Shown here: piece by piece, positions 1-64,000 of the stretch
Layout of the letters: every line of letters begins with the position of its first letter
How positions within the stretch are numbered: position 1 is the first letter of the stretch
Assembly (NCBI GenBank): GCA_019459485.1
Contig: JAIBEZ010000098.1
Span: 62,001-126,000, forward strand
DNA: 64,000 nucleotides
Reading direction: 5' to 3'
Source of the DNA: Prolixibacteraceae bacterium
GTDB lineage: Bacteria; Bacteroidota; Bacteroidia; Bacteroidales; Prolixibacteraceae
Program-made: the position numbers and the translations under genes
The notes under the pieces: generated by a model
What the model was told of the DNA's origin: nothing
What the model saw: the letters and a program-made list of their open reading frames with translations, nothing else
Database searches by the model: none

Positions 1-192
1 GGAGGAAGGTTTTGCGATTCACAATTGCTCTAAAAAAAGTTAGAGGAAGGTTTTACGATTCACGATCGTTCCAAAAAAAGTTGGAGGAAGGTTTTAAGAA
101 TCACAATTGCTCCAAAAAAAGTTGGAGGAAGGTTTTGAGATTTACAATCATTCCAAAATAAATTGGAGGAAGGTTTACCGATTCACAATCGG
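1..192. repeat. 41-bp imperfect tandem repeat, about 4.6 copies
   Basis: A unit beginning GAGGAAGGTTTT recurs at 2, 43, 84, 125 and 166, an exact 41-base period; the array is cut by the window start. Each unit contains a short dyad of the form CGATT-cac-AATCG. The outer pairs differ between copies but mostly stay complementary: GC/GC in copy 1, AC/GT in copy 2 and CC/GG in copy 5. A second possible stem pairs TTCC or CTCC with the GGAG or GGAA that starts the next unit. The 77-residue open frame from 107 begins with TTG, runs out of the repeat and is not believable as a gene. Confidence 0.85.
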
Positions 193-436
193 AATAAAAC
201 ACCTTCCGGCTGTTTTTTTGAAGTATGATAGCACAATCATTACTCCTCCGATGGCTAAAGATATTTGTCCGGCCAATGCGTTGAGCAGTAAAAACAAGCC
301 CAACCCATCCAATCGCCTATTGCAAAATAATTTTGTTTAAAACAGACATAAATAAACAGTAAATAGTTTTGATCTATAAACATAACTGACTACATTGAAC
401 CCGGTTTAATAACCATCAACTTAGACGGAAATATAG
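193..436. other. gene-free spacer before the cassette array
   Basis: No convincing gene is seen here. If the first cassette site (right arm 437-507) has a left arm like the other two, it should lie here, but the CTACCCGTCAAG-type left-arm sequence is not found. Either it is lost or it has diverged. Confidence 0.5.
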
Positions 437-507
437 CAGATTGCAATAATGGAGGTTGAGAGAAAGTACAGTAAGGTTTCCGCTGGTTAATTAGTTAGCG
501 GTAAGTT
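437..507 (+). repeat. right arm of cassette site 1
   Basis: This stretch aligns over about 70 bases with 1381-1451. Shared blocks are GAGAGAAAGTA, AGGTTTCCGCTG and a terminal GTTA..GG.AAGTT. The terminal 14-mer at 494-507, GTTAGCGGTAAGTT, is the reverse complement of AACTTACCGTTAAC at 1124-1137 with one mismatch, so the two bracket the genes at 543 and 895. Confidence 0.75.
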
Positions 508-542
508 TAAGAACGAGCAACTTAATCACATAATCATAAACT

Positions 543-893
543 ATGAAACTGGAAGATTTTATTTATGAAAGTATTACTCAGATAATTAGTGGAGTAAGAA
601 AAGCTCAAGATTTTGCTTCACAAAATGAAGCTATGATAAATCCAGCATCTTTGAGACAAAGCCAATCTTCTGGAAATATATACTATGATGATGACACATA
701 TAGACCAGCACAAATAATTGATTTTGATGTTTCTGTATCCACAAGAGAAGATGGAGAGACATCAGGGAAAGCAGGTGTTTTCGTTTCAGTATTAAAACTT
801 GGAGTGGAGGCAAAAGAGGGAACACAAAACCTAATTTCAAATAGATTAAAATTCTCGGTGCCACTTATGCTACCGACTCAAAACAACAAATAA
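543..893 (+). CDS. hypothetical protein, Trypco2-like fold possible (cassette 1 cargo)
   Basis: The 116-residue protein has no signal peptide or membrane segment. An N-terminal helix (about residues 1-28) is followed by a polar linker (29-55) and a beta-rich half (56-110) with the pattern IDFDVSVST, then GVFVSVLKLGVEA, then NRLKFSVPLMLP. That layout resembles the trypsin-co-occurring domain 2 (Trypco2) family, small beta-sandwich-like proteins often encoded near peptidases or defence genes. This is recognition by eye and is not certain. The gene starts 35 bases after cassette site 1. The next gene begins one base after its stop, so the two are probably translated together. Base composition is clearly more AT-rich than the chromosomal genes to the right, as expected for acquired cargo. 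Confidence 0.6.
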   Translation: MKLEDFIYESITQIISGVRKAQDFASQNEAMINPASLRQSQSSGNIYYDDDTYRPAQIIDFDVSVSTREDGETSGKAGVFVSVLKLGVEAKEGTQNLISNRLKFSVPLMLPTQNNK

Positions 894-894
894 T

Positions 895-1122
895 ATGACT
901 GAAAGTAAATTTAAAGTAGGTGACAGAGTTTTTCATAAATCAGATTTTACCGTTATTTGGGTAATTGAAAGAATCAATGAAACTGAAGCATTCTGCTCAA
1001 CTCTCTTAAAAGATTCTAAAAAGCTTGTCAAAGAAAACCTTTCACTAAACTCAATAGTTCAAGTTGAAGACAATTCAGCTACATTAATTATAGGGTCTAG
1101 AAGAAGGAATAATTATTATTAA
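895..1122 (+). CDS. small hypothetical protein, SH3-like N-terminus
   Basis: The 75-residue protein opens with KFKVGDRVFHKSD and then IWVIERI, a pattern typical of small SH3-like beta-barrel proteins (for example YodC or DUF2158-type). Family membership is a guess. There is no signal peptide and the C-terminus is basic (GSRRRNN). The start codon follows the stop of the upstream gene after a single base, which argues for coupled translation and a shared role. The TAA at 1120-1122 sits one base before the inverted-repeat end of cassette site 2. It is the second cargo gene of cassette 1. Confidence 0.6.
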   Translation: MTESKFKVGDRVFHKSDFTVIWVIERINETEAFCSTLLKDSKKLVKENLSLNSIVQVEDNSATLIIGSRRRNNYY

Positions 1123-1123
1123 A

Positions 1124-1451
1124 AACTTACCGTTAACATTTAGCTACCCGTCAAGTGCGGCAACGGTGGTTTTCGGGGTGCATCTTTCCGCCCGTTCCCG
1201 GTTAACTGGGTTTGACAGGCAATTGGCACTTTTTAGCAAGGGATTTATAATCCGAACAAAAGGAATGGTTGAAACGAACATGATAGAAAGGATAGACGGA
1301 TCACAGATCAGTAATCAAATAAGTGCTGATCGCCAACCAGCGCCAGCAGCTTTGAACAACATGGCTGCATATATGAAGGAGCAGAATGGAATAGTGGAAA
1401 TCGAGAGAAAGTATGGTGAGGTTTCCGCTGTATGGTAGTTATGGGCAAGTT
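1124..1451 (+). repeat. complete cassette site 2 (328 bp, inverted-repeat ends)
   Basis: The left arm (1124 to about 1222) aligns with site 3 (1985 to about 2080): shared blocks include CTACCCGTCAAGT, GTGGTTT, ATCTTTCCGC and TCCCGGTTAAC. The right arm (1381-1451) aligns with site 1. The outer ends AACTTACCGTTAAC and GTTATGGGCAAGTT are inverted repeats (11/14). Partial pairing continues inward, CTACC...GCGG.AAC on the left against its complement on the right, giving a bulged stem of roughly 40 bases closed by a long middle of about 160 bases. The site is more GC-rich than the cargo. A 90-codon open frame at 1166-1438 lies wholly inside it and is probably fortuitous. Confidence 0.7.
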
Positions 1452-1478
1452 GATTATACACATTAAAAAAATAAAAGT

Positions 1479-1985
1479 ATGATGCACACAGTTCTCACAT
1501 GTTTAAATATAATTTTTGCTTTCGCATTCATTATATTTTTGGGATTCCTATACACACAGATTAAAAATGAAAGTGGTAAATGGACAGCTCTTTTGGTTTT
1601 ATTAATTGGATTAGCTTTTATCAACATTAATAGCCCTGACTCGAACATTGATAACCATAAAAAGGAATTCATACTATATGATTGTCCTTCTATTAAATCC
1701 AATAGAAATCTGGAGATTGAAAGCAAATTTGGAAGTTTAATCACAATTCATCATATATTGGACATTTATGTTCCCCAAGATAAAAGTGACTCAATTATTA
1801 GTATTGTTGGTCAGAATTCATATGTGACTGGCTTAACTTCAGGATTTAAATTTGAAGTTTCAAATATTAAATTAGAACAAACAAACGACAATAAAATAAA
1901 ATACAGAGTCAGGATTAAGTCGAGTATTCGTCTATTTGGACTATGGAATTACAGTGAATTCCAAACTTTAGTTGGGGAAAAATGA
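1479..1985 (+). CDS. hypothetical two-helix membrane protein (cassette 2 cargo)
   Basis: The 168-residue protein has two hydrophobic helices at about residues 4-26 and 36-52. A polar domain follows, rich in beta-type segments such as YRVRIKSSIRLFGLW, probably on one face of the membrane. No family was recognised. Start is ambiguous between two adjacent ATG codons at 1479 and 1482. The gene starts 27 bases after cassette site 2, and its TGA at 1983-1985 overlaps the first base of the site 3 inverted repeat. That is the compact packing seen for cassette cargo. Base composition is strongly AT-rich compared with flanking housekeeping genes. Confidence 0.6.
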   Translation: MMHTVLTCLNIIFAFAFIIFLGFLYTQIKNESGKWTALLVLLIGLAFININSPDSNIDNHKKEFILYDCPSIKSNRNLEIESKFGSLITIHHILDIYVPQDKSDSIISIVGQNSYVTGLTSGFKFEVSNIKLEQTNDNKIKYRVRIKSSIRLFGLWNYSEFQTLVGEK

Positions 1986-2080
1986 ACCTGCCTATAACAT
2001 CTACCCGTCAAGTTCAGCAGCAGTGGTTTCCGGTGTGTATCTTTCCGCTCGGTCCCGGTTAACCGGGATTGACAGAAAAT
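1985..2080 (+). repeat. left arm of cassette site 3
   Basis: Homologous to the left arm of site 2, but about five bases shorter just after the terminal repeat. The end AACCTGCCTATAAC (1985-1998) is the reverse complement of the start of cassette 2, GTTATGGGCAAGTT, with two mismatches. No right arm follows before the tRNA region, so the site is truncated or the array ends here. Confidence 0.7.
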
Positions 2081-2151
2081 CGCGCACAGGTCGGAAATGC
2101 ACAAAGTGTTCTATTTTATGGGCTTGTTTGCGTGCAGTTGTGCAAATTAAT

Positions 2152-2185
2152 GTTCAAAAAAAAAGGGACTAAAAAAGTCCCTTTT
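2152..2185 (-). terminator. intrinsic terminator downstream of tRNA-Ala
   Basis: A ten-base-pair stem AAAAGGGACT/AGTCCCTTTT with a short loop (2161-2185) is followed on the minus strand by a run of T. It lies 17 bases past the 3' end of the tRNA. Confidence 0.8.
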
Positions 2186-2202
2186 AATTATCTGATTTTC
2201 AG

Positions 2203-2276
2203 TGGAGAATATCGGAATCGAACCGATGACCTTTTGACTGCCAGTCAAACGCTCTAGCCAACTGAGCTAATCCCCC
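2203..2276 (-). tRNA. tRNA-Ala(GGC)
   Basis: The minus strand folds into a full cloverleaf of 74 bases. The acceptor is GGGGGAT/ATTCTCC with G3:U70, the alanine identity pair. The D-arm is GCTC...GAGC. The anticodon stem TTTGA/TCAAA carries loop CTGGCAG, so the anticodon is GGC, and the T-arm is ATCGG-TTCGATT-CCGAT. The discriminator base is A. CCA is not encoded after it (the next bases on the minus strand are CTGA). Confidence 0.9.
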
Positions 2277-2305
2277 CTTTTTTAATAGTTCATTTTTCCT
2301 TTTAT

Positions 2306-2372
2306 TCTAGAACCGAACCGATGGCCTTCCCGATTCCGATCGGGACGCTCTAGCCAACTGAGCTAGTCCCCC
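2306..2372 (-). pseudogene. decayed tRNA copy
   Basis: The 5' half matches the neighbouring tRNA-Ala almost base for base: GGGGGAC, TAGCTCAGTTGGCTAGAGCG. After that the anticodon arm becomes CCCGA/TCGGG with only six loop bases. The T-stem ATCGG faces CTAGA rather than CCGAT, and no 3' acceptor strand pairs with the 5' end. It cannot form a normal tRNA. It looks like a duplicated tRNA that lost its 3' half. Confidence 0.65.
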
Positions 2373-2377
2373 CTTTT

Positions 2378-2937
2378 GAGGCGACAAATATATAAATATT
2401 TTTCATCTGCAAGGAGTTGACTTTGCCGAAAATTGAATTTCTATTTCAATAAATTCCTAAAAAATTTTCAATCTGCCAGTTTCCTGCCAGTGATTTGCTG
2501 GAAATGAGCTAATTGTGCAGCTTGTATTGTGGAAGACGAATGAGGAAGCGAAAAATTTTTAATGAGCGGCTTTTTTTGTATAAAGTTATTATGGAATGAT
2601 TTTTGTACGCTCACTAGTTCGAATAGCGATAAATAATTCTCATGAACAGTGTTCATATTTGAATTTCAAGTAGTTGAAATTCAGTATTGAAGATCGATGA
2701 TTCGCAAAGAATCAGTATCTATGAGAAGTTGGATAAAAAGTAATTTTAGGTTGAATAATGTTTTGAAATTTTAGCCATGGAATCACTAAAATTTTTTCTC
2801 ATCAACGGGTGAGACCAATTTTATTGAAAATTGCATTTTAGGATAAGTCGGTTATTGCAATTGAATATTATTTTTTATCTTTAGCCCCTCAATACTAAAT
2901 GTGCTTACTTAAAGAAATAAACTAATATCACTAAATT
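2378..2937. other. AT-rich intergenic region upstream of tonB
   Basis: About 560 bases with no convincing gene; a 62-codon minus-strand frame at 2468-2656 lacks any recognisable feature. A sequence TATCTTTA near 2877 resembles the Bacteroidota -7 element TAnnTTTG and could serve the downstream tonB. Nothing else is seen. Confidence 0.5.
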
Positions 2938-3627
2938 ATGGAACTCAAGAAATCACCCAAAGCAGATCTCGAGAACAAGAGGAATATCTTTGTTCAGCTA
3001 GGGTTGGTGGTCGCTCTTGCTATCTGTTTGTACGGTTTTGAAGCAACCAACAAGGTTAGCCAGGTTGATTCTCTCGGATCAATGACTGACCAGGCAGTAG
3101 AAGAAGAGATTATTCCAATAACCCGTCAGGATCAGGTACCACCACCACCACCACCACCACCACCCAAAGTGGTTGATATGTTGGTGATTGTTGATGACAA
3201 TACCGATATTCAGGACGAATTGGAAATTGAAGATTCGGAAGCAACCGATAAAACTGCAATTACAGCTGTAATGCAGGTTGCTGCTCCTAAAGAAGAAGAA
3301 AATGAAGACACTCCGGTATTTTTCATCGTAGAAGAAATGCCTGAATTCCCGGGTGGTCAGTTGGCTTTGCGTAATTTTATCGCACAGTCGGTTAAGTATC
3401 CGGTTATTGCACAGGAAAACGGTATTCAGGGAAAAGTATTTGTAAATTTCGTTGTGGAAAAAGACGGAACAATAAAAAATGCAAAAATATTCCGTGGGGT
3501 TGACCCTTCTTTGGATAAGGAAGCTTTGCGCGTTGTAAACAGTCTTCCAAAATGGAAACCTGGGAAACAAGGTGGAAAAGCGGTAAGGGTTTCTTACACT
3601 GTTCCAATCAACTTTGTACTTCAGTAA
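2938..3627 (+). CDS. tonB: energy transducer TonB
   Basis: TonB couples the proton gradient, through ExbB/ExbD, to outer-membrane TonB-dependent transporters. The 229-residue protein has one N-terminal membrane anchor (about 18-36) after a short basic cytoplasmic tail. A periplasmic linker follows with nine prolines in a row (residues 68-76) and an acidic stretch (86-103), then a C-terminal TonB_C domain (about 135-229) with EMPEFPGGQLALRNFI, YPVIAQENGIQGKV and the conserved ending SYTVPINFVLQ. No exbB or exbD gene is nearby. A second tonB of the same layout lies at 5203, with hflX between them, so this is a dispersed duplication. The proline run is encoded by eight CCA codons plus CCC and may vary in length. 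Confidence 0.92.
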   Translation: MELKKSPKADLENKRNIFVQLGLVVALAICLYGFEATNKVSQVDSLGSMTDQAVEEEIIPITRQDQVPPPPPPPPPKVVDMLVIVDDNTDIQDELEIEDSEATDKTAITAVMQVAAPKEEENEDTPVFFIVEEMPEFPGGQLALRNFIAQSVKYPVIAQENGIQGKVFVNFVVEKDGTIKNAKIFRGVDPSLDKEALRVVNSLPKWKPGKQGGKAVRVSYTVPINFVLQ

Positions 3628-3653
3628 GAAAGAATTAAATATTTTATAAATTT

Positions 3654-3690
3654 CCTGGTTCTGTTTCTACGGAACCAGGATTTTTTATTT
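3654..3690 (+). terminator. terminator after tonB
   Basis: A perfect eight-pair stem CCTGGTTC/GAACCAGG (3654-3661 and 3672-3679) is followed by ATTTTTTATTT. Confidence 0.85.
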
Positions 3691-3705
3691 GTAATTGTTG
3701 AATAT

Positions 3706-4917
3706 ATGATTGAAAATTCACCCATAACCGAAACTGCTGTTTTGGTTGGACTGATCACCAGAGATCAGGACGAAACAAAAGCAAGGGAATATTTAGAAGA
3801 ACTGGCATTTTTAGCCGACACCGCTGGTGCAGAGGTGAAAAAACATTTTCTGCAACGGTTGGACATTCCGAACCACGCAACTTTTGTAGGCACTGGAAAG
3901 CTTGCTGAAATTGGCGAGTATATAAAAGCCCATGAAATTGGCACAGTGATTTTTGATGACGACCTGAGTCCAACACAACTTCGGAACATTGAAAAGGAGC
4001 TGGAATGTAAAATATTGGACAGAACTTTCCTTATTCTCGATATTTTTGCCGGAAGGGCACAAACCGCACACGCCAAAACGCAGGTTGAACTTGCCCAGTA
4101 TCAATACATGCTGCCCCGGTTGACGAGACTTTGGACTCACCTCGAACGCCAGCGAGGAGGAATCGGGATGCGTGGACCTGGCGAATCGCAAATTGAAACC
4201 GACCGTCGGATCATTCTTGATAAAATTGCCTTGCTAAAAGAGCAGTTGATAAAAATCGACAAGCAAAAGACTACCCAGCGCAAAAACCGCGGCAGAATGG
4301 TTCGCGTAGCTTTGGTGGGATACACAAATGTGGGTAAATCGACCATGATGAACCTGCTTTGTAAATCAGAAGTTTTTGCTGAAAACAAACTTTTTGCCAC
4401 ACTCGATACCACCGTTCGTAAAATGGTAGTGGCCAATTTACCATTTCTGGTGGCAGATACTGTTGGTTTTATCCGTAAACTGCCGCACGGCTTGGTTGAA
4501 TCATTCAAATCGACACTTGATGAAGTGCGCGAATCAGATATCCTGATGCATATAGTAGATATTTCGCATCCGGGGTTCGAAGAACAAATTGAGGTGGTGA
4601 ACCGGACATTGAACGAAATTCAGGCTGGCGATAAACCAATAATTTATGTGTTCAATAAAATTGATGCCTTCACTTTTGTTGAAAAGCATGAAGATGATTT
4701 AAGCCCGCGGACAAAAAGCAATATTTCGCTGGAAGAATGGGAAAGCAGCTGGATGGCAAAAAACAATACCCCTTCACTTTTTGTCTCGGCAAAAACAAAA
4801 GAAAACATTGACGAACTGAAGAAGACTTTGTACGAAGAAGTAAAGAGAATCCATGTTACACGTTTTCCATACAACGATTTTTTATACGATGAAAATTGGA
4901 CCGGAGACACTGAATAG
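3706..4917 (+). CDS. hflX: GTPase HflX, ribosome-associated
   Basis: HflX is a GTPase that binds and splits stalled 50S/70S ribosomes. The 403-residue protein has the N-terminal HflX domain, including the glycine-rich RGPGESQIETDRR signature near residue 155. A G domain follows, with G1 GYTNVGKST (about 204), G3 DTVGF (about 248) and G4 NKID (about 313). The length is usual for the family. The ATG is 78 bases after the tonB stop and past that gene's terminator, so it is a separate transcription unit. The C-terminal end HVTRFPYNDFLYDENW is typical of the Bacteroidota form. Confidence 0.96.
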   Translation: MIENSPITETAVLVGLITRDQDETKAREYLEELAFLADTAGAEVKKHFLQRLDIPNHATFVGTGKLAEIGEYIKAHEIGTVIFDDDLSPTQLRNIEKELECKILDRTFLILDIFAGRAQTAHAKTQVELAQYQYMLPRLTRLWTHLERQRGGIGMRGPGESQIETDRRIILDKIALLKEQLIKIDKQKTTQRKNRGRMVRVALVGYTNVGKSTMMNLLCKSEVFAENKLFATLDTTVRKMVVANLPFLVADTVGFIRKLPHGLVESFKSTLDEVRESDILMHIVDISHPGFEEQIEVVNRTLNEIQAGDKPIIYVFNKIDAFTFVEKHEDDLSPRTKSNISLEEWESSWMAKNNTPSLFVSAKTKENIDELKKTLYEEVKRIHVTRFPYNDFLYDENWTGDTE

Positions 4918-5016
4918 TAAAGCGAAGGTTGGATTGTAAATAGTTTTAATTTTTTGATAGTTCTCTTATTCTTCAAGCAGTTCCGGATGTTTTGAAAGTC
5001 GGAAGATATTCAATTA

Positions 5017-5046
5017 GGTCAGACATTTTTCTGGCCTGATTTTTGT
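5017..5046 (+). terminator. weak hairpin after hflX
   Basis: TCAGAC pairs imperfectly with GCCTGA and is followed by TTTTTG. The rest of the gap 4918-5202 shows nothing clear. Confidence 0.35.
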
Positions 5047-5202
5047 TTTTATTGTAAAGTCAACTGGTTTGAACAACTGAACCGCATTCATATTCAATCA
5101 CTAACAGATTGTGTGTGACAAGTACTTTCTCTCCAATTCTGCGAATAGTGGAATACTAGAATGAAAACAAAAAATGAATCAGAAAACTAAACAACTTACA
5201 TC

Positions 5203-5889
5203 ATGGAACCCAAAAAATCTCCCAAAGCAGATCTCGAAGGCAAAAGGAAATTCTTTTTCGAATTAGGGTTGATTCTGGCAATTGCAATCTGTTTGTATGG
5301 TTTCGAATTTACAACTAAGAAGAAACCGCTAATTTCTCTTGGAACCCTCGACAAAAATGCGGCTGTTGAAGAGCTAACTCCATTGGTTCGTCTGGAGGAA
5401 GCTAAGCCGATCATTCCACCGCTGCCAAAAGTAGCTGACCTAATTCTAATTGTAGAGAATGATACAGAACTCGACGAAGAACCAGACATTAAAGATTCAG
5501 GAGCTGATAAACACACTGCAATTTATGCTGAGCCAGAATTGCCTGTCCGCAAGGAAGTTGAGAAAGATGAAACTACAATTTTCTATGCTGCGGAAGAAAT
5601 GCCGGAATTTCCGGGCGGATATCAGGCATTACTGAACTTTTTGAGTCAGAATATTAGATACCCGTCGATTGCTGCTGAAAGCGGTATCACCGGAAAAGTT
5701 ACTGTTAATTTCGTAGTAAATAAAGATGGTTCAATTTCTGATGCGACAATACTTCGTGGAGTTGACCAGGCCCTTGATAAAGAAGCATTGAGGGTAATTA
5801 ACAGTTTGCCAAAGTGGAAACCAGGCAAACAGGCAGGCAAACCTGTACGTGTTTCTTTTTCAGTTCCCATTAATTTTAAACTTCAATAA
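5203..5889 (+). CDS. energy transducer TonB (paralogue)
   Basis: The 228-residue protein is laid out like the tonB product at 2938. The N-terminal tails match closely (KKSPKADLE..KR), as do the membrane anchor (about 18-36, AICLYGFE) and the TonB_C domain (about 134-228) ending SFSVPINFKLQ. The linker differs: the long proline run is replaced by PIIPPLPKVADLI, so only short proline pairs remain. The two copies have diverged mainly in the linker, which sets reach across the periplasm. They may serve different outer-membrane transporters, which is an inference. It lies 285 bases after hflX and ends at a strong bidirectional terminator shared with asd. Confidence 0.92.
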   Translation: MEPKKSPKADLEGKRKFFFELGLILAIAICLYGFEFTTKKKPLISLGTLDKNAAVEELTPLVRLEEAKPIIPPLPKVADLILIVENDTELDEEPDIKDSGADKHTAIYAEPELPVRKEVEKDETTIFYAAEEMPEFPGGYQALLNFLSQNIRYPSIAAESGITGKVTVNFVVNKDGSISDATILRGVDQALDKEALRVINSLPKWKPGKQAGKPVRVSFSVPINFKLQ

Positions 5890-5946
5890 GTACAAAATCT
5901 ATGGTACTGGTTTCGGTTCAACTGGTTGACAAAGATACATTTCAAC

Positions 5947-5977
5947 AAAAAAGCCCGTTAGTTATACGGGCTTTTTT
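5947..5977. terminator. bidirectional terminator between tonB2 and asd
   Basis: The stem AAAAAAGCCCGT/ACGGGCTTTTTT has A and T runs on either side, so it can stop transcription from both converging genes. Confidence 0.88.
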
Positions 5978-6016
5978 GAGTCTATTATCTGATATCTATT
6001 ATCTTGCGTCTGAACA

Positions 6017-7027
6017 TTATTTCACTTCGCCATTTTTGATCAGCCATTCCGCAATCTGAACAGCATTCAACGCGGCGCCTTTTTTGATTTGATCGCCCAC
6101 GCACCAGAAAGTCAGGCTCTTTGGATTTGAAACATCTTTCCGGATTCGGCCAACATAAACATCGTCCATTCCTGAAACGAACAATGGCATTGGGTATTTT
6201 TTCTCTGCCGGAACGTCCAGAACGGTCAAACCTTCCAGTTTTTCCATCTCCGATTTTACCAGATCAATGTCCAGTGCTTCTTCAGTTTCCACCCAAATAG
6301 CTTCGGAATGGGCACGTGCAACAGGAATACGGATACAAGTAGCGCTGACTTCAGCATTGGTATGCATTATCTTTTTGGTTTCCCAGTTCATTTTCATTTC
6401 CTCTTTGGTATAGTCATTCTCGAGGAAAACGTCAATTTGAGGAATAATATTCATGGCCAACTGATACGGAAACTTCTGGATGGTAGGCTCTTCACCGTTG
6501 GCAACTTGTTTAATCTGAGTTTCCAACTCAGCTATTCCCTGAGCGCCGGCACCGCTTGCAGCCTGATAAGTAGCCACATGCACACGCACAATCTTCGATA
6601 AATCGTTGATCGGTTTCAGCGCAACTACCATCTGAATGGTCGAACAGTTTGGATTTGCAATGATATTTCGCGGACGAATCAGTGAATCTTCAGGATTAAC
6701 TTCAGGAACAACCAAAGGCACATCGTCATCATAACGAAAAGCGCTTGAATTGTCGATCATGATTGCCCCGTATTTTGTAATGGTATTGGCAAATTCTTTC
6801 GAAATAGATGCGCCAGCCGAAGTTAAGGCAATATCAATGTCCTTAAAATCATCGTTGTGCAACAGTTCCTTCACAACCAAAGTTGTGCCTTTAAATTCAT
6901 ACTCGTTTCCGGCCGAACGGCCAGATCCAAACAAGACCAATTCATCGAGCGGAAAATTTCTGTCAGCCAATACTTTCAGGAATTCCTGGCCTACCGCGCC
7001 ACTTGCACCTACTACTGCAACTTTCAT
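6017..7027 (-). CDS. asd: aspartate-semialdehyde dehydrogenase
   Basis: This enzyme reduces aspartyl phosphate to aspartate semialdehyde with NADPH, at the branch to lysine, threonine, methionine and diaminopimelate. The 336-residue protein shows the nucleotide-binding start [13 protein letters not shown] (residues 3-15) and the catalytic cysteine at about C128 in NPNCST. It also has [10 protein letters not shown] and the histidine-bearing [12 protein letters not shown] region. The length is standard. The gene is monocistronic and divergent from the secreted-protein gene at 7145, with a 117-base shared upstream region. Confidence 0.96.
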
Positions 7028-7144
7028 TTCGATATTTGTTTAATTGTGTTACTAATTTTAATTACTACTGCAACAATCAGTTTTGTTTATTTGAACAAAT
7101 CTTGTTAACTTAATTCAGAATTTCAAAACCGATATATAAAAAGA

Positions 7145-9076
7145 ATGACCAAAAATAACTGTTTACTTTTAATTTTTCCTAAAACAGGTGGATTTATTTT
7201 TATTTTCGCAATAATAGTTGTCTATTTATTAACAACTGTAAGCAAAACTGCATTTGGCGAGAATAATACCATTCTAAATCTTTCAGCAAAAATAGAAACC
7301 TTCTCCGGAAAAGATACCGTCATTTCCATTTTCAAAGAAGATTTCGAATCAGGGAATCTTTCAGGATGGAAACAAACAGACGATTGGGAGGTTTCGGCTT
7401 CAGAAAAAATCGCAGGAAATTTCTCACTTAAACATTTATCAAAACCCATAAGTGGCAATTCATCCCTATTTCACAATGTTTCTGCTGATCTGAATCTTGT
7501 GGATTTGGAATGGGCGTTTACATTCAAAAACGGGAAATGGGATCCATCTTCATCCAATCGGTTTTTGTTTTACCTGACTGCCGATACAATCGTGCCCGAC
7601 CTGATTAACGGTTATGCGGTGGGCGTAAATATTTCAGGAACAAGCGATTTGCTCAACCTCTGGCGCATCAGAAAAGGGAAAGCCGACAGTCTCATTGTTC
7701 AAACAGATATGGATTGGAATGGATCGAATTTGGCAACGATTAATGTAAAACGAACAACCCGGGGAAAATGGACTTTGAATTACCTGAAATCAGGAGAGAC
7801 AAATCTGAAATCATTTTCGGGAACTGATCGCAGCCAGTTTAGCTTTAAGAATATCGGAATCACGTTTAAATATACCGCTACCCGCTCCGGACAGTTGTGG
7901 ATCGATGATGTCTCGGTATCACAACTTGCTGCCGAGCTTTTCATACAGGAACTTGCGTTCATAAATCCACATTCTATTCTGCTAACTTTCAACAAGCCAA
8001 TAAACCCAGCTTCAGTTCGCTCCGGAAATTTCATTCTGACTGATGAAAACAACCGGAATATTTCAGTTACCCAAGCCAAAATAATGGCTGGCTCCGACAA
8101 TTCAATTGAATTGAGCTTTGGAAATGTCGACGGAATTGAACTTCGTTTATCAGTTTCGGGGATTTCAGATCTTTCAGGAAAGATCATAAGTCCAGAGATT
8201 CGAACTTTTTCCTATTCTTTTTCTCCGGAAGTTGGAACCATCCTCATCAACGAAATTCTGTTCAATCCTTTTTCCGGAGGAGTTGACTTTGTTGAGTTGG
8301 TCAATGTTTCAGAAGTTCCTGTGCCCATTCACCGTTTAAAACTTGCAAGTAGAAATGATACGCTGGCACTGAAACAAATCTATCCTGTCAGCACTGAAGA
8401 AAGGTATTTGTATCCGGGGCAATTCTTGGTGTGCACGAAAGATTCGGCCATCGTTGCAGCTCAGTATTTCACAAGCGATCCGGAAACTTTTTGCCTGATG
8501 AAAACCCTGCCCAGTTATTCGGATGATGCAGGGACGGTGGTTTTACTGAACGATTCGCTTGAAGTGATCGATGAATTCAGCTACTCAGCCAAAATGCATT
8601 CAACTTTTTTGGCGGATGAAAATGGCGTTTCGCTCGAACGCATTTCGCTGGAAAAGCCAACTTCTGATCGCAGCAACTGGGCATCAGCTGCATCATCGGT
8701 TGGGTTTGCCACGCCTGGATTACCGAATTCACAAATTGAAAGTGAAACTGAAATTCAGGATGAAATTACCCCCGAGCCCAAGGTGTTTTCGCCCAATGGC
8801 GATGGGCACAACGATGAACTTACAATTAAATACAGTTTCGGCAAACCCGGTTATATTGCCAATGTCAGGATTTTTGATGCGATTGGCCGGCAAGTGAAAT
8901 TCATTACAAAAAATGAATCGCTGGCACAGGCAGGAAGCTGGTTGTGGAATGGAGAAAGTGACTCCGGTCAAGAGCTCAATCTGGGAGTTTTCATCATTTT
9001 GGTTGAAGTTTTTGACGAGGATGGACAAGTAAAAAGATTCAAAAAGACTTGCACAATTGTTGATCGGCTGGAATAA
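7145..9076 (+). CDS. secreted lamin-tail-domain protein with SPNGDG C-terminal domain
   Basis: The 643-residue protein has an N-terminal hydrophobic segment (about 14-34) that should act as signal or anchor. A jelly-roll-like region (about 60-260) follows, starting FKEDFESGNLSGWKQ, then an Ig-like segment (about 268-360). A lamin-tail domain (about 363-515) starts GTILINEILFNP. The end (about 545-640) is a FlgD/CHU_C-like domain with FSPNGDGHND and the WNGESDSG turn typical of Bacteroidota secreted proteins. The role is not known; lamin-tail domains often accompany secreted nucleases or adhesins, but no catalytic domain is seen here. It is a lone gene, convergent with the four-helix-bundle gene at 9087. 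Confidence 0.8.
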   Translation: MTKNNCLLLIFPKTGGFIFIFAIIVVYLLTTVSKTAFGENNTILNLSAKIETFSGKDTVISIFKEDFESGNLSGWKQTDDWEVSASEKIAGNFSLKHLSKPISGNSSLFHNVSADLNLVDLEWAFTFKNGKWDPSSSNRFLFYLTADTIVPDLINGYAVGVNISGTSDLLNLWRIRKGKADSLIVQTDMDWNGSNLATINVKRTTRGKWTLNYLKSGETNLKSFSGTDRSQFSFKNIGITFKYTATRSGQLWIDDVSVSQLAAELFIQELAFINPHSILLTFNKPINPASVRSGNFILTDENNRNISVTQAKIMAGSDNSIELSFGNVDGIELRLSVSGISDLSGKIISPEIRTFSYSFSPEVGTILINEILFNPFSGGVDFVELVNVSEVPVPIHRLKLASRNDTLALKQIYPVSTEERYLYPGQFLVCTKDSAIVAAQYFTSDPETFCLMKTLPSYSDDAGTVVLLNDSLEVIDEFSYSAKMHSTFLADENGVSLERISLEKPTSDRSNWASAASSVGFATPGLPNSQIESETEIQDEITPEPKVFSPNGDGHNDELTIKYSFGKPGYIANVRIFDAIGRQVKFITKNESLAQAGSWLWNGESDSGQELNLGVFIILVEVFDEDGQVKRFKKTCTIVDRLE

Positions 9077-9086
9077 AAATTCAAGG

Positions 9087-9650
9087 TTACTTTCTTCTAT
9101 CAAGTCGCATTCGGGTCATTCGTTCCCGCATTCCGCCATTTTTCAGGAAATCTTCACTGAGCGATTGCAATTGTTTAAACAACATATAATCGTTCTGCTT
9201 GATCAGACAAATCGCCATGTTTGCAATCGTTTCCGGAGGACGGGTCTTCACCAGTTGCATATAAAAGGCAGAATCGTTGTGTTTTCTGCCAAGCTCACGC
9301 ATCTTCATGAGTTCCACCGAGCGATCCTCCCACTGACGGTGATTTCTGGTACGCAGATAGTCTTCATAATCAATCAGAAGTTCATGCATACTTGCTTTGG
9401 CAACATTCACCAGCTTTATCTCAGTCTCCTTCGATGTTGCCGAAGCCGCACTACCTTCTACAATATTTTGTTTGCCTGAACGGGCAGCCTGAACCATTTG
9501 GTCGACAGTGCGGTCCCCCCGCTGCAAATAATTTTTACAGAAATAATAGGTAATGTCGTATATTGCTTCGGCTTTCTGGTAGGTGTACAATTTTCGGTAA
9601 TTTCCGGTTCGCGGTAACAGTGGTTCCTGGTTTTGCTGGTTGTTCTTCAT
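9087..9650 (-). CDS. four-helix-bundle suffix-domain protein (S23/IVP-like family)
   Basis: The 187-residue protein contains the helical S23/intervening-sequence-protein signature: LYTYQKAEAIYDITYYFC, then MVQAARSGKQNIVEGSAA, then an EIKLVNVAKASMHELLIDYEDYL helix pair. The family was first met within 23S rRNA intervening sequences but is usually free-standing in Bacteroidota and has no firmly assigned role. The extra C-terminal 80 residues match the longer suffix-domain subgroup. The gene is single, convergent with the gene at 7145 (10-base gap), and has a long inverted repeat upstream at 9681. Confidence 0.82.
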   Translation of the reverse strand: MKNNQQNQEPLLPRTGNYRKLYTYQKAEAIYDITYYFCKNYLQRGDRTVDQMVQAARSGKQNIVEGSAASATSKETEIKLVNVAKASMHELLIDYEDYLRTRNHRQWEDRSVELMKMRELGRKHNDSAFYMQLVKTRPPETIANMAICLIKQNDYMLFKQLQSLSEDFLKNGGMRERMTRMRLDRRK

Positions 9651-9680
9651 TATTTCAGGTATTTGCTGTTTGTATTTTTT

Positions 9681-9725
9681 AAAGTCCTTAAGGTCCCTAA
9701 AGTCATTGAGGACCTTAAAGACTTT
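9681..9725. repeat. 16-bp stem inverted repeat between divergent genes
   Basis: AAAGTCCTTAAGGTCC (9681-9696) pairs with GGACCTTAAAGACTTT (9710-9725) with one mismatch, around a 13-base loop. It lies between divergent promoters rather than after a gene. It could be an operator, a REP-like repeat or a cruciform. Confidence 0.7.
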
Positions 9726-9833
9726 AGAAAGAATTACCCTAAGTTACAACTTTTACCAAAAGTACCATTGATAACCTGTAATAAAACATAACCACAACAT
9801 ACCAATACCAAAAAAATTAAAGATCAACCGCAA

Positions 9834-11309
9834 ATGAACCGCAACCTTTTTACTTTGGCCTGGCGCGAAACAGTTCGGTCGGCCTACTGGGGCAAAAGTC
9901 TGGCAACCAACATCGGACTGGGTTTTCTGGCCTTGTATTTTTCAGCCACTTTCCTTATTCTGGGTTTTGCCATTCCTGAAATTCTCACCAAAGATTTTCC
10001 CGATGTTGATCCGGTTAGCAAGTTCAACAGCATTTTGTTGGCCTATTTTGCCATCGATCTGATTATTCGTCAGTTGATGCAAAAGTTGCCGACGGTTAGT
10101 TTCAAACCTTTGTTGCTGCAGAACATTCGCCGCCGGAAGATTGCCAATTACCTGATGATTCGCTCTGTGTTCAATTTCTTCAATTTGCTGCCATTCTTTT
10201 TGTTGCTTCCGGTCACTTTTATGTTGGTTAGCGATGCACATTCAGGATTGGCAACAGCCGCTTGGTTTCTGGCAATATTTATCCTGATTTTCAGTAGCCA
10301 TTTTCTGGCTATTTACCTGAAATGGCGCTTCAACGAAGCTGAATACGGAATTTTTATTTTATTTGCAACGCTTGCCGGATTGTTTGCCGTCAATCATTAC
10401 GGAATCGTCGATCTTTCAGGCGGATTGGGCAAATTGCTCGATCTGATTCTAGTCAATCCTGCACTGGCAATCGTTTTCGTTTTGCTTCCGGTGCTGTTAT
10501 ATTTCCTGAACGTCCGGTTTCTGCTGAGCCGTATGTTCGTAAATCTGGTTTCAGGAAAGCAAAAGGCCGAGAAAGTGAGCGATTACTCCTGGCTAGACAA
10601 ACTGGGTGAAACAGGCCGTTTTATTGCCCTCGAACTACGACTGATCTGGCGAAATAAACGTCCACGCTCGGTTGCCATGATGACACTGATTATGCTGGCT
10701 TACGGCTTGCTGATTTACCGGACTGAACCAGGCAAACCAGCTCCTGAATTTATTTTCATCCTTGGCGGAATCGTCATTGTTGGCATGTTCTCCATTTCGT
10801 ACGGACAATTTTTCCCGGCCTGGCACAGCAATTATTTTTCGATGCTCATGTGTCAACGCCTGAAAATGAAACAGTTTCTGCAATCGTTTTACATGTTGGT
10901 AACGGTGGTTTCGGTGGCCTGCTATTTTCTCACGCTGCCTTACGCGTTTATGCATTCCAAAATCATATACACGCATTTGGCTATGCTGTTTTACAATCTG
11001 GGAATCAACATTCCGCTGCTCTTTTTCATTGGACTCTACAGCAAAAAACGATTGGATTTAAACCAGTCGTCGGTCATGAATTACCAGGGTGTGGGCGCAT
11101 CGCAATGGCTGGTTGGATTCCCGATGTTTCTAATTCCGATCGGCTTATTTTATTTGTTTAAACTGGCTTTTGGCGACGTTGGCGCTTATGCAGCGCTTGG
11201 AGTTTTGGGACTCATCGGCGTCCTGTTTCACTCCGTTGTTATCGACTTTTTCGCTAAAAAATACCTGAAACAAAAACATCAACTCATTAAAAACTACAAA
11301 AACTCCTGA
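9834..11309 (+). CDS. DUF5687 family membrane protein (ABC permease-like)
   Basis: The 491-residue protein has about ten to twelve hydrophobic helices across its whole length. The N-terminus NLFTLAWRETVRSAYWGK and the cytoplasmic stretch LGETGRFIALELRLIWRNKRPR (about 260) are typical of the DUF5687 family in Bacteroidota. Members are generally encoded next to an ABC ATPase, and that is the case here: the ATPase gene starts two bases after this stop. It is therefore probably the membrane half of an ABC-type exporter of unknown substrate. Confidence 0.85.
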   Translation: MNRNLFTLAWRETVRSAYWGKSLATNIGLGFLALYFSATFLILGFAIPEILTKDFPDVDPVSKFNSILLAYFAIDLIIRQLMQKLPTVSFKPLLLQNIRRRKIANYLMIRSVFNFFNLLPFFLLLPVTFMLVSDAHSGLATAAWFLAIFILIFSSHFLAIYLKWRFNEAEYGIFILFATLAGLFAVNHYGIVDLSGGLGKLLDLILVNPALAIVFVLLPVLLYFLNVRFLLSRMFVNLVSGKQKAEKVSDYSWLDKLGETGRFIALELRLIWRNKRPRSVAMMTLIMLAYGLLIYRTEPGKPAPEFIFILGGIVIVGMFSISYGQFFPAWHSNYFSMLMCQRLKMKQFLQSFYMLVTVVSVACYFLTLPYAFMHSKIIYTHLAMLFYNLGINIPLLFFIGLYSKKRLDLNQSSVMNYQGVGASQWLVGFPMFLIPIGLFYLFKLAFGDVGAYAALGVLGLIGVLFHSVVIDFFAKKYLKQKHQLIKNYKNS

Positions 11310-11311
11310 TC

Positions 11312-12028
11312 ATGATACAGATACAAAACCTCATCAAAGCATACAACAAAGAAATTGTCCTGAATATTCCTGAACTGACCATCAATCAAGGCGAAATCTT
11401 TGGGCTGGTGGGTAATAACGGCGCCGGGAAAACGACACTTTTTAATCTGATTCTCGACCTGATTACAGCCAGTAAAGGTGAAATAATCAGCAAAGGAATT
11501 CAGGTGCGCGAATCGGAAGACTGGAAAGATTTTACCGGCGCGTTTATCGACGAAACTTTCCTGATTGGCTACCTGACCGCCGAAGAATATTTTGGGTTTA
11601 TCGCAGGTTTGCGCAAGCTGACCAAAGCCGAAACGACCACCTTTTTGGAAAGATTTACCGACTTTTTCAACGGTGAAATTACAGGCAAAAAGAAATTCAT
11701 CCGCGACTTTTCGAAAGGAAACCAAAAGAAAGTAGGGATTGTAGCAGCTTTGATGGGCAAACCCGAAATTGTGGTTCTGGACGAGCCGTTTGCCAATCTC
11801 GACCCCAGTTCGCAATACAAACTTCGGAAACTGATCAAGGATTTTGCAGCCGAAATCGGCACCACCTTCCTGATTTCCGACCATACCCTCGACAACATTG
11901 CCGACGTTTCCACCCGACTGATTATCCTTGAAAAGGGCAAAATTGTTCGCGATGTTCCAAAAACAGAAACCACTTTGCAGGAGATTGAAGCGTTTTTTAA
12001 GCCAGTGGTAGAAGCGGATGTGTTTTAG
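11312..12028 (+). CDS. ABC transporter ATP-binding protein
   Basis: The 238-residue ATPase carries Walker A GNNGAGKTT (about residues 34-42), the variant signature FSKGNQKKVGI, Walker B VVLDEP and the switch motif SDHT. It is coupled to the DUF5687 permease gene upstream (two-base gap), so the two should form one exporter. The substrate is not apparent. The sequence FSKGNQKK replaces the more usual LSGGQ, a known feature of this export subgroup. Confidence 0.93.
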   Translation: MIQIQNLIKAYNKEIVLNIPELTINQGEIFGLVGNNGAGKTTLFNLILDLITASKGEIISKGIQVRESEDWKDFTGAFIDETFLIGYLTAEEYFGFIAGLRKLTKAETTTFLERFTDFFNGEITGKKKFIRDFSKGNQKKVGIVAALMGKPEIVVLDEPFANLDPSSQYKLRKLIKDFAAEIGTTFLISDHTLDNIADVSTRLIILEKGKIVRDVPKTETTLQEIEAFFKPVVEADVF

Positions 12029-12102
12029 ATGTTGGATACAGTTTAAAACAAATCTTGTTTATCATCATAAATACTCATGATAAAACCGTTAAAAATTTAC
12101 CA

Positions 12103-12798
12103 ATGCTTAATTATTTTGGAAAACGAGTTGAAATATTGCTGTTAATTGGAATCGTATTTACAATTCTTAGTCCTTGGATTTTTACAAGGTCCTTAGGTTT
12201 TATCAATTTCCATGATACTGGAGATATAGGTTCAACAATTGGAGGAATAACTGCTCCTATAACAAGCCTAATTGGAGCATTGTTAATTTATTATGCTTTA
12301 GTTGCTCAAAGACAAGCCAATAAAATTCAAAGTGAAAATAATTCTATTCAAACATTACTGACATTAATTCTTGATTTAGAAAATAAGTGTAGTAACCTTA
12401 TCTTTATTGATGAAAATCTTAATCAACGGAAAGGTATTGCAGCTTTCAATTCAATGAGTAGTATTCTTTATTATGATGAAATAAGACCATATATGGGAGA
12501 AAAAACAGATAGATACAAGAATGATTTGATGGTCGTAATAAATTTCGGTAATTATTTTAGTGTTATTTCAAATGCAGCCTTAATTTATGATTTTATTGTT
12601 TTATCTGAAATTGATAAAACAAATAAACATATTTTGAAAAGGAGGTTTGTACAGATATACACAGTATACTTGAATAAATCTCTTCGTAGATTGGATGAAT
12701 ATTATACTGAAGATAAGCAGAATGACAAAATTAAATACGACAAGTATTTAGAGGAAATAATAATGTTTAGAGATAAAATGATTTCCGAATTCCAATGA
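12103..12798 (+). CDS. membrane protein resembling putative phage abortive-infection (PutAbiC) family
   Basis: The 231-residue protein has two N-terminal hydrophobic helices (about 11-30 and 47-70). The second is preceded by DTGDIGSTIGGITAPITSL and followed by YYALVAQRQANKIQSEN, then a long helical region. The pattern of a G-rich loop, a second helix and then a polar coiled tail matches what I recall of the PutAbiC family; that assignment is by eye. An upstream in-frame TTG at 12055 exists, but the ATG at 12103 begins at the first helix and is preferred. The gene is markedly AT-rich and sits between an ABC transporter and a GC-richer lipoprotein gene, which suggests acquisition. Its TGA overlaps the next ATG. 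Confidence 0.55.
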   Translation: MLNYFGKRVEILLLIGIVFTILSPWIFTRSLGFINFHDTGDIGSTIGGITAPITSLIGALLIYYALVAQRQANKIQSENNSIQTLLTLILDLENKCSNLIFIDENLNQRKGIAAFNSMSSILYYDEIRPYMGEKTDRYKNDLMVVINFGNYFSVISNAALIYDFIVLSEIDKTNKHILKRRFVQIYTVYLNKSLRRLDEYYTEDKQNDKIKYDKYLEEIIMFRDKMISEFQ

Positions 12799-13433
12799 GC
12801 TACAAACTAAAACAATCCATCTTTCTCCTCTCCCTCGCCGGGCTCTTTGCCTGCACCCAACCCGCACCCAAAATTCAATTGCAATCGGGCGATATCCTGT
12901 TTCGGGGGGCGACTTCAGGAAAGATTTCGGAAGCCATTGACAAAGTAACCCAAACAGCTGAAGCAACCCATTTTTCGCATGTGGGGATTGTCGAAGTATC
13001 GAATAGTGGGATAGTGGTGTTACATGCCAGTCCGGATGGAGGAACCTGCGTGGTTTCGCTCGAAGATTTTTTGCACCCCGAAGGCGATTCGGTAATGGTG
13101 GTTGCCTACCGGCTAAAAGAGGAATGGAAAAAAACGATTCCGGCAGCATTAACCAAAGCCAAACAACTGCTGGGCAAACCTTATAATTTCAGCTACATAT
13201 TGTCGGATACTGCGCACTATTGTTCGGAGTTTGTTTATCTCGCCTTTGCTGCCGACTCGGTTTTTATACTGGAACCGATGACTTTCAAAGATCCGGCAAC
13301 AGGAAACTTTCCTTCTGCGTGGGAGGAATATTATCAGAAAATGGGACTTGAAATTCCCGAAGGATTGCCGGGCTGCAACCCCAATGGACTGGCTGCTTCT
13401 GACAAATTGGAACGGCTGGGGAAAATAGAATAA
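12795..13433 (+). CDS. YiiX/YebB-like permuted NlpC/P60 hydrolase, lipoprotein
   Basis: The 212-residue protein has a lipoprotein signal (hydrophobic LLSLAGLFAC, cysteine at 20). The mature part is the YiiX-type circularly permuted papain-like domain: LQSGDILFRGA, the histidine motif ATHFSHVGIVE and the catalytic cysteine in HYCSEFVYLAF (about 141). Members act on amide bonds of peptidoglycan or lipids; the substrate here is unknown. The start codon overlaps the stop of the AT-rich upstream gene (ATGA), although base composition differs sharply between the two. Confidence 0.85.
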   Translation: MSYKLKQSIFLLSLAGLFACTQPAPKIQLQSGDILFRGATSGKISEAIDKVTQTAEATHFSHVGIVEVSNSGIVVLHASPDGGTCVVSLEDFLHPEGDSVMVVAYRLKEEWKKTIPAALTKAKQLLGKPYNFSYILSDTAHYCSEFVYLAFAADSVFILEPMTFKDPATGNFPSAWEEYYQKMGLEIPEGLPGCNPNGLAASDKLERLGKIE

Positions 13434-13466
13434 AGGGCTAAAGCCCAATTGTGGTGATCATTTCCA

Positions 13467-13560
13467 TCCGTCTCATAAATGAGACGGCAAAGGATATTTC
13501 CCTCATTCAACAATTACGCATAGTCGAAGCACTATTCTTTGCCGTCTGCTTTAGCGTTCG
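13467..13560. repeat. dispersed repeat, copy A
   Basis: Begins with the palindrome CCGTCTCATaaATGAGACGG (13468-13487), then GGCAAAGGATATT, CTCATT, AGCACTAT and TCTTTGCCGTC, followed by GCTTTAGCG. The same ordered blocks occur at 59966-60085. GGCAAAGGATA and TATTCTTTGCC are inverted with respect to each other. Confidence 0.65.
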
Positions 13561-13670
13561 ACTGAGCTCACGCCGAAGTCTGACGTGTATTGTTTTGCCG
13601 TCTGTTCAGTTCACAGTACGGAGCCAATTTTTTGGAACTCTGAATAGTTTTTCCGGCATTCCGAAGAACA

Positions 13671-13748
13671 TTTACACCACTTAGAAGCAGTTTTCCACGC
13701 CGGAAAATTGCTTCTAAGTGGTGTAAAACTGCTTCTGTGTGGTGAAAA
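13671..13748. repeat. 26-bp stem hairpin plus third copy
   Basis: The left arm (13671-13696) and right arm (13702-13727) pair 25 of 26 bases around ACGCC. The arm core GCTTCTAAGTGGTG is then repeated once more as GCTTCTGTGTGGTG at 13731-13744. There is no T run on either side, so a simple terminator is less likely than a mobile repeat. Confidence 0.8.
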
Positions 13749-13854
13749 ATATCATCTAACCGCCGCGCGATTTCTACTGAGACGCGCAATAAAGCTTCGA
13801 TGCGTTGCTAAAGAAATTCTTTCTGCCGACGAGAGGATTCAGGAGTATGAATGA

Positions 13855-15087
13855 TTATTTCTGTTCGGTTTCTGATAAAATAGCCACGGAATTATTTCCC
13901 TTCCGCGCATTGTGCCTCGCAGAGAAATACAATGCTACCGCTGCCGTGCAGAAATAGAATCCCATCTGCAAAAGCATCAGGAAATACTCGTGTTTAATGG
14001 CCTCTATTCCAACACCCATGCTTCGGATCCGCAAATAGGCCGGCATCATAATGGTTGATGGAAACAGATGCGCCAGGTTGTAAACGACCGGCGGAATGGA
14101 CGATGCCGGCCACGAAATTCCGCTCAGGAAAACCACGATGGGCGATAGAAAAACCATGAACATGATGGACGATTCGCGCCGCTTAAACAAAACCGACAGT
14201 GTAATTCCCATAAAAATAACCGATAGCAGAAATGGCAAAGTCAGCATCAGAACAGAAAGATAACTGCCGCGGTCGGGGTAGTTGAACCACGAATGAATCC
14301 AGACCATCGTAATCACACAATTGACCGCGTAAACCGTGAGGTACGACAAGGTTTTCCCGAACAAAATCGGCAAAACTCCGCCTTTTTTGAGCGCGGCAGG
14401 AACCATAAAACTATCCCGGTTTTTCTCTTTGGCGGTTCCGCCCAGCATCCCGATTCCGATTAGCAACGTTTGTTGCAGAATAATAATGATAATCCCGGGC
14501 ATTACGAACGAACCGTATCCGGAGGATGGATTGAACCAGAAATGCATATCGGTTACCAGAGGATCGCGCATTTCCTCAGCCTGATCGTATGTTTTACCTT
14601 CCATCATCAGCTTTTTGATCTCAATTCCGGCGGAAAATGTCCCGACTGTTTTCACCGATCCGGCGATCAGTTGGCGATAAATCAGGAAATAACTTCCGTC
14701 GGCAAACACCGATACATTGGTTTGTTTCCCGTTCAGGATATCCTTTTCAAAATGCTGCGGAATCACCACAATTCCGCCGGAATTACCTTCGAAAAAATCA
14801 TTCTTCGCCTCATCCAGACTAACTGCCACACGGCTGATTTCAATCTGTTCGGCGCTATTGATCATGCGGATAAGTTGTCGGCTGGTAGTGGTCCTGTCGA
14901 GATCGACAATTGTAGTTTTAAGTTCGCGAACAACCTCATTTTTATAGGCAATGGAATAAGCCAGCGGATAAATCATCAGGGCGCCAATTAAAATAAGGAT
15001 AGCTCCGCTGTCTTTGCGAATGTTCCTCATTTCTGTCCGGTAGAACTGCCCGGTCATTTCGATGCCTTTATATATTTTTTTGAACAT
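13855..15087 (-). CDS. ABC-2 type exporter permease (YhhJ/YbhR-like)
   Basis: The 410-residue protein has the ABC2_membrane_3 layout. One N-terminal helix (about 29-46, ILIGALMIYPLAYSIA) is followed by a large extracytoplasmic domain (about 50-200) that includes VVREL.TTIVDLDRT, then five to six helices in the C-terminal half. The start was placed at the ATG at 15087, because the upstream in-frame ATG at 15141 adds an uncharacteristic tail from repeat-like sequence. It is last in a minus-strand operon with TolC, HlyD and another permease. The two permeases are paralogous and probably form a heterodimer. No ATPase gene is present in the operon. Confidence 0.88.
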   Translation of the reverse strand: MFKKIYKGIEMTGQFYRTEMRNIRKDSGAILILIGALMIYPLAYSIAYKNEVVRELKTTIVDLDRTTTSRQLIRMINSAEQIEISRVAVSLDEAKNDFFEGNSGGIVVIPQHFEKDILNGKQTNVSVFADGSYFLIYRQLIAGSVKTVGTFSAGIEIKKLMMEGKTYDQAEEMRDPLVTDMHFWFNPSSGYGSFVMPGIIIIILQQTLLIGIGMLGGTAKEKNRDSFMVPAALKKGGVLPILFGKTLSYLTVYAVNCVITMVWIHSWFNYPDRGSYLSVLMLTLPFLLSVIFMGITLSVLFKRRESSIMFMVFLSPIVVFLSGISWPASSIPPVVYNLAHLFPSTIMMPAYLRIRSMGVGIEAIKHEYFLMLLQMGFYFCTAAVALYFSARHNARKGNNSVAILSETEQK

Positions 15088-15169
15088 GGTATTTTTGAAA
15101 TTGGTTGTTATTAAGCGATGTCGCCCTTTCAGCGTTTTCAACTTGAAACTTTGAACCTGAAACTTGGAA

Positions 15170-16372
15170 CTATATTTTTCCCCAGTATTTTTCCTCTTTC
15201 AGCAAACGTTTCAACCGAGGCAGAAAAATGACAGCCAGCAAAATAAATGGCAGAAAGCAGGCCAGTGGAATCAACGCGCGAACAATGGCTTCGCCCCTCA
15301 TGGCTTGCGAAATGAATATTTTGATCCAGTAAGTGAAAGGGAAAATGTATGAAAATATACTGGCAGCCAACGGCATTGAAAATTGAGGAAATGTCAATCC
15401 TGAAAAAGTGAGCGCCATCATCGAATAGGCGCTGGCCAGCGAAAGACCCAAACGTAGATTTGCCGTTGCCGAAACCAGGAAAACAGAAAACATCTGGTAG
15501 GTCATAATCAGGTAAAGTTCCGAAATCAGCAGGAACGCAAAACTTCCCTGAAGCGGCGTTCCGATTTGCACGAAAAGGATCACATTCATCACCATTGCAT
15601 TGATGAACAGCAGGATGGTATATGGCAACAGCTTTCCGGCCAGCGCCACGATCAGGCTTCCACCGGCATGTTCGAGCCATTCGGGGCCAGTGCCTTCCTT
15701 TACTTCAATACCCACCGCAAACACGCTCGCCAGTAACGTGAAAAGGACAATCATCAGCGGCAAAAGAGCGGTCAGGAGAAAATAAGAATAGTTGCCAAAA
15801 GGGTTAAAAAGAACATGTTGCTGTAATTTAACCGGCTGAATTTTGTCCATTGCCTGGTTTTCAGACAACCCGTTTTTCATGGCCACCTGCAATTTTATTC
15901 CTCCTGAAAGTGTTGCCAGCGATTTATAAATCCCTTTCTGGAGAAAACCGCCCTTCAGAATATTCGAATTGTTTACAAATACCTGCACCGTTTCGTTTCC
16001 GCCTTTCAGAATGTGTTTTTCTGTTCCGTCAGGGATAATAACAACAGCATCCAGCTTGCCCTCTTTCATTTCCTGATAGGCTTCGCGTTGGTTCGGATAA
16101 TGTTTGATTACTTCAGCTTCAGGAGTCGCACCAATCCACATCCCGATTTTGCGCGACAAGTTGGTGTTGTCCAGATCGACAATTCCAACGGGAAGGTTTC
16201 GCGGTACGCCATCCGAAAAAACAGACAGCAGAATGATGAACGAAATCAGGGGGCCGATCAGGGTAGTGAAAAGGTAAATTGTAGAACCGGTCATCCTGTC
16301 GATTTCACGAAAGAAAACCCTGAAAAAAGGATTTGTCCTGAAGAATGGCGATGTCTGTTTGATATCTTTCAT
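15170..16372 (-). CDS. ABC-2 type exporter permease (paralogue)
   Basis: The 400-residue protein has the same architecture as its neighbour: a first helix at about 32-52, an extracytoplasmic domain carrying PVGIVDLDNTNLSRKI, and helices from about 215 to the end. The paired permeases lie 82 bases apart. They follow an HlyD-type adaptor and a TolC-type outer-membrane factor, which is the arrangement of tripartite efflux pumps of the YbhGFSR kind. The substrate is not evident. Confidence 0.88.
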   Translation of the reverse strand: MKDIKQTSPFFRTNPFFRVFFREIDRMTGSTIYLFTTLIGPLISFIILLSVFSDGVPRNLPVGIVDLDNTNLSRKIGMWIGATPEAEVIKHYPNQREAYQEMKEGKLDAVVIIPDGTEKHILKGGNETVQVFVNNSNILKGGFLQKGIYKSLATLSGGIKLQVAMKNGLSENQAMDKIQPVKLQQHVLFNPFGNYSYFLLTALLPLMIVLFTLLASVFAVGIEVKEGTGPEWLEHAGGSLIVALAGKLLPYTILLFINAMVMNVILFVQIGTPLQGSFAFLLISELYLIMTYQMFSVFLVSATANLRLGLSLASAYSMMALTFSGLTFPQFSMPLAASIFSYIFPFTYWIKIFISQAMRGEAIVRALIPLACFLPFILLAVIFLPRLKRLLKEEKYWGKI

Positions 16373-16580
16373 CCGAAAATATGGGTATTAATTTGTTGAT
16401 TATTAAGCGTTCGGATGGAACTCACATGCCAGAACGCTTTCTCTTCAAACATTAATTTTCATTATCTTTTAGTGTCGCCACCTTTGAGATTATTTCTGCT
16501 GCATGTTCGTTTCATTTGGGAAACGTCATTTGTTGGCATTGATAGTCTCGAACTATGCGACTGGGTTTTTCTGTCCACTG

Positions 16581-16643
16581 CGACTGACCACTGATCACTT
16601 TTTGAACTGTTTCTGACCATTGAGACTGACCACTGATCACTTT
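16581..16643. repeat. 20-bp direct repeat at the end of the HlyD gene
   Basis: GACTGACCACTGATCACTTT occurs at 16582-16601 and again at 16624-16643, 42 bases apart. The second copy covers the last codons and stop of the HlyD gene. In the same gap (16373-16636), AAGCGTTC/GAACGCTT at 16405-16439 forms a hairpin without a T run; nothing else is seen there. Confidence 0.65.
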
Positions 16644-17629
16644 GTAAATTGTTTCCAGTTAACCAACACGCTCATTCCGGGGCGAAGTCCTTCAATTTCA
16701 GTAGTCGGAACGGCATGTATCTCGAACGATTTCATGTCGAATCCTCCGGAAGTTTTGGTAGATGTCCAGGTGGCAAAATCAGCCATCGGACTAATGAAAT
16801 TTACTTTAAAAGTAACTTCCCTGTTTCCCAGCGCGGGGATGGTTGCTTTGATTTCGCTACCCATCCTGATGTCGGAAAGCAAATCTTCGCGTACATAAAA
16901 CGTTGCCCAGTTGTCGTCAGTATCGAGGATCGTAATTACCGGAAATCCCGTTGGAACCAACTCACCGCGTTCTGAAACAATGTTGGCCACTTCGCCCGAT
17001 GCCGGAGCTTTTGCCTGCGTTTCGGCTAAGTATGCCTCAACTTCTGCAATTCCGCCTTCAGCCTGATTGACCAGTTCCTGAGCCGAACGTTTGTCTTCTG
17101 AACGGGCGCCTTTCACTGCTTTTTCCCACTGAACTTTTGCCGCATTGGCAGTTTCGCGGCCAGCTTTCATTTGTGTTTCAGCTTCGTCTTTTTTCTGTTC
17201 CGAAACAACTCCGTCGTTAAACAGACTTTCAACCCGCTGAAAAGTTTTTTCGTATAAACGGGCCGCAGCCTCGGCTTTCAGGTACATATTATATGCTGCC
17301 TGAATATCTTCCGACTGTGCTCCGTTTTGCGCTTTCATACTTTGAGCCTGCGCAGCGTTCCTGAGAGCGGTTACCTGCAATAATTTAGCGTCAATTTCGG
17401 GACTGCTGATCGAAAAAAGGAAGTCGCCTTTAAGCACTTTTTGCCCTTTTTTAACTGCAATGCTGTCAATTCTTCCGGGAATTTTGGAAGCAACCCTGAA
17501 TTGCGTCGCTTCAATTTCTCCCTGAATTTCGAGCGGAAGCGGGCGCGTAATCAACCAGGTGGTATAAAGCAGAAATATCAGTAATGCTGTGAAAAACAGT
17601 CCGATAATAAAGTTTCTTGTTTTGTTCAT
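16637..17629 (-). CDS. HlyD-family periplasmic adaptor of an efflux pump
   Basis: The 330-residue membrane fusion protein has one N-terminal anchor (about 7-27). A biotinyl-lipoyl half-domain follows (ASKIPGRIDSIAVKKGQKV, about 47-65), then a long alpha-helical hairpin (about 75-195, alanine and glutamate rich), the second lipoyl half (APASGEVANIVSERGELV) and a beta-barrel region. It should bridge the two inner-membrane permeases and the TolC-type channel encoded either side. The last codons fall in a short direct repeat. Confidence 0.92.
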   Translation of the reverse strand: MNKTRNFIIGLFFTALLIFLLYTTWLITRPLPLEIQGEIEATQFRVASKIPGRIDSIAVKKGQKVLKGDFLFSISSPEIDAKLLQVTALRNAAQAQSMKAQNGAQSEDIQAAYNMYLKAEAAARLYEKTFQRVESLFNDGVVSEQKKDEAETQMKAGRETANAAKVQWEKAVKGARSEDKRSAQELVNQAEGGIAEVEAYLAETQAKAPASGEVANIVSERGELVPTGFPVITILDTDDNWATFYVREDLLSDIRMGSEIKATIPALGNREVTFKVNFISPMADFATWTSTKTSGGFDMKSFEIHAVPTTEIEGLRPGMSVLVNWKQFTK

Positions 17630-17720
17630 TGTATTGAGTATTTGTAATAAACTGTTGTCGTTGTTGTAATTGTTTTCAGGTTGTCATTGTTGAAATCCCG
17701 AAAACCGAATCCTTAAATTC

Positions 17721-19238
17721 TCATTCCCAAATCGATTCAGTAATTGCCTGACTGCTCGTCTGGTATTCGAGAAATAAATCGGGATTTCCGCAGACCTGCA
17801 CCAAAGCCGCCAGAGTAACATCGTAATTATACATGGCTTGCAAACGTTCGATTTTTACTTTGGCAAAGAGAAGATTGGCATCTACCAATTCGGTTGAAGT
17901 GGATAAACCTTCATGAAAAGCTTTCTCACGGCTATCCACATAGGTTTTGGCAAATTCGAGCATTTTATCAAGTTCTTCCAGTTGTTCCACCTGCATTCCG
18001 AGTTGCTGGTGCAGCTTTTTGATGACAGTTTTTATGTCTTCCCCGGCTTTCATGCCAGCCTGTTCCACCTGATCTTCCTTGAATTTGGCAGCCTGAAGAT
18101 TGCGGTAACGCGAATTGCCTTCAAAAAGTGACCATTTCAGGCCAACGCCCACCAGCCAATCGGGTACGAATGGGGATAAATCCTTGTTGGCCAGATCGTA
18201 AGTTCCGGTAAGCGCAACCGTAGGCAAATAATTGCTTTTTTCGAGTTTCACGCCGGTTGCAGCCAGTTCTCTTTTCGAATCAACCTGCTTTAATTGCGGA
18301 TTATTTTCCATGGCCATTTTGATGAAAAAATCTTCATCTTCAATACTTTTCAGGATAAAGAGTTGACTTGCCGGAATTAAATCGCTGCTGTCGCCCACGG
18401 CCATTGTATTTTGAAGCGCCCGTTTTACAATGGTCGCCTCGCGTTTGGCTTTTTTCAATTCACGCCCGGCATCTGAGCTTGCAACCTGGGCGTGCAAATG
18501 CTCCACTTTGGCAATTTGTCCCTGTTCGCTCAACTTCTCCGAATCGAAAAGATGCTTCTTCATGGCCTCCGAAACCTGTTCCCGAACTTTGCAAGCCTGT
18601 TCAGCCAGCACCAGTCCGTAATAGCGGGTTGCCAGTTCGCTCAGTAGTTCGCCCTGTTTTTGTTCCTTCTCCAACCCGGCTTCTTCTTCATAAATTGCTG
18701 ATGCCTTGTTGGCTGCATTAATTTTTCCGCCGGTGTACAAAGGCCAGATGAAATTGGCATTTACAGCCGCGAATTGTTTTTCCTGAATCATTTTATCCCA
18801 TTCCGCGGCATTTATGGCTGCCTGTCCTTCCTGAATTTTTCCGCGCAAAACCTGGGTGCTGACATTGTCGGGTAAAATCGGCATCACGCCTGAAGTCGCT
18901 GGATCGGGATTTGGAACACCGGAGAAATTGCCGTATTTGCCCAAAGCTTCATAAAGTGGGTTAATTGCATCGCGCACCGGAGTGAGGTCGAGTGTGAGCG
19001 GATCAGCCATCTGTACTGCATTTGCGGTAATGAAAACGCGTGGAGCACGCAGTCCGAATGCCGCTTTTCTATCGGCTTCTTTTTCGCGGATTTCAAATCC
19101 AGCCTGTTTCAAGACGTGACTATTCTGGTTCATTTGCTCATAGGCATCCGAAAAAGTCAAAGGGTTGGTAGCTCGTTCCTGACTGTTTACACTGAAACTA
19201 ATCAGCATCAGCGTAACGATCGTAATAATCTGCTTCAT
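17721..19238 (-). CDS. TolC-family outer-membrane efflux protein
   Basis: The 505-residue protein has a signal peptide (about 1-19, IITIVTLMLISFSVNS) and two TolC/OEP repeats rich in long heptad-like helices, including LSELATRYYGLVLAEQ and LEKSNYLPTVALTGTYDL. It is the outer-membrane channel of the efflux system whose adaptor and permeases follow, and the first gene of the operon. The opening RATNPLTFSDAYEQMNQNSH is typical of the family. Confidence 0.92.
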   Translation of the reverse strand: MKQIITIVTLMLISFSVNSQERATNPLTFSDAYEQMNQNSHVLKQAGFEIREKEADRKAAFGLRAPRVFITANAVQMADPLTLDLTPVRDAINPLYEALGKYGNFSGVPNPDPATSGVMPILPDNVSTQVLRGKIQEGQAAINAAEWDKMIQEKQFAAVNANFIWPLYTGGKINAANKASAIYEEEAGLEKEQKQGELLSELATRYYGLVLAEQACKVREQVSEAMKKHLFDSEKLSEQGQIAKVEHLHAQVASSDAGRELKKAKREATIVKRALQNTMAVGDSSDLIPASQLFILKSIEDEDFFIKMAMENNPQLKQVDSKRELAATGVKLEKSNYLPTVALTGTYDLANKDLSPFVPDWLVGVGLKWSLFEGNSRYRNLQAAKFKEDQVEQAGMKAGEDIKTVIKKLHQQLGMQVEQLEELDKMLEFAKTYVDSREKAFHEGLSTSTELVDANLLFAKVKIERLQAMYNYDVTLAALVQVCGNPDLFLEYQTSSQAITESIWE

Positions 19239-19418
19239 GTCATAAATGTTTTCTGATGCAAATGAACTGACTTAATAGAACAAAAAGGTATATTGGTCGA
19301 ATAATTTAGAGTTTCTGTCTTTGAATTAAACTTCTCTTAATATGTATGTCAACAGAGGTAATGGTTCAAGTCTTATTCAAACAAGCAGAAATTGTATCTT
19401 TAGCTAAAATTTGCGACG

Positions 19419-19886
19419 ATGGAATTTACACGCGAACAAAATATTGCATACGATAAGGCGGCACTTTTATGTAGCCGATCTGAAAAATGCACCTCTGAAA
19501 TTCAGGAGAAACTCAGGCTATTCGGACTTTCTGCTGAAGAATCTGAACCGGTTATGAAGAAACTGGCAGATGAAAAATACATTGATGACGAGCGTTTTGC
19601 ACGGGCATTCGTAAAAGACAAATTCAGGTTTAACCATTGGGGAAAGCAAAAAATTGAATACATGCTTCGGGCAAAAAAAATAAATCAGGATATTCTTGAA
19701 TTGGCTTTTGAAGAAATTGAAGACGAAGGTTATGCCGAAGAACTCCTGAAATTACTGACAGACAAGGCAAAAACTGTTAAAGGGAAAGATCAGTACGACA
19801 AACGCAACAAACTAATGCGTTTTGCGATGGGTAGAGGTTTCGAATCGGGGAAAATTTATGCTGCGCTGAAGGAATTGGGGATATAA
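19419..19886 (+). CDS. recX: regulatory protein RecX
   Basis: RecX binds RecA filaments and limits their activity. The 155-residue protein has the three-helix tandem repeats of the family: AALLCSRSEKCTSEIQEKL, then MKKLADEKYIDDERFARAFV with the conserved YIDDERFA, and KFRFNHWGKQKIEYMLRAK. The length is normal. recA is not nearby. It is transcribed alone and ends in a strong terminator. Confidence 0.94.
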   Translation: MEFTREQNIAYDKAALLCSRSEKCTSEIQEKLRLFGLSAEESEPVMKKLADEKYIDDERFARAFVKDKFRFNHWGKQKIEYMLRAKKINQDILELAFEEIEDEGYAEELLKLLTDKAKTVKGKDQYDKRNKLMRFAMGRGFESGKIYAALKELGI

Positions 19887-19925
19887 AAGTAAAGGCTGGT
19901 CGATACAACCAGCCTTTACTTTTTT
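19886..19925 (+). terminator. terminator after recX
   Basis: The stem AAAGTAAAGGCTGGT/ACCAGCCTTTACTTT ends in a T run. Because arms are flanked by A and T, it may also work on the minus strand. Confidence 0.9.
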
Positions 19926-19976
19926 GTTTTTAATCAAGGAAGAGATACTGACTTTTCGATGCTCAAAAATTAAATT

Positions 19977-20336
19977 CTACTCACCTATATAAGTTACGCG
20001 ATCTTTATCGATTTCGATCATAAAAGAATGCAAACTATTCAATCTTTTCGCTGCAATCATTACTTGAGAAAGTGATTTTATGAGTTCAATTGTGGAGATA
20101 TTCCCCAAATTAACTTTTATCAATTTTTTCGGACTCCCATTAATAAAGTAACTATTTAAGAAATCATAATCTTTGGTGATTACGATCAAATCATTTTTAT
20201 CAGCATACTCGCAAATATCCTTGTCTTTAGTGTTCCATCTATCAAGAATCTGATTTATATGAATAGTTTCAAAGCCAGCCACAGAAAGATAGTTGACCAC
20301 TTTATAAGAGATGTGAACATCGCAAAGGAATTTCAT
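19977..20336 (-). CDS. DUF5615 PIN-like protein (probable toxin)
   Basis: The 119-residue protein has the PIN-like acidic residues of the DUF5615 (Mut7-C-like) group: FLCDVHIS near residue 5, KDKDICEYADK and VITKDYDF near 55-62. Members are paired with DUF433 proteins and are regarded as toxin-like nucleases by fold; activity here is untested. The gene starts at the last base of the upstream DUF433 stop codon, so the two are translationally coupled. Confidence 0.85.
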   Translation of the reverse strand: MKFLCDVHISYKVVNYLSVAGFETIHINQILDRWNTKDKDICEYADKNDLIVITKDYDFLNSYFINGSPKKLIKVNLGNISTIELIKSLSQVMIAAKRLNSLHSFMIEIDKDRVTYIGE

Positions 20337-20563
20337 CAGGCAACTTCGTTAATTGATCTACCTGCAAGATATAATTTAGCAAAATTCAGGCACGCCAAAA
20401 CATCCTCCTTTTCCAATTCCGGATGATCTTCAATAATTTCGTCGATTGTCATGCCCGAACCAAGCATATCAATAATTACCTCGACTGGCCACCTCATTCC
20501 TCTTACGCAAGGTTTTCCATGGCAAATTTCCTTGTTGATTGTAATTCTACTGAGCTGATTCAT
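20336..20563 (-). CDS. DUF433 protein (probable antitoxin)
   Basis: The 75-residue protein has the DUF433 pattern: RITINKEICHGKPCVRGMRW, then MLGSGMTIDEIIEDHPEL and DVLACLNFAK. This helix-turn-helix-like family commonly acts as DNA-binding partner of DUF5615 or PIN toxins. It lies first in the two-gene operon, the usual antitoxin-toxin order. Autoregulation through the upstream region is likely by analogy only. Confidence 0.85.
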   Translation of the reverse strand: MNQLSRITINKEICHGKPCVRGMRWPVEVIIDMLGSGMTIDEIIEDHPELEKEDVLACLNFAKLYLAGRSINEVA

Positions 20564-20628
20564 AAATTCATGTTTTTACAAAAGTACTGATAATTGCAGA
20601 AGGACAATTGATAGTTCTCTTTGTTTCT

Positions 20629-21549
20629 TTAAAACGAATCGACCTCCCGATAAGCCTTTATAAAAGCAACTTCGCCTTCTTTGCCTTTGATACTTTTACC
20701 GTGTTCGCAGCACAAAGTACCGTCGTAGCCTTTGCTGTGGATGTGCTTAAACACATTTTTATAGTTGATTTCGCCGGTTGTTGGTTCGTTGCGTCCGGGA
20801 TTATCGCCAATGTGGAAAGCAGCAATACTGTTCCAGGCTTTGTTGATGTTCGGAATCAGGTTTCCTTCTGTAATTTGCTGATGGTAAAGATCGTTAACCA
20901 GTTTGCACGACGGATGATTAACAGCCTCGCAAATCATGTGTGTTTGCGGAATCTTGGTCAGGAACAATCCCGGGTGGTTTGTCCAGGCGTTGAGAGGTTC
21001 CATAACCAGCACCAATCCGCTTTTTTCAACCACCTCGCAGCACATTTTCATGTTGTCGATTACGTTGGCAGTCTGGTAATCCCACTCCAATCCTTCGTCG
21101 AATCGCCCCGGAACAACCAATGCCCATTTTGCTCCGGTACGTTTGGCACATTCCACACCTTCCTGCATTCTCTTTTTCAGCATGTCCTTGATTGCCGGAT
21201 CCTGTGTCACCATCGACTTCACAGAAAAATCAGCATACAATACGAATGGTCCCAAATCCATGTCCCGGCGTGCAAGTTCTGCAGCTATTTTTTCCTGAAC
21301 GGCTGGATCTTTCCCCATCAGTCCATTGTCAAAAATAGCACGGAAACCCTGATCGCTCATAAATTTAATCTGATCGAACAAATCTTCGCCTGCATGTTCT
21401 TTAAATGTTCCGAATCCCGGTGCATATTTTAATTTGAATTTGGCTTCGTTTGAAACTTTTCCTTCCGAAGCAAAAGCCTTTGTTGATCCTGCAAGTCCAA
21501 CGGCTGCGATGGTGCCAGCAGCGTTGCGTAAAAATGATCGTCTTTCCAT
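20629..21549 (-). CDS. TAT-exported TIM-barrel protein (hydroxypyruvate isomerase-like)
   Basis: The 306-residue protein opens with a twin-arginine signal (MERRSFLRNAAGTIAAVGLA) and continues as a xylose-isomerase-like TIM barrel. Visible residues include the metal-site histidine and glutamate motifs LVMEPLNAW, LVNDLYHQQ, AAFHIGDNPGRNEP and LCCEHG near the C-terminus. The spacing of these motifs is like that of hydroxypyruvate isomerase (Hyi). Export makes a sugar or sugar-acid isomerase role outside the cytoplasm likely. It is divergent from the oxidoreductase gene at 21806 and probably part of the same sugar cluster. Confidence 0.82.
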   Translation of the reverse strand: MERRSFLRNAAGTIAAVGLAGSTKAFASEGKVSNEAKFKLKYAPGFGTFKEHAGEDLFDQIKFMSDQGFRAIFDNGLMGKDPAVQEKIAAELARRDMDLGPFVLYADFSVKSMVTQDPAIKDMLKKRMQEGVECAKRTGAKWALVVPGRFDEGLEWDYQTANVIDNMKMCCEVVEKSGLVLVMEPLNAWTNHPGLFLTKIPQTHMICEAVNHPSCKLVNDLYHQQITEGNLIPNINKAWNSIAAFHIGDNPGRNEPTTGEINYKNVFKHIHSKGYDGTLCCEHGKSIKGKEGEVAFIKAYREVDSF

Positions 21550-21805
21550 GGTATTATAGTTTTTGAATTTGCTGAAATAATAGGTTTCTTTTTTATTTTG
21601 ACTGCGCCTTTACCTGTGCCTTCTTTCTCTTTTCGACCCGAAGATAAGAATCTGTTTGTCTGAACGCAAATGTGATTGAAAATTTACCCATTCTGGTCTG
21701 GTCGGTTTTTCTGAAATTTCGGGACTCCATCCAAAAAAGTTTTCTAATTTTATCCGTCCAAAAAACGGACATATAACATCTCAAAACCAATTAAAATAAA
21801 CCAAT

Positions 21806-22963
21806 ATGATGAATCGCAAATTACGCATGGGAATGGTCGGTGGCGGCAGTGATGCTTTCATTGGTGCTATTCACAGACTTGCAGCTTTAATGGACGGACA
21901 AATTGAGCTGGTCTGCGGCTGCTTCAGTATCAATCCTGAAATTTCACTTTCTTCCGGAAAATCGTATTACCTTCCTGAAACCCGGGTTTACAAAACCTAT
22001 CAGGAAATGTTTGAAAACGAAGTGAAATTGCCCGAAGGCGACCGGATGGATTTTGTAACCATTGTGACTCCCAACTTCGCACATTTTGGTCCGGCAATGA
22101 TGGCCCTCGAAAACGGTTTCAATGTGGTAATCGATAAACCCATCACTTTCACGCTCGACGAAGCTTTGCAACTTCAGGCCAAATTACAGGAAACTGGTTT
22201 ATTACTTGCGCTAACGCATACCTATTCTGGCTATCCGGCAGTAAAACATGCCAAACAAATGGTAGCCGAAGGTCAGCTTGGAAAAATCCGAAAAATATTT
22301 GTTGAATATCCGCAGGGATGGTTGTCGTCAAAACTCGAAGACTCCGGAAATGCACAGGCATCTTGGAGAACCGACCCTAAACGCTCCGGAAAGGCAGGCG
22401 CAATGGGCGACATTGGTACACATGCACATCATCTGGCAGAATACATTACCGGTTTAAGAACTACTTCGCTGTGCGCCGAGCTGAATGTTTTCGTTCCGGG
22501 ACGTTTGTTGGATGACGATGGTGCTGTTTTACTTCGTTTCGACAATGGAGCCAAAGGTGTACTTATTGCAACACAAATCGCTGCAGGCGAAGAAAATGCG
22601 CTTAAAATACGCGTTTACGGCGATAAAGGCGGACTGGAATGGGCACAGCACGAACCCAATACCCTGATTGCCAAATGGACAAGCAAACCAACTGAAATAT
22701 TGCGGGTTGGAACTTCTATGGGAGCCGCCGCTGCTGCCAACACCCGCACACCGGGCGGCCATCCGGAAGGCTATCTGGAAGCTTTCGCCAATATTTACCG
22801 CAATTTCTCGTTTACGCTTCGGGCTAAAATGAACGGCGAAGAACCAAAACCTGAATGGCTCGATTATCCGGGCGTGGAAGATGGTATTCGCGGAATGCAG
22901 TTCATCGATGCTGTTGTTGAAGCAGGATACAATGACGATGTAAAATGGGTACCATTTAAATAG
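21806..22963 (+). CDS. Gfo/Idh/MocA family oxidoreductase
   Basis: The 385-residue NAD(P)-dependent enzyme has the Rossmann start RMGMVGGGSDAFIGAIH (residues 7-23). The sugar-binding catalytic lysine motif is VVIDKPIT (about 110-117), followed by the conserved GDIGTHAHHLAEY (about 197-209) that carries the active histidine. It is cytoplasmic. Together with the downstream isomerase-type gene it resembles pairs such as YcjS and YcjR, which oxidise a sugar at C3 and epimerise it. That comparison is from gene order and family only. Confidence 0.9.
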   Translation: MMNRKLRMGMVGGGSDAFIGAIHRLAALMDGQIELVCGCFSINPEISLSSGKSYYLPETRVYKTYQEMFENEVKLPEGDRMDFVTIVTPNFAHFGPAMMALENGFNVVIDKPITFTLDEALQLQAKLQETGLLLALTHTYSGYPAVKHAKQMVAEGQLGKIRKIFVEYPQGWLSSKLEDSGNAQASWRTDPKRSGKAGAMGDIGTHAHHLAEYITGLRTTSLCAELNVFVPGRLLDDDGAVLLRFDNGAKGVLIATQIAAGEENALKIRVYGDKGGLEWAQHEPNTLIAKWTSKPTEILRVGTSMGAAAAANTRTPGGHPEGYLEAFANIYRNFSFTLRAKMNGEEPKPEWLDYPGVEDGIRGMQFIDAVVEAGYNDDVKWVPFK

Positions 22964-22968
22964 TTACA

Positions 22969-23036
22969 AGTTCAAAATTCCAAGTTTCAAGTTTCGGGCG
23001 CCAGCTGGAACTTGAAACCTGAAACCTGGAACTATT
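22969..23036. repeat. TTCAAGTTTC-type intergenic repeat
   Basis: CAAGTTCAAAATTCCAAG and TTTCAAGTTTC are followed, after GGCGCCAGC, by the inverted sense GGAACTTGAAACCTGAAACC. Similar islands occur at about 15141-15169, 24066-24100 and 42061-42176. Confidence 0.6.
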
Positions 23037-23072
23037 TTTTGAAACAATAACCAACTTAAAAACAAAAATATC

Positions 23073-24065
23073 ATGGGCAGACCAGTAACTTTATTTACCG
23101 GACAATGGGCCGACCTTCCCTTTGAAACCATCTGTGAAAAGGCGCTTGAGTTTGGCTACGATGGCCTCGAGCTTTGCACCTGGGGCGATCACATGGAAAT
23201 CGACAAAGCCGATCAGGCATACTGCGACAATCGCAAAGAAATCCTTGCCAAATACGATCTTCAGTTATTTGCCATTTCAACCCATTTGGTTGGACAGTGC
23301 GTGTGCGATTTAATCGACGAGCGCCACAAAAGTATTTTACCCGATTATATCTGGGGCGATGGCGATCCGGAAGGCGTGCGCCAGCGTGCTGCAGCCGAAG
23401 TGATCAAGACCGGAAAAGTTGCTAAAATGCTGGGACTTGATACTGTCATCGGTTTTACAGGAAGCTCAATTTGGCACATGCTGTATTCATTTCCGGCAGT
23501 AAGTCAGGAAATGCTGAACAAAGGCTATGAAGATTTTGCCAAACGCTGGATTCCGATTCTGGACGAGTACCAAAAAATGGGTGTCAAATTCGCACTCGAA
23601 GTACATCCTTCTGAAATAGCTTTCGACATTGCAACTGCACGCCGCGCGCTGAAAGCAGTAAATAACCATCCTGCATTCGGATTCAATTTCGATCCAAGTC
23701 ACCTCGGCTACCAGGGTGTTGATTACGTAAAATTTATTTACGAATTCTCCGACCGTATTTTTCATGTTCACATGAAAGATGCTTATTGGAGCGAACAACC
23801 GATGGAAATTGGCGTTTTTGGTGGCCATACCGATTTTGGCGATAACCGTCGCTACTGGAACTTCCGAAGTTTGGGCCGTGGAAAAGTTGATTTCGAAAAC
23901 ATCATCCGTGCTTTGAACGACATCAAATACACCGGACCACTTTCAGTAGAATGGGAAGACAGCGGCATGAACCGCGAAGCCGGTGCCGTAGAAGCCTGTG
24001 ATTTTGTTCGTTACAGCGACTTCGATCCTTCGGATGTGGCTTTTGACGATGCAATGCAGAAATAA
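23073..24065 (+). CDS. sugar phosphate isomerase/epimerase family TIM barrel
   Basis: The 330-residue protein is an AP-endonuclease-2-like TIM barrel with no signal. Metal-ligand motifs are [10 protein letters not shown] (about 172), [10 protein letters not shown] (about 206), IFHVHMKDA (about 230) and LSVEWEDSG (about 291), consistent with a divalent-metal sugar epimerase. It follows the Gfo/Idh/MocA gene by 109 bases and probably acts on the oxidised sugar it makes, as YcjR does. The substrate is unknown. Confidence 0.88.
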
Positions 24066-24101
24066 AAGAAGTTCCAGGTTTCAAGTTCCAGGTTTCAAGT
24101 T

Positions 24102-24136
24102 AACTGATCCGATGACTTGAGTTCATCGGATCAGTT
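24102..24136 (+). terminator. hairpin after the isomerase gene
   Basis: AACTGATCCGATGA (24102-24115) pairs perfectly with TCATCGGATCAGTT (24123-24136). The tail GTCTTATT is only weakly T-rich, so termination may be inefficient. Confidence 0.65.
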
Positions 24137-24236
24137 GTCTTATTGACTCTGAATTGATATAGGGAAACCATGCGGTCACAAATTGTTACCGCATCATATC
24201 AGCCCAGGAAAAAAAACATCTAATTCAAATAAAAAA

Positions 24237-25553
24237 ATGACCAACAGAAGAAATTTTTTAAAAAGTACAACCACCGCGGCAGTGGGACTTAGCCTTGCTG
24301 CAACCATGCCAATTCCAATCAGTTCGTGTGTAGGTGCCAACGATAAACTTCGTTGCGGCGTAATTGGCATCAATGGAATGGGATTTGCCGATTTGGCAGC
24401 TTTCCTTCGTCAAAAAAATACCGAATGCGTTGCTATTTGCGATGTGGATAGCAATGTGATGAATAAACGTGCTGCTGAAACCGAAAAAGCGCAAGGCTTC
24501 AAGCCAAAATTATACAGCGATTACCGCAAATTGCTCGAAGATAAGGATGTGGATGTGGTGATCATTGGCACACCCGACCACTGGCATTGTTTGCCGATGG
24601 TTGAGGCTTGTCAGGCCGGAAAAGATGTATATTGCGAAAAACCGTTGGGCAATTCCATCGAAGAAATCAATATCATGGAACGTGCCGCCAACAAATACAA
24701 AACCGTTGTGCAGGTGGGCATGTGGCAACGAAGCGATCCGCACTGGATGGCCGCTGTTGACTTTGTCAAATCCGGCAAACTCGGTAAAATCCGCACAGTT
24801 CGTACCTGGGCTTATCAGGGTTGGATGGAACCTGTTCCGGTAAAACCCGATGGAGACGCTCCGGCAGGCGTTGACTACGATTTCTGGCTGGGGCCGGCAA
24901 AAAAACGTCCATTCAATCCCAATCGTTTTCACTTTAATTTCAGGTGGTATTACGATTATGCCGGAGGTTTAATGACCGACTGGGGCGTTCACATCATCGA
25001 TTACGGTTTATTTGGAATGGGCGATCCGTCACCGAAATCGATCATGTCGATGGGTGGCAAATACGCCTATCCTGATGATGCTTCCGAAACCCCCGATACC
25101 TTGCAGGCTTTGTTCGAATTCGACGGACACACCATGCTTTGGGATCACGGAACCGGCATTGATGGCGGTTACTACGGACGAAACCACGGTGTTGGCTATG
25201 TAGGAAACAATGGCACTTTAGTGGTCGATCGCGATGGATGGGAAGTTATTCCGGAGCGTAAGAAAAATGCAGACCTGATTGAGCGGGTGCCTTTGCAGAA
25301 AGGAACCGGTAAAGGACTCGACTACCACATGGCTAACTTCATTGAAGGAGTTAAAGACCGCAACCGCAACCTGAATGCCAGTATCGAAATTGCTGCAAAT
25401 ACAGCTCGCGTGGCTCATCTGGGAAATATTGCGTTGCGCACCGGTCGCCGTTTGTACTGGGATGCTGAAAAAAGTTTGTTCATCAACGACGATGAAGCCA
25501 ATAAGTTTTTGGTACCGGAATACCGCGCTCCGTGGGCGTTGCCTAAGATTTAA
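24237..25553 (+). CDS. TAT-exported Gfo/Idh/MocA family oxidoreductase
   Basis: The 438-residue enzyme has a twin-arginine signal (TNRRNFLKSTTTAAVGLSLA), with a cysteine after ISS that could be a lipobox. The Rossmann part follows (LRCGVIGINGMGFADL), then the catalytic lysine motif DVYCEKPLGNSIEE, and a C-terminal domain with GGLMTDWGVHIIDYGLFGM bearing the active histidine. The ATG at 24237 was chosen because it begins the signal; an in-frame ATG at 24183 adds 18 residues unlike any signal. This exported group is common in Bacteroidota and acts on glycosides in the periplasm. It continues the sugar cluster. Confidence 0.9.
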   Translation: MTNRRNFLKSTTTAAVGLSLAATMPIPISSCVGANDKLRCGVIGINGMGFADLAAFLRQKNTECVAICDVDSNVMNKRAAETEKAQGFKPKLYSDYRKLLEDKDVDVVIIGTPDHWHCLPMVEACQAGKDVYCEKPLGNSIEEINIMERAANKYKTVVQVGMWQRSDPHWMAAVDFVKSGKLGKIRTVRTWAYQGWMEPVPVKPDGDAPAGVDYDFWLGPAKKRPFNPNRFHFNFRWYYDYAGGLMTDWGVHIIDYGLFGMGDPSPKSIMSMGGKYAYPDDASETPDTLQALFEFDGHTMLWDHGTGIDGGYYGRNHGVGYVGNNGTLVVDRDGWEVIPERKKNADLIERVPLQKGTGKGLDYHMANFIEGVKDRNRNLNASIEIAANTARVAHLGNIALRTGRRLYWDAEKSLFINDDEANKFLVPEYRAPWALPKI

Positions 25554-25570
25554 TAAAAAATAAATTCAAT

Positions 25571-25607
25571 AAAACCCCGGTGCGTACTTGTAGCATCGGG
25601 GCTTTAA
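25571..25607 (+). terminator. terminator between converging genes
   Basis: CCCCGGTGC/GCATCGGGG (one G-T pair) with AAAA before and CTTTAAG after. It ends the oxidoreductase unit and may also stop the converging TPR gene. Confidence 0.75.
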
Positions 25608-25628
25608 GTCTGCCATCTGGAATACTTA

Positions 25629-27446
25629 TTATTTTTGTTTACTGTACTGTTTGATTCTGTTTGAAATAAACATAAGTTCTTGCATATAACTTTCGGATAT
25701 TTTTTCACTTTTTGCCATACTGATCGAGGTTTGTATAAAGTAGGACGCATTTGGAAAATCGGCATACATGGCATAAGCCTGGGCAAGGCTCTTTGAACTA
25801 TAAATTAGAGTATATGGTGGACTTGAAATGTTATAAAATGCTCTTAACGATAATTCCATTCCCTCTGGAACGTTACGCAGTTTTTGATCAGGACATGATA
25901 CAAGAAAGGTTCCGAGTCTTTCCAATAAGAAGTATGCATTTGGATTATATTTCAGTGAAATTCTGGCAAAGCTTATTGCCTCGCTCCATTTTTTTTGATC
26001 AAGGAAAATATTGCCCAGCTTTTGAATGGCTTCCAGATCATTCGGATCGGAATTAAAAACAGCCCGGTACATTTCTATAGCAACATTCTGATTCCCTTCC
26101 ATCTCAGCAATCAAGCCTGATAGCTTAATTGCTTTCGAATTGGCAGGTGCAATATGCCTGAGTTTTGCCAAATAAGATTTTGCTTTTCCCATTTCCCCTA
26201 TTCTTAGCATGAAATCAACCTCAGAGGCAAGAACAATTGGGTTATTCTTATTTTTTTCATACTGTTCATTCATCATGATTAATGCCGAATCTTTTTTATT
26301 TTGATTCCAGTAACACATGGCAAAATTTGCCAATTGCAAGTTGGCTCCGGGGCTTAGCTTTTCCACCTGAGTATAGTAAGGTATTGCTTGCGAATAAAAT
26401 CCGTTCAAGAATAAGACTTCAGCAATAGAATTCATTTCCTTTAAATCGTCTTTAAAATTATTGAAATTGCTATTCAGATATGGTAATATTTCCTCACCTC
26501 TTTTTATTGGCAGAAAAAACTTTATTGCCTTTGAAATAAGATACTTGTCTTCGTGAAGATACCGGAGAGCATGTCTGAAAAGTTGCAAGGCTCCTTCCAG
26601 ATTGGCATTCTTTATGGCATCATCAATTCGTTTAGGCAGGTATTGTTCTGATCTCGATATTAAAGCAAGTCTATCTATTATAGTGTCTTTGATAAATGCT
26701 GTTTCTGCCAGATCCTGAGCCCTCACAACATATTTCTTACTCAATACTGAATCTCCTTTTGCACTGTACACATTGCTAAGAAGCCTGTATATTGAACCAA
26801 CAGTATGATTTTGTTTGATCACGTCAATCAACATTTTCTCAGCCTTATCCAATTGTTTGGTGTTAAGATAAATTCTGGCCAACTCGAACTTTGCACTTGT
26901 GGGCAAGGAGAAATAATTGACACGGACCGATCTTAAATCTGAAATATCGTCTTTCAAATACGCTATTTTATTTAATGTTTCTTCAGCCTTATCTACTTCT
27001 GTCAAATTCTGATAAGCTTTACCGAGGTATAACCAGACTGTTGTAATTTCAGGATTTTCTTTAATCACTGCATTGAAGTTTTCAATAGCTGATTTGGAAT
27101 CGCCCATTTCCTGTTCGAGGTAACCCAGGTAATAACTCCATATCCATTTTGATTTGTCCTGTTTAATGGCCAGTGTATAACATTGTTTTGCCTGATCATA
27201 ATAGGCACTGGAATGAAAGGCCATTCCCAATAATCCAATATTGTCGGACATAGGGTGATTCATCGCTTTTTCGCGCGCCAAATCAAGTTGTTCCTTTACA
27301 TGAACTGGCACTGTGGTTGAATCCGGAAGTTCTGGTATTTGATTGCGATATGAATTATCGGTAAAAAACCTTACAGCCAGAAAAAGAATTAGCAAAACGA
27401 CAAATACCGAAGAAACAGAAATAGCAATCTTTTTTGTTTTGTTCAT
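25629..27446 (-). CDS. tetratricopeptide repeat protein, membrane-anchored
   Basis: The 605-residue protein has one N-terminal hydrophobic segment (about 8-28, ISVSSVFVVLLILFLAVRFF), then TPR units throughout. Clear ones are the KQCYTLAIKQDKSKWIWSYY region, SAIENFNAVIKENPEITTVW, and PYYTQVEKLSPGANLQLANF. It probably scaffolds proteins in the periplasm. No catalytic motif is seen and the partners are unknown. It stands alone on the minus strand. Confidence 0.85.
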   Translation of the reverse strand: MNKTKKIAISVSSVFVVLLILFLAVRFFTDNSYRNQIPELPDSTTVPVHVKEQLDLAREKAMNHPMSDNIGLLGMAFHSSAYYDQAKQCYTLAIKQDKSKWIWSYYLGYLEQEMGDSKSAIENFNAVIKENPEITTVWLYLGKAYQNLTEVDKAEETLNKIAYLKDDISDLRSVRVNYFSLPTSAKFELARIYLNTKQLDKAEKMLIDVIKQNHTVGSIYRLLSNVYSAKGDSVLSKKYVVRAQDLAETAFIKDTIIDRLALISRSEQYLPKRIDDAIKNANLEGALQLFRHALRYLHEDKYLISKAIKFFLPIKRGEEILPYLNSNFNNFKDDLKEMNSIAEVLFLNGFYSQAIPYYTQVEKLSPGANLQLANFAMCYWNQNKKDSALIMMNEQYEKNKNNPIVLASEVDFMLRIGEMGKAKSYLAKLRHIAPANSKAIKLSGLIAEMEGNQNVAIEMYRAVFNSDPNDLEAIQKLGNIFLDQKKWSEAISFARISLKYNPNAYFLLERLGTFLVSCPDQKLRNVPEGMELSLRAFYNISSPPYTLIYSSKSLAQAYAMYADFPNASYFIQTSISMAKSEKISESYMQELMFISNRIKQYSKQK

Positions 27447-27880
27447 ACCTATTCAATTTATGAAATAAATATAGTACTATTTAGGAACAATTTGTACTGA
27501 ATATAAAAATTCAATGATCAATAATCAATATGTTTTGATTTTGACATCCGAAACGGACACCCATACATATATTTCAATGGTGAACCACTTTAGGTTCAGC
27601 ATGACAAGACGCCATACTGTAAAAAATACAATTTATCCGAAAAACGATCATAAATCGAAAATTTTGTTGATATTTGGATAAATTCTGTAAGGCCAAATAT
27701 TGAAGTAACTGCTTTTTTGAAAGAGGCGCTTTGGTCAATTTTAAACTAAGTTTTTACTGATTTTTAGAGATGAAATTAAAAAAGGTTTGATAAGAACTTT
27801 CAAAAAGGAAGCTCATGAGTAAACCAGGACCCATTTTAAATTGGGAAAGACGATATAACTAACTCAAAAAACCAACGCTT
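27447..27880. other. divergent upstream region
   Basis: The 434 bases between the divergent TPR and symporter genes are AT-rich. No gene, repeat or clear operator was recognised, although both promoters must lie here. Confidence 0.5.
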
Positions 27881-29482
27881 GTGGAAAAATTATCATTAAA
27901 AGAAAAAATTGGTTATGCATTGGGCGACGGCGCTGCAAATATTGCCTGGCGCGGAGTGTCAACTTTCTTATTTATCTTCTACACCGATGTTTTTGGAATA
28001 AATCCTGCTGCTGTGGGATTACTCCTATTAATTGCGAGGTTCAGTGATGGGATCAGCGATATCGCTATGGGCATTATTGGCGACAGGACCAAATCAAAAT
28101 ACGGTAAATTTCGTCCATGGATATTATGGACAGCCATTCCGTTGGGAGTAATTTTGTCGTTGTTATTCATGAGCCCAAATTTAAGTCCGACCGGAAAAAT
28201 AATTTATGCTTATACTACTTATATAATATTTACGCTGGTTTATACGGCAAACAATATTCCATACGGCGCGCTGATGGCCGTGATGACGGGCGACGACAAA
28301 GAGCGCACAAGTCTTGGATCGTATCGAATGGTTGGCGCTTTTAGCGGTGGAATGCTTGTACAAGGGGCTTTGCTGTTTTTGGTTGCCCACTTTGGCAATA
28401 TTAATCCTACTATCGCTATCGACAAGCTTGAACCTTCGAAATATGAAGTAACTGTTTCAACCCCTCAGGATGTTGAAAATGTGAATATCAAGACCAAGGA
28501 TGGTATCGCCTTGTTTACCTGGGCCGATTCTGCAATTGTCGAAAGTGAAAATGTTCCGACCAAAGGAAAAAGTTTTTCGATGGAAGCGCAAAAGGAGTAT
28601 TCTTTTATCGTTTCCGGAGAAGAAAGCATTGAATCAAAAGATATTACCATTATTGACCAGAAAAGAGGTTACAGCAATTCAATTTATCTATTATCGGTTT
28701 TCCTTTCGCTGGCCCTGATTGTAACTTTTTATACCACAAAGGAACGTGTGACTCCGCCGAAATCGCAGGAAACCAATCTGGGAAAGGACCTCAAAGACTT
28801 ATTTAGAAACAGGCCATGGATAATCATGTTGATTATAGGTTTGGTATTTCAAATTTACAACTCAATAAAACAAGGAATTGTTGTCATCTATTTTTCGCAT
28901 TATTTGCACGATCAACTGTTGGCCGGATCGTATATGGTTGCACTAATGATAGCATCCATCGGAGGCGCCATGATAACATCGCCATTGGGGAAACGATTTG
29001 GCAAACGCAATCTGTTTATTTATGCCTTTATTTTTTCAGGTTTGGTAAATGCATTACTTGCTTTTTGTGGTCCTGACGATATTGTCGGTATTTTTTCAAT
29101 AGGCATCATTTCTGAATTTGCTGCTGCCATATTCCCAACATTATTTTTTGCCATGCTCGGTGATGCAGCCGATTACTCTGAATATAAAAACGGACGCAGA
29201 GCTACCGGGCTTATCTATTCTGCAGGCTCTTTCTCTACTAAGCTTGGAGGTGGTGTTGCCGGCGCAATTATTGGATTTGTGTTGGCTGCATTCCATTATA
29301 ACGGACAAGATGAGGTGGCTATTCAGGGTGCTGTTCCGGCGATTATCATGCTTATGAGTTGGATTCCAACCATTGTTGCCCTGATTGGAGCTGGATTAAT
29401 GGTCCTTTATCCATTAAATCAAAAGAAAATGGATGAAATCACACTCGAATTAAATGCCAGAAGAGCAAAAGAATTGGCATAA
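27881..29482 (+). CDS. GPH-family sugar:cation symporter with soluble insert
   Basis: The 533-residue protein belongs to the glycoside-pentoside-hexuronide:cation symporters of the MFS. The opening [21 protein letters not shown] is diagnostic, followed by the [15 protein letters not shown] loop between helices. Twelve helices are expected. An insert of about 80 residues (about 180-260, beginning [12 protein letters not shown]) between the sixth and seventh helices is polar and looks like a small beta-sandwich; it makes the protein longer than the usual 450-460. The start is GTG at 27881. Cellobiose phosphorylase follows after 41 bases, so a beta-glucoside such as cellobiose is the likely substrate. 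Confidence 0.9.
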
Positions 29483-29523
29483 ATATTTACAATTTAACTA
29501 TTAACTATTTACAATTTAGAACC

Positions 29524-31962
29524 ATGAAATTTGGACATTTTGACGATCAGAATAGGGAGTATGTGATTACCAACCCGAAAACCCCATGGCCCTGGATAAA
29601 TTACCTGGGCAATGAAGATTTTTTCTCACTCATATCGAACACCGCCGGCGGATATACCTTTTACAAGGATGCCAAGTTCCGCCGTTTGACACGCTATCGC
29701 TACAACAACGTGCCGATGGACAGCGGAGGTAAATATTTCTACATCAAGGATGGCGACACCTCCTGGTCACCGGGCTGGAAACCTTGCAAAACTGAACTAG
29801 ACAGTTATGAATGCCGCCATGGAATGAATTACACTTCCATAAAAGGTGAGAAAAACGGAGTTACTGCCACTGCACTTTATTTCGTGCCATTGAAAACTTG
29901 GGCTGAAGTTCAGAAACTTACCCTGACCAACAACTCAAAGGAAGTTAAGAAATTGAAAATTTTCTCGTTTGTGGAATGGTGCTTGTGGAATGCCGCTGCC
30001 GACATGGAAAATTTCCAGCGTAACTTTTCAACCGGCGAGGTGGAAATTGAAGACTCGGTAATCTATCACAAAACCGAATACAAAGAGCGCCGCGACCATT
30101 TTGCTTACTATTCAGTGAACGTTCCGGTACAAGGCTATGATACCGACCGCGAGTCGTTCTTCGGATTGTACAATGGGTTTGACGAACCTCAGGTTGTAGC
30201 GGATGGAAAACCACGCAACACCGAAGCTCATGGATGGTCGCCAATCGCTTCACATTACCTTGAAGTTGAATTGCAGCCCGGCGAGACCAAAGAATTTGTT
30301 TTCGTTTTGGGTTATGTGGAGAATAAAGAAGACGAAAAATGGGAATCTAAGAACATCATCAACAAGACAAAAGCCAAAGAAACGATTGCCAGATTCGATA
30401 CAGTTGCAAAAGTGGATGCTGCTTTGGCCGAATTGCGTGAATACTGGGACAATCTGCTGAGCGTTTATTCGGTAGATTCCGGCGACGAAAAGTTGGATCG
30501 CATGGTCAACATCTGGAACCAATACCAATGCATGATTACGTTCTGCTTTTCGCGTTCTGCTTCATTCTTCGAATCAGGAATTGGCCGTGGAATGGGTTTT
30601 CGCGACTCGAACCAGGATTTGATTGGCTTTGTTCACCAGATTCCGGAGCGCGCCCGCGAACGAATCATCGACATTGCTTCTACCCAATTTCAGGATGGAG
30701 GTTGTTACCATCAATATCAACCTTTAACCAAACGTGGAAACAACGATATTGGCGGAGGTTTCAACGACGACCCGATGTGGTTGATTTTAGGCACCATCAG
30801 CTACATCAAAGAATCCGGCGATTTCAGTATCCTGAATGAAATGGTGCCTTTCGACAACGATATGTCGGTTGCGCGGACTTTGTTCGATCACCTAACCGTG
30901 TCGTTCGATCATGTGGTGAACAACCTCGGACCACACGGTTTGCCGCTCATTGGCCGTGCCGATTGGAACGATTGCCTGAACCTGAATTGCTTCTCGAACG
31001 ACCCGAACGAATCGTTCCAGACCACCGAAAATAAATCAGAAGGAACAAAGGCTGAGTCGCTGATGATTGCCGGACTGTTTGTGATTTATGGTCGCGACTA
31101 TGTGACTTTGTGCACCAAACTTGGCCTGACCGAAGAAGCCGCCCGTGCTCAATCGCACATTGATGCGATGATTGACGCCGTGAAAAAACACGGTTGGGAT
31201 GGCGAATGGTTTATCCGTGCATACGATTACTACGGGAATAAAATAGGCAGCAACGAAAACGAAGAAGGTAAAATCTTTATCGAATCGAATGGATTGTGTA
31301 CTATGGCCGGTATCGGTAAAGAAGAAGGTCTTTGCGAAAAAGCATTGGATGCCGTGAAAGAACGTCTCGATTCTCAATACGGTATTGTGCTGAATAGCCC
31401 GGCATTCACGAAATACTACATCGAATATGGCGAAATATCGTCGTACCCTCCCGGATACAAGGAAAATGCAGGTGTTTTCTGCCACAATAATCCGTGGATC
31501 ATGATTGGCGAAACGGTTGTTGGAAACGGAAACCGCGCCTGGGAATATTACCGGAAAATTTGTCCGTCGTACCTGGAAGACATCAGTGAATTGCACAAAA
31601 CAGAACCTTACGTTTATGCACAAATGGTTGCCGGGAAAGATGCCTTTAAACCGGGCGAAGCAAAGAATTCATGGTTAACCGGAACTGCTTCATGGAATTT
31701 TTATGCGATCACACAGTTTATTCTGGGAATTCAGCCAGATTACGATGGATTGATTGTTGATCCGTGTATTCCGACCGATTGGAAAGGCTTCAAAATCAGC
31801 CGGAAATTCAGGGGAGCGCTTTATGAAATTGAAGTAAAAAACCCGAATGGCGTGTCAAAAGGCGTGAAAGAAATCATCGTTGATGGCCAATCTCAAACTT
31901 CGAATGTAATTCCTCTTTTCGAAGATGGCGAAGAACATACAGTGATTGTGATTATGGGATAA
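29524..31962 (+). CDS. cellobiose phosphorylase (GH94)
   Basis: GH94 enzymes split a beta-linked disaccharide with phosphate to give alpha-glucose 1-phosphate and a sugar. The 812-residue protein matches the length of known cellobiose phosphorylases. It shows the N-terminal [30 protein letters not shown] near 355, and the catalytic acid in [10 protein letters not shown] at about D480. It is cytoplasmic, with no signal. Coupling to the symporter suggests import of cellobiose or a close relative followed by phosphorolysis. Other GH94 specificities, such as chitobiose or cellodextrin, are less likely on N-terminal sequence. Confidence 0.93.
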
Positions 31963-32068
31963 ATTTTCTGAAATATGAAAAATCCGGTGAGGACTTGCAT
32001 CAGGTTTTTTGTTTGCATCGCGGTTCGGATAAGAAGATTTCGAAGTACTTTGGAATGTCCTGAAAAAC

Positions 32069-32149
32069 GTTGCTTATCGTTTTTAAAACGATAAGCAACA
32101 GATTTAAAAAGATAAGCATAGTTTTATAAAACTGTGCTTATCTTTTTTT
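32069..32149. terminator. two consecutive hairpins with shared GATAAGCA arms
   Basis: Hairpin 1 (32069-32099) pairs GTTGCTTATCGTTTT with AAAACGATAAGCAAC perfectly. Hairpin 2 (32106-32149) pairs AAAGATAAGCA with TGCTTATCTTT and ends in TTTTTTT. They share GATAAGC/GCTTATC, so alternative pairing between them is possible. They lie between converging genes; the rest of the gap 31963-32281 has no believable gene. Confidence 0.8.
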
Positions 32150-32281
32150 GCACCCATCACTACAACATTTTTACCGGGAAATAAAGGTGAAATATTAGCT
32201 CCTGAAAATTCTTTAAGTCTGCTAAAGTAATCACATCAAATAGCAAAACACCATCCCGATTTCTAATCTCCAAAACGCCTG

Positions 32282-33592
32282 TTAGATCGCCGTCACCCTC
32301 ACTTTTTTGTTCTTCAACCTGCTGTTATCAACCAGTTTAATAAGTGAATTTACTTCGGAAGCCTGCACTCCTACAAAAGCGCAATCGGTCTTGATTTCGA
32401 TGGTTCCAATTTGGTCGCTGCTCAGTTTTCCCTGTTTCATGAATAATCCTGCAATGTCGCCTTTCGAGATTTTGTCTTTTCTTCCTCCTGAAATATAAAT
32501 CGTTTCCCAGATAGAAGGCGATGGTTTGGGTGAAGGCTGCATTTCTTCAACTTCTGCGTTTTCAACAAAATCAGGCAGATTTTCATTCTTTCCTTTAATC
32601 ACATAGGCCGTTCCATCGTTGAACATGCGGGCAGTGCGTCCGTTCCGGTGCGTAAATTCATGTGCCCGCTGTGGAAGCTGGAAGTGAATAATGAATTTTA
32701 TCTCCGGAATGTCCAGTCCTCTGGCTGCAAGGTCAGTCGCAACAATCAGTTGGTGAGTTCCATTCCTGAATTTGATGAGCGCCCGTTCACGGTCTTTTTG
32801 TTCCATCCCGCCATAAAAACAGCCATGCCCAATATTTTTTTCGTTCAAAAAGTCACTCACTTCCTGAATGGTATCCTTGAAATTGCAGAAGATGATTCCG
32901 GGTTGGTTTCCTAAATGACAAAGTAATTCGGTCAGTGTTTCCAGCTTATCCGGAGAAGAGGAAAGTACTGTTCTGACTTTCAACTGCGAAGTTCCCTGAT
33001 CCAGGTAATCGATAATTGTTGGATTATCTAGCCCGACAAACTTCGGAATTTCAACTTCCTGCGTTGCCGATGTCAGTATTTTCTTTCGAATATTCGGTAA
33101 CAAAGCCAGGATTTCTTTCATTTCAACTTCAAATCCTATTTCCAGCGATTTATCGAATTCATCAAGCACCAGCGTGGTGATAAATTCCGAAGAAAAATTT
33201 TCCCTCCGCAAATGATCGGCAATTCTCCCCGGAGTGCCAATCAAAATGGCAGGACGATGTTTAATTTCTGTCTTATCTTTCGAACCGGCTCTTCCGCCGT
33301 AAACCGCGTTTGCTTTGTAGCCGGTACCCATTTCGCGGACAACCTGCTCAATTTGAATGGCTAGTTCTCTCGAAGGAACTACAATCAGCACCTGAACTTC
33401 AGGACAATTAATGTCCAGTTCGGCAATGATTGGCAGCAGAAATGCCAGTGTTTTACCTGTTCCGGTTGGGGAAAGCAGTACAATTTCAGGACTGGAAAGG
33501 ATGGCCTCCTGGGTTTCTTCCTGCATCACATTGAGTTTTTCAATGTTCAGTTTTTCCAGAATATTTGTTTGATTTTTAATCGGACTTGTCAT
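32282..33592 (-). CDS. dbpA: DEAD-box RNA helicase with DbpA C-terminal domain
   Basis: The 436-residue helicase has motif I SPTGTGKT (about 41-48), Ia VPSRELA, motif II DEFD in place of DEAD, motif III SAT and motif VI HRNGRTAR. A C-terminal DbpA RNA-binding domain (about 360-436) starts IWETIYISGGRKDKISKGDI. DbpA-type proteins act on 23S rRNA in 50S assembly. The open frame extends further upstream, but the start was put at 33592, where homology begins. A TAnnTTTG element just upstream would place the transcript start close to this codon. It is last in a minus-strand set after doxX and chrA. Confidence 0.9.
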   Translation of the reverse strand: MTSPIKNQTNILEKLNIEKLNVMQEETQEAILSSPEIVLLSPTGTGKTLAFLLPIIAELDINCPEVQVLIVVPSRELAIQIEQVVREMGTGYKANAVYGGRAGSKDKTEIKHRPAILIGTPGRIADHLRRENFSSEFITTLVLDEFDKSLEIGFEVEMKEILALLPNIRKKILTSATQEVEIPKFVGLDNPTIIDYLDQGTSQLKVRTVLSSSPDKLETLTELLCHLGNQPGIIFCNFKDTIQEVSDFLNEKNIGHGCFYGGMEQKDRERALIKFRNGTHQLIVATDLAARGLDIPEIKFIIHFQLPQRAHEFTHRNGRTARMFNDGTAYVIKGKNENLPDFVENAEVEEMQPSPKPSPSIWETIYISGGRKDKISKGDIAGLFMKQGKLSSDQIGTIEIKTDCAFVGVQASEVNSLIKLVDNSRLKNKKVRVTAI

Positions 33593-33596
33593 TCGG

Positions 33597-33604
33597 CAAA
33601 GGTA
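33597..33604 (-). promoter_or_regulatory. -7 element TACCTTTG for the DEAD-box gene
   Basis: An exact match to the Bacteroidota -7 consensus TAnnTTTG lies on the minus strand, four bases before the start codon. It would give a leaderless or nearly leaderless transcript. Confidence 0.45.
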
Positions 33605-33624
33605 CAGTTTATTAACCGGGATTT

Positions 33625-34770
33625 TTAGAACATAACTGTCAGCAAATAACCCAATATTGCTCCGCCAATTACAACCAGTGCGCTGTTCACTTTTTTGAAG
33701 CTGAAAGTGAATGCGATGCTTACAATTCCTATTAAAATGGTTCGCCAGCCGGTAATGCTTTCTTTGCCCATTTCGTAACAAATCGCTATGATAATTGCCA
33801 CTGAAGCCACATTTACCGCGTCGAGGAAAGACGAAAACAGGATAGAATTCCTCATTTTCCGGACCAATGGATTGAGTAAGGCAACAAATACAAACGAAGG
33901 CAGGAATATCGCGATGGTTGAAACTGCTGCACCTGTCCAACCGTTGATTTGGTAACCGACAAAAGTAACCGACGAAAAAAGTGGTCCGGGAGTGAATTGC
34001 CCAACTGCAATCGCGTCAATTAGTTGCTGCCGTGATAAAAGTCCGGTTGTTACCAATTCTGCATCGAGAAATGCAAAGAGCACATAACCGCTTCCATAAA
34101 GGATTGCACCTATTTTCAGGAAAATAAGGAATAAATTAAGGTTGGTAGCTGATAAAATAGACGTATTGGTAATTTGAAGGAATGCAAACGGGAAAATGGA
34201 ATTGGCGCCTGATTTGAACTGGTTGTTTCTGATGGCTGTAAGCGCCAATGCCAGGAATCCGGCACCAAACATGACAAAGATTTCATTGAAACCAACCAGC
34301 GATAAAATCAAAGCAGTAAGCCCGAGAATTCCCAATTCAATGGTTTTCAACGATTTTTTTGCCAGTGGAAAAATAGCTGCAAGTATAATGGCGATAATCG
34401 CAGGTTTTATTCCGTAAATAAATGGTTGAACTTCGGGAAGCTGACCATATTGTTTGTAAAGCCAGGCGAAAATACCGGTAATAAAAACGGCTGGAAGAAT
34501 AAAGCACAATCCTGCCACAATTAATCCTTTCCATCCTGCTTTTTCGTGCCCGATGTGAATGGCCATTTCTGTGCTGTTTGGACCCGGAATCAAGTTGGTT
34601 GCGCCAATCAGATCAAGGAAATGCTGCTCGCTTATCCATTTCCGTTTGGCTACCACTTCGTCACGGAACATCGCTATGTGAGCCGCGGGACCGCCAAATC
34701 CAATCGTGCCCAGTTTCAGAAATAAGCCGGCAATTTCTTTTAGCTTAGTTTGTCCGTTTTCGCTTTCCAT
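33625..34770 (-). CDS. chrA: chromate transporter family protein (ChrA, two-domain)
   Basis: The 381-residue membrane protein has two CHR domains in tandem. The first has KLGTIGFGGPAAHIAMFRDE with LIGATNLIPGPNSTEMAIHI, and the second has FLKIGAILYGSGYVLFAFL with AIAVGQFTPGPLFSSVTFVGY. The long-chain form exports chromate or a related anion. The ATG at 34770 lies inside the end of the DoxX gene (26-base overlap), so translation is probably coupled. An in-frame ATG seven codons further up is possible. Confidence 0.9.
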   Translation of the reverse strand: MESENGQTKLKEIAGLFLKLGTIGFGGPAAHIAMFRDEVVAKRKWISEQHFLDLIGATNLIPGPNSTEMAIHIGHEKAGWKGLIVAGLCFILPAVFITGIFAWLYKQYGQLPEVQPFIYGIKPAIIAIILAAIFPLAKKSLKTIELGILGLTALILSLVGFNEIFVMFGAGFLALALTAIRNNQFKSGANSIFPFAFLQITNTSILSATNLNLFLIFLKIGAILYGSGYVLFAFLDAELVTTGLLSRQQLIDAIAVGQFTPGPLFSSVTFVGYQINGWTGAAVSTIAIFLPSFVFVALLNPLVRKMRNSILFSSFLDAVNVASVAIIIAICYEMGKESITGWRTILIGIVSIAFTFSFKKVNSALVVIGGAILGYLLTVMF

Positions 34771-35188
34771 TCTTCTTCCGGTGAAAATCAACTGACCAAT
34801 ATCCGCCTCCCCTAATAATTAAAAACAGCGTCCCGATAAACATGCTAAAATCAGTTCTGGATTCGTGGGCGAATTTCCAGAAACTACTTTGCAGCATTGG
34901 GAATTTTGTGGTGATAATTGCTACTGAAATAGTTATAAAAAGCATAACGGATGCGATTCGGGTGAACAATCCCACCAGTAATAAAATTCCGCACAGAATC
35001 TCCACAGCTCCAACAAACGGGGCCAAAAATTCAGGATAAATAATTCCTATTTTGATGAAACGCCCCACGCCAAGGGCATCAGGGAACATGAATTTCTGAA
35101 TTCCCTCAGAAAGGAAAACTGCCCCAACCAATAAGCGAATCAGAATGGTAGTTTTCGAATTGTCGGTTTGTATAATTTTTTGGAGCAT
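34745..35188 (-). CDS. DoxX family membrane protein
   Basis: The 147-residue protein has four hydrophobic helices and the DoxX opening ILIRLLVGAVFLSEGIQKFM, with GAVEILCGILLLVGLFTRIA in the middle. DoxX proteins are small quinone- or redox-linked membrane proteins; the exact role here is unknown. It overlaps the chrA start and heads the doxX-chrA-helicase set. Confidence 0.88.
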   Translation of the reverse strand: MLQKIIQTDNSKTTILIRLLVGAVFLSEGIQKFMFPDALGVGRFIKIGIIYPEFLAPFVGAVEILCGILLLVGLFTRIASVMLFITISVAIITTKFPMLQSSFWKFAHESRTDFSMFIGTLFLIIRGGGYWSVDFHRKKNGKRKRTN

Positions 35189-35377
35189 ATTCTAAAGTTT
35201 GTAGGTTAAAGAACCGAAGTTAAACCATTCTTTCCTGATCGCAAAAGAAAGAGTGATCCTTCCATTAAATAATTGATGAAGATTATTCCGGAAAGTATTC
35301 AACTGCCGGTTTTTCCTATTTTATTGGTCGGTAATTTTTCCCATTTTTGGACTTCCAAATCCACAAACAAATAAATC

Positions 35378-37957
35378 ATGAAACTTAGGCAAAACCTTAT
35401 TTTAGTAATTTCTTCTCTGTTCCTGTTATTCGGGTGCCAGCCCAAAGACCCCAATCTGATGGTCACAACCGAACTTTCGGCAAACTGGAGTTTCACTCAG
35501 GCCGGCAAAAATGAATGGTTACCCGCAACTGTTCCCGGAAGTGTTCATACTGACCTGCTCCAAAACGGATTGATTAAAGATCCTTTTTACCGCCTGAACG
35601 AACACGATCTGCAATGGATAGACAAGGAAAACTGGGAGTATAAAACCACCATCAATGTTGGTGAAGACTTTATGAAACACGACCGGGTTGCGCTGGACTT
35701 TAAAGGTTTGGACACTTATGCCGATGTGTTTGTAAACGACTCGCTGGTACTCTCGGCCGATAACATGTTCCGCGAATGGCTGGTCGATGTAAAACCAAAT
35801 CTTATAGCCGGTGCCAACGAACTTCGTATTTTATTCCGTTCACCCATTGTAGAAGGTCTCAAAAAATACGATGCCAACGACTATGTGATTCCGGTTTCGC
35901 CCAACGATCTGGCCGAAATTGGTCAGGTTGAAGGCAATAAAATGGTGTCGGTTTATACCCGCAAGGCAGGTTATCATTTCGGTTGGGACTGGGGTCCACG
36001 CCTGGTTTCAAGTGGTTTGTGGCGTCCGGTATTCCTTACAGCCTGGGACGATGCCCGAATTGAAAACCTGCAATTGAAACAAAATCAGGTTTCGGAAAGT
36101 GAAGCTGCACTGACAGCCGTTTTCGAGATTGACGCCAGTGCCGCAAATAATGCAACCATCAGTATTGAAAACGATGGTGTTGAACTCGCGAAGGCCGATG
36201 TTCAACTGAAGGAAGGCATTTCAACGTATTCAGTTGATTTTAAAATTGCCAACCCGAAACTTTGGTGGACCAATGGGTTGGGCGAAGCTCATTTGTACAA
36301 TATAAAAGGCAAACTGGCCATTGGCAAACGTTTCGCTGAAAAATCGGAACGTATCGGAATCCGCACGCTCGAATTGGTTCGCGACAAAGACGAAAAGGGA
36401 ACTTCATTCTACTACAAGCTAAATGGTGTTCCGGTTTTTATGAAAGGAGCCAACTACATTCCGAACGACGTTTTCCCGGCCCGTGTGACGGAAGAAATGT
36501 ACCGGAAAGTCATTCATACTTCCAAAATATCGAATTTCAATATGCTTCGTGTTTGGGGCGGCGGAATTTATGAAAACGACCTTTTCTATGATTTATGCGA
36601 CGAAAACGGCTTGCTGGTTTGGCAGGATTTTATGTTTGCCTGTGCCATGTTCCCCGGCGACGAAGCTTTTCTTGAAAACGTGAAACAGGAAGCAACCGAC
36701 AACATTAAACGACTACGTAACCACCCGAGTATTGCCATGTGGTGCGGAAACAACGAAATTCTGGCTGCCTGGTTTGGCTGGGGCTGGAAACAAAAGGAAG
36801 AAGCTGCCAACAAAGAAAATGCTGACAAAATTTGGAAATCGTACACCGATATTTTCCTGAAAATTTTACCTGAAGCTGTTGCTGCCAACGATCCCGGACG
36901 CAGTTACTGGGATTCATCGCCTGCTTCAGGCCCGGGCATTCCGGCTGATTTGGCCAACGGCGACGAACATTACTGGGGAGTTTGGTGGGGCAAAGAACCG
37001 TTTAAAAACTACGCTACACACATCGCACGTTTCATGAGCGAATATGGATTTCAATCATTTCCTGAATTGAAAACAGTGAAACAATATGCCGCGCCTGAAG
37101 ATTACGACATTTTTTCCGAAGTAATGAAGTCGCATCAGCGTTCGTCGATCGGAAACGGAACCATCGAATATTACATGCTTCAGGATTACAAAAAGCCGAA
37201 GAATTTTGAATCGTTCCTGTATGTAAACCATGTGTTGCAGGCCGAAGGAATCAAATTCGCACTCGAAGGTCATCGCCGGGCTGCACCTTATTGCATGGGA
37301 AGTTTGTACTGGCAGATTAACGACTGCTGGCCGGTTGCTTCGTGGAGTTCGACCGATTATTATCAACGTTGGAAAGCGTTGCAATACTTTGCCAAAAAGG
37401 GATTTGAACCAGTTTTGGTTTCGCCTTATCAGGAAAAAGACTCGCTTAAAATTGACGTAATAAATGACAAACTTTCTGAAATTAAAGCACAATTGGTTGT
37501 GAAAGTGCTCGATTTCTCCGGAAATGAAATCAGGAGAGAAGTCAAGGAGGTGACTGTTCCGGCGAATTCAAGCAATACCTTTTTTGCCGCCAAAACATTT
37601 CAGTTTTTGATGAACCTTCAGCCCAGAACACAATTCCTTGTGGTTGAATTGCTTGAAAACGAAAAAATAATTTCGGACAATACACTATTTTTCAGGCCAA
37701 TAAAAGACGTCGTGCTTCCAACGCCAACCGTGAATTATGAAATAAATGCGGTTGACGGCGGTTTCGAAATCACTTTGAACTCCGATCAATTGGCAAAAAA
37801 CCTCTATATGACCATCGGCGATGAAGAAGGATTTTTCAGCGATAATTATTTCGACCTCATTCCCGGAAAAACAGTGAAAGTAAAGCTTGAAACGAATATT
37901 TTGAAAGAGAAATTGGACGGAATATTTGCCATTCAAACGCTTGATTCTTCATTTTAA
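35378..37957 (+). CDS. beta-mannosidase (GH2), lipoprotein
   Basis: The 859-residue enzyme removes terminal beta-mannose. A lipoprotein signal (about 1-20, ILVISSLFLLFGC) puts it at the cell envelope. GH2 features follow: jelly-roll SANWSFTQAGKNEW and ATVPGSVHTDLLQNG, the WDWGPRLVSSGLWRPV segment, acid/base E460 in WCGNNE, and nucleophile E555 in MSEYGFQSFPE. NGVPVFMKGANYIPND is typical of the mannosidase subgroup. It is a single gene preceded by its own promoter region. Confidence 0.93.
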   Translation: MKLRQNLILVISSLFLLFGCQPKDPNLMVTTELSANWSFTQAGKNEWLPATVPGSVHTDLLQNGLIKDPFYRLNEHDLQWIDKENWEYKTTINVGEDFMKHDRVALDFKGLDTYADVFVNDSLVLSADNMFREWLVDVKPNLIAGANELRILFRSPIVEGLKKYDANDYVIPVSPNDLAEIGQVEGNKMVSVYTRKAGYHFGWDWGPRLVSSGLWRPVFLTAWDDARIENLQLKQNQVSESEAALTAVFEIDASAANNATISIENDGVELAKADVQLKEGISTYSVDFKIANPKLWWTNGLGEAHLYNIKGKLAIGKRFAEKSERIGIRTLELVRDKDEKGTSFYYKLNGVPVFMKGANYIPNDVFPARVTEEMYRKVIHTSKISNFNMLRVWGGGIYENDLFYDLCDENGLLVWQDFMFACAMFPGDEAFLENVKQEATDNIKRLRNHPSIAMWCGNNEILAAWFGWGWKQKEEAANKENADKIWKSYTDIFLKILPEAVAANDPGRSYWDSSPASGPGIPADLANGDEHYWGVWWGKEPFKNYATHIARFMSEYGFQSFPELKTVKQYAAPEDYDIFSEVMKSHQRSSIGNGTIEYYMLQDYKKPKNFESFLYVNHVLQAEGIKFALEGHRRAAPYCMGSLYWQINDCWPVASWSSTDYYQRWKALQYFAKKGFEPVLVSPYQEKDSLKIDVINDKLSEIKAQLVVKVLDFSGNEIRREVKEVTVPANSSNTFFAAKTFQFLMNLQPRTQFLVVELLENEKIISDNTLFFRPIKDVVLPTPTVNYEINAVDGGFEITLNSDQLAKNLYMTIGDEEGFFSDNYFDLIPGKTVKVKLETNILKEKLDGIFAIQTLDSSF

Positions 37958-37979
37958 TAAGCTTTATATTGCCATTTAT

Positions 37980-38024
37980 AAATCCCCTTTGGTGTGAAAT
38001 CATTATTTTCACTAAAGGGGATTT
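37980..38024 (+). terminator. terminator after beta-mannosidase
   Basis: AAATCCCCTTT pairs perfectly with AAAGGGGATTT around a loop of about 22 bases, itself partly paired (GTGTGAAA/TTTTCAC). Confidence 0.75.
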
Positions 38025-38086
38025 ATTTGATTTTTAAAATAGTAGGCATAATATTTTGAAGCCGTTTTTTCATAATGATTTTTTTA

Positions 38087-38094
38087 TAGCTTTG
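38087..38094 (+). promoter_or_regulatory. -7 element TAGCTTTG
   Basis: An exact TAnnTTTG match 37 bases before the start of the response regulator. No properly spaced -33 TTTG was found; the nearest is at 38055. Confidence 0.4.
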
Positions 38095-38131
38095 TCAAGC
38101 TTTTAAAATATTTACAAAAGAGCCAGCATTT

Positions 38132-38512
38132 ATGGACTATAACTTTATCGGAAAAACTATTTTAATTGTTGAAGACGAAGAAGTTAGCCAGTTCTTTTTT
38201 GAAAAAGCATTAAAGAAAACCAGGGCAAATCTTTTTTTTGTTAAAGATGGGATCGAAGCAGTCGAGATGATCATGGAAAACACCGAAATTGATCTGGTTT
38301 TAATGGATATAAGGCTTCCCCGAATGAATGGAATTGAAGCAACGGCGAAAATAAAAGAAATAATTCCTGAAATCCCGGTAATTATACAAACGGCTTACGC
38401 GATGCATTCGGCTCAGGAGGAAGCGAGAAAGAGTGGTTGCGATGAATTTATAACCAAACCTATCAAAATAGAAACATTGCTTTCTATTCTGAAAAAGCAC
38501 CTGTTTTATTAA
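38132..38512 (+). CDS. single-domain response regulator
   Basis: The 126-residue protein is a lone receiver domain: acidic pocket E14-D15 in VEDEE, phospho-acceptor D59 in LVLMDIRLPRMNG, TAYA with the switch threonine, and lysine in ITKPI. There is no output domain, so it may relay phosphate or act by protein contact. It is convergent with yraN and the coding ends overlap by four bases. The cognate kinase is not in the window. Confidence 0.93.
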   Translation: MDYNFIGKTILIVEDEEVSQFFFEKALKKTRANLFFVKDGIEAVEMIMENTEIDLVLMDIRLPRMNGIEATAKIKEIIPEIPVIIQTAYAMHSAQEEARKSGCDEFITKPIKIETLLSILKKHLFY

Positions 38513-38874
38513 TTCACTGGTGGGTAAAAAGCATCTTTAAAGTGCTCTATTTCAAAACTCCTTCCATAAAAAACAATCGAAATTACATCAAAGCGGGTAT
38601 CAAGATTGACATTGTTTTCCAAAATATAAGCTTCTGCGGCATTTACCAAAAACCGGATTTTTTTGTTTGAAACAGCTTCTGTTGGGTGCTCGTACGAATC
38701 GGTTCCCCGTGCTTTCACTTCAACAATTACAAGTTCGTTGCCATCTTTTGCAATGATGTCGATTTCCAGATGGTGCGAAAACCAGTTCAATGCCAGTATT
38801 TCATATCCTTTTGACCGTAGATGTTCAACTGCCAGCTCTTCACCTTTTCGTCCGAGTTCGTGTGCTTTGCTCAT
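38509..38874 (-). CDS. YraN family protein (UPF0102, nuclease-like fold)
   Basis: The 121-residue protein shows the restriction-endonuclease-like core of YraN: GRKGEELAVEHLRSKGYEIL, then LEIDIIAKDGNELVIVEVKAR with the D..E.K triad, then TEAVSNKKIRFLVNAAEAYI. Catalytic activity of the family is not established. The ATG at 38874 overlaps the stop of the LD-carboxypeptidase gene (ATGA), so the two form one operon. Confidence 0.92.
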   Translation of the reverse strand: MSKAHELGRKGEELAVEHLRSKGYEILALNWFSHHLEIDIIAKDGNELVIVEVKARGTDSYEHPTEAVSNKKIRFLVNAAEAYILENNVNLDTRFDVISIVFYGRSFEIEHFKDAFYPPVN

Positions 38875-39776
38875 ATCTGAATCCGTTTTAAGGTACACGT
38901 ATCTTCTACTTCCAGACGATATTGGGCGCCTAACATCAGCGAAAGGTTTTTGGGAATATGACCGACCGGAAAGTCGAAACAAACCGGAAATTGATATTCC
39001 TTAACGGATTCCAGTATAATTTCATAAGCCGATTTGCCAAACGGGCTCTCATTGTCTTTCATGTCGGTAAAACCGCCAACCACCAATCCTGCCAGATTTT
39101 TTAGCTGACCCGTCAACCGGAAGTTTTGCATCATCCGGTCGAGGTGATAAAGGTATTCTGATAAATCTTCGATCAAAAGAATATTTCCGGAAGTGTCAAT
39201 CTGCCAGGGCGTTCCCTGAAGGCTGTATAGCAGTGATAAATTTCCGCCAACCAATTCTCCTGAACAAATACCTTTACGATTCAGCGGGTTTGTTGTTGTT
39301 TCCAGCTGTGATTTTCCGGTTGAAAGCAACTCTATCAGGCTTAAAAAACTTCGGGTCGGCTTTTTATTTTCAAGAAAAAAAGCAGGCATGGCACCATGGA
39401 TACTTGCCAATCCAAGTTTATTTAAAATCGAATGTAAAACAGTTACATCGCTGAACCCAACCAGCCATTTTGGATTTTTCAGTAAAGGTGAAAAATCTAT
39501 TTTTTCAATCATGCGAACGGTGCCATATCCTCCCCGCGCGCAAATAATGGCCTTGGTTTGGGTGTCATCTATCGCTTCTTGTATATCAGCCGCACGTTGC
39601 TGATCGTTTCCTGAATACTGAAAATTCCGGTCGAAAACATGTTTGCCTATCAGCACTTCATAGCCAACATCCTGCAGCAACTCAATACCCGGAAGCACTT
39701 TGTCTTTCTGCACTTTACCGGCAGGAGCCACAATCCGGATGCGGTCGCCTTTTTGAAGGTATTCAGGAAAAATCAT
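38871..39776 (-). CDS. LD-carboxypeptidase (peptidase S66)
   Basis: S66 enzymes trim the terminal D-alanine of tetrapeptide stems in murein recycling. The 301-residue protein has IRIVAPAGKV, the glycine-rich ICARGGYGTVRMIE, the nucleophile serine in VGFSDVTVLH (about 110), a glutamate region LVGGNLSLLYSL, and the histidine in FPVGHIPKNLS. The length is normal. There is no signal, so it is cytoplasmic. It is coupled to yraN. Confidence 0.93.
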   Translation of the reverse strand: MIFPEYLQKGDRIRIVAPAGKVQKDKVLPGIELLQDVGYEVLIGKHVFDRNFQYSGNDQQRAADIQEAIDDTQTKAIICARGGYGTVRMIEKIDFSPLLKNPKWLVGFSDVTVLHSILNKLGLASIHGAMPAFFLENKKPTRSFLSLIELLSTGKSQLETTTNPLNRKGICSGELVGGNLSLLYSLQGTPWQIDTSGNILLIEDLSEYLYHLDRMMQNFRLTGQLKNLAGLVVGGFTDMKDNESPFGKSAYEIILESVKEYQFPVCFDFPVGHIPKNLSLMLGAQYRLEVEDTCTLKRIQI

Positions 39777-39848
39777 CAGCGGGAAGGTTAATGTTTTTTA
39801 ATTCTCAAAAGTGGTAAAAAAGCACTGTGCTACGAAGTATTGGCTGAT

Positions 39849-39884
39849 AAAAAAAGCGACCCATATTCCGGATCGCCTTTTTAA
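39849..39884 (-). terminator. terminator after mscL
   Basis: On the minus strand GCGATCC pairs with GGGTCGC (one G-T) and is followed by TTTTTTT. Confidence 0.75.
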
Positions 39885-39896
39885 AATTAAATATCC

Positions 39897-40325
39897 TTAT
39901 TGCTTTTTCAGCAGGTCTCTGATTTCGGCCAGTAAAACCTCTTCATTTGTAGGTGGAGGTGGGGCTGGAGCTTCAACTACAACAACTTCCTCTTTCTTCT
40001 TCAGGCTGTTCATGGCCTTTATCATCATAAAAATGGCAAAGGCAATTATCAGAAAATCAACTGTTACCTGCAGAAAGTTTCCGTAATTAATTGTCACAGC
40101 CTGTGTTGCTATGGCTCCGGCGGCATCGAGAACAGGATCTTTTAGTGTGATTTTTAAATCGGTAAATTTTACTCCTCCGAGCAAAAGCCCAATAGGAGGC
40201 ATAATTACATCGGCTACAACCGAACTGATTATTTTCCCGAATGCACCACCAATGATGATACCCACAGCCATGTCAACCACGTTTCCGCGCATGGCAAAAG
40301 CTTTAAACTCATCAACCATTTTCAT
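39897..40325 (-). CDS. mscL: large-conductance mechanosensitive channel MscL
   Basis: MscL opens under membrane tension to release solutes on osmotic downshock. The 142-residue protein has the amphipathic N-helix and first helix [20 protein letters not shown], a periplasmic loop, the second helix [16 protein letters not shown], and the cytoplasmic helix at the end. An alanine-proline linker ([13 protein letters not shown]) before the C-terminal helix is typical. It is a single gene with its own terminator. Confidence 0.96.
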
Positions 40326-40397
40326 AAATGTAAATTTTAAGTTTGGAAATTGTGTCTGTTTAACCCAAAATATTATTTATAACGCTAAAATATTTAA

Positions 40398-41354
40398 TCA
40401 GTGTTTCAGATATTTTTCAGGACTAAAAATTACGGTTAATTTTTGAGAAAGCAATACCATTTCAAAATTATTATTGCCCAAAATTTCCCCATCGGCTTCG
40501 CCGGCAATCATTTGAGCTGAACTGATTAAAATATGATGAGCGTTGTGTGTTGAAACCCGGCGATCTTCTATGAATTTTCCAGAATACAATCCTGCCAGGT
40601 TGCGAAGTATTCCGAATAAACCGATTTTTCGGATGATGGTGACCTGAAAATGACCATTATCGGGAACTGCTCCGGGCGCCTGCATCATGCCCCCGCCATT
40701 AAATTTACCAATACCGGCGCTGACCGAAAATATCAATTCATCAATTTTTTGCCCGTCAATTATTACGCGGGTTTTTGTTGTTTCAAATTTCAAAAAGCTT
40801 GCTCCAAGTGCTTGCAGGTATAGCAATATTCCCTTTTTCCCTTTGTTTTTCAGCATGTTCGTTTTTGCAGCTACCATTGCATCGAATCCAAAACCGGCCA
40901 TGTTGGCAAAATAACAGGTTTTTGCCGATTCGTTTTCTGAAAAGGAAATACGGCCAACATCCTGTCGCATGGTATTGCCCTTCTGCAATAGTTTTATCGC
41001 TGCGTTGTAATCGTTTGGAATCCCGAATGTTTTTATCCAGTCGTTACCGGTTCCAACGGGAATCATGCCAATCGTAATTTCTTCAGGAGGGCACACCGTT
41101 TGCAAAAAGATTCCATTCACGGCCTCATTCAGGGTGCCATCACCTCCGGCTATAATCAGGTTGCGAAATCCCTGTTCAATGGCTTGAATGGTTAATTGAA
41201 TGGTATGCTTTGGATATTCCGAAATAGCCAGTATAAATTGTAATCCATCTTTAGTCAGAAGTTTAACAATTTCTGCCTGATCTTTTTTACCTCTGTCCGA
41301 TCCGGCATGTGGGTTCAGAATAACCAACCATTTTATTTCCGATTGCTTTTCCAT
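40398..41354 (-). CDS. diacylglycerol kinase family lipid kinase
   Basis: The 318-residue protein has the DAGK catalytic pattern: ILNPHAGSDRGKK, IIAGGDGTLNEAVNGI (about 74-88), and GMIPVGTGNDWIKTFGIP. A C-terminal YegS-like half carries GEADGEIL. Members phosphorylate diacylglycerol, sphingoid bases or undecaprenol-like lipids; the substrate cannot be told from sequence. It is cytoplasmic or membrane-peripheral. Confidence 0.9.
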   Translation of the reverse strand: MEKQSEIKWLVILNPHAGSDRGKKDQAEIVKLLTKDGLQFILAISEYPKHTIQLTIQAIEQGFRNLIIAGGDGTLNEAVNGIFLQTVCPPEEITIGMIPVGTGNDWIKTFGIPNDYNAAIKLLQKGNTMRQDVGRISFSENESAKTCYFANMAGFGFDAMVAAKTNMLKNKGKKGILLYLQALGASFLKFETTKTRVIIDGQKIDELIFSVSAGIGKFNGGGMMQAPGAVPDNGHFQVTIIRKIGLFGILRNLAGLYSGKFIEDRRVSTHNAHHILISSAQMIAGEADGEILGNNNFEMVLLSQKLTVIFSPEKYLKH

Positions 41355-41409
41355 GCATGAAAATAGTGCTTATTAAAGTCAATCAAGATAAAGAAAAAAC
41401 TGATCTGTT

Positions 41410-42060
41410 TTAGCCCAGCAGTAATTCTGCAAGTTCATCAACCGATTCGACCAGGAAATCCGGGTTACAGGCATTGAGCGACTCGGGTGTTCCAAAGCCG
41501 TAACCAACAGCGATGGCCGATATTTCATTTTCCTTGGCGCCAATCAGGTCGTAATGCGTGTCGCCGATCATCACTACTGAAGAAGACGGATGAATGCGGT
41601 TTCGTTCCATTAACTCTGCAATCAGCTGGCCTTTTCCTGAGTGTTTTCCCGAAGCCTCTGCACCTTGCAGATCGTCGATGTACCGGTCGAATTCAAAATG
41701 CCGGATGATCATTTTGGCGTATTTCTCCAATTTCGAAGTAACCACATAAATGTGTTTTCCTGAAAGGTGTAACTCTTCAAGCAATTCCCCAATTCCGGAA
41801 TAAGGTTCGTTTTCGTACAATCCTTTTTCACCGAAATAAGTGCGGAAATGTTCCACTGCCAGATTTGTATTTCGTTCATTCAGTCCGAACAGGTTTTTAA
41901 ATCCGTCCTGAAGTGGCGGACCAACAAAGCGTTCGAGGATTTCGTTGCTGTAACCATCAATTTGCATTTGCCGCAAAGCATATTTCAACGAATTGCCAAT
42001 TCCCAATCTTGGATTGGTCAGGGTTCCGTCGAGGTCAAAAAGGATGTGGGAGAAAGGCAT
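41410..42060 (-). CDS. HAD-family phosphatase (phosphoglycolate phosphatase-like)
   Basis: The 216-residue protein has HAD motif I FDLDGTLT (residues 8-15), motif II VVTSK, and motif IV VMIGDTHYDLIGAKEN. The helical cap follows motif I (C1 type), as in Gph and PpaX. The ATG at 42060 is two codons before HILFDLDGT; the open frame extends upstream into the repeat region and this part is discarded. The substrate is uncertain. Confidence 0.88.
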   Translation of the reverse strand: MPFSHILFDLDGTLTNPRLGIGNSLKYALRQMQIDGYSNEILERFVGPPLQDGFKNLFGLNERNTNLAVEHFRTYFGEKGLYENEPYSGIGELLEELHLSGKHIYVVTSKLEKYAKMIIRHFEFDRYIDDLQGAEASGKHSGKGQLIAELMERNRIHPSSSVVMIGDTHYDLIGAKENEISAIAVGYGFGTPESLNACNPDFLVESVDELAELLLG

Positions 42061-42176
42061 AAAGAAGTTAAAGGTTATGAGTTTAAAGTTCAAAGTTAAA
42101 GGTAACTCATTCAATTAATAATGTGAATTCACTATTCAAAGCTCAACTTTAAACGTTGAACCTTAAACTTTAAACT
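42061..42176. repeat. TTTAAAGTTCAAAGTT-type intergenic repeat
   Basis: Rows of short units (AAAGTTAAAGG, TTTAAAGTTCAAAG) are followed by the inverted sense (CTTTAAACGTTGAACC, TTAAACTTTAAACT). It belongs to the same loose family as the islands near 15141, 22969 and 24066. Confidence 0.6.
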
Positions 42177-42468
42177 ACATGGAAATGAAAATGCGTTTCT
42201 TCGTTCTGCTGGCAGTTTTGGCCTTTTCTTCGAGCAAATCGTAGTCAGCTTTCCGGCTTTTCACAAATTCATTAAAAGTTTCTTCCGACTGCCATTCGTC
42301 GATAACAAGAAATACTCCATCACCTTCGCCACTGTCGAGCACGTCCGTTCCCAGGTAGTCGGGCGATTTGCTGAAAAATCTCACCCATTCGCCTTTCGGA
42401 TCGTAAAAATTTTCAAATTTTTCACGTTCCTTGAATTTTACTTTTAATTCCCAAATTACCTTAAACAT
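42175..42468 (-). CDS. small protein, ABM/dimeric alpha-beta-barrel-like
   Basis: The 97-residue protein reads as one ferredoxin-like unit: VIWELKVKFKEREKFENFY, then GVFLVIDEWQSEETFNEFV, as in the antibiotic biosynthesis monooxygenase-like fold. No active residues identify a reaction. It follows the HAD gene's upstream region on the same strand. Confidence 0.75.
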   Translation of the reverse strand: MFKVIWELKVKFKEREKFENFYDPKGEWVRFFSKSPDYLGTDVLDSGEGDGVFLVIDEWQSEETFNEFVKSRKADYDLLEEKAKTASRTKKRIFISM

Positions 42469-42530
42469 AGACTGCTGTTTTAAACGACTGCAAATGTGCG
42501 GAAAAAGGATTACAGAATCAACAATTCAAG

Positions 42531-42560
42531 AAAAAACCGCCTTCCCGTAGGAAAGCGGTT
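42531..42560 (-). terminator. terminator downstream of metG
   Basis: On the minus strand AACCGC.TTCC pairs with GGAA.GCGGTT and is followed by TTTT. It lies about 145 bases after the metG stop. Confidence 0.75.
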
Positions 42561-42660
42561 CCGATTTATAGAGAGTAAGCAACCGATCCGCCTTGACGAC
42601 GGCACTGAGGCTTACGAAAACCGCACCAACAGTAGTTGGTACGATTGTATTTTAATCTGC

Positions 42661-42689
42661 GTAGAGACAAGGCAATGCCTTGTCTCTAC
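42661..42689. repeat. palindromic repeat GTAGAGACAAGGCA
   Basis: A perfect 14-base-pair palindrome with a one-base spacer. Palindromes of this form (GTAGAGAC...GTCTCTAC) are found scattered between genes in several phyla, as I recall. It sits 14 bases past the metG stop, between the gene and its terminator. Confidence 0.8.
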
Positions 42690-42703
42690 AACGGCGACCA
42701 ATT

Positions 42704-44737
42704 TTATTTTATTTCCGACCCGTTTTTTACCGGTGCGGTTGGTGTTACAAATTTCAGCGAACCGTCGGCATCCTGCGCCATCAGGATCATTCCCTGAGAT
42801 TGGATTCCTTTCAGTTCTTTGGGTTCGAGATTCACCAAAATGCTCACCTGCTGACCAATGATTTCTTCAGGAGTGTAATATTCGGCAATGCCCGAAACAA
42901 CCGTGCGTTTGTCGATTCCGGTGTCGATGGTCAGTTTCAGCAACTTTTTGGTTTTGGGCACGCGCTCCGCTTCCAGAATGGTTCCGGTGCGGATATCCAT
43001 TTTATTGAAATCGTCGAAAGTGCAGTTTTCCTTGGCAGGTGCGACCTGCGCATTGGCAACTTCGTTGGCCTTTTTGGTTGCCAACAGTTTGTTTACCTGA
43101 TTTTCAATCACTTCATCTTCAATTTTTTCGAACAGCAATTCCGGAGTATTTACCTGATGGCTGCCCGGTAACAGGTCGGTGCGACCCAGATTGCTCCAGT
43201 TCAGTTCGTCCATGTTCAGGAATCCGCGTAATTTATCCATGCTGAACGGAAGGAAAGGCGCGAAAATGATCGTCAGGTTGGCGGTAATCTGCAAACTTAC
43301 GTACATGATCGTTTTCACGCGTTCCGGATCTGTTTTTACGACGATCCACGGCTCGGCATCAGCAAGGTATTTGTTGCCCAAACGTGCCAGATCCATTGCA
43401 AACTTGAGTGCTTCGCGGAAGCGGTACTGGCCGATACTTTTCTCCACTTCGGCTTTTATTACTGAAATTTCGGCCAACGCAAGCTGGTCTGCCTGGGTAA
43501 GTTCACCTGCTTCAGGAACTTTTCCGGAGTAATATTTTTGGGTTAAAACCAGTGCGCGATTGACAAAATTACCAAGTACAGCAACCAGTTCGTTGTTGTT
43601 GCGGGTCTGGAAATCTTTCCAGGTAAAATCGTTGTCCTTTGTTTCAGGCGCGTTGGCAGTCAGTACATACTTCAGCACATCTTCCTTGCCCGGAAATTCT
43701 TCAAGATATTCGTGCAGCCAAACCGCCCAGTTGCGCGAAGTCGAAATTTTATCGCCTTCGAGGTTCAGGAATTCGTTGGCCGGAACGTTTTCAGGCAAAA
43801 TGTAAGAACCTTCGGCTTTCAGAATAACCGGAAAAATGATGCAATGGAAAACAATGTTGTCTTTGCCAATAAAATGTACCAGTTTGGTTTCCGGATCTTT
43901 CCACCATTTCTCCCAATCAGGAGTTAATTCTTTGGTAGCCGAAATGTATCCAATCGGTGCATCGAACCAAACATAAAGCACTTTGTTTTCAGCGCCCTCA
44001 ACCGGAACCGGCACACCCCAATCGAGGTCGCGGGTTACGGCACGTGGCTGCAAACCACCATCGATCCACGATTTACACTGACCGTAAACATTCGATTTCC
44101 ATTCCTTGTGACCTTCCAGAAGCCATTCTTTCAGCCAGCCTTCGTATTGGTCGAGCGGCAAATACCAGTGTTTGGTTTCTTTCAGCTCCGGAACATTTCC
44201 GCTGATCATCGATTTAGGATTGATCAGTTCATTCGGACTCAGCGCACTTCCACAGCTTTCGCACTGGTCGCCGTAAGCCTTTTCAAAGCCACATTTCGGG
44301 CAGGTTCCGGTGATGTACCGATCGGCCAAAAATTGTTTGTTTTCGGCGTCGTAATATTGTTCGGAGGTTTTTTCGATGAATTTTCCGTCCTGATAAAGTT
44401 TCAGGAAAATTTCGGAAGCAGTTTGGTGGTGAATCGGATCGCTGGTTCGGGCATAAATATCGAACGAAATCCCGAAACGCTGGAACGAATCTTTGATCAT
44501 GCCGTGGTATTTGTCCACGATATCCTGCGGGGTAACACCTTCATTCTTTGCTTTCAGGGTAATTGGCACGCCATGCTCGTCGGAGCCGCCGATAAAAGCC
44601 ACTTCCTGTCCGTTCATCCGGAGAAAACGGGCATAAATATCAGCCGGAACATACACGCCGGCAAGGTGACCGATATGAACAGGTCCGTTGGCATACGGCA
44701 AAGCCGAAGTAATGAGGGTACGTTTAAAGTCAGTCAT
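42704..44737 (-). CDS. metG: methionyl-tRNA synthetase
   Basis: It charges tRNA-Met with methionine. The 677-residue protein has the HIGH motif in GPVHIGH (about 18-24) and a zinc-binding knuckle [17 protein letters not shown] (about 146-162). The KMSKS loop is replaced by DKISTS (about 335), and a C-terminal EMAPII-like tRNA-binding domain (about 570-677) starts FNKMDIRTG. The length suits the two-zinc, appended-domain type. A -7 element TATCTTTG lies upstream. Confidence 0.97.
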
Positions 44738-44762
44738 TGTGCAATGATTTTATTGAGGGTGA

Positions 44763-44770
44763 CAAAGATA
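44763..44770 (-). promoter_or_regulatory. -7 element TATCTTTG upstream of metG
   Basis: An exact TAnnTTTG match on the minus strand 25 bases before the metG start codon; the -33 element is not clear. Confidence 0.5.
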
Positions 44771-44892
44771 AGCGAAAATTTGAGTCAGAAGGGAAAAGTG
44801 TTCAGTGGCAGTGGCAGTAAACATGCCAAATCACATATTTTTGAGTTTTCTGTTTTTAATTACCCGATCGCGAATTATGCATCAGTGGGAGG

Positions 44893-45417
44893 TTATTGCT
44901 CATGGCTCGTTTCATCTTCAAAAAGTTGACTTATTGTTTTCATAGCTAAAAACATTTTCTTGCTATCGGGGAGTAGAATAAATCCATACTTTGCATAGAA
45001 TTCTTCTGCCTTTTTATTCAACGGATCAACTACCACTGCAAAAGAACCAATTAATTGAGTTAATTCGTAGCTTTTCTTTAATGCATCAATTAACAAAATT
45101 GCACCGATTCCCTGTCTCTGATACTTTTTATCGACGGCTAACCGACCCAAGAGGGTTGCCGGAATAGATGAATATGATTTTGGCAACTGCTTTTTAACCT
45201 TTTCCGGAATTAAATCCAATGGAATACTATTGTTCGAAAGGGTATAATAGCCTTGTATTAATCCATTGGTTTTATCCTTTAAAATAAAGCAGGTTGAAAG
45301 TTTCCTTTTAATATCCTGATTTGCCTGCTCCTTTAAATATTTGTCAAGCATCATTTCCCCACACGAAAATTCATTCCTTGGGTGAGACGGATTAAGCATT
45401 TCTGTTAATCCATTCAT
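44893..45417 (-). CDS. GNAT acetyltransferase toxin (TacT/AtaT-like)
   Basis: The 174-residue protein has the acetyl-CoA-binding loop RQGIGAILL (about 101-109) and the opening typical of the toxin group: FSCGEMMLDKYLKEQANQD. Members acetylate the amino acid on charged tRNAs and so block translation. It lies directly after a DUF1778 gene with an ATGA overlap, the standard antitoxin-toxin order. The usual C-terminal YAKYGF motif is present. Confidence 0.9.
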   Translation of the reverse strand: MNGLTEMLNPSHPRNEFSCGEMMLDKYLKEQANQDIKRKLSTCFILKDKTNGLIQGYYTLSNNSIPLDLIPEKVKKQLPKSYSSIPATLLGRLAVDKKYQRQGIGAILLIDALKKSYELTQLIGSFAVVVDPLNKKAEEFYAKYGFILLPDSKKMFLAMKTISQLFEDETSHEQ

Positions 45418-45704
45418 TTCGAAAGCAAATCTTTATATTGTTTTGCTGCCTCAATTAATTTATCATTTGGTTTGCCCGGATTTGCAATAGCATCAAAGAA
45501 AATTTTACTATCCTTTTCAGAGGCCAGTATAGTTTCTGTTTCCTTAATGATCATTTTTGCTTTTTCCTGAACAGCCGATATAACAAAATCAGACAAGTTG
45601 CGATAACCACCCAATAATGCCGCCCGTTCGAAAATAACTTTCTGTTCTTTCGACAATCGGGTATCAAACCGGGCTTTTTCTGTGTGAGTTTCTGCCGTTT
45701 TCAT
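45414..45704 (-). CDS. DUF1778 antitoxin (TacA-like)
   Basis: The 96-residue protein has a ribbon-helix-helix-like N-terminus (ARFDTRLSKEQKVIFERAA, YRNLSDFVISAV) and a C-terminal tail that should wrap the toxin. DUF1778 proteins bind GNAT toxins and autoregulate. The ATG at 45704 starts the domain; a further ATG six codons upstream is possible. Confidence 0.88.
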   Translation of the reverse strand: MKTAETHTEKARFDTRLSKEQKVIFERAALLGGYRNLSDFVISAVQEKAKMIIKETETILASEKDSKIFFDAIANPGKPNDKLIEAAKQYKDLLSK

Positions 45705-45798
45705 TAGTTTACTTTTTCGCAAACATACCCATATTTTCTATCAGGAACAAATTTGTACGGAAAATATGCGTACAGAATGCTTCCTTCATTTTCAAATT

Positions 45799-47364
45799 CT
45801 ACTCTTTTGGTTCGTATTTAAAAAACTCTTCAGTCGACTGTATTCTGATTTGTCCGCTTCGTCCGCTGTCAGCCCAGCCCATTGCAGAAGGACCTGATTG
45901 TCCGTGTGAACCACTTCTACCGTTGGGATTTCCATAACCACCTCTTCCTCCGTGGCCTCCGCTACCGCCCGATCCGTGCAGTCCACCCGATCCGCCCTTG
46001 CTGCTGGCTGTAATCATATAGCTAAATGGCATCGCGTCATCGGTGAAATACAAGGTGATATTTCCTCCGTATCCGCCCGGACCGCCCAATCCGCCGGGGC
46101 CGCCCCAGCCTCCGTCACCTCCATCACCGCCAGGGCCTTGTTTCACAACTTCAACCACCACTTCAACCACCTCATCAACATACACCGTTTCGCTTACTTC
46201 AACATCTACCTCAATTTCAGTCTCTTTTCCGTCTTTGTCGGTTATTTTTTTCTTTTCCTTCCGGATGACAGTTTTGGTTACCGGTTTTTTAACGATCCGT
46301 TTTTCGATGTGTTTTTCGATCCATTTTTCACCTTCCAGCCCTTCGCCACCAGAGCCGCCATTTCCACCTGAACCTCCAAAACCGCCTGAGCCACCATTCG
46401 ACGAGACATCAAGTTTTCCTCCTTCAGGATTGATCAGGTAGCGAAATTCTTCGCCTGTCCATAAATTTTGTGCATACACGTAAAGCAAGTCGCAGTTTAA
46501 AACCGAATCGCGGTAAAGGTCAGCCCAAACCCCTATTTCAGGACCATCGGAACCAAATTCGCCATCATGACCCGCCTGCCCGTGATAACCATGATTTCCC
46601 GCCGAGCCGGAACTTCCGCTCATACCGGAAAAGCCGGGTGTACCTGAACTGCCTCTCAAATCAAGCCTGTAGGTATGTTTGTAATCAAGCAAAACCGAAA
46701 AAGTGTCGGCTACTGAATTGTTTCGCAATGAATTGACAATTAACGAGGAACGATGGTTCTCAATCATGGTGAAATCCGGTTCAATGGTAAATCTTCCATT
46801 TTTCCACAAACCTCCCTTTCCTGAAAACTGGAAGTTTTCCGATTCACGGCTGTTTCGCAAATCGGAACAGATTCTGATCTGGCCGTTGTTGAATTCGGTA
46901 ATTAGTTCACCTTTTATCTGACTTCCGGGCGCCTTATCAAAATAAGAAGTTGGCCGGTATTCAATTTTTGTTTCGAAGTTCAGCGGCAGTAAAAGTTCCT
47001 TGGCAAGTTCAGGCTGTTTTCGTGGCCATGCCTTGATGTCGATGTATTTTCCTTTGGATGGTATAAGCTCCTCATTCACTGAAATGCGACCGGAAAAATC
47101 AGTTCCTCCTGAAACCTCCACTTTGTACCTCATCCACCAAACATTTCCACCGGTCAATCCAACTGTTTTTCTCACTTTTCCATTTTTGTAATATGAAATG
47201 ATCCCGATTCGAAATGATTCGCCCGGTAGAATCAATTGCCGATCATCAAAAACCAGTTGAATCGAATCCGTTTTTGGTGTAAAAAGAAAATTTGCCGCAG
47301 TGCAGTTTATTCCTGGAAACAGGATAGAAGAGAGTATGATCAGATGCAAGAAGAAACTTTTCAT
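45799..47364 (-). CDS. secreted glycine-rich collagen-like protein
   Basis: The 521-residue protein has a signal peptide (about 1-23). An unrecognised N-terminal half (about 24-230) is rich in beta-type sequence. Glycine-rich tracts with collagen-like G-X-Y runs follow (about 233-275, 320-345, 408-440 and 455-500). A charged, valine-rich block (about 345-408, with KKPVTKTVIRKEKKK and DEVVEVVVEVVKQ) separates two of the tracts, and a short beta unit NITLYFTDDAMPFSYMITAS separates others. The function is unknown; a surface or matrix protein is likely. Low complexity makes its homologies hard to judge. Confidence 0.75.
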   Translation of the reverse strand: MKSFFLHLIILSSILFPGINCTAANFLFTPKTDSIQLVFDDRQLILPGESFRIGIISYYKNGKVRKTVGLTGGNVWWMRYKVEVSGGTDFSGRISVNEELIPSKGKYIDIKAWPRKQPELAKELLLPLNFETKIEYRPTSYFDKAPGSQIKGELITEFNNGQIRICSDLRNSRESENFQFSGKGGLWKNGRFTIEPDFTMIENHRSSLIVNSLRNNSVADTFSVLLDYKHTYRLDLRGSSGTPGFSGMSGSSGSAGNHGYHGQAGHDGEFGSDGPEIGVWADLYRDSVLNCDLLYVYAQNLWTGEEFRYLINPEGGKLDVSSNGGSGGFGGSGGNGGSGGEGLEGEKWIEKHIEKRIVKKPVTKTVIRKEKKKITDKDGKETEIEVDVEVSETVYVDEVVEVVVEVVKQGPGGDGGDGGWGGPGGLGGPGGYGGNITLYFTDDAMPFSYMITASSKGGSGGLHGSGGSGGHGGRGGYGNPNGRSGSHGQSGPSAMGWADSGRSGQIRIQSTEEFFKYEPKE

Positions 47365-47537
47365 TGTGCTGAAAATAGGTTTGTGGTAATTCTATGCTAA
47401 ATAACAAAAACCATTCCGATTTATGATGCATAATTAAAACAAATAGTATCCTGGGAAAGCCCATCAATTTCCATGGTCAATGTTAGGATTGGGGTTGAAC
47501 TCAGGTTTCTAATAATTGGATATGCCCCTCATTGTTT

Positions 47538-47545
47538 TACTTTTG
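47538..47545 (+). promoter_or_regulatory. -7 element TACTTTTG upstream of the TauE/SafE gene
   Basis: Exact TAnnTTTG match 23 bases before the start codon. Confidence 0.45.
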
Positions 47546-47568
47546 TGCCCTTATCCTAAAAAAGGTGT

Positions 47569-48324
47569 ATGGAACTGCTCTCCTCGCTGCAAATAAATGC
47601 CCTCGAATGGGTCATTATCATGGCTTGCGGAATGCTGATTGGAATGTCGAAAGTGGGCGTTCCGGGTGTTTCGATGATTGTGGTACCGGCGCTGGCATTT
47701 ATTTTCGGCGCCAAAGCTTCCACCGGAGTTTTGTTACCCATTCTGATGATGGCTGACATTTTTGGAGTGGCTTATTACCGCAGACATGCCAACTGGGGGC
47801 ATTTGATAAAAGTACTGCCATGGGCGGTGGTTGGACTTTTTCTGGCTTTGTGGGTAGGCGAAATGGTGAATGATGAGCAATTTAAAAACCTGATCGCTAT
47901 TTTGGTATTTCTGAGTGTTGGACTGATGCTGTGGCAAGACAAACGAAAAGGAACTCATTTCTTTCCTGACAAATGGTGGTTTGCAGCAACAATGGGTATT
48001 CTGGGTGGTTTTGCAACCATGATCGGCAATGTGGCTGGCCCTGTTTTTGCCATTTATCTGCTGGCCATGCACCTCCCAAAAAACAGTTTTATCGCTACCG
48101 GAGCCTGGTTTTTCATGATCATTAATTTCACCAAATTCCCGCTGCAGCTTTTTGTGTGGAATAACATCAATGCCGAAACATTAATGATCGACCTGATGAC
48201 TTTACCTGCCATCGCGTTGGGTGCTTTCATCGGTTTCAAAGTTGTTAAAATTATTCCCGAACATACTTACCGCGGATTCGTCATTTTGATCACTGTTATT
48301 TCAGCATTCTTATTATTGCTATAA
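47569..48324 (+). CDS. TauE/SafE family permease
   Basis: The 251-residue protein has seven to eight hydrophobic helices and the family pattern GMLIGMSKVGVPGVSMIVVP near residue 21, repeated in spirit at GILGGFATMIGNVAGPVFAIYL (about 143). Members move sulfite, sulfoacetate or related organic anions; the substrate is unknown. It is a single gene upstream of the phosphate block. Confidence 0.9.
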   Translation: MELLSSLQINALEWVIIMACGMLIGMSKVGVPGVSMIVVPALAFIFGAKASTGVLLPILMMADIFGVAYYRRHANWGHLIKVLPWAVVGLFLALWVGEMVNDEQFKNLIAILVFLSVGLMLWQDKRKGTHFFPDKWWFAATMGILGGFATMIGNVAGPVFAIYLLAMHLPKNSFIATGAWFFMIINFTKFPLQLFVWNNINAETLMIDLMTLPAIALGAFIGFKVVKIIPEHTYRGFVILITVISAFLLLL

Positions 48325-48499
48325 TCTTTTTCTGAATTTTTCTTTTCTGATTCTTTTCTACTTATTAAAATCTTTTTGCGGTTTTAATCGTATTGTAATT
48401 GTTTTTTAACCGGATTAAAGATTGCCTGAAAGGTTTAATTGTTTGATATATTGGTAATTTGTGCTTTTATTAGATTACAAACCTGTTAAATTAATCGTT

Positions 48500-48546
48500 T
48501 TGTAATATTTCTGTAACAGGCCTGTAATTGCAGCGATTAATCTTTG
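48500..48546 (+). promoter_or_regulatory. triple PHO-box-like direct repeat and -7 element
   Basis: TTGTAAT (48500-48506), CTGTAAC (48511-48517) and CTGTAAT (48522-48528) are spaced by exactly four bases each, the 7-4-7 layout of PhoB boxes (CTGTCAT in enterobacteria). A -7-like sequence AATCTTTG (48539-48546) follows, close to TAnnTTTG. The porin start is 38 bases downstream. This should put the whole phosphate block under the PhoB protein it encodes. Confidence 0.75.
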
Positions 48547-48583
48547 TACCGGCTTAAAATTCAAAAACAAATCTTGAGTAGAA

Positions 48584-49570
48584 ATGAAAAAAACAATCTT
48601 AACAACCTTATTGATACTTTGTATCGCATTAATTGCAATGTCGCAGGAAACAAAAGAAGCATTTAAACCGCATGGAAAACCAATAATCAGGGTTTTCGGT
48701 AATGCACACACCACGTTTGCTGATGGAGAATCCAAGTCGGCCTTCGAACTTACCCGCGTTTACCTGGGCTACGAGCATTTCTTCAGCGAGAACTTCTCCG
48801 GAACAGTTATTTATGATGTTGGAAATCCGGGTGTAGGCAAATTGCAAATGACCGCTTTTGTTAAAAACGCCTTCCTGAATTACAAACACAACAATCTTTC
48901 GGTCGATTTCGGGATGATTCCTACCACCCAATTTAAGGTTCAGGAGAATTTTTGGGGATACCGCTACATGGAAAAGGTGTTTCAGGATGCGTATGATTTT
49001 GCATCGAGTGCCGATTTGGGAACCAGTGTAACCTATAAATTTAACAGCATACTGAGCGCTGATGTTGCTTTGTATAACGGCGAAGGTTATAAAAAATTAC
49101 AGTCAGACGACTTTCTGAAAACTGCATTTGGATTGACAGTTACACCAGTCAAAGAACTCGTTATTCGGGGAATGGTCGATTTTATGGGAAAAGATAGTGC
49201 ACAAATTACTTATGCAGGATTTATTGGTTACAAAGCAAAAAAGCTGTCGTTGGCAGCCGAATACAATTATCAGAAGAATCATTTGATGATCGATGGCAGA
49301 GACTATTTCGGACCATCTTTTTACGCAACTTATGTGGCTTCAAAAAAGGTAAAACTGCTTGCACGTTATGACAATCTTCAGTCAAATACACTTTCAGGAA
49401 AAACTGTTAACTGGAACCTGGCCAACGATGGTCAGCTTGTTATGGCCGGTGTTGAATATTCACCGGTTTCAGGAATAAAATTAACACCAAATTACCGTGG
49501 CTGGAATCCGGCTAACGAAATAGCGCCCTATGTTTCAACACTAATGTTGAACTGTGAAATAAAATTTTAA
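48584..49570 (+). CDS. phosphate-associated porin (OprO/OprP-like)
   Basis: The 328-residue protein has a signal peptide (about 1-20, ILTTLLILCIALIAMS) and alternating beta-strand sequence to the end, finishing in the aromatic outer-membrane signature LNCEIKF. Motifs such as YLGYEHFFSENFSGTVIYDV are typical of phosphate-selective porin relatives in Bacteroidota. Position directly after the PHO boxes and 19 bases before pstS supports a role in phosphate entry across the outer membrane. Confidence 0.85.
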   Translation: MKKTILTTLLILCIALIAMSQETKEAFKPHGKPIIRVFGNAHTTFADGESKSAFELTRVYLGYEHFFSENFSGTVIYDVGNPGVGKLQMTAFVKNAFLNYKHNNLSVDFGMIPTTQFKVQENFWGYRYMEKVFQDAYDFASSADLGTSVTYKFNSILSADVALYNGEGYKKLQSDDFLKTAFGLTVTPVKELVIRGMVDFMGKDSAQITYAGFIGYKAKKLSLAAEYNYQKNHLMIDGRDYFGPSFYATYVASKKVKLLARYDNLQSNTLSGKTVNWNLANDGQLVMAGVEYSPVSGIKLTPNYRGWNPANEIAPYVSTLMLNCEIKF

Positions 49571-49589
49571 AAATATAAAACAAAAAATC

Positions 49590-50645
49590 ATGAGAACAAT
49601 TATTACCGTATTGGTATTGGCAGTGCTTTTTAGTTCGTGCCAGAATTCAGCTAAAAAAACTTCAAATGAAAAAGTATCCCTGACAGCTGCAGGAGCAACT
49701 TTTCCGCTTCCATTTTACAACCTGGTATTCAAAAATTATACTGAATCAAAAGGCATTCCGGTTACTTACGGAGGTGTTGGCTCTGGTGGTGGTATCCGCA
49801 GCCTGACCGACAAAGTCGTTGATTTTGGGGCAACCGATGCATTTCTTGAAGACGATAAAATGGCCGAAATGCCTGCGCCAATCGTTCACATTCCAACTTG
49901 TTTGGGCGCAGTTGTTATCACTTATAACTTGCCTGGAATTGATGAATTAAAATTATCGAACGAATTGCTTGAGAAAATCTTCATGGGTGAAATTACCAAA
50001 TGGAACGATCCGCTCATCGCTGCCAACAATCCGGGAGTAACATTACCAGCAAAAGATATTTTGTTTGTTCACCGTTCTGATGGAAGCGGAACTACCCAGA
50101 TTTTTTCGGACTACCTGTCCAAGATCAGTACAAAATGGGCTGAAAAGATTGGAGCCGGTAAATCGCTGAACTGGCCGGTTGGTATGGGAGCCAAAGGCAA
50201 TCCGGGAGTTGTGGGAACTATTAGCCAAACTGAAGGCGCCATTGGTTATGTGGGTTCTGAATTTGCTTTTGCACAAAAAACACAGATGGCTCAAGTTCAA
50301 AACAGCGCCGGTGAATATGTTTTACCAACCATGGCTTCGATTAGTGCGGCCGCCAAAGGAAATATTCCCGATGATACCCGCATCATGTTGACCAATTCAA
50401 GCGATCCTGAGTCGTATCCGATCAGCGGTTTTACATGGATAATTCTTTACAAGGAACAGGCTTACAACGGACGTTCATTGGCTCAGGCTGAAGAAACCTT
50501 GAAATTGCTCGATTGGATGGTTAGTTCAGAAGCTCAGGCTGAAGCGCCAAACGTTCATTATGCCCCGCTTACCGAAGATGCTGCTGCCAAGGCAAAAGCG
50601 ATCCTTCGTTCGGTTACTTTTGAAGGAAAAGCAATCCTTAATTAA
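49590..50645 (+). CDS. pstS: phosphate ABC transporter substrate-binding protein
   Basis: PstS captures phosphate in the periplasm and delivers it to PstCA. The 351-residue protein has a lipoprotein signal (cysteine about 17 in LFSSCQNS) and phosphate-binding motifs TAAGATFPLPFY, GGVGSGGGIRSL, VDFGATDAF and HRSDGSGTTQIF. It lies in the order porin-pstS-pstC-pstA-pstB. Confidence 0.96.
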   Translation: MRTIITVLVLAVLFSSCQNSAKKTSNEKVSLTAAGATFPLPFYNLVFKNYTESKGIPVTYGGVGSGGGIRSLTDKVVDFGATDAFLEDDKMAEMPAPIVHIPTCLGAVVITYNLPGIDELKLSNELLEKIFMGEITKWNDPLIAANNPGVTLPAKDILFVHRSDGSGTTQIFSDYLSKISTKWAEKIGAGKSLNWPVGMGAKGNPGVVGTISQTEGAIGYVGSEFAFAQKTQMAQVQNSAGEYVLPTMASISAAAKGNIPDDTRIMLTNSSDPESYPISGFTWIILYKEQAYNGRSLAQAEETLKLLDWMVSSEAQAEAPNVHYAPLTEDAAAKAKAILRSVTFEGKAILN

Positions 50646-50660
50646 GTTTAAACCGGCTAA

Positions 50661-51512
50661 ATGAACAGCGACAAGATTACAAAAATCGTATTATTTTCTG
50701 TTTCATTTATCATCCTGATAGTAGCAGGAGGTATCGTATTTTCTCTTGTGGGAGGTGCGATACCTTCGTTTAAAACTTTTGGATTTGGTTTTATTACCTC
50801 ATCGCATTGGGATCCAACTGATGGCCGTGAAAATTACGGGGCTTTGCCATTTATCGCCGGAACCCTGATTACATCCTTTGCAGCATTGGTCATTAGTTTC
50901 CCACTTTCGTTTGCCACTTCACTTTTCCTGGGCGAGTACTACCGGAATACGCGGGTTGCCAAAATTTTGGGTACGATGGTCGATTTGCTGGCCGGAATTC
51001 CTTCCATCGTATATGGCTTGTGGGGTTTTTATATCCTGCGTCCGTTTCTGATCGGCATCGGTTTTGAAAACCAGGGATTTGGAGTTCTTACTTCAAGTAT
51101 AGTTTTGGCAATAATGATTATTCCTTATGCCACTTCTTTGAGTAACGAAATCATATCAATGGTTCCGAATGATTTGAAGGAAGCTGCCTACTCGCTGGGT
51201 TCAACACGATACGAAGTAATCAGGTATGTAACTGTTCCGGCAGCACGTTCAGGAATTTTTGCCGGATATATTCTGGCTTTTGGAAGGGCTTTGGGCGAAA
51301 CGATGGCGGTTACCATGCTCATCGGAAATTCAAATATCATTCCTGACGGACTCTTCTCGACCGGAAACACCATGGCTTCGGTTATTGCCAATCAGTTTGG
51401 CGAGGCCGACGGACTTAAACTTAGTTCGCTCATCTTTATCGGGTTATTGCTTTTTGTAATTACCGGAATTGTGAACAGCATTGGGAAACTGATCATCAGA
51501 AAAATGAACTAA
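50661..51512 (+). CDS. pstC: phosphate ABC transporter permease PstC
   Basis: The 283-residue membrane protein has six helices and the EAA-type loop NDLKEAAYSLGSTRYEVI, followed by RALGETMAVTMLIGN as in PstC. It forms the membrane channel with PstA. It is 15 bases after pstS and seven before pstA. Confidence 0.96.
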   Translation: MNSDKITKIVLFSVSFIILIVAGGIVFSLVGGAIPSFKTFGFGFITSSHWDPTDGRENYGALPFIAGTLITSFAALVISFPLSFATSLFLGEYYRNTRVAKILGTMVDLLAGIPSIVYGLWGFYILRPFLIGIGFENQGFGVLTSSIVLAIMIIPYATSLSNEIISMVPNDLKEAAYSLGSTRYEVIRYVTVPAARSGIFAGYILAFGRALGETMAVTMLIGNSNIIPDGLFSTGNTMASVIANQFGEADGLKLSSLIFIGLLLFVITGIVNSIGKLIIRKMN

Positions 51513-51518
51513 AATAAA

Positions 51519-52397
51519 ATGAAGGCAATCAACGAAGCGGAGAATATCAGTTCAAGAATCCGGAAAGATCGAGTCTTTTTGGGGCTTGTTGTATTTTTCT
51601 CGGTCATTACGGTTTCACCGATTATACTGATCATTTCGAAGCTGATTGAAAAAGGGTACAAGCAGCTTAGCTTTGGCTTTCTGGTTGAAAAAACACCCGA
51701 TACCATGGAAGCGATGACAGCCATTGCAAACAACGAACTCATTCCGGGTGGTATTGTAAACGGCATATTGGGAACTCTCCTGATGGTGGCCATGGCAGCA
51801 GTAATTGCAATTCCAATCGCAATCATCACCGGTGTTTATCTCTACGAAAATCAGGGTAAATGGCTGGCCAATATCACCAGAAATGTATCAGATATTTTGC
51901 AGGGAGTTCCTTCCATTGTACTTGGATTAATCTCCTACCTTTGGGTGGTAAAATATGTTACCAATGGATTTTCAGCATTGGCCGGAAGTGTTTCGCTGGC
52001 GATTATGATGTTGCCTATGATTGTACGCTCAACCGAAGAAACATTGAAAATGATACCGCAAACGCTCAAGGAAGCAGGACTCGCTTTGGGAATTCCCTAT
52101 TGGCGGGTACTAACCGGAATACTGATCCCGACAGGTTTCAGCGGACTGATGACCGGAATACTGCTTGCTGTTTCGAGGGTCATTGGCGAAACGGCTCCTT
52201 TGATGCTCACCGCATTGGGAAGCCGGGCCATCAATATGAACATATCCAAGCCGACCAGCGCGATTCCTTTGCTGATCTGGGAATTTTACAACGATCCGAA
52301 CATGGTGGATATGATCTGGAGTTCATCACTTTTGCTAATGATTATTGTACTTGCATTCAACCTGACCGCAAAGCAGTTTGCGGCTAACCGAAAATAA
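51519..52397 (+). CDS. pstA: phosphate ABC transporter permease PstA
   Basis: The 292-residue membrane protein has six helices, GVYLYENQGKWLANITRNVS, DILQGVPSIVLGL and the loop PQTLKEAGLALGIPYWRVLT followed by VIGETAPLMLTA. It partners PstC. Spacing to pstB is seven bases. Confidence 0.96.
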   Translation: MKAINEAENISSRIRKDRVFLGLVVFFSVITVSPIILIISKLIEKGYKQLSFGFLVEKTPDTMEAMTAIANNELIPGGIVNGILGTLLMVAMAAVIAIPIAIITGVYLYENQGKWLANITRNVSDILQGVPSIVLGLISYLWVVKYVTNGFSALAGSVSLAIMMLPMIVRSTEETLKMIPQTLKEAGLALGIPYWRVLTGILIPTGFSGLMTGILLAVSRVIGETAPLMLTALGSRAINMNISKPTSAIPLLIWEFYNDPNMVDMIWSSSLLLMIIVLAFNLTAKQFAANRK

Positions 52398-52404
52398 AAT
52401 TTAA

Positions 52405-53184
52405 ATGAACACAAACATATTACAGGTTAAAGATCCCATCCTGGCCATTGAAAATTTATCAGTAGCATACGACAAAAATGTGGCGGTAAAGGATGTAACC
52501 GTCGGAATCAAAAAAAACACCGTGACAGCCATCATGGGACCTTCGGGTTGCGGAAAGAGTACTCTTTTACGCGCGCTCAACCGAATGCACGAACTGTATG
52601 AAAACATTCACACAACGGGTTCGGTAACACTGAACGGCGAAGATATTTTCAAGATGTCGGCCATCAAATTGCGACGGCAAACGGGAATGGTTTTTCAGCG
52701 GCCCAACCCATTCCCTACGATGAGCATTTACGACAATGTTATTGCCGGATACAAGCTGAATGGCATCAATCAGAAAAAGCAGGAACGCGACGAAATTGTG
52801 GAACGTTCGCTGCGTGATGTGGCTTTGTGGGACGAAGTGAAAGATTCGCTCACCAAAAAGGGAACTTTTTTGAGCGGCGGCCAGCAGCAAAGGCTTTGCA
52901 TCGCGCGTGCCCTGGCTTTTAATCCTGAAATTATTTTGCTCGACGAACCAACTTCAGCCCTCGATCCGGTAGCAACTTCCAAAATTGAGGATTTGCTCAT
53001 CACGCTGAAAGAACATTATACGATCATCATGGTCACACACAACATGTCACAGGCTGCCCGTATTTCAGATTATTCGCTGTTTATGTACCTTGGGGAACTG
53101 GTTGAATACGGCAAAACGAAAAACATGTTTACCAATCCGCAGGACAGGCGCACAGAAGAATATCTGACCGGAAAATTCGGTTGA
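52405..53184 (+). CDS. pstB: phosphate ABC transporter ATP-binding protein
   Basis: The 259-residue ATPase has Walker A GPSGCGKST, signature LSGGQQQRLCIARAL, Walker B IILLDEPTSALDP and the H-loop VTHNM, and the PstB-specific QRPNPFPTMSIYDNV. It powers PstCA. It ends before a small hairpin and phoU. Confidence 0.97.
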   Translation: MNTNILQVKDPILAIENLSVAYDKNVAVKDVTVGIKKNTVTAIMGPSGCGKSTLLRALNRMHELYENIHTTGSVTLNGEDIFKMSAIKLRRQTGMVFQRPNPFPTMSIYDNVIAGYKLNGINQKKQERDEIVERSLRDVALWDEVKDSLTKKGTFLSGGQQQRLCIARALAFNPEIILLDEPTSALDPVATSKIEDLLITLKEHYTIIMVTHNMSQAARISDYSLFMYLGELVEYGKTKNMFTNPQDRRTEEYLTGKFG

Positions 53185-53198
53185 CGTTCTGGCTACTG

Positions 53199-53217
53199 GC
53201 CGCTAGCTGCTAGCGGC
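53199..53217. repeat. GCCGCTAG palindrome between pstB and phoU
   Basis: GCCGCTAG/CTAGCGGC with a three-base loop and no T run. It could reduce read-through or mark an mRNA end, leaving phoU-phoB-phoR less expressed; this is untested. Confidence 0.6.
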
Positions 53218-53283
53218 AAGAAGCTATTGTAAGTTGCGAAGACATTCCTAATATTGTTAATGATATAAATAAAGATAAAAACA

Positions 53284-54003
53284 ATGTCAGTAAAAAAAGA
53301 CGAATCGATAAAAGAGATATTGGCTGATTACGAATCACTTGCCAATTTGGTATTGACCCAGCTCGATATTCTGGAAACAATGATTACAAGCAGCGAGTTA
53401 CATCTTACCGATGAGCAGTTGCACACTATTCGCGAAAACGAAGACAAACTGGATAAGTGGGAGGTGAAACTCAGCGATAAAATTGTGAATACCATTGTAC
53501 TTTATCATCCGGTGGCTTCTGAAATACGCCAGCTTATTGCACTTTACCGCATTGTAATTAGTTTGGAACGGATTGGCGATTTAGCCGTGAGCATTACTAA
53601 CTTTATGAAAAAAATAAAAAACGAAGAGGTGTATGCCAGCCTCTCGGATTTTATTTCGAACATGATGATACTGAGTGTTAAAATGGTGAAGAATTCTATG
53701 CTTTCGTTTATCAACAAAGACATGGACCTGGCGATCTGGACCATTAAAAATGAAGCGGTTGTTGACGAATTGAACCGAAAAATGTTGAAAAAAGCCATTG
53801 GTAAAGCCCAGAAATCGGAAGAAAAGAAAAATATCCTGATCAGTTTTATCAACATTAAAGAAATGGTTTCAAACATCGAACGGATTTCGGACCATGCCGC
53901 CAATATTGCCGAGGCTTCAATTTATGCTTACGAAGGCAAAGACATCAGGCATCGCAGAAGAGAAGAACTTGAAGATAAAATAAAACCATCAAACAATGAG
54001 TGA
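53284..54003 (+). CDS. phoU: phosphate transport regulator PhoU
   Basis: PhoU damps the phosphate-starvation response through PstB and PhoR. The 239-residue protein has the two three-helix PhoU repeats, with the metal-binding ISLERIGDLAVSITNF and VSNIERISDHAANIAE motifs. Its stop lies inside the phoB start region (eight-base overlap), so translation is coupled. Confidence 0.95.
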   Translation: MSVKKDESIKEILADYESLANLVLTQLDILETMITSSELHLTDEQLHTIRENEDKLDKWEVKLSDKIVNTIVLYHPVASEIRQLIALYRIVISLERIGDLAVSITNFMKKIKNEEVYASLSDFISNMMILSVKMVKNSMLSFINKDMDLAIWTIKNEAVVDELNRKMLKKAIGKAQKSEEKKNILISFINIKEMVSNIERISDHAANIAEASIYAYEGKDIRHRRREELEDKIKPSNNE

Positions 54004-54676
54004 AGCATACAAAATATTGGTTGTTGACGACGAAAAAGATCTTTGTGAGATCCTTCAGTTCAACCTGGCAAGCGAAGGTTTCGACATCGAGGTAGCCTAT
54101 TCGGGAGAAGAAGCGCTGACCAAGTCGATTGACCGTTTCGATTTGTTGCTGCTCGATGTGATGATGGGTGGAATGTCGGGCTTTAAACTGGCCGACAAAA
54201 TAAGGAAAGAACTGGCACTTTCGGTTCCGATTATTTTCCTGACAGCACGCGAAACTGAAAACGATATGCTGACCGGATTTAACGTTGGCGCCGACGATTA
54301 TCTCTCGAAACCATTTTCAATCAAGGAACTGACGGCCCGTATTAAGGCTGTTCTCCGCCGTGGCAAAACGGTTGAGGTGAAGCCAAAGGTTATTACGATT
54401 GACAGCATGGAACTTGATTTGAACCGCAAATCGGTAACCATCGACAATCTGCCGGTTTTGTTAACCCGTAAGGAGTTCGAGATACTGGTGATGCTGATTT
54501 CGAACAAGGGTAAATACCTTAGCCGACAGGAAATTCTTGACCGGATCTGGAGCGACGACGTAATTGTAACCGAGCGAAATGTGGATGTAAACATTGCCCG
54601 CCTCAGGAAAAAAATAGGAGAATTTGGCAATTGCATCAAAGGCAGGTCGGGCTATGGATACAGCTTTGAAAATTAA
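53996..54676 (+). CDS. phoB: phosphate regulon response regulator PhoB-like
   Basis: The 226-residue protein is an OmpR/PhoB-type regulator. Its receiver has D11-D12, phospho-acceptor D54 (LLLLDVMMGG) and lysine in LSKPF. A winged-helix DNA-binding domain (about 130-226) carries LTRKEFEILVML and RNVDVNIARLRKK. Position between phoU and phoR supports the phosphate role, and the triple CTGTAA box upstream of the block is its likely target. Confidence 0.93.
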   Translation: MSEAYKILVVDDEKDLCEILQFNLASEGFDIEVAYSGEEALTKSIDRFDLLLLDVMMGGMSGFKLADKIRKELALSVPIIFLTARETENDMLTGFNVGADDYLSKPFSIKELTARIKAVLRRGKTVEVKPKVITIDSMELDLNRKSVTIDNLPVLLTRKEFEILVMLISNKGKYLSRQEILDRIWSDDVIVTERNVDVNIARLRKKIGEFGNCIKGRSGYGYSFEN

Positions 54677-54862
54677 GAAATAAGAAACGCCGAATGAGAA
54701 ACAAGGAACATCGAAGTTGCGCCGTTTTACATTTCTTATTTCTCGTTCGATATTCGATATTTTTAAAAAAATAGGAAATAAGAAACGCCGAATAAGAAAC
54801 AAGGAACATCGAAGTAGCGCCGTTTTACATTTCTTATTTCTTGTTCCTCGTTCGATATTTAT
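54675..54862. repeat. about 98-bp tandem duplication in the phoB-phoR gap
   Basis: Two units, starting near 54675 and 54773, share AAATAAGAAACGCCGAAT, AGAAACAAGGAACATCGAAG, GCGCCGTTTTACATTTCTT and CGTTCGATATT. Each unit has internal inverted symmetry (GAAATAAGAA with TTCTTATTTC). Confidence 0.8.
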
Positions 54863-54890
54863 AATGTTTTAATCTTAAAAAATAGAACCC

Positions 54891-56663
54891 GTGATAGTAC
54901 AACACACTTTTCGCCGCCGGATATTCATCAACTTCTTTGTTGTATTTTCCATTTTTACCCTGGTAGTTTTGGGCTACCAGTACGATCGGGAAAAAAGCTA
55001 CCGGACCGGTCAGCTCGACAGCACACTGGATAATATTTCGGAAGTAACCCATCGTTACATCGAGCACAACAGTGTTTTCGAATCGGGCGATTTTAAATCA
55101 CTTGATACGCTGAAAATTCTGTTGCCCATCGACAATACCCGGCTTACAGTAGTTGATATGACAGGAAAAGTTCTTTATGATAGCTTTGTTGCGGATGTTC
55201 AGACAATGGAGAACCACCTGTCAAGGCCGGAAGTTCAAAAGGCGCTTTATTCGGGAAAAGGCTCAAGTATTCGCCTGTCAGCGACTACCGATCAGAAATT
55301 TTACTACTATGCAAAAAACTGCAAAAAATATTTTGTTCGTACAGCAGCGGTTTACAATGTCGATATCATCAAATTTCTGAAAACGGAACGTATATTTTTA
55401 GTTTTTCTGGTATTTCTTTTTGTCCTGATGTGGATTTTGCTCCATTTCACCACCCGCCGGTTGAGTGACTTTATCGTCAAGCTTAAAGATTTTGCACTCA
55501 AAGCCGGTCAGAATGAAGATATTTCGAAAATGGACAGTAATTTTCAGGACAATGAGCTGGGTGTAATCCGGAAACAAATTATTCAGATTTACGACAACCT
55601 GAAAACTGCAAAAGATGAGTTGACCAGCGAAAGGGAAAAATTATACGGACACCTTCAGGTTCTGAAAGAAGGCATCTCTATTTTTTCTTCTGAAAAACAC
55701 AAGATACTGGCCAATAGTCACTTTATTCAGTTTATTAACATGATTTCGGATAAATCAACCATTTCTGCTGAACATGTTTTTTCTATTCCTGAATTCAGTA
55801 AAGTCGTTGAATTTGTTGAGCAGTACCGCGAAAGCGATCTTCAGACTCAAAATAAAGAACTCCCTCACATTGAATTTACCATCGAGAAAAGCGAGAAATT
55901 CTTTCAGGTCAGGTGTATTATTTTTGTCGATAAAAGTTTTGAGATTCTTGTCAGCGATGTGACCCGTCCGGAGAAACAGCGACTGCTCAAGCAACAGCTC
56001 ACTTCCAACATTGCGCACGAGCTGAAAACTCCGCTGTCGTCAATAAAAGGTTATCTGGAAACAGTATTGAATAACCCGAATATCCCGGCTGAGAAACAAA
56101 CTTATTTTTTGGAGAAAGCTTTCGCGCAGTCACAGCGGCTGACCGATCTGCTCAACGATATTTCGTTGCTCAACAACATTGAAGATGCAGGTGGCTTGTT
56201 CGAATTTAAACCACTTATGCTGAAACCAGTTATTCGAGATGCGATTGAAAACCTGAAAATCAGGCTTACAGAAAGGAACATGGATTACACGGTCGATGTT
56301 GACAATGAAGTAGTTGTTAGCGGAAATGAATCGTTGCTGTTTTCGGTATTCCAAAATCTGGTGGAAAATTCGATCAATTATGCCGGTGACAGTACGAAAA
56401 TTTCTATCCGGAAATACCTGGAAGACAATAAATTCTATTATTTCCAATATACCGATTCAGGTGCCGGAATTCCTGAAGAACACCTACCACGTATTTTCGA
56501 ACGTTTCTACCGGGTTGACTACGGCCGTTCGCGCGAAACCGGCGGAACCGGCCTTGGCCTTTCGATCGTGAAAAATGCCATCATGCTGCACAAGGGCGAA
56601 ATATCTGTAAAAAACCGGCCCGAAGGAGGCCTGGAATTTTTGTTCTCGCTGGCCAAAAGATAG
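54891..56663 (+). CDS. phoR: phosphate sensor histidine kinase PhoR-like
   Basis: The 590-residue protein has a first helix (about 12-29), an extracytoplasmic domain (about 30-165), and a second helix (about 166-186, LVFLVFLFVLMWILLHF). A HAMP-like/linker region follows, then a degenerate PAS-like segment (about 245-360). HisKA has H376 in NIAHELKTPLSSIKG, and the ATPase domain has QNLVENSINYAG, DSGAGIPEEHLPRIF and GTGLGLSIV. The start is GTG at 54891. A larger-than-usual sensor region suggests PhoR-type input via PhoU and Pst. Confidence 0.92.
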   Translation: MIVQHTFRRRIFINFFVVFSIFTLVVLGYQYDREKSYRTGQLDSTLDNISEVTHRYIEHNSVFESGDFKSLDTLKILLPIDNTRLTVVDMTGKVLYDSFVADVQTMENHLSRPEVQKALYSGKGSSIRLSATTDQKFYYYAKNCKKYFVRTAAVYNVDIIKFLKTERIFLVFLVFLFVLMWILLHFTTRRLSDFIVKLKDFALKAGQNEDISKMDSNFQDNELGVIRKQIIQIYDNLKTAKDELTSEREKLYGHLQVLKEGISIFSSEKHKILANSHFIQFINMISDKSTISAEHVFSIPEFSKVVEFVEQYRESDLQTQNKELPHIEFTIEKSEKFFQVRCIIFVDKSFEILVSDVTRPEKQRLLKQQLTSNIAHELKTPLSSIKGYLETVLNNPNIPAEKQTYFLEKAFAQSQRLTDLLNDISLLNNIEDAGGLFEFKPLMLKPVIRDAIENLKIRLTERNMDYTVDVDNEVVVSGNESLLFSVFQNLVENSINYAGDSTKISIRKYLEDNKFYYFQYTDSGAGIPEEHLPRIFERFYRVDYGRSRETGGTGLGLSIVKNAIMLHKGEISVKNRPEGGLEFLFSLAKR

Positions 56664-56670
56664 TTTACGC

Positions 56671-56800
56671 CTAGTGTCATGTCAACGTTATACTGTCGAA
56701 GGTACGTCACCCTGAACTTGTTTCAGGGTCTCATGACAGAAGGGATGCCGAAACAAGTTCGGCATGACGTTGTGACAAGAGTTGGTTGACACGACACTAG
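56671..56800. mobile_element. MITE-like element with 16-bp terminal inverted repeats
   Basis: CTAGTGTCATGTCAAC (56671-56686) and GTTGACACGACACTAG (56785-56800) pair 15 of 16. Inside are two hairpins, ACCCTGAACTTG..CAGGGT and ATGCCGAAC...GTTCGGCAT-type sequences. The right end supplies the stop codon of metF. No transposase is encoded. Confidence 0.7.
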
Positions 56801-57750
56801 AATACAGCTTTAACTATTTTTCGGGTATTGTCAGAAACTCCGTAAGTATAAATGTGTAGGCTCGGAACCTTGTTGGCAATCAGGTCTTTTGACTGATAAA
56901 TGGCCCATTCAGTTCCAACCACTTTGGCATCGTCGTCCGTTTTGCATTTGGCAAGTTCAAGTGCAAGTTCTTTCGGAATGTCAATGCTGAATAATTTGGG
57001 TAGAACTGTCAGTTGATTTTTCAGGTTAATTGGTTTGATTCCCGGAATAATCGGAACCTGAATTCCGGCAGCCCGGCAACGATCAACAAAATCGTAGTAT
57101 TTCCGGTTATCGAAAAACATTTGGGTAACAATGTATTCGGCCCCTGCATCCACTTTGTCTTTCAGGTACTGAAGATCAATGTCAGCATTTGGCGCTTCAA
57201 AATGTTTCTCCGGATAACCAGCCACACCAATGCAAAAATCCATTGGTGCTGTGTTTTTTAAATCAAGTTCAAGATATTTTCCTTTGCGCAGATTCACGAT
57301 CTGTTCAACAAGTTGGTTGGCATTGGCGTGTCCGTTTGGATCCGGCCTGAAAACATGTTCGCCTTTGTTGCCGTCGCCGCGCAATGCAAGCACATTCGAG
57401 ATGCCCATAAAATTCAGGTCGATCAATACATGCTCAGTTTCGCTCTTCGAAAAGCCGCCGCATAAAATGTGAGGAACCACCGGGATTCCGTATTTATACT
57501 GAATGTTTGCTGCAATTGCAACCGTTCCGGGGCGTTTGCGAACCGTCCGTTTTTCAATGTGGCCGTTGGGAAGTTCAACGTACACCATTTCGTCGCGGTG
57601 AGTGGTGATGTTGATGTACTTCGGATCAAAATCCACCAAACTTTCAATTGTATTGTATATTTTGCTGGTATCATTTCCTTTGAGCGGCGGCAATAACTCA
57701 AACGAAAAAATGGTTTTGTCGCTTTGATTGATAATGTCAATTACTTTCAT
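56797..57750 (-). CDS. metF: methylenetetrahydrofolate reductase
   Basis: It reduces 5,10-methylene-THF to 5-methyl-THF, the methyl donor for MetH. The 317-residue TIM-barrel protein has FSFELLPPLKG with the catalytic glutamate near residue 18, YINITTHRDEMVY, NVLALRGD, and IVTQMFFDNRKYYDFV. The length is normal. The final residues and TAG fall at the edge of the MITE-like element. metH, the next enzyme in the pathway, lies about 2.4 kb further along on the same strand. Confidence 0.95.
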   Translation of the reverse strand: MKVIDIINQSDKTIFSFELLPPLKGNDTSKIYNTIESLVDFDPKYINITTHRDEMVYVELPNGHIEKRTVRKRPGTVAIAANIQYKYGIPVVPHILCGGFSKSETEHVLIDLNFMGISNVLALRGDGNKGEHVFRPDPNGHANANQLVEQIVNLRKGKYLELDLKNTAPMDFCIGVAGYPEKHFEAPNADIDLQYLKDKVDAGAEYIVTQMFFDNRKYYDFVDRCRAAGIQVPIIPGIKPINLKNQLTVLPKLFSIDIPKELALELAKCKTDDDAKVVGTEWAIYQSKDLIANKVPSLHIYTYGVSDNTRKIVKAVF

Positions 57751-57806
57751 TAGTGGGCTTTTTAATGGTTCAAAAGTTGGCTGAAAACCAATCTTTCAAC
57801 GAATGA

Positions 57807-57965
57807 TCATTTAAAAATGTTTTCAATTTTCTTTTCTGCTTTGTTCATTTCACGTTTCAGTTGTGTTTCAACCGAGTTGTTGAAATGGAAAATCATATCA
57901 AGCACAAACATAACACCCAAACCCAAAATGAAAGCAATTAGGGCCGTTTTTGTTGAATTTTTCAT
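57807..57965 (-). CDS. 52-residue single-helix membrane protein
   Basis: An open frame of 52 codons: MKNSTKTALIAFILGLG starts a hydrophobic helix (about 8-26), followed by a charged coiled tail NKAEKKIENI. It resembles small YtxH-like membrane proteins, but no family is certain. It is on the metF strand, 56 bases upstream of metF. Confidence 0.6.
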   Translation of the reverse strand: MKNSTKTALIAFILGLGVMFVLDMIFHFNNSVETQLKREMNKAEKKIENIFK

Positions 57966-58018
57966 GGATTTTTGATTATTTGGTTACAAATTACTTGTAA
58001 ATATCAGAGCATTGAATA

Positions 58019-59284
58019 TTACTCGTTAAATTTGACGTTGCTTATGTAATTGTAATTATCCCACATTCCTTCCTTGACGGGAATCTTGTTGCTGAGTATG
58101 GGAGAATCCTTTCTGATAGTTTCCTCGGGTTTTATGGATTCAAAATCTTTGACATCGATTTTATTAATAAATAATTCGCGATACTGAAAATACTTTTTAG
58201 ACAGTGAACCGTCTGTAGCCTTAGTCTTATATTCAAAATAGTTGCTTGACGACAGGTAACTCAAATAATATTTATCCATATAGTTTCTATATTCGAGTTT
58301 AAAATCTAATAATTTTCCTGAATAGGTGGGCCACTTGCAAGTAAGGGTATAAGTAAATGCGATGATGGCATAGTTTTCGGCGAGAATATAAATTTTACCA
58401 TTTGCACTGTATTCATCATTTGAAAAGTTGAATCGTTGAGTTTCAAAACTGATTTCGAAAATTTTGGAAGAATCGTTGTTAATAATTGATTCACATTTAA
58501 ATGAGTGGTTCGGGATGAAGGACCGATCGAGTATATCAACAAAAGAGAACGTTTGAATATTATGGTTGCGAATTGGATCCTGCCGTCGTAATATCGCTAA
58601 TTCATTTGAGTCATCGATGAGAGCATAAGGTATATATTTTGTTTTACCATCGTAAACCGAATTTAACAGGGTATCGGCGATAAAGCCAGGATTGTACCGA
58701 ATTTGCTCTAATTTTATTCTTGATTTTTCATAATCATTTCTGTTAAAGCCCCGATCCTCAATGATAACAGCAGCCTCTGTTAAATTTACATAATCATCGG
58801 TGCTTTTATCTTTGATATAGTCGCGGTAATAACCATGTAATAAAAATTCCTCCTTGGAATAGTTTTTTGAAATATCTTTGATTGCTCTTTTAACAATATC
58901 AATAGGGGATAAACCTTTGCCGCTGATATTCACTTCGTCTAGTACATACACTTCCGGCACCATTCCAAAGGAATATATAATATCAGGTTTTATTGAAGTA
59001 GCTTCCAGGTTTATTTTTTTGTACCCTATACATGAAATCTGGACATTACTTGTATTTAAATTGTCGGGGATATGAAAGGTAAACTCGCCAAATTCGTTGG
59101 TAAATACTCCTGCACTCGAATTGAAGATTCGAACTGTAGCAAAGGGTAGCGGTTCATTGGTAATACTATCAAAGACACGTCCTTTCAGTGCATTTGTATT
59201 TTGTGCAATCAATACTTGCTGAAACAGAACGAAAAAGGTAACAATGCCCATGCATCTGGCGAAACGAATAATTTTCTGTGACAT
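58019..59284 (-). CDS. carboxypeptidase-like regulatory domain protein
   Basis: The 421-residue protein has a signal peptide (about 1-27). A CarboxypepD_reg-like domain (about 32-115) shows LKGRVFDSITNEPLPFATVRI and TNEFGEFTFHIPDN. The remainder is an unassigned envelope domain with VDEVNISG-like and DIVKRAIKDISKNYS segments. Such domains are typical of Bacteroidota outer-membrane proteins, but the TonB receptor barrel is absent. The role is unknown. The gene is AT-rich relative to its neighbours. Confidence 0.82.
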   Translation of the reverse strand: MSQKIIRFARCMGIVTFFVLFQQVLIAQNTNALKGRVFDSITNEPLPFATVRIFNSSAGVFTNEFGEFTFHIPDNLNTSNVQISCIGYKKINLEATSIKPDIIYSFGMVPEVYVLDEVNISGKGLSPIDIVKRAIKDISKNYSKEEFLLHGYYRDYIKDKSTDDYVNLTEAAVIIEDRGFNRNDYEKSRIKLEQIRYNPGFIADTLLNSVYDGKTKYIPYALIDDSNELAILRRQDPIRNHNIQTFSFVDILDRSFIPNHSFKCESIINNDSSKIFEISFETQRFNFSNDEYSANGKIYILAENYAIIAFTYTLTCKWPTYSGKLLDFKLEYRNYMDKYYLSYLSSSNYFEYKTKATDGSLSKKYFQYRELFINKIDVKDFESIKPEETIRKDSPILSNKIPVKEGMWDNYNYISNVKFNE

Positions 59285-59545
59285 AGGATGAATGATTATT
59301 TATTAAAATATTTTACTCATGATCGGCGCAGTAATAATCCCGACAATTCCGACAGTTGATTCCATCATTGTCAAGATTTGATAGAGGTTATGTTTTCATT
59401 GAAAATCAATTATTTAAATTCATGACCAGTTGCCATTGCAAGTTAACTTTTCAATCAACAACCACAATATGTTTGCAAAAAATATTACCAATAAAAAAGA
59501 CAGAATTTTCATCCTGCCTTTTTGAAGTTTTAAAGTTGGTTGTAT

Positions 59546-59857
59546 CTATGCGATTTCTAAACCAGTCCTTTTTACCAAATCAACCAAAGGTGAATTGTCG
59601 TCGCTATAAAAACGTTTTGTACCTACTAAAAAGGGTTCTATTCTCGAATTAACTATTTTGGTCAGAATTCATATTTGGCCAGCCAAATAATCATCGTTGG
59701 CATTTTCTGTCACAATCATTAAATCAATATCACTTTCGCTTGTCGCTGTATTGGTCAGGTAGCTTCCATACAAAAATGCTTTGTCAACTGATATTCCTTC
59801 TGAGCGCAATAGATGAACATAGCTCCGTGATATTTCAATTGCCTCAAATTGAGTCAT
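59546..59857 (-). pseudogene. nucleotidyltransferase interrupted by in-frame TGA
   Basis: A MNT-type nucleotidyltransferase: FLYGSYLTNTATSESDIDLMIV has the GS...D.D metal motif. An in-frame TGA at 59669-59671 falls after residue 62 (DDYLAGQI), where relatives usually have tryptophan (TGG). The same frame continues without break for 40 codons, ILTKIVNSRIEPFLVGTKRF then DDNSPLVDLVKRTGLEIA, and stops at TAG. That tail fits the family end. Either a recent nonsense mutation, an unusual decoding, or a sequence error. No HEPN partner gene is evident. Confidence 0.75.
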
Positions 59858-59965
59858 AGCTACTTTTAAATTACTCGTTTGAAGGCGAACTCTATTCCGT
59901 ACGAAAGAGATCGCCGCTTTGTTTTTGATTTCTGCGCGGACGGTTTCCTTTATATTCTCAAATCC

Positions 59966-60085
59966 GTCGGCTAAAGCCAGAAGGCAAAGGATATTATCTC
60001 ATTGATTAACATATGAATTAATCTAGAGCACTATCCTTTGCTCCCGATAAAAAATCGGGACAGGCCGTTCCGCTTTAGCGAACGG
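59966..60085. repeat. dispersed repeat, copy B
   Basis: Contains the same ordered blocks as 13467-13560: CCGTCGGCTAAAGCC, GGCAAAGGATATTA, CTCATT, AGCACTATCCTTTGC, and later CCGCTTTAGCG. Extra material is CCCGAT/ATCGGG. It fills the 317-base gap between the interrupted nucleotidyltransferase and metH, with no gene found. Confidence 0.6.
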
Positions 60086-60174
60086 ACTAAAGTATGTAAT
60101 TTCTAGATCGGATGAGCTTCAGTCATCTGATCAATAGAAAGTCCTGAGACTGGAAACTGTGACTGCCCACTTTC

Positions 60175-63100
60175 TTAAATCCCCTTATAATTCAAATTCG
60201 ATGGCATAAATTGTTCAATCACTTCAATTGAAACTCCTTTGCGGCGGGCATAATCTTCAACCTGGTCTTTGCCAACTTTTTCGAGACTGAAATATTTCGA
60301 TTCAGGATGGACAAAGAATTCGCCGCTGACGGAAGACGTTGGGGACATCATAAAGTGTTCGGTCAGGGTCATTCCAGTTTCTTCGGCTTTCAGCATTTTG
60401 AAAAGATTGCTCTTTTCGTGGTGCTCGGGGCAGGCCGGGTAACCCAATGCGGGGCGAATTCCCTGGTAATCAACATGAAGCATTTCATCCAGTGTCAGGT
60501 TTTCATCAGGTACGTAACCCCAGTATTCTTTGCGTACTTTTTCGTGCAACACTTCGGCAAATGCTTCGGCCAACCGATCGGCCAGCGCTTCGAGCATTAT
60601 TGCATTGTAATCGTCGTGGTCGTCGTGGAAATGCTTTATCCATTTTTCGATGCCAATACCTGCTGTTACGGCGAAACCACCAAAATAGTCGGCTTTGCCA
60701 CTTTCAATCGGAGCGACAAAGTCGGACAGGCAATAATTGGGCGACCCGCCTTTTTTTTCTTCCTGTTGACGGAGATGATAAAAGCGGCCAATTTCTTTGG
60801 TGCGGGTTTCATCTTCAAAAATAACGATGTCATCACCATCAGCATTTGACGGCCAGATACTAAAAACACCATTTGCCTGAACCATTTTCTTTTCGGTCAT
60901 CTGATCGAGCATCCGGTTGGCATCGGCATACAATTTCCGGGCTTCCTCGCCCTGAAGTTCATCGTTCAGGATATCCGGAAATTTGCCTTTCAGTTCCCAA
61001 ACAAAAAAGAAGAAAGTCCAGTCGATGTATTTCCGCAGTTCCTGTATCGGGAAATCAATCAGTTGTTTGACACCGATAAAATTGGGTTTGTAAATGGGGG
61101 TATTGTCCCAGTCCAGTTTCAGTTTATTGGCGCGGGCATCAGCAATGGAAAGGTATTTTTTTGCCTTTTTCTGACTGTGGAAATTTCGGATGGTCTGATA
61201 ATCATCGCGAATATCGGACAGAAACTGTTGATTTCCTGAAATCAGGTTTGAAACTACGCTCACTGCGCGTGATGCGTCTTTCACATGGATGACCGTATTT
61301 TTATACTGTGTGGCAATTTTAACCGCTGTATGTATTTTCGAAGTTGTTGCACCGCCTACCAAAAGCGGTAAATTCATTTTTCGACGTTCCATTTCGGCAG
61401 CCACTTCCGTCATAATTTCGAGTGAAGGGGTAATCAGTCCGCTAAGTCCAATGATATCTACATTTTCCTGAATGGCTGTATCCAGAATTTTATTGGTTGG
61501 CACCATCACGCCCAAATCAATTACCCGATAGTTGTTGCAGCCCAGAACCACCCCAACAATATTTTTCCCGATGTCGTGCACATCGCCTTTAACAGTGGCC
61601 ATCAGCACCACTTTCCGGTTGTCGGTGGTATCGAACTTGTCTTTGTCGGCTTCGATGTACGGCAGCAAATAAGCCACTGCCTTTTTCATCACGCGGGCCG
61701 ATTTGATCACCTGCGGAAGGAACATTTTTCCGGCGCCAAATAAGTCGCCAACGATGTTCATTCCATCCATCAGCGGACCTTCGATGATATTTAACACAGG
61801 TGAATAATGCGGCAATGCTTCTGCCAGATCAATTTCTATATAATCGGGCAGTCCCTTTATCAGCGCATGTTCCAGCCGTTTCTCAACCGGAAATTCACGC
61901 CATTCATCTACACGTTCTTCTTTTGCATCCTGAGCTTTCAGCGTTTGGGCAAATTCGAGCAATTCTTCGGTTGCTTCAGGTTTTTTGTTCAGGACCAGAT
62001 TCTCCACTTTCTCCAGAAAATCTTTTGGAATTTCGTCGTAAATCTGCAACATTCCCGGATTTACGATGCCCATGTCGAGACCCGCCCGAATGGCATGAAA
62101 CAGGAAAACTGAATGAATGGCTTCGCGCACCTGGTCGTTTCCCCTGAATGAAAACGAAACATTGCTGACCCCGCCGCTTGTTTTTGCATGTTTCAGATTT
62201 TTTTTGATCCAGCTCACTGCATTGATAAAGTCAACAGCATAGTTATAGTGTTCCTCCATTCCGGTGCCGATGATCAGGATATTCGAATCGAAAATGATGT
62301 CCTGCGGGGGAAAGTTTATTTCGTTGACCAGAATGTTGTAGGCGCGCTGACAAATTTGAATTCTCCTTTCGAAAGAGTCGGCCTGTCCATCTTCGTCGAA
62401 AGCCATTACAACAACCGCCGCCCCATATCGTTTCAGCAACTGCGCCTGTTTCCGGAACACCGCTTCGCCTTCTTTCATGCTGATGGAATTCACAATGGCT
62501 TTACCCTGCAGGCATTTCAGGCCAGCTTCTATCACTTCCCATTTCGATGAATCGATCATGATCGGAACGCGTGCAATATCAGGTTCTGCCATCAGCAATT
62601 TCAGAAAAGTAACCATTTCCTTTTTGGCATCGATCATGGCATCGTCCATATTTACATCGATGATCTGCGCGCCCTCGTCAACCTGATTACGGGCAATGGC
62701 AAGCGCTTCCTCGTATTTTTCTTCTTTGATCAGGCGGGCAAATTTTCGCGAACCAGCTACGTTGCATCGTTCGCCAATATTGATAAAATTGGTTTCCGGG
62801 GTAAGAATAACCGGTTCCAATCCGCTAAGAATGGTGTGTTTGCTTTTTTTTCTCCGGTGATGAGGTTCCGATTTTGCGGCAAGTTTCGTCAGTTCACGGA
62901 TGTGATCAGGAGTTGTTCCGCAGCAACCGCCGACAATATTTACGAATTTGTTGTCGAGAAAATCACTTACCTGATGCGCCATTTCGGCAGGAGTTTCATC
63001 GTACTCGCCAAACTGGTTGGGCAAACCTGCATTCGGATAAGCACTGATGAAAAACGGCGCTTTCTTGGAAAGTTCTTCCAGATATGGTCGCAGATCCTTG

Positions 63101-63849
63101 GCTCCCAGTGAGCAGTTTAGGCCAATACTCAGCAAATCAATGTGTGAAACCGAAGCCAGAAAAGCCTCGACAGTTTGTCCTGAAAGTGTTCGACCGCTGG
63201 CATCGGTGATTGTTCCTGAAACCATTACAGGCAGACGGATTCCGCGTTCTTCCAATTCATCTTCAATGGCAAAAAGAGCTGCTTTGGCATTCAGCGTATC
63301 GAAAATAGTTTCCACCAGCAGCAAGTCAACGCCGCCATCGAGCAAACCTTTCAACTGTTCGCGGTACGAAGCTTTTACCTCGTCAAAAGTTACTGAGCGG
63401 AATCCCGGGTCGTTCACGTCGGGCGAAAGCGACAATGTTTTGTTCATCGGACCGATTGCTCCTGCCACATAGCGTGATTTCTCCGGATTTTTGGAGGTAA
63501 ACTCGTTTGCAACTTCAACGGCCAACTTTGCCGCTTGCAGGTTGAGTTGGTAAACCCATTCTTCCAAATGGTAATCAGCCTGCGAAATACTGGTTGAGTT
63601 GAAAGTATTTGTTTCGATGATGTCGGCACCGGCTTCCAGAAATTCGGCATGAATTTCCCTGATAATTTCAGGTTTCGTGATCGAAAGTAAGTCGTTGTTC
63701 CCTCTCAGATCGTATTGAAAATCAGTGAAAATCGCACCACGAAAATCGTCTTCTGACAGGCGGTGTTTCTGAATCATGGTTCCCATGGCTCCATCGAGCA
63801 CCAACACCCGCGTTTCGAGTTCGTGTTGTATGTTTTTTTTCGTTGTCAT
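60175..63849 (-). CDS. metH: methionine synthase, cobalamin-dependent
   Basis: It transfers the methyl group from 5-methyl-THF to homocysteine through cobalamin. The 1224-residue protein has all four modules: homocysteine-binding with zinc cysteines in NCSLGA and [11 protein letters not shown] (about residues 1-330), pterin-binding (about 350-620), cobalamin-binding with DVHDIG (H758, matching H759 of E. coli), and SAM-activation at the C-terminus. It fits the usual length. It is on the metF strand. The gene's 5' end is complete; only 151 bases of upstream are visible. Confidence 0.97.
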
Positions 63850-64000
63850 AATAAATTGGTCTATCTGTTGTTCCGGATAGAAAGAACAAATATGGTTTTA
63901 TTAATTTCTAAAGCTTAACAATCTCGGAGGCATTCGGTTCTTACAGATTCTGATGATAAGTTTTTGCAGAGGATTATTAAGAATTGTGGCAAAAATAATT
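63850..64000. other. upstream region of metH, cut by the window
   Basis: AT-rich, with CATATTTG on the minus strand resembling a weak -7 element. No SAM or cobalamin riboswitch could be recognised in the 151 bases available. Confidence 0.3.

Follow-up and report, generated by a model that had tools for sequence, protein, structure and literature searches.

What kind of element is a run of small, co-oriented genes set between long repeated sites, with no integrase beside it? The question is raised by the first two kilobases of a stretch of 64,000 nucleotides (hereafter, the window, meaning all the DNA analyzed) from contig JAIBEZ010000098.1 of a Prolixibacteraceae genome (assembly GCA_019459485.1). 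An earlier note, made from the sequence alone, had described positions 437-2080 as an integron-like cassette array without integron core sites and without an integrase, and had wondered whether it belonged to a distinct system of the Bacteroidota.

Repeats, sites, and cassettes in the window

The repeats at 437-2080 are real, and far above chance. When the window is compared with itself, 1144-1223 matches 2001-2080 (80 nt, 84% identity) and 435-485 matches 1380-1430 (51 nt, 82% identity); the same genome holds 21 more matches to this region, the best with an E value of 3.5e-24. Three genes, all on the plus strand, are located between the sites: 543-893 (116 aa) and 895-1122 (75 aa), followed by 1479-1985 (168 aa, with an N-terminus that appears hydrophobic by eye). 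Searches against Pfam and PADLOC assign none of the three to a family at E≤0.01. The description of conserved repeats bracketing two AT-rich cargo segments that run in one direction is thus borne out.

The count of three site copies (right arm only, full, left arm only) needs one correction. The first copy, at 435-493 on the plus strand, is indeed a truncated attC-like site that consists of the 3' arm and carries the 51-nt repeat shared with 1380-1430. The third copy, taken for a left arm, is a full-length site: attC-like site 2 (1988-2127, plus strand; L018:13989-14128 in the search) matches the 142-position site model from end to end with 86.9 bits. Between them, attC-like site 1 (1123-1452, plus strand) is flanked by complementary ends and has a site-model match of 53.2 bits over 1128-1263. 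By comparison with 15 aligned sister sites, which measure 137-147 nt and have short flanks, it is unusually long.

As for core sites, the triplets expected of them are present: AAC (R'') at 1135-1137 in site 1 and at 1996-1998 in site 2, and GTT (R') at 1438-1440 in site 1 and at 494-496, where the first cassette begins. The R' of site 2 is degenerate (TTTATGGGC near 2115). The statement that integron cores are lacking therefore fails for the AAC and GTT triplets and for the cassette-specific complementary ends described below, and it holds beyond the triplet, where the window cores do not keep the full canonical R-box consensus.

These cores divide the region into two cassettes on the plus strand. 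Cassette 1 (495-1438) consists of two small genes and their own attC-like site; cassette 2 (1439-2116) consists of one gene and its own site, and we infer its 3' limit, R' there being degenerate. A 15-nt inverted repeat with 93% complementarity (494-508 vs. 1123-1137) makes up the two ends of cassette 1. Counted beyond the core, complementarity between a cassette's own ends is 10/11 for cassette 1 and 9/11 for cassette 2, whereas unrelated pairings average 4.58.

An inverted repeat that bounds a segment in this way is also what one would look for in a composite transposon or in MITE-like elements with terminal inverted repeats. Ordinary transposon ends, however, are common to all copies, whereas here the inverted repeat varies from cassette to cassette and finds its best match in its own partner. 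Moreover, no ORF of the window cassettes matches a transposase family, and we regard a transposon of either kind as most improbable.

Elsewhere in the genome, some of the cassette cargo (toxin-antitoxin, Fic, and caspase-like genes) hints at a pool of defence-like genes. Those with Fic-domain and caspase-like products that are carried by cassettes on another contig (L009, G000:C60, at 18219-19001 and 8213-9724) have weak to moderate matches to defence models.

Several features surround the cluster. A series of 41-bp tandem repeats (GGAGGAAGGTTTT...) occupies approximately 1-205, just ahead of the cassettes, and continues upstream of the window. A tRNA-Ala gene (ggc) lies at 2202-2276 on the minus strand, and a 33-nt near-copy of part of it lies at 2345-2377, where no tRNA is called. 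Farther on, a gene that by eye resembles hflX lies between two genes akin to each other (2938-3627 and 5203-5889, with 70% DNA identity over 160 nt) and, again by eye, TonB-like.

Cassette ends, folding, and variation

When the site copies of this genome are aligned, each starts with AAC (R'') and ends with GTT (R'), and the sequence outside is divergent. Over approximately 15 nt, the end of a cassette is complementary to that cassette's own beginning. Across 12 cassettes of the window's genome, whose ends were defined by hand and which leave out one cassette without a start and those beside visibly degenerate sites, own-end complementarity averages 7.0/11 against 4.58 for other pairings, a value reached in 1 of 200,000 permutations. 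A larger set, in which the ends were defined by the model and not chosen by hand, gives the same answer: of 93 R1 matches, 87 were usable and yielded 65 cassettes, and the 59 distinct ones, from five genomes, score 6.49/10 with their own ends, 3.64 with those of others (0 of 20,000 permutations), and 3.54/10 within the linear site. The pattern extends to 20 type-A cassettes (5.95 vs. 3.15; 0 of 20,000 permutations), a set from which a regular expression dropped 16 sites and matches below 60 bits were left out; types A, B, and C are the recombinase types discussed in the next section.

In integron cassettes, the start is complementary to the cassette's own end, with an R box of approximately 7 nt. 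The complementarity seen here is this same rule, lengthened to approximately 15 nt. Such own-end complementarity is expected if the circular cassette, and not the linear array, is the substrate. Because its start and its end are complementary, a circular cassette could form an extended R-box stem that is impossible for the linear array; it would be excised and inserted between the G and the TT of the R' triplet.

Evidence that the sites themselves fold is less uniform. The window site has no excess folding (z of 0.30 and 1.31), sister sites are mixed (z from 0.10 to -1.98), covariation for the proposed hairpin in linear sites does not exceed that of shuffles, and RNAalifold returns no long hairpin from the sites. 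The proposed hairpin structure does pair far better than slid versions of the same structure. In 11 sites from plasmids of Rufibacter and Pontibacter, arm complementarity is 8.2 within a site and 5.2 between sites (0 of 20,000 permutations), with the own score inflated by the choice of arm pairs according to their best own run. Support for a hairpin in sites of the window's type is weak, and the sites may be recombined by a folded single-strand mechanism. A stretch with GGTGGTTT(T)CGG may resemble the Vibrio VCR. Elsewhere in the genome (L016, G000:C7, at approximately 10000, 11100, and 12050), a repeated, terminator-like TAATGGGATTTTGG stretch precedes each of three degenerate site fragments; the array sites differ.

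Variation of the cargo at this locus and a search for the sites in related genomes were among the checks proposed at the outset; the locus does vary, and related sites do occur in other genomes. In relatives G310 and G788, the left permease flank and the right tRNA-Ala flank lie 66 bases apart and the insert is absent; by comparison of the flanks, the missing segment covers 1-2192, begins approximately 207 bases before the window, and includes the 41-bp tandem repeats. It is important to remember that these are the two relatives, among 16 genus loci, in which both flanks were found (G788 having 10% contamination), and that the left flank does not show at the other 14, which give no information on occupancy. 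None of the 16 loci has a site at this position at E 0.1. The DNA of the first cargo segment occurs in 1 of 140 family genomes, namely its own.

The sites, by contrast with that cargo, are not confined to one genome. The site model has matches in at least 35 of 100 genomes of the family and at least 27 of 295 of the order; the window's genome counts among both, and please note that these are lower bounds, few candidates having been scored per genome. A pattern scan of public genomes returned 82 stretches, and the 80 listed come mostly from metagenome-assembled genomes named Prolixibacteraceae, Bacteroidales, Bacteroidia, or Bacteroidetes/Bacteroidota, with a few named Lentimicrobiaceae, Flavobacteriales, Sunxiuqinia, Draconibacterium, or Tangfeifania. 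One IMG/VR contig also carries a site core (L317, 11096-11121).

Cassettes appear, in addition, to have been copied and shared. The array of G377 contains seven pairs of matching stretches longer than 300 nt with 92.6-98.7% identity, which are duplicated cassettes. G321 and G387 have one cassette in common at 98.5% identity, as against 87.9% for their integrase genes; similarity climbs at R'', where neighboring sites are alike anyway, and in G387 the site of the shared cassette is broken just past R'', with an IS110-family transposase gene downstream. Such duplication and sharing speaks, if indirectly, for circular cassettes that an integrase would excise and insert.

All this bears on the idea that we are looking at static dispersed intergenic repeats, REP-like or terminator-like, with no mobility. 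Sequence within the sites is highly conserved, when most attC are not, and folding is weak, as that idea would have it. Against it stand the cassette-specific complementary ends, the single direction of the genes, the duplicated cassettes in G377, the cassette common to two genomes, and presence or absence at the locus, and we consider it very unlikely. Static-repeat, transposon-end, and REP-like readings are all disfavored because the inverted ends are cassette-specific. The integron logic read into the locus is upheld by the cassette layout, the single direction, the complementary ends, and the variation.

Recombinases at the heads of related arrays

If these are cassettes, what moves them? 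In G377, a complete genome of the same genus, a tyrosine recombinase of 578 aa stands at the head of an array of 21 such sites and points in the array's direction. Members of the system that are intact would have an IntI-related tyrosine recombinase, insert-less and N-terminally extended, in the orientation of the cassettes; from sequence, it is this enzyme that would catalyze the reaction.

The position of the recombinase relative to repeats supports its place at the head. Around 28 recombinases of at least 330 aa, dispersed direct repeats are commoner downstream at 19 loci, upstream at none, and tied at 9 (sign test, 3.8e-6), with the caveats that the upstream stretch is shorter than 8 kb at nine loci (L212 and eight list neighbors) and that the length cut is a proxy for the N-terminal domain (L262 was scored as lacking it, although the motif is present in a shortened frame). 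Four recombinases below 330 aa average 0.5 repeats downstream and 1.5 upstream, and have end-complementarity scores of 9, 6, 8, and 8. A GTT-started sequence after the integrase stop, with a complementary partner of at least 10/12, occurs at 19 of 32 heads versus 2 of 256 control windows (no comparison was obtained in 6 of the 256); the other 13 heads fall under the 10/12 mark for complementary ends of the first cassette. Among 16 recombinases from other classes and families of the phylum (L256-L275), 9 have more repeats downstream and 8 reach 10/12, so the head-of-array pattern is not confined to the window's family.

What follows the stop codon is conserved. At seven type-B loci it is ACTAG/TT in five, AGTAG/TT in one, and ACAAG/TT in one (the slash marks the putative crossover); past G/TT, the sequence is divergent in six and the contig of G386 ends. 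Of nine type-A loci, six have in common a stretch of approximately 100 nt that ends in TAG/TT; the other three have ACG/TT instead, and more distant loci AAG/TT, GAG/TT, or TTG/TT. TAG/TT is thus found at 6/7 type-B heads, the AGTAG variant counted, and 6/9 type-A heads. We read this stretch as an attI-like site, which would lie within approximately 130 nt downstream of the recombinase stop and in which the crossover would probably fall at G/TT. G364 has an R1 site (131.7 bits) after a type-C integrase, and the R'' of this site is complementary, at 11 of 12 positions, to the start beside the attI-like stretch.

Relatives shorter than the G377 protein are found heading cassette arrays in further Bacteroidota chromosomes and on three plasmids, those of Rufibacter tibetensis, Pontibacter kalidii, and Chryseobacterium sp. 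SNU WT5. On each plasmid, genes of the same orientation come after the recombinase; all three contain an IS110 transposase and one contains a group II intron. IS110-family transposase genes lie in Bacteroidota cassette arrays at L216 12039-13013, L221 18645-19622, L314 15962-17020, L315 11880-13235, and L316 13272-14273, and group II introns at L217 12967-14235, L220 8520-10404, and L316 15738-17054; the intron of L220 interrupts an attC-like site. attC is reportedly a target of group IIC introns (PMC7923331) and, by the titles of two papers, of IS1111-family elements.

Across family genomes, the link between the type-B integrase and the sites is moderate. Sites occur in 7 of 9 genomes with this integrase and 28 of 91 without it (p=0.008), or in 8 of 11 versus 27 of 89 if two further fragments are counted (p=0.015). 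Two of the nine, G316 and G367, have no site match, and most site-bearing family genomes, the window's included, are without a type-B integrase.

The protein itself is related to IntI. The closest solved relative of the type-B protein is the integron integrase 2A3V (E 8.3e-47), with a match that is split: where IntI has residues 174-245 (72 aa), the type-B protein has 30 aa. The same gap, at the IntI-specific insert (the patch III region), recurs when nine type-A and two type-B proteins are aligned with two IntI of the order, and the type-C sequences listed are equally short there. An N-terminal extension of approximately 80-290 aa, often with a W-S...W motif, precedes the catalytic part and has nothing beyond a weak DUF5710 match. 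A structure prediction for the type-B recombinase, from two sequences, was too poor for use (pLDDT 43, pTM 0.27).

Against the integron-integrase model TIGR02249, whose cut-off is 265 bits, type B scores 234.4 and 217.7, type A 211.1, and type C 200.0, all four below it; type B has 165-177 bits with the XerC/XerD models. Against NF040815 (cut-off 220), type A lies above with 222.2 bits, followed by type C with 213.8 and type B with 208.6 and 203.5, so that types A and C score slightly higher with NF040815 than with TIGR02249 and only type B prefers the latter. A tree of 29 rows places types A, B, and C with IntI in one group against XerC/XerD with support of 100/99; it has two outgroup rows and no XerA, long branches in it were flagged, and it does not fix the inner order. 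Recombinases were counted in 107 of 395 genomes, a lower bound, with few candidates per genome, in which recombinases lacking the N-terminal part are counted too.

The window as a probable orphan, and known systems

The absence of an integrase, claimed for the window, holds there and, as far as the searches reach, throughout the assembly; it does not hold for the system, since relatives have a recombinase and an attI-like site heading their arrays. In the window's assembly, no IntI passes the cut-off, and integrases of types A, B, and C are absent: the top matches to the model of these types are XerD (188.1 bits) and an XerC-like protein (137 bits). The IntI searches used a per-stretch cut of E 1e-45 for order and 1e-40 for family genomes, and "no IntI" here means no IntI at full cut-off; because the match of insert-less relatives splits in two, a per-stretch cut hides them.

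Wear is visible in what remains. Of 24 sites in the window's genome, 10 keep both cores intact, versus 52 of 63 in G377, G349, G386, and G295 (p 3.8e-4), and own-end complementarity is 4.53/10 versus 7.28 in G377 and 7.31 in G349 (p 8.5e-4), a comparison biased by setting all matching contigs of the window's genome against selected regions of the relatives. Decayed cores and lower own-end complementarity fit a cluster left without its integrase. CALINs are defined by at least two attC sites with no integron integrase nearby, and the window has two sites and a 3' arm in this state. We infer that its cassettes came from a recombinase-headed array of this kind. The explanation we hold to be probable is that 494-2127 is a two-cassette, CALIN-like orphan beside tRNA-Ala, stranded from a Bacteroidota integron variant with an insert-less integrase.

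Could it be an ordinary CALIN, that is, standard IntI cassettes moved in trans by a canonical IntI, with the recombinases at array heads a coincidence? CALINs outnumber IntI in Bacteria, according to the portion of PMC9668308 available, and a canonical IntI is present in 5 of 295 genomes of the order and 5 of 100 of the family. However, R1 sites at E 1e-5 are missing from all five family genomes in which an IntI passes the full cut-off, so that none of the 35 site-bearing family genomes has such an IntI, and the recombinase found at array heads, with a conserved attI-like stretch after it, is the insert-less one. We think the ordinary CALIN improbable, if less so than static repeats or transposons.

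For the stranded-variant reading, the hunch of a distinct Bacteroidota system gains support from the related sites in family genomes and from the recombinase and attI-like site at the head of relatives' arrays. We lean, by a little, toward a broader claim: that there is a phylum-wide class of Bacteroidota integrons whose integrases never had, or have lost, the insert thought necessary for folded attC, the N-terminal domain possibly substituting for it; that, grouping on the IntI side of the tree, they may retain a stage through which integrons arose; and that finders that require the insert would file these arrays as CALINs or miss them.

In the available parts of PMC9668308 and PMC9024848, the IntI-specific domain is called defining and necessary and forms part of IntegronFinder's integrase criterion; by these criteria, the program would not call the present recombinases IntI. 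An integrase without that recognition domain means that such systems may be missed by current finders. The available text of PMC4792948 ties the contact between the I2 helix and attC to avoidance of second-strand cleavage. Earlier finds in Bacteroidetes were In0 only, as far as the available part of PMC9024848 goes, with a single complete integron in Bacteroidetes proper, that of Salinibacter ruber; by a count of terms, the main text of PMC8352920 makes no mention of Bacteroidetes. Among the matches listed from open-licence PMC literature, which leaves preprints outside, no title or abstract opening describes Bacteroidota integrons with insert-less integrases. If insert-less integrases do run Bacteroidota cassette arrays, integron prevalence in the phylum is underestimated, and the question of how recombination of folded, single-stranded sites arose in an Xer-like enzyme becomes testable by setting the two integrase types against each other on common sites.

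How, then, does the system compare with those already named? An integron-like subgroup of simple tyrosine recombinases is known, and the available part of its source (PMC8138268) describes no cassette arrays or attI for insert-less members. The model NF040815 (recomb_XerA_Arch, "site-specific tyrosine recombinase/integron integrase") fits in that type A exceeds its cut-off and one plasmid member is so annotated, but it is a broad, automatic name that the XerD of the window's genome also passes (228.9 bits). The window cluster resembles a CALIN in lacking a nearby integrase, and searches of its genome turned up none of this type; it differs from one in that relatives' arrays of the same site type are headed by a dedicated, non-canonical recombinase.

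The closest comparison is with canonical integrons of class 1 or of the Vibrio superintegron type. The likeness lies in the one-direction array, the AAC/GTT cores, and the own-end complementarity, in a recombinase and attI-like stretch that head the array (in relatives' arrays, not in the window), and in a type-B protein whose best NCBIfam model is TIGR02249 and whose best solved relative is an IntI. Unlike the canonical enzyme, the Bacteroidota recombinase has no IntI-specific insert, stays below the TIGR02249 cut-off (200.0-234.4 vs. 265 bits), is N-terminally extended by approximately 80-290 aa, and is oriented with its cassettes, whose ends are complementary over approximately 15 nt, as against an R box of approximately 7 nt, and whose sites share much of their sequence.
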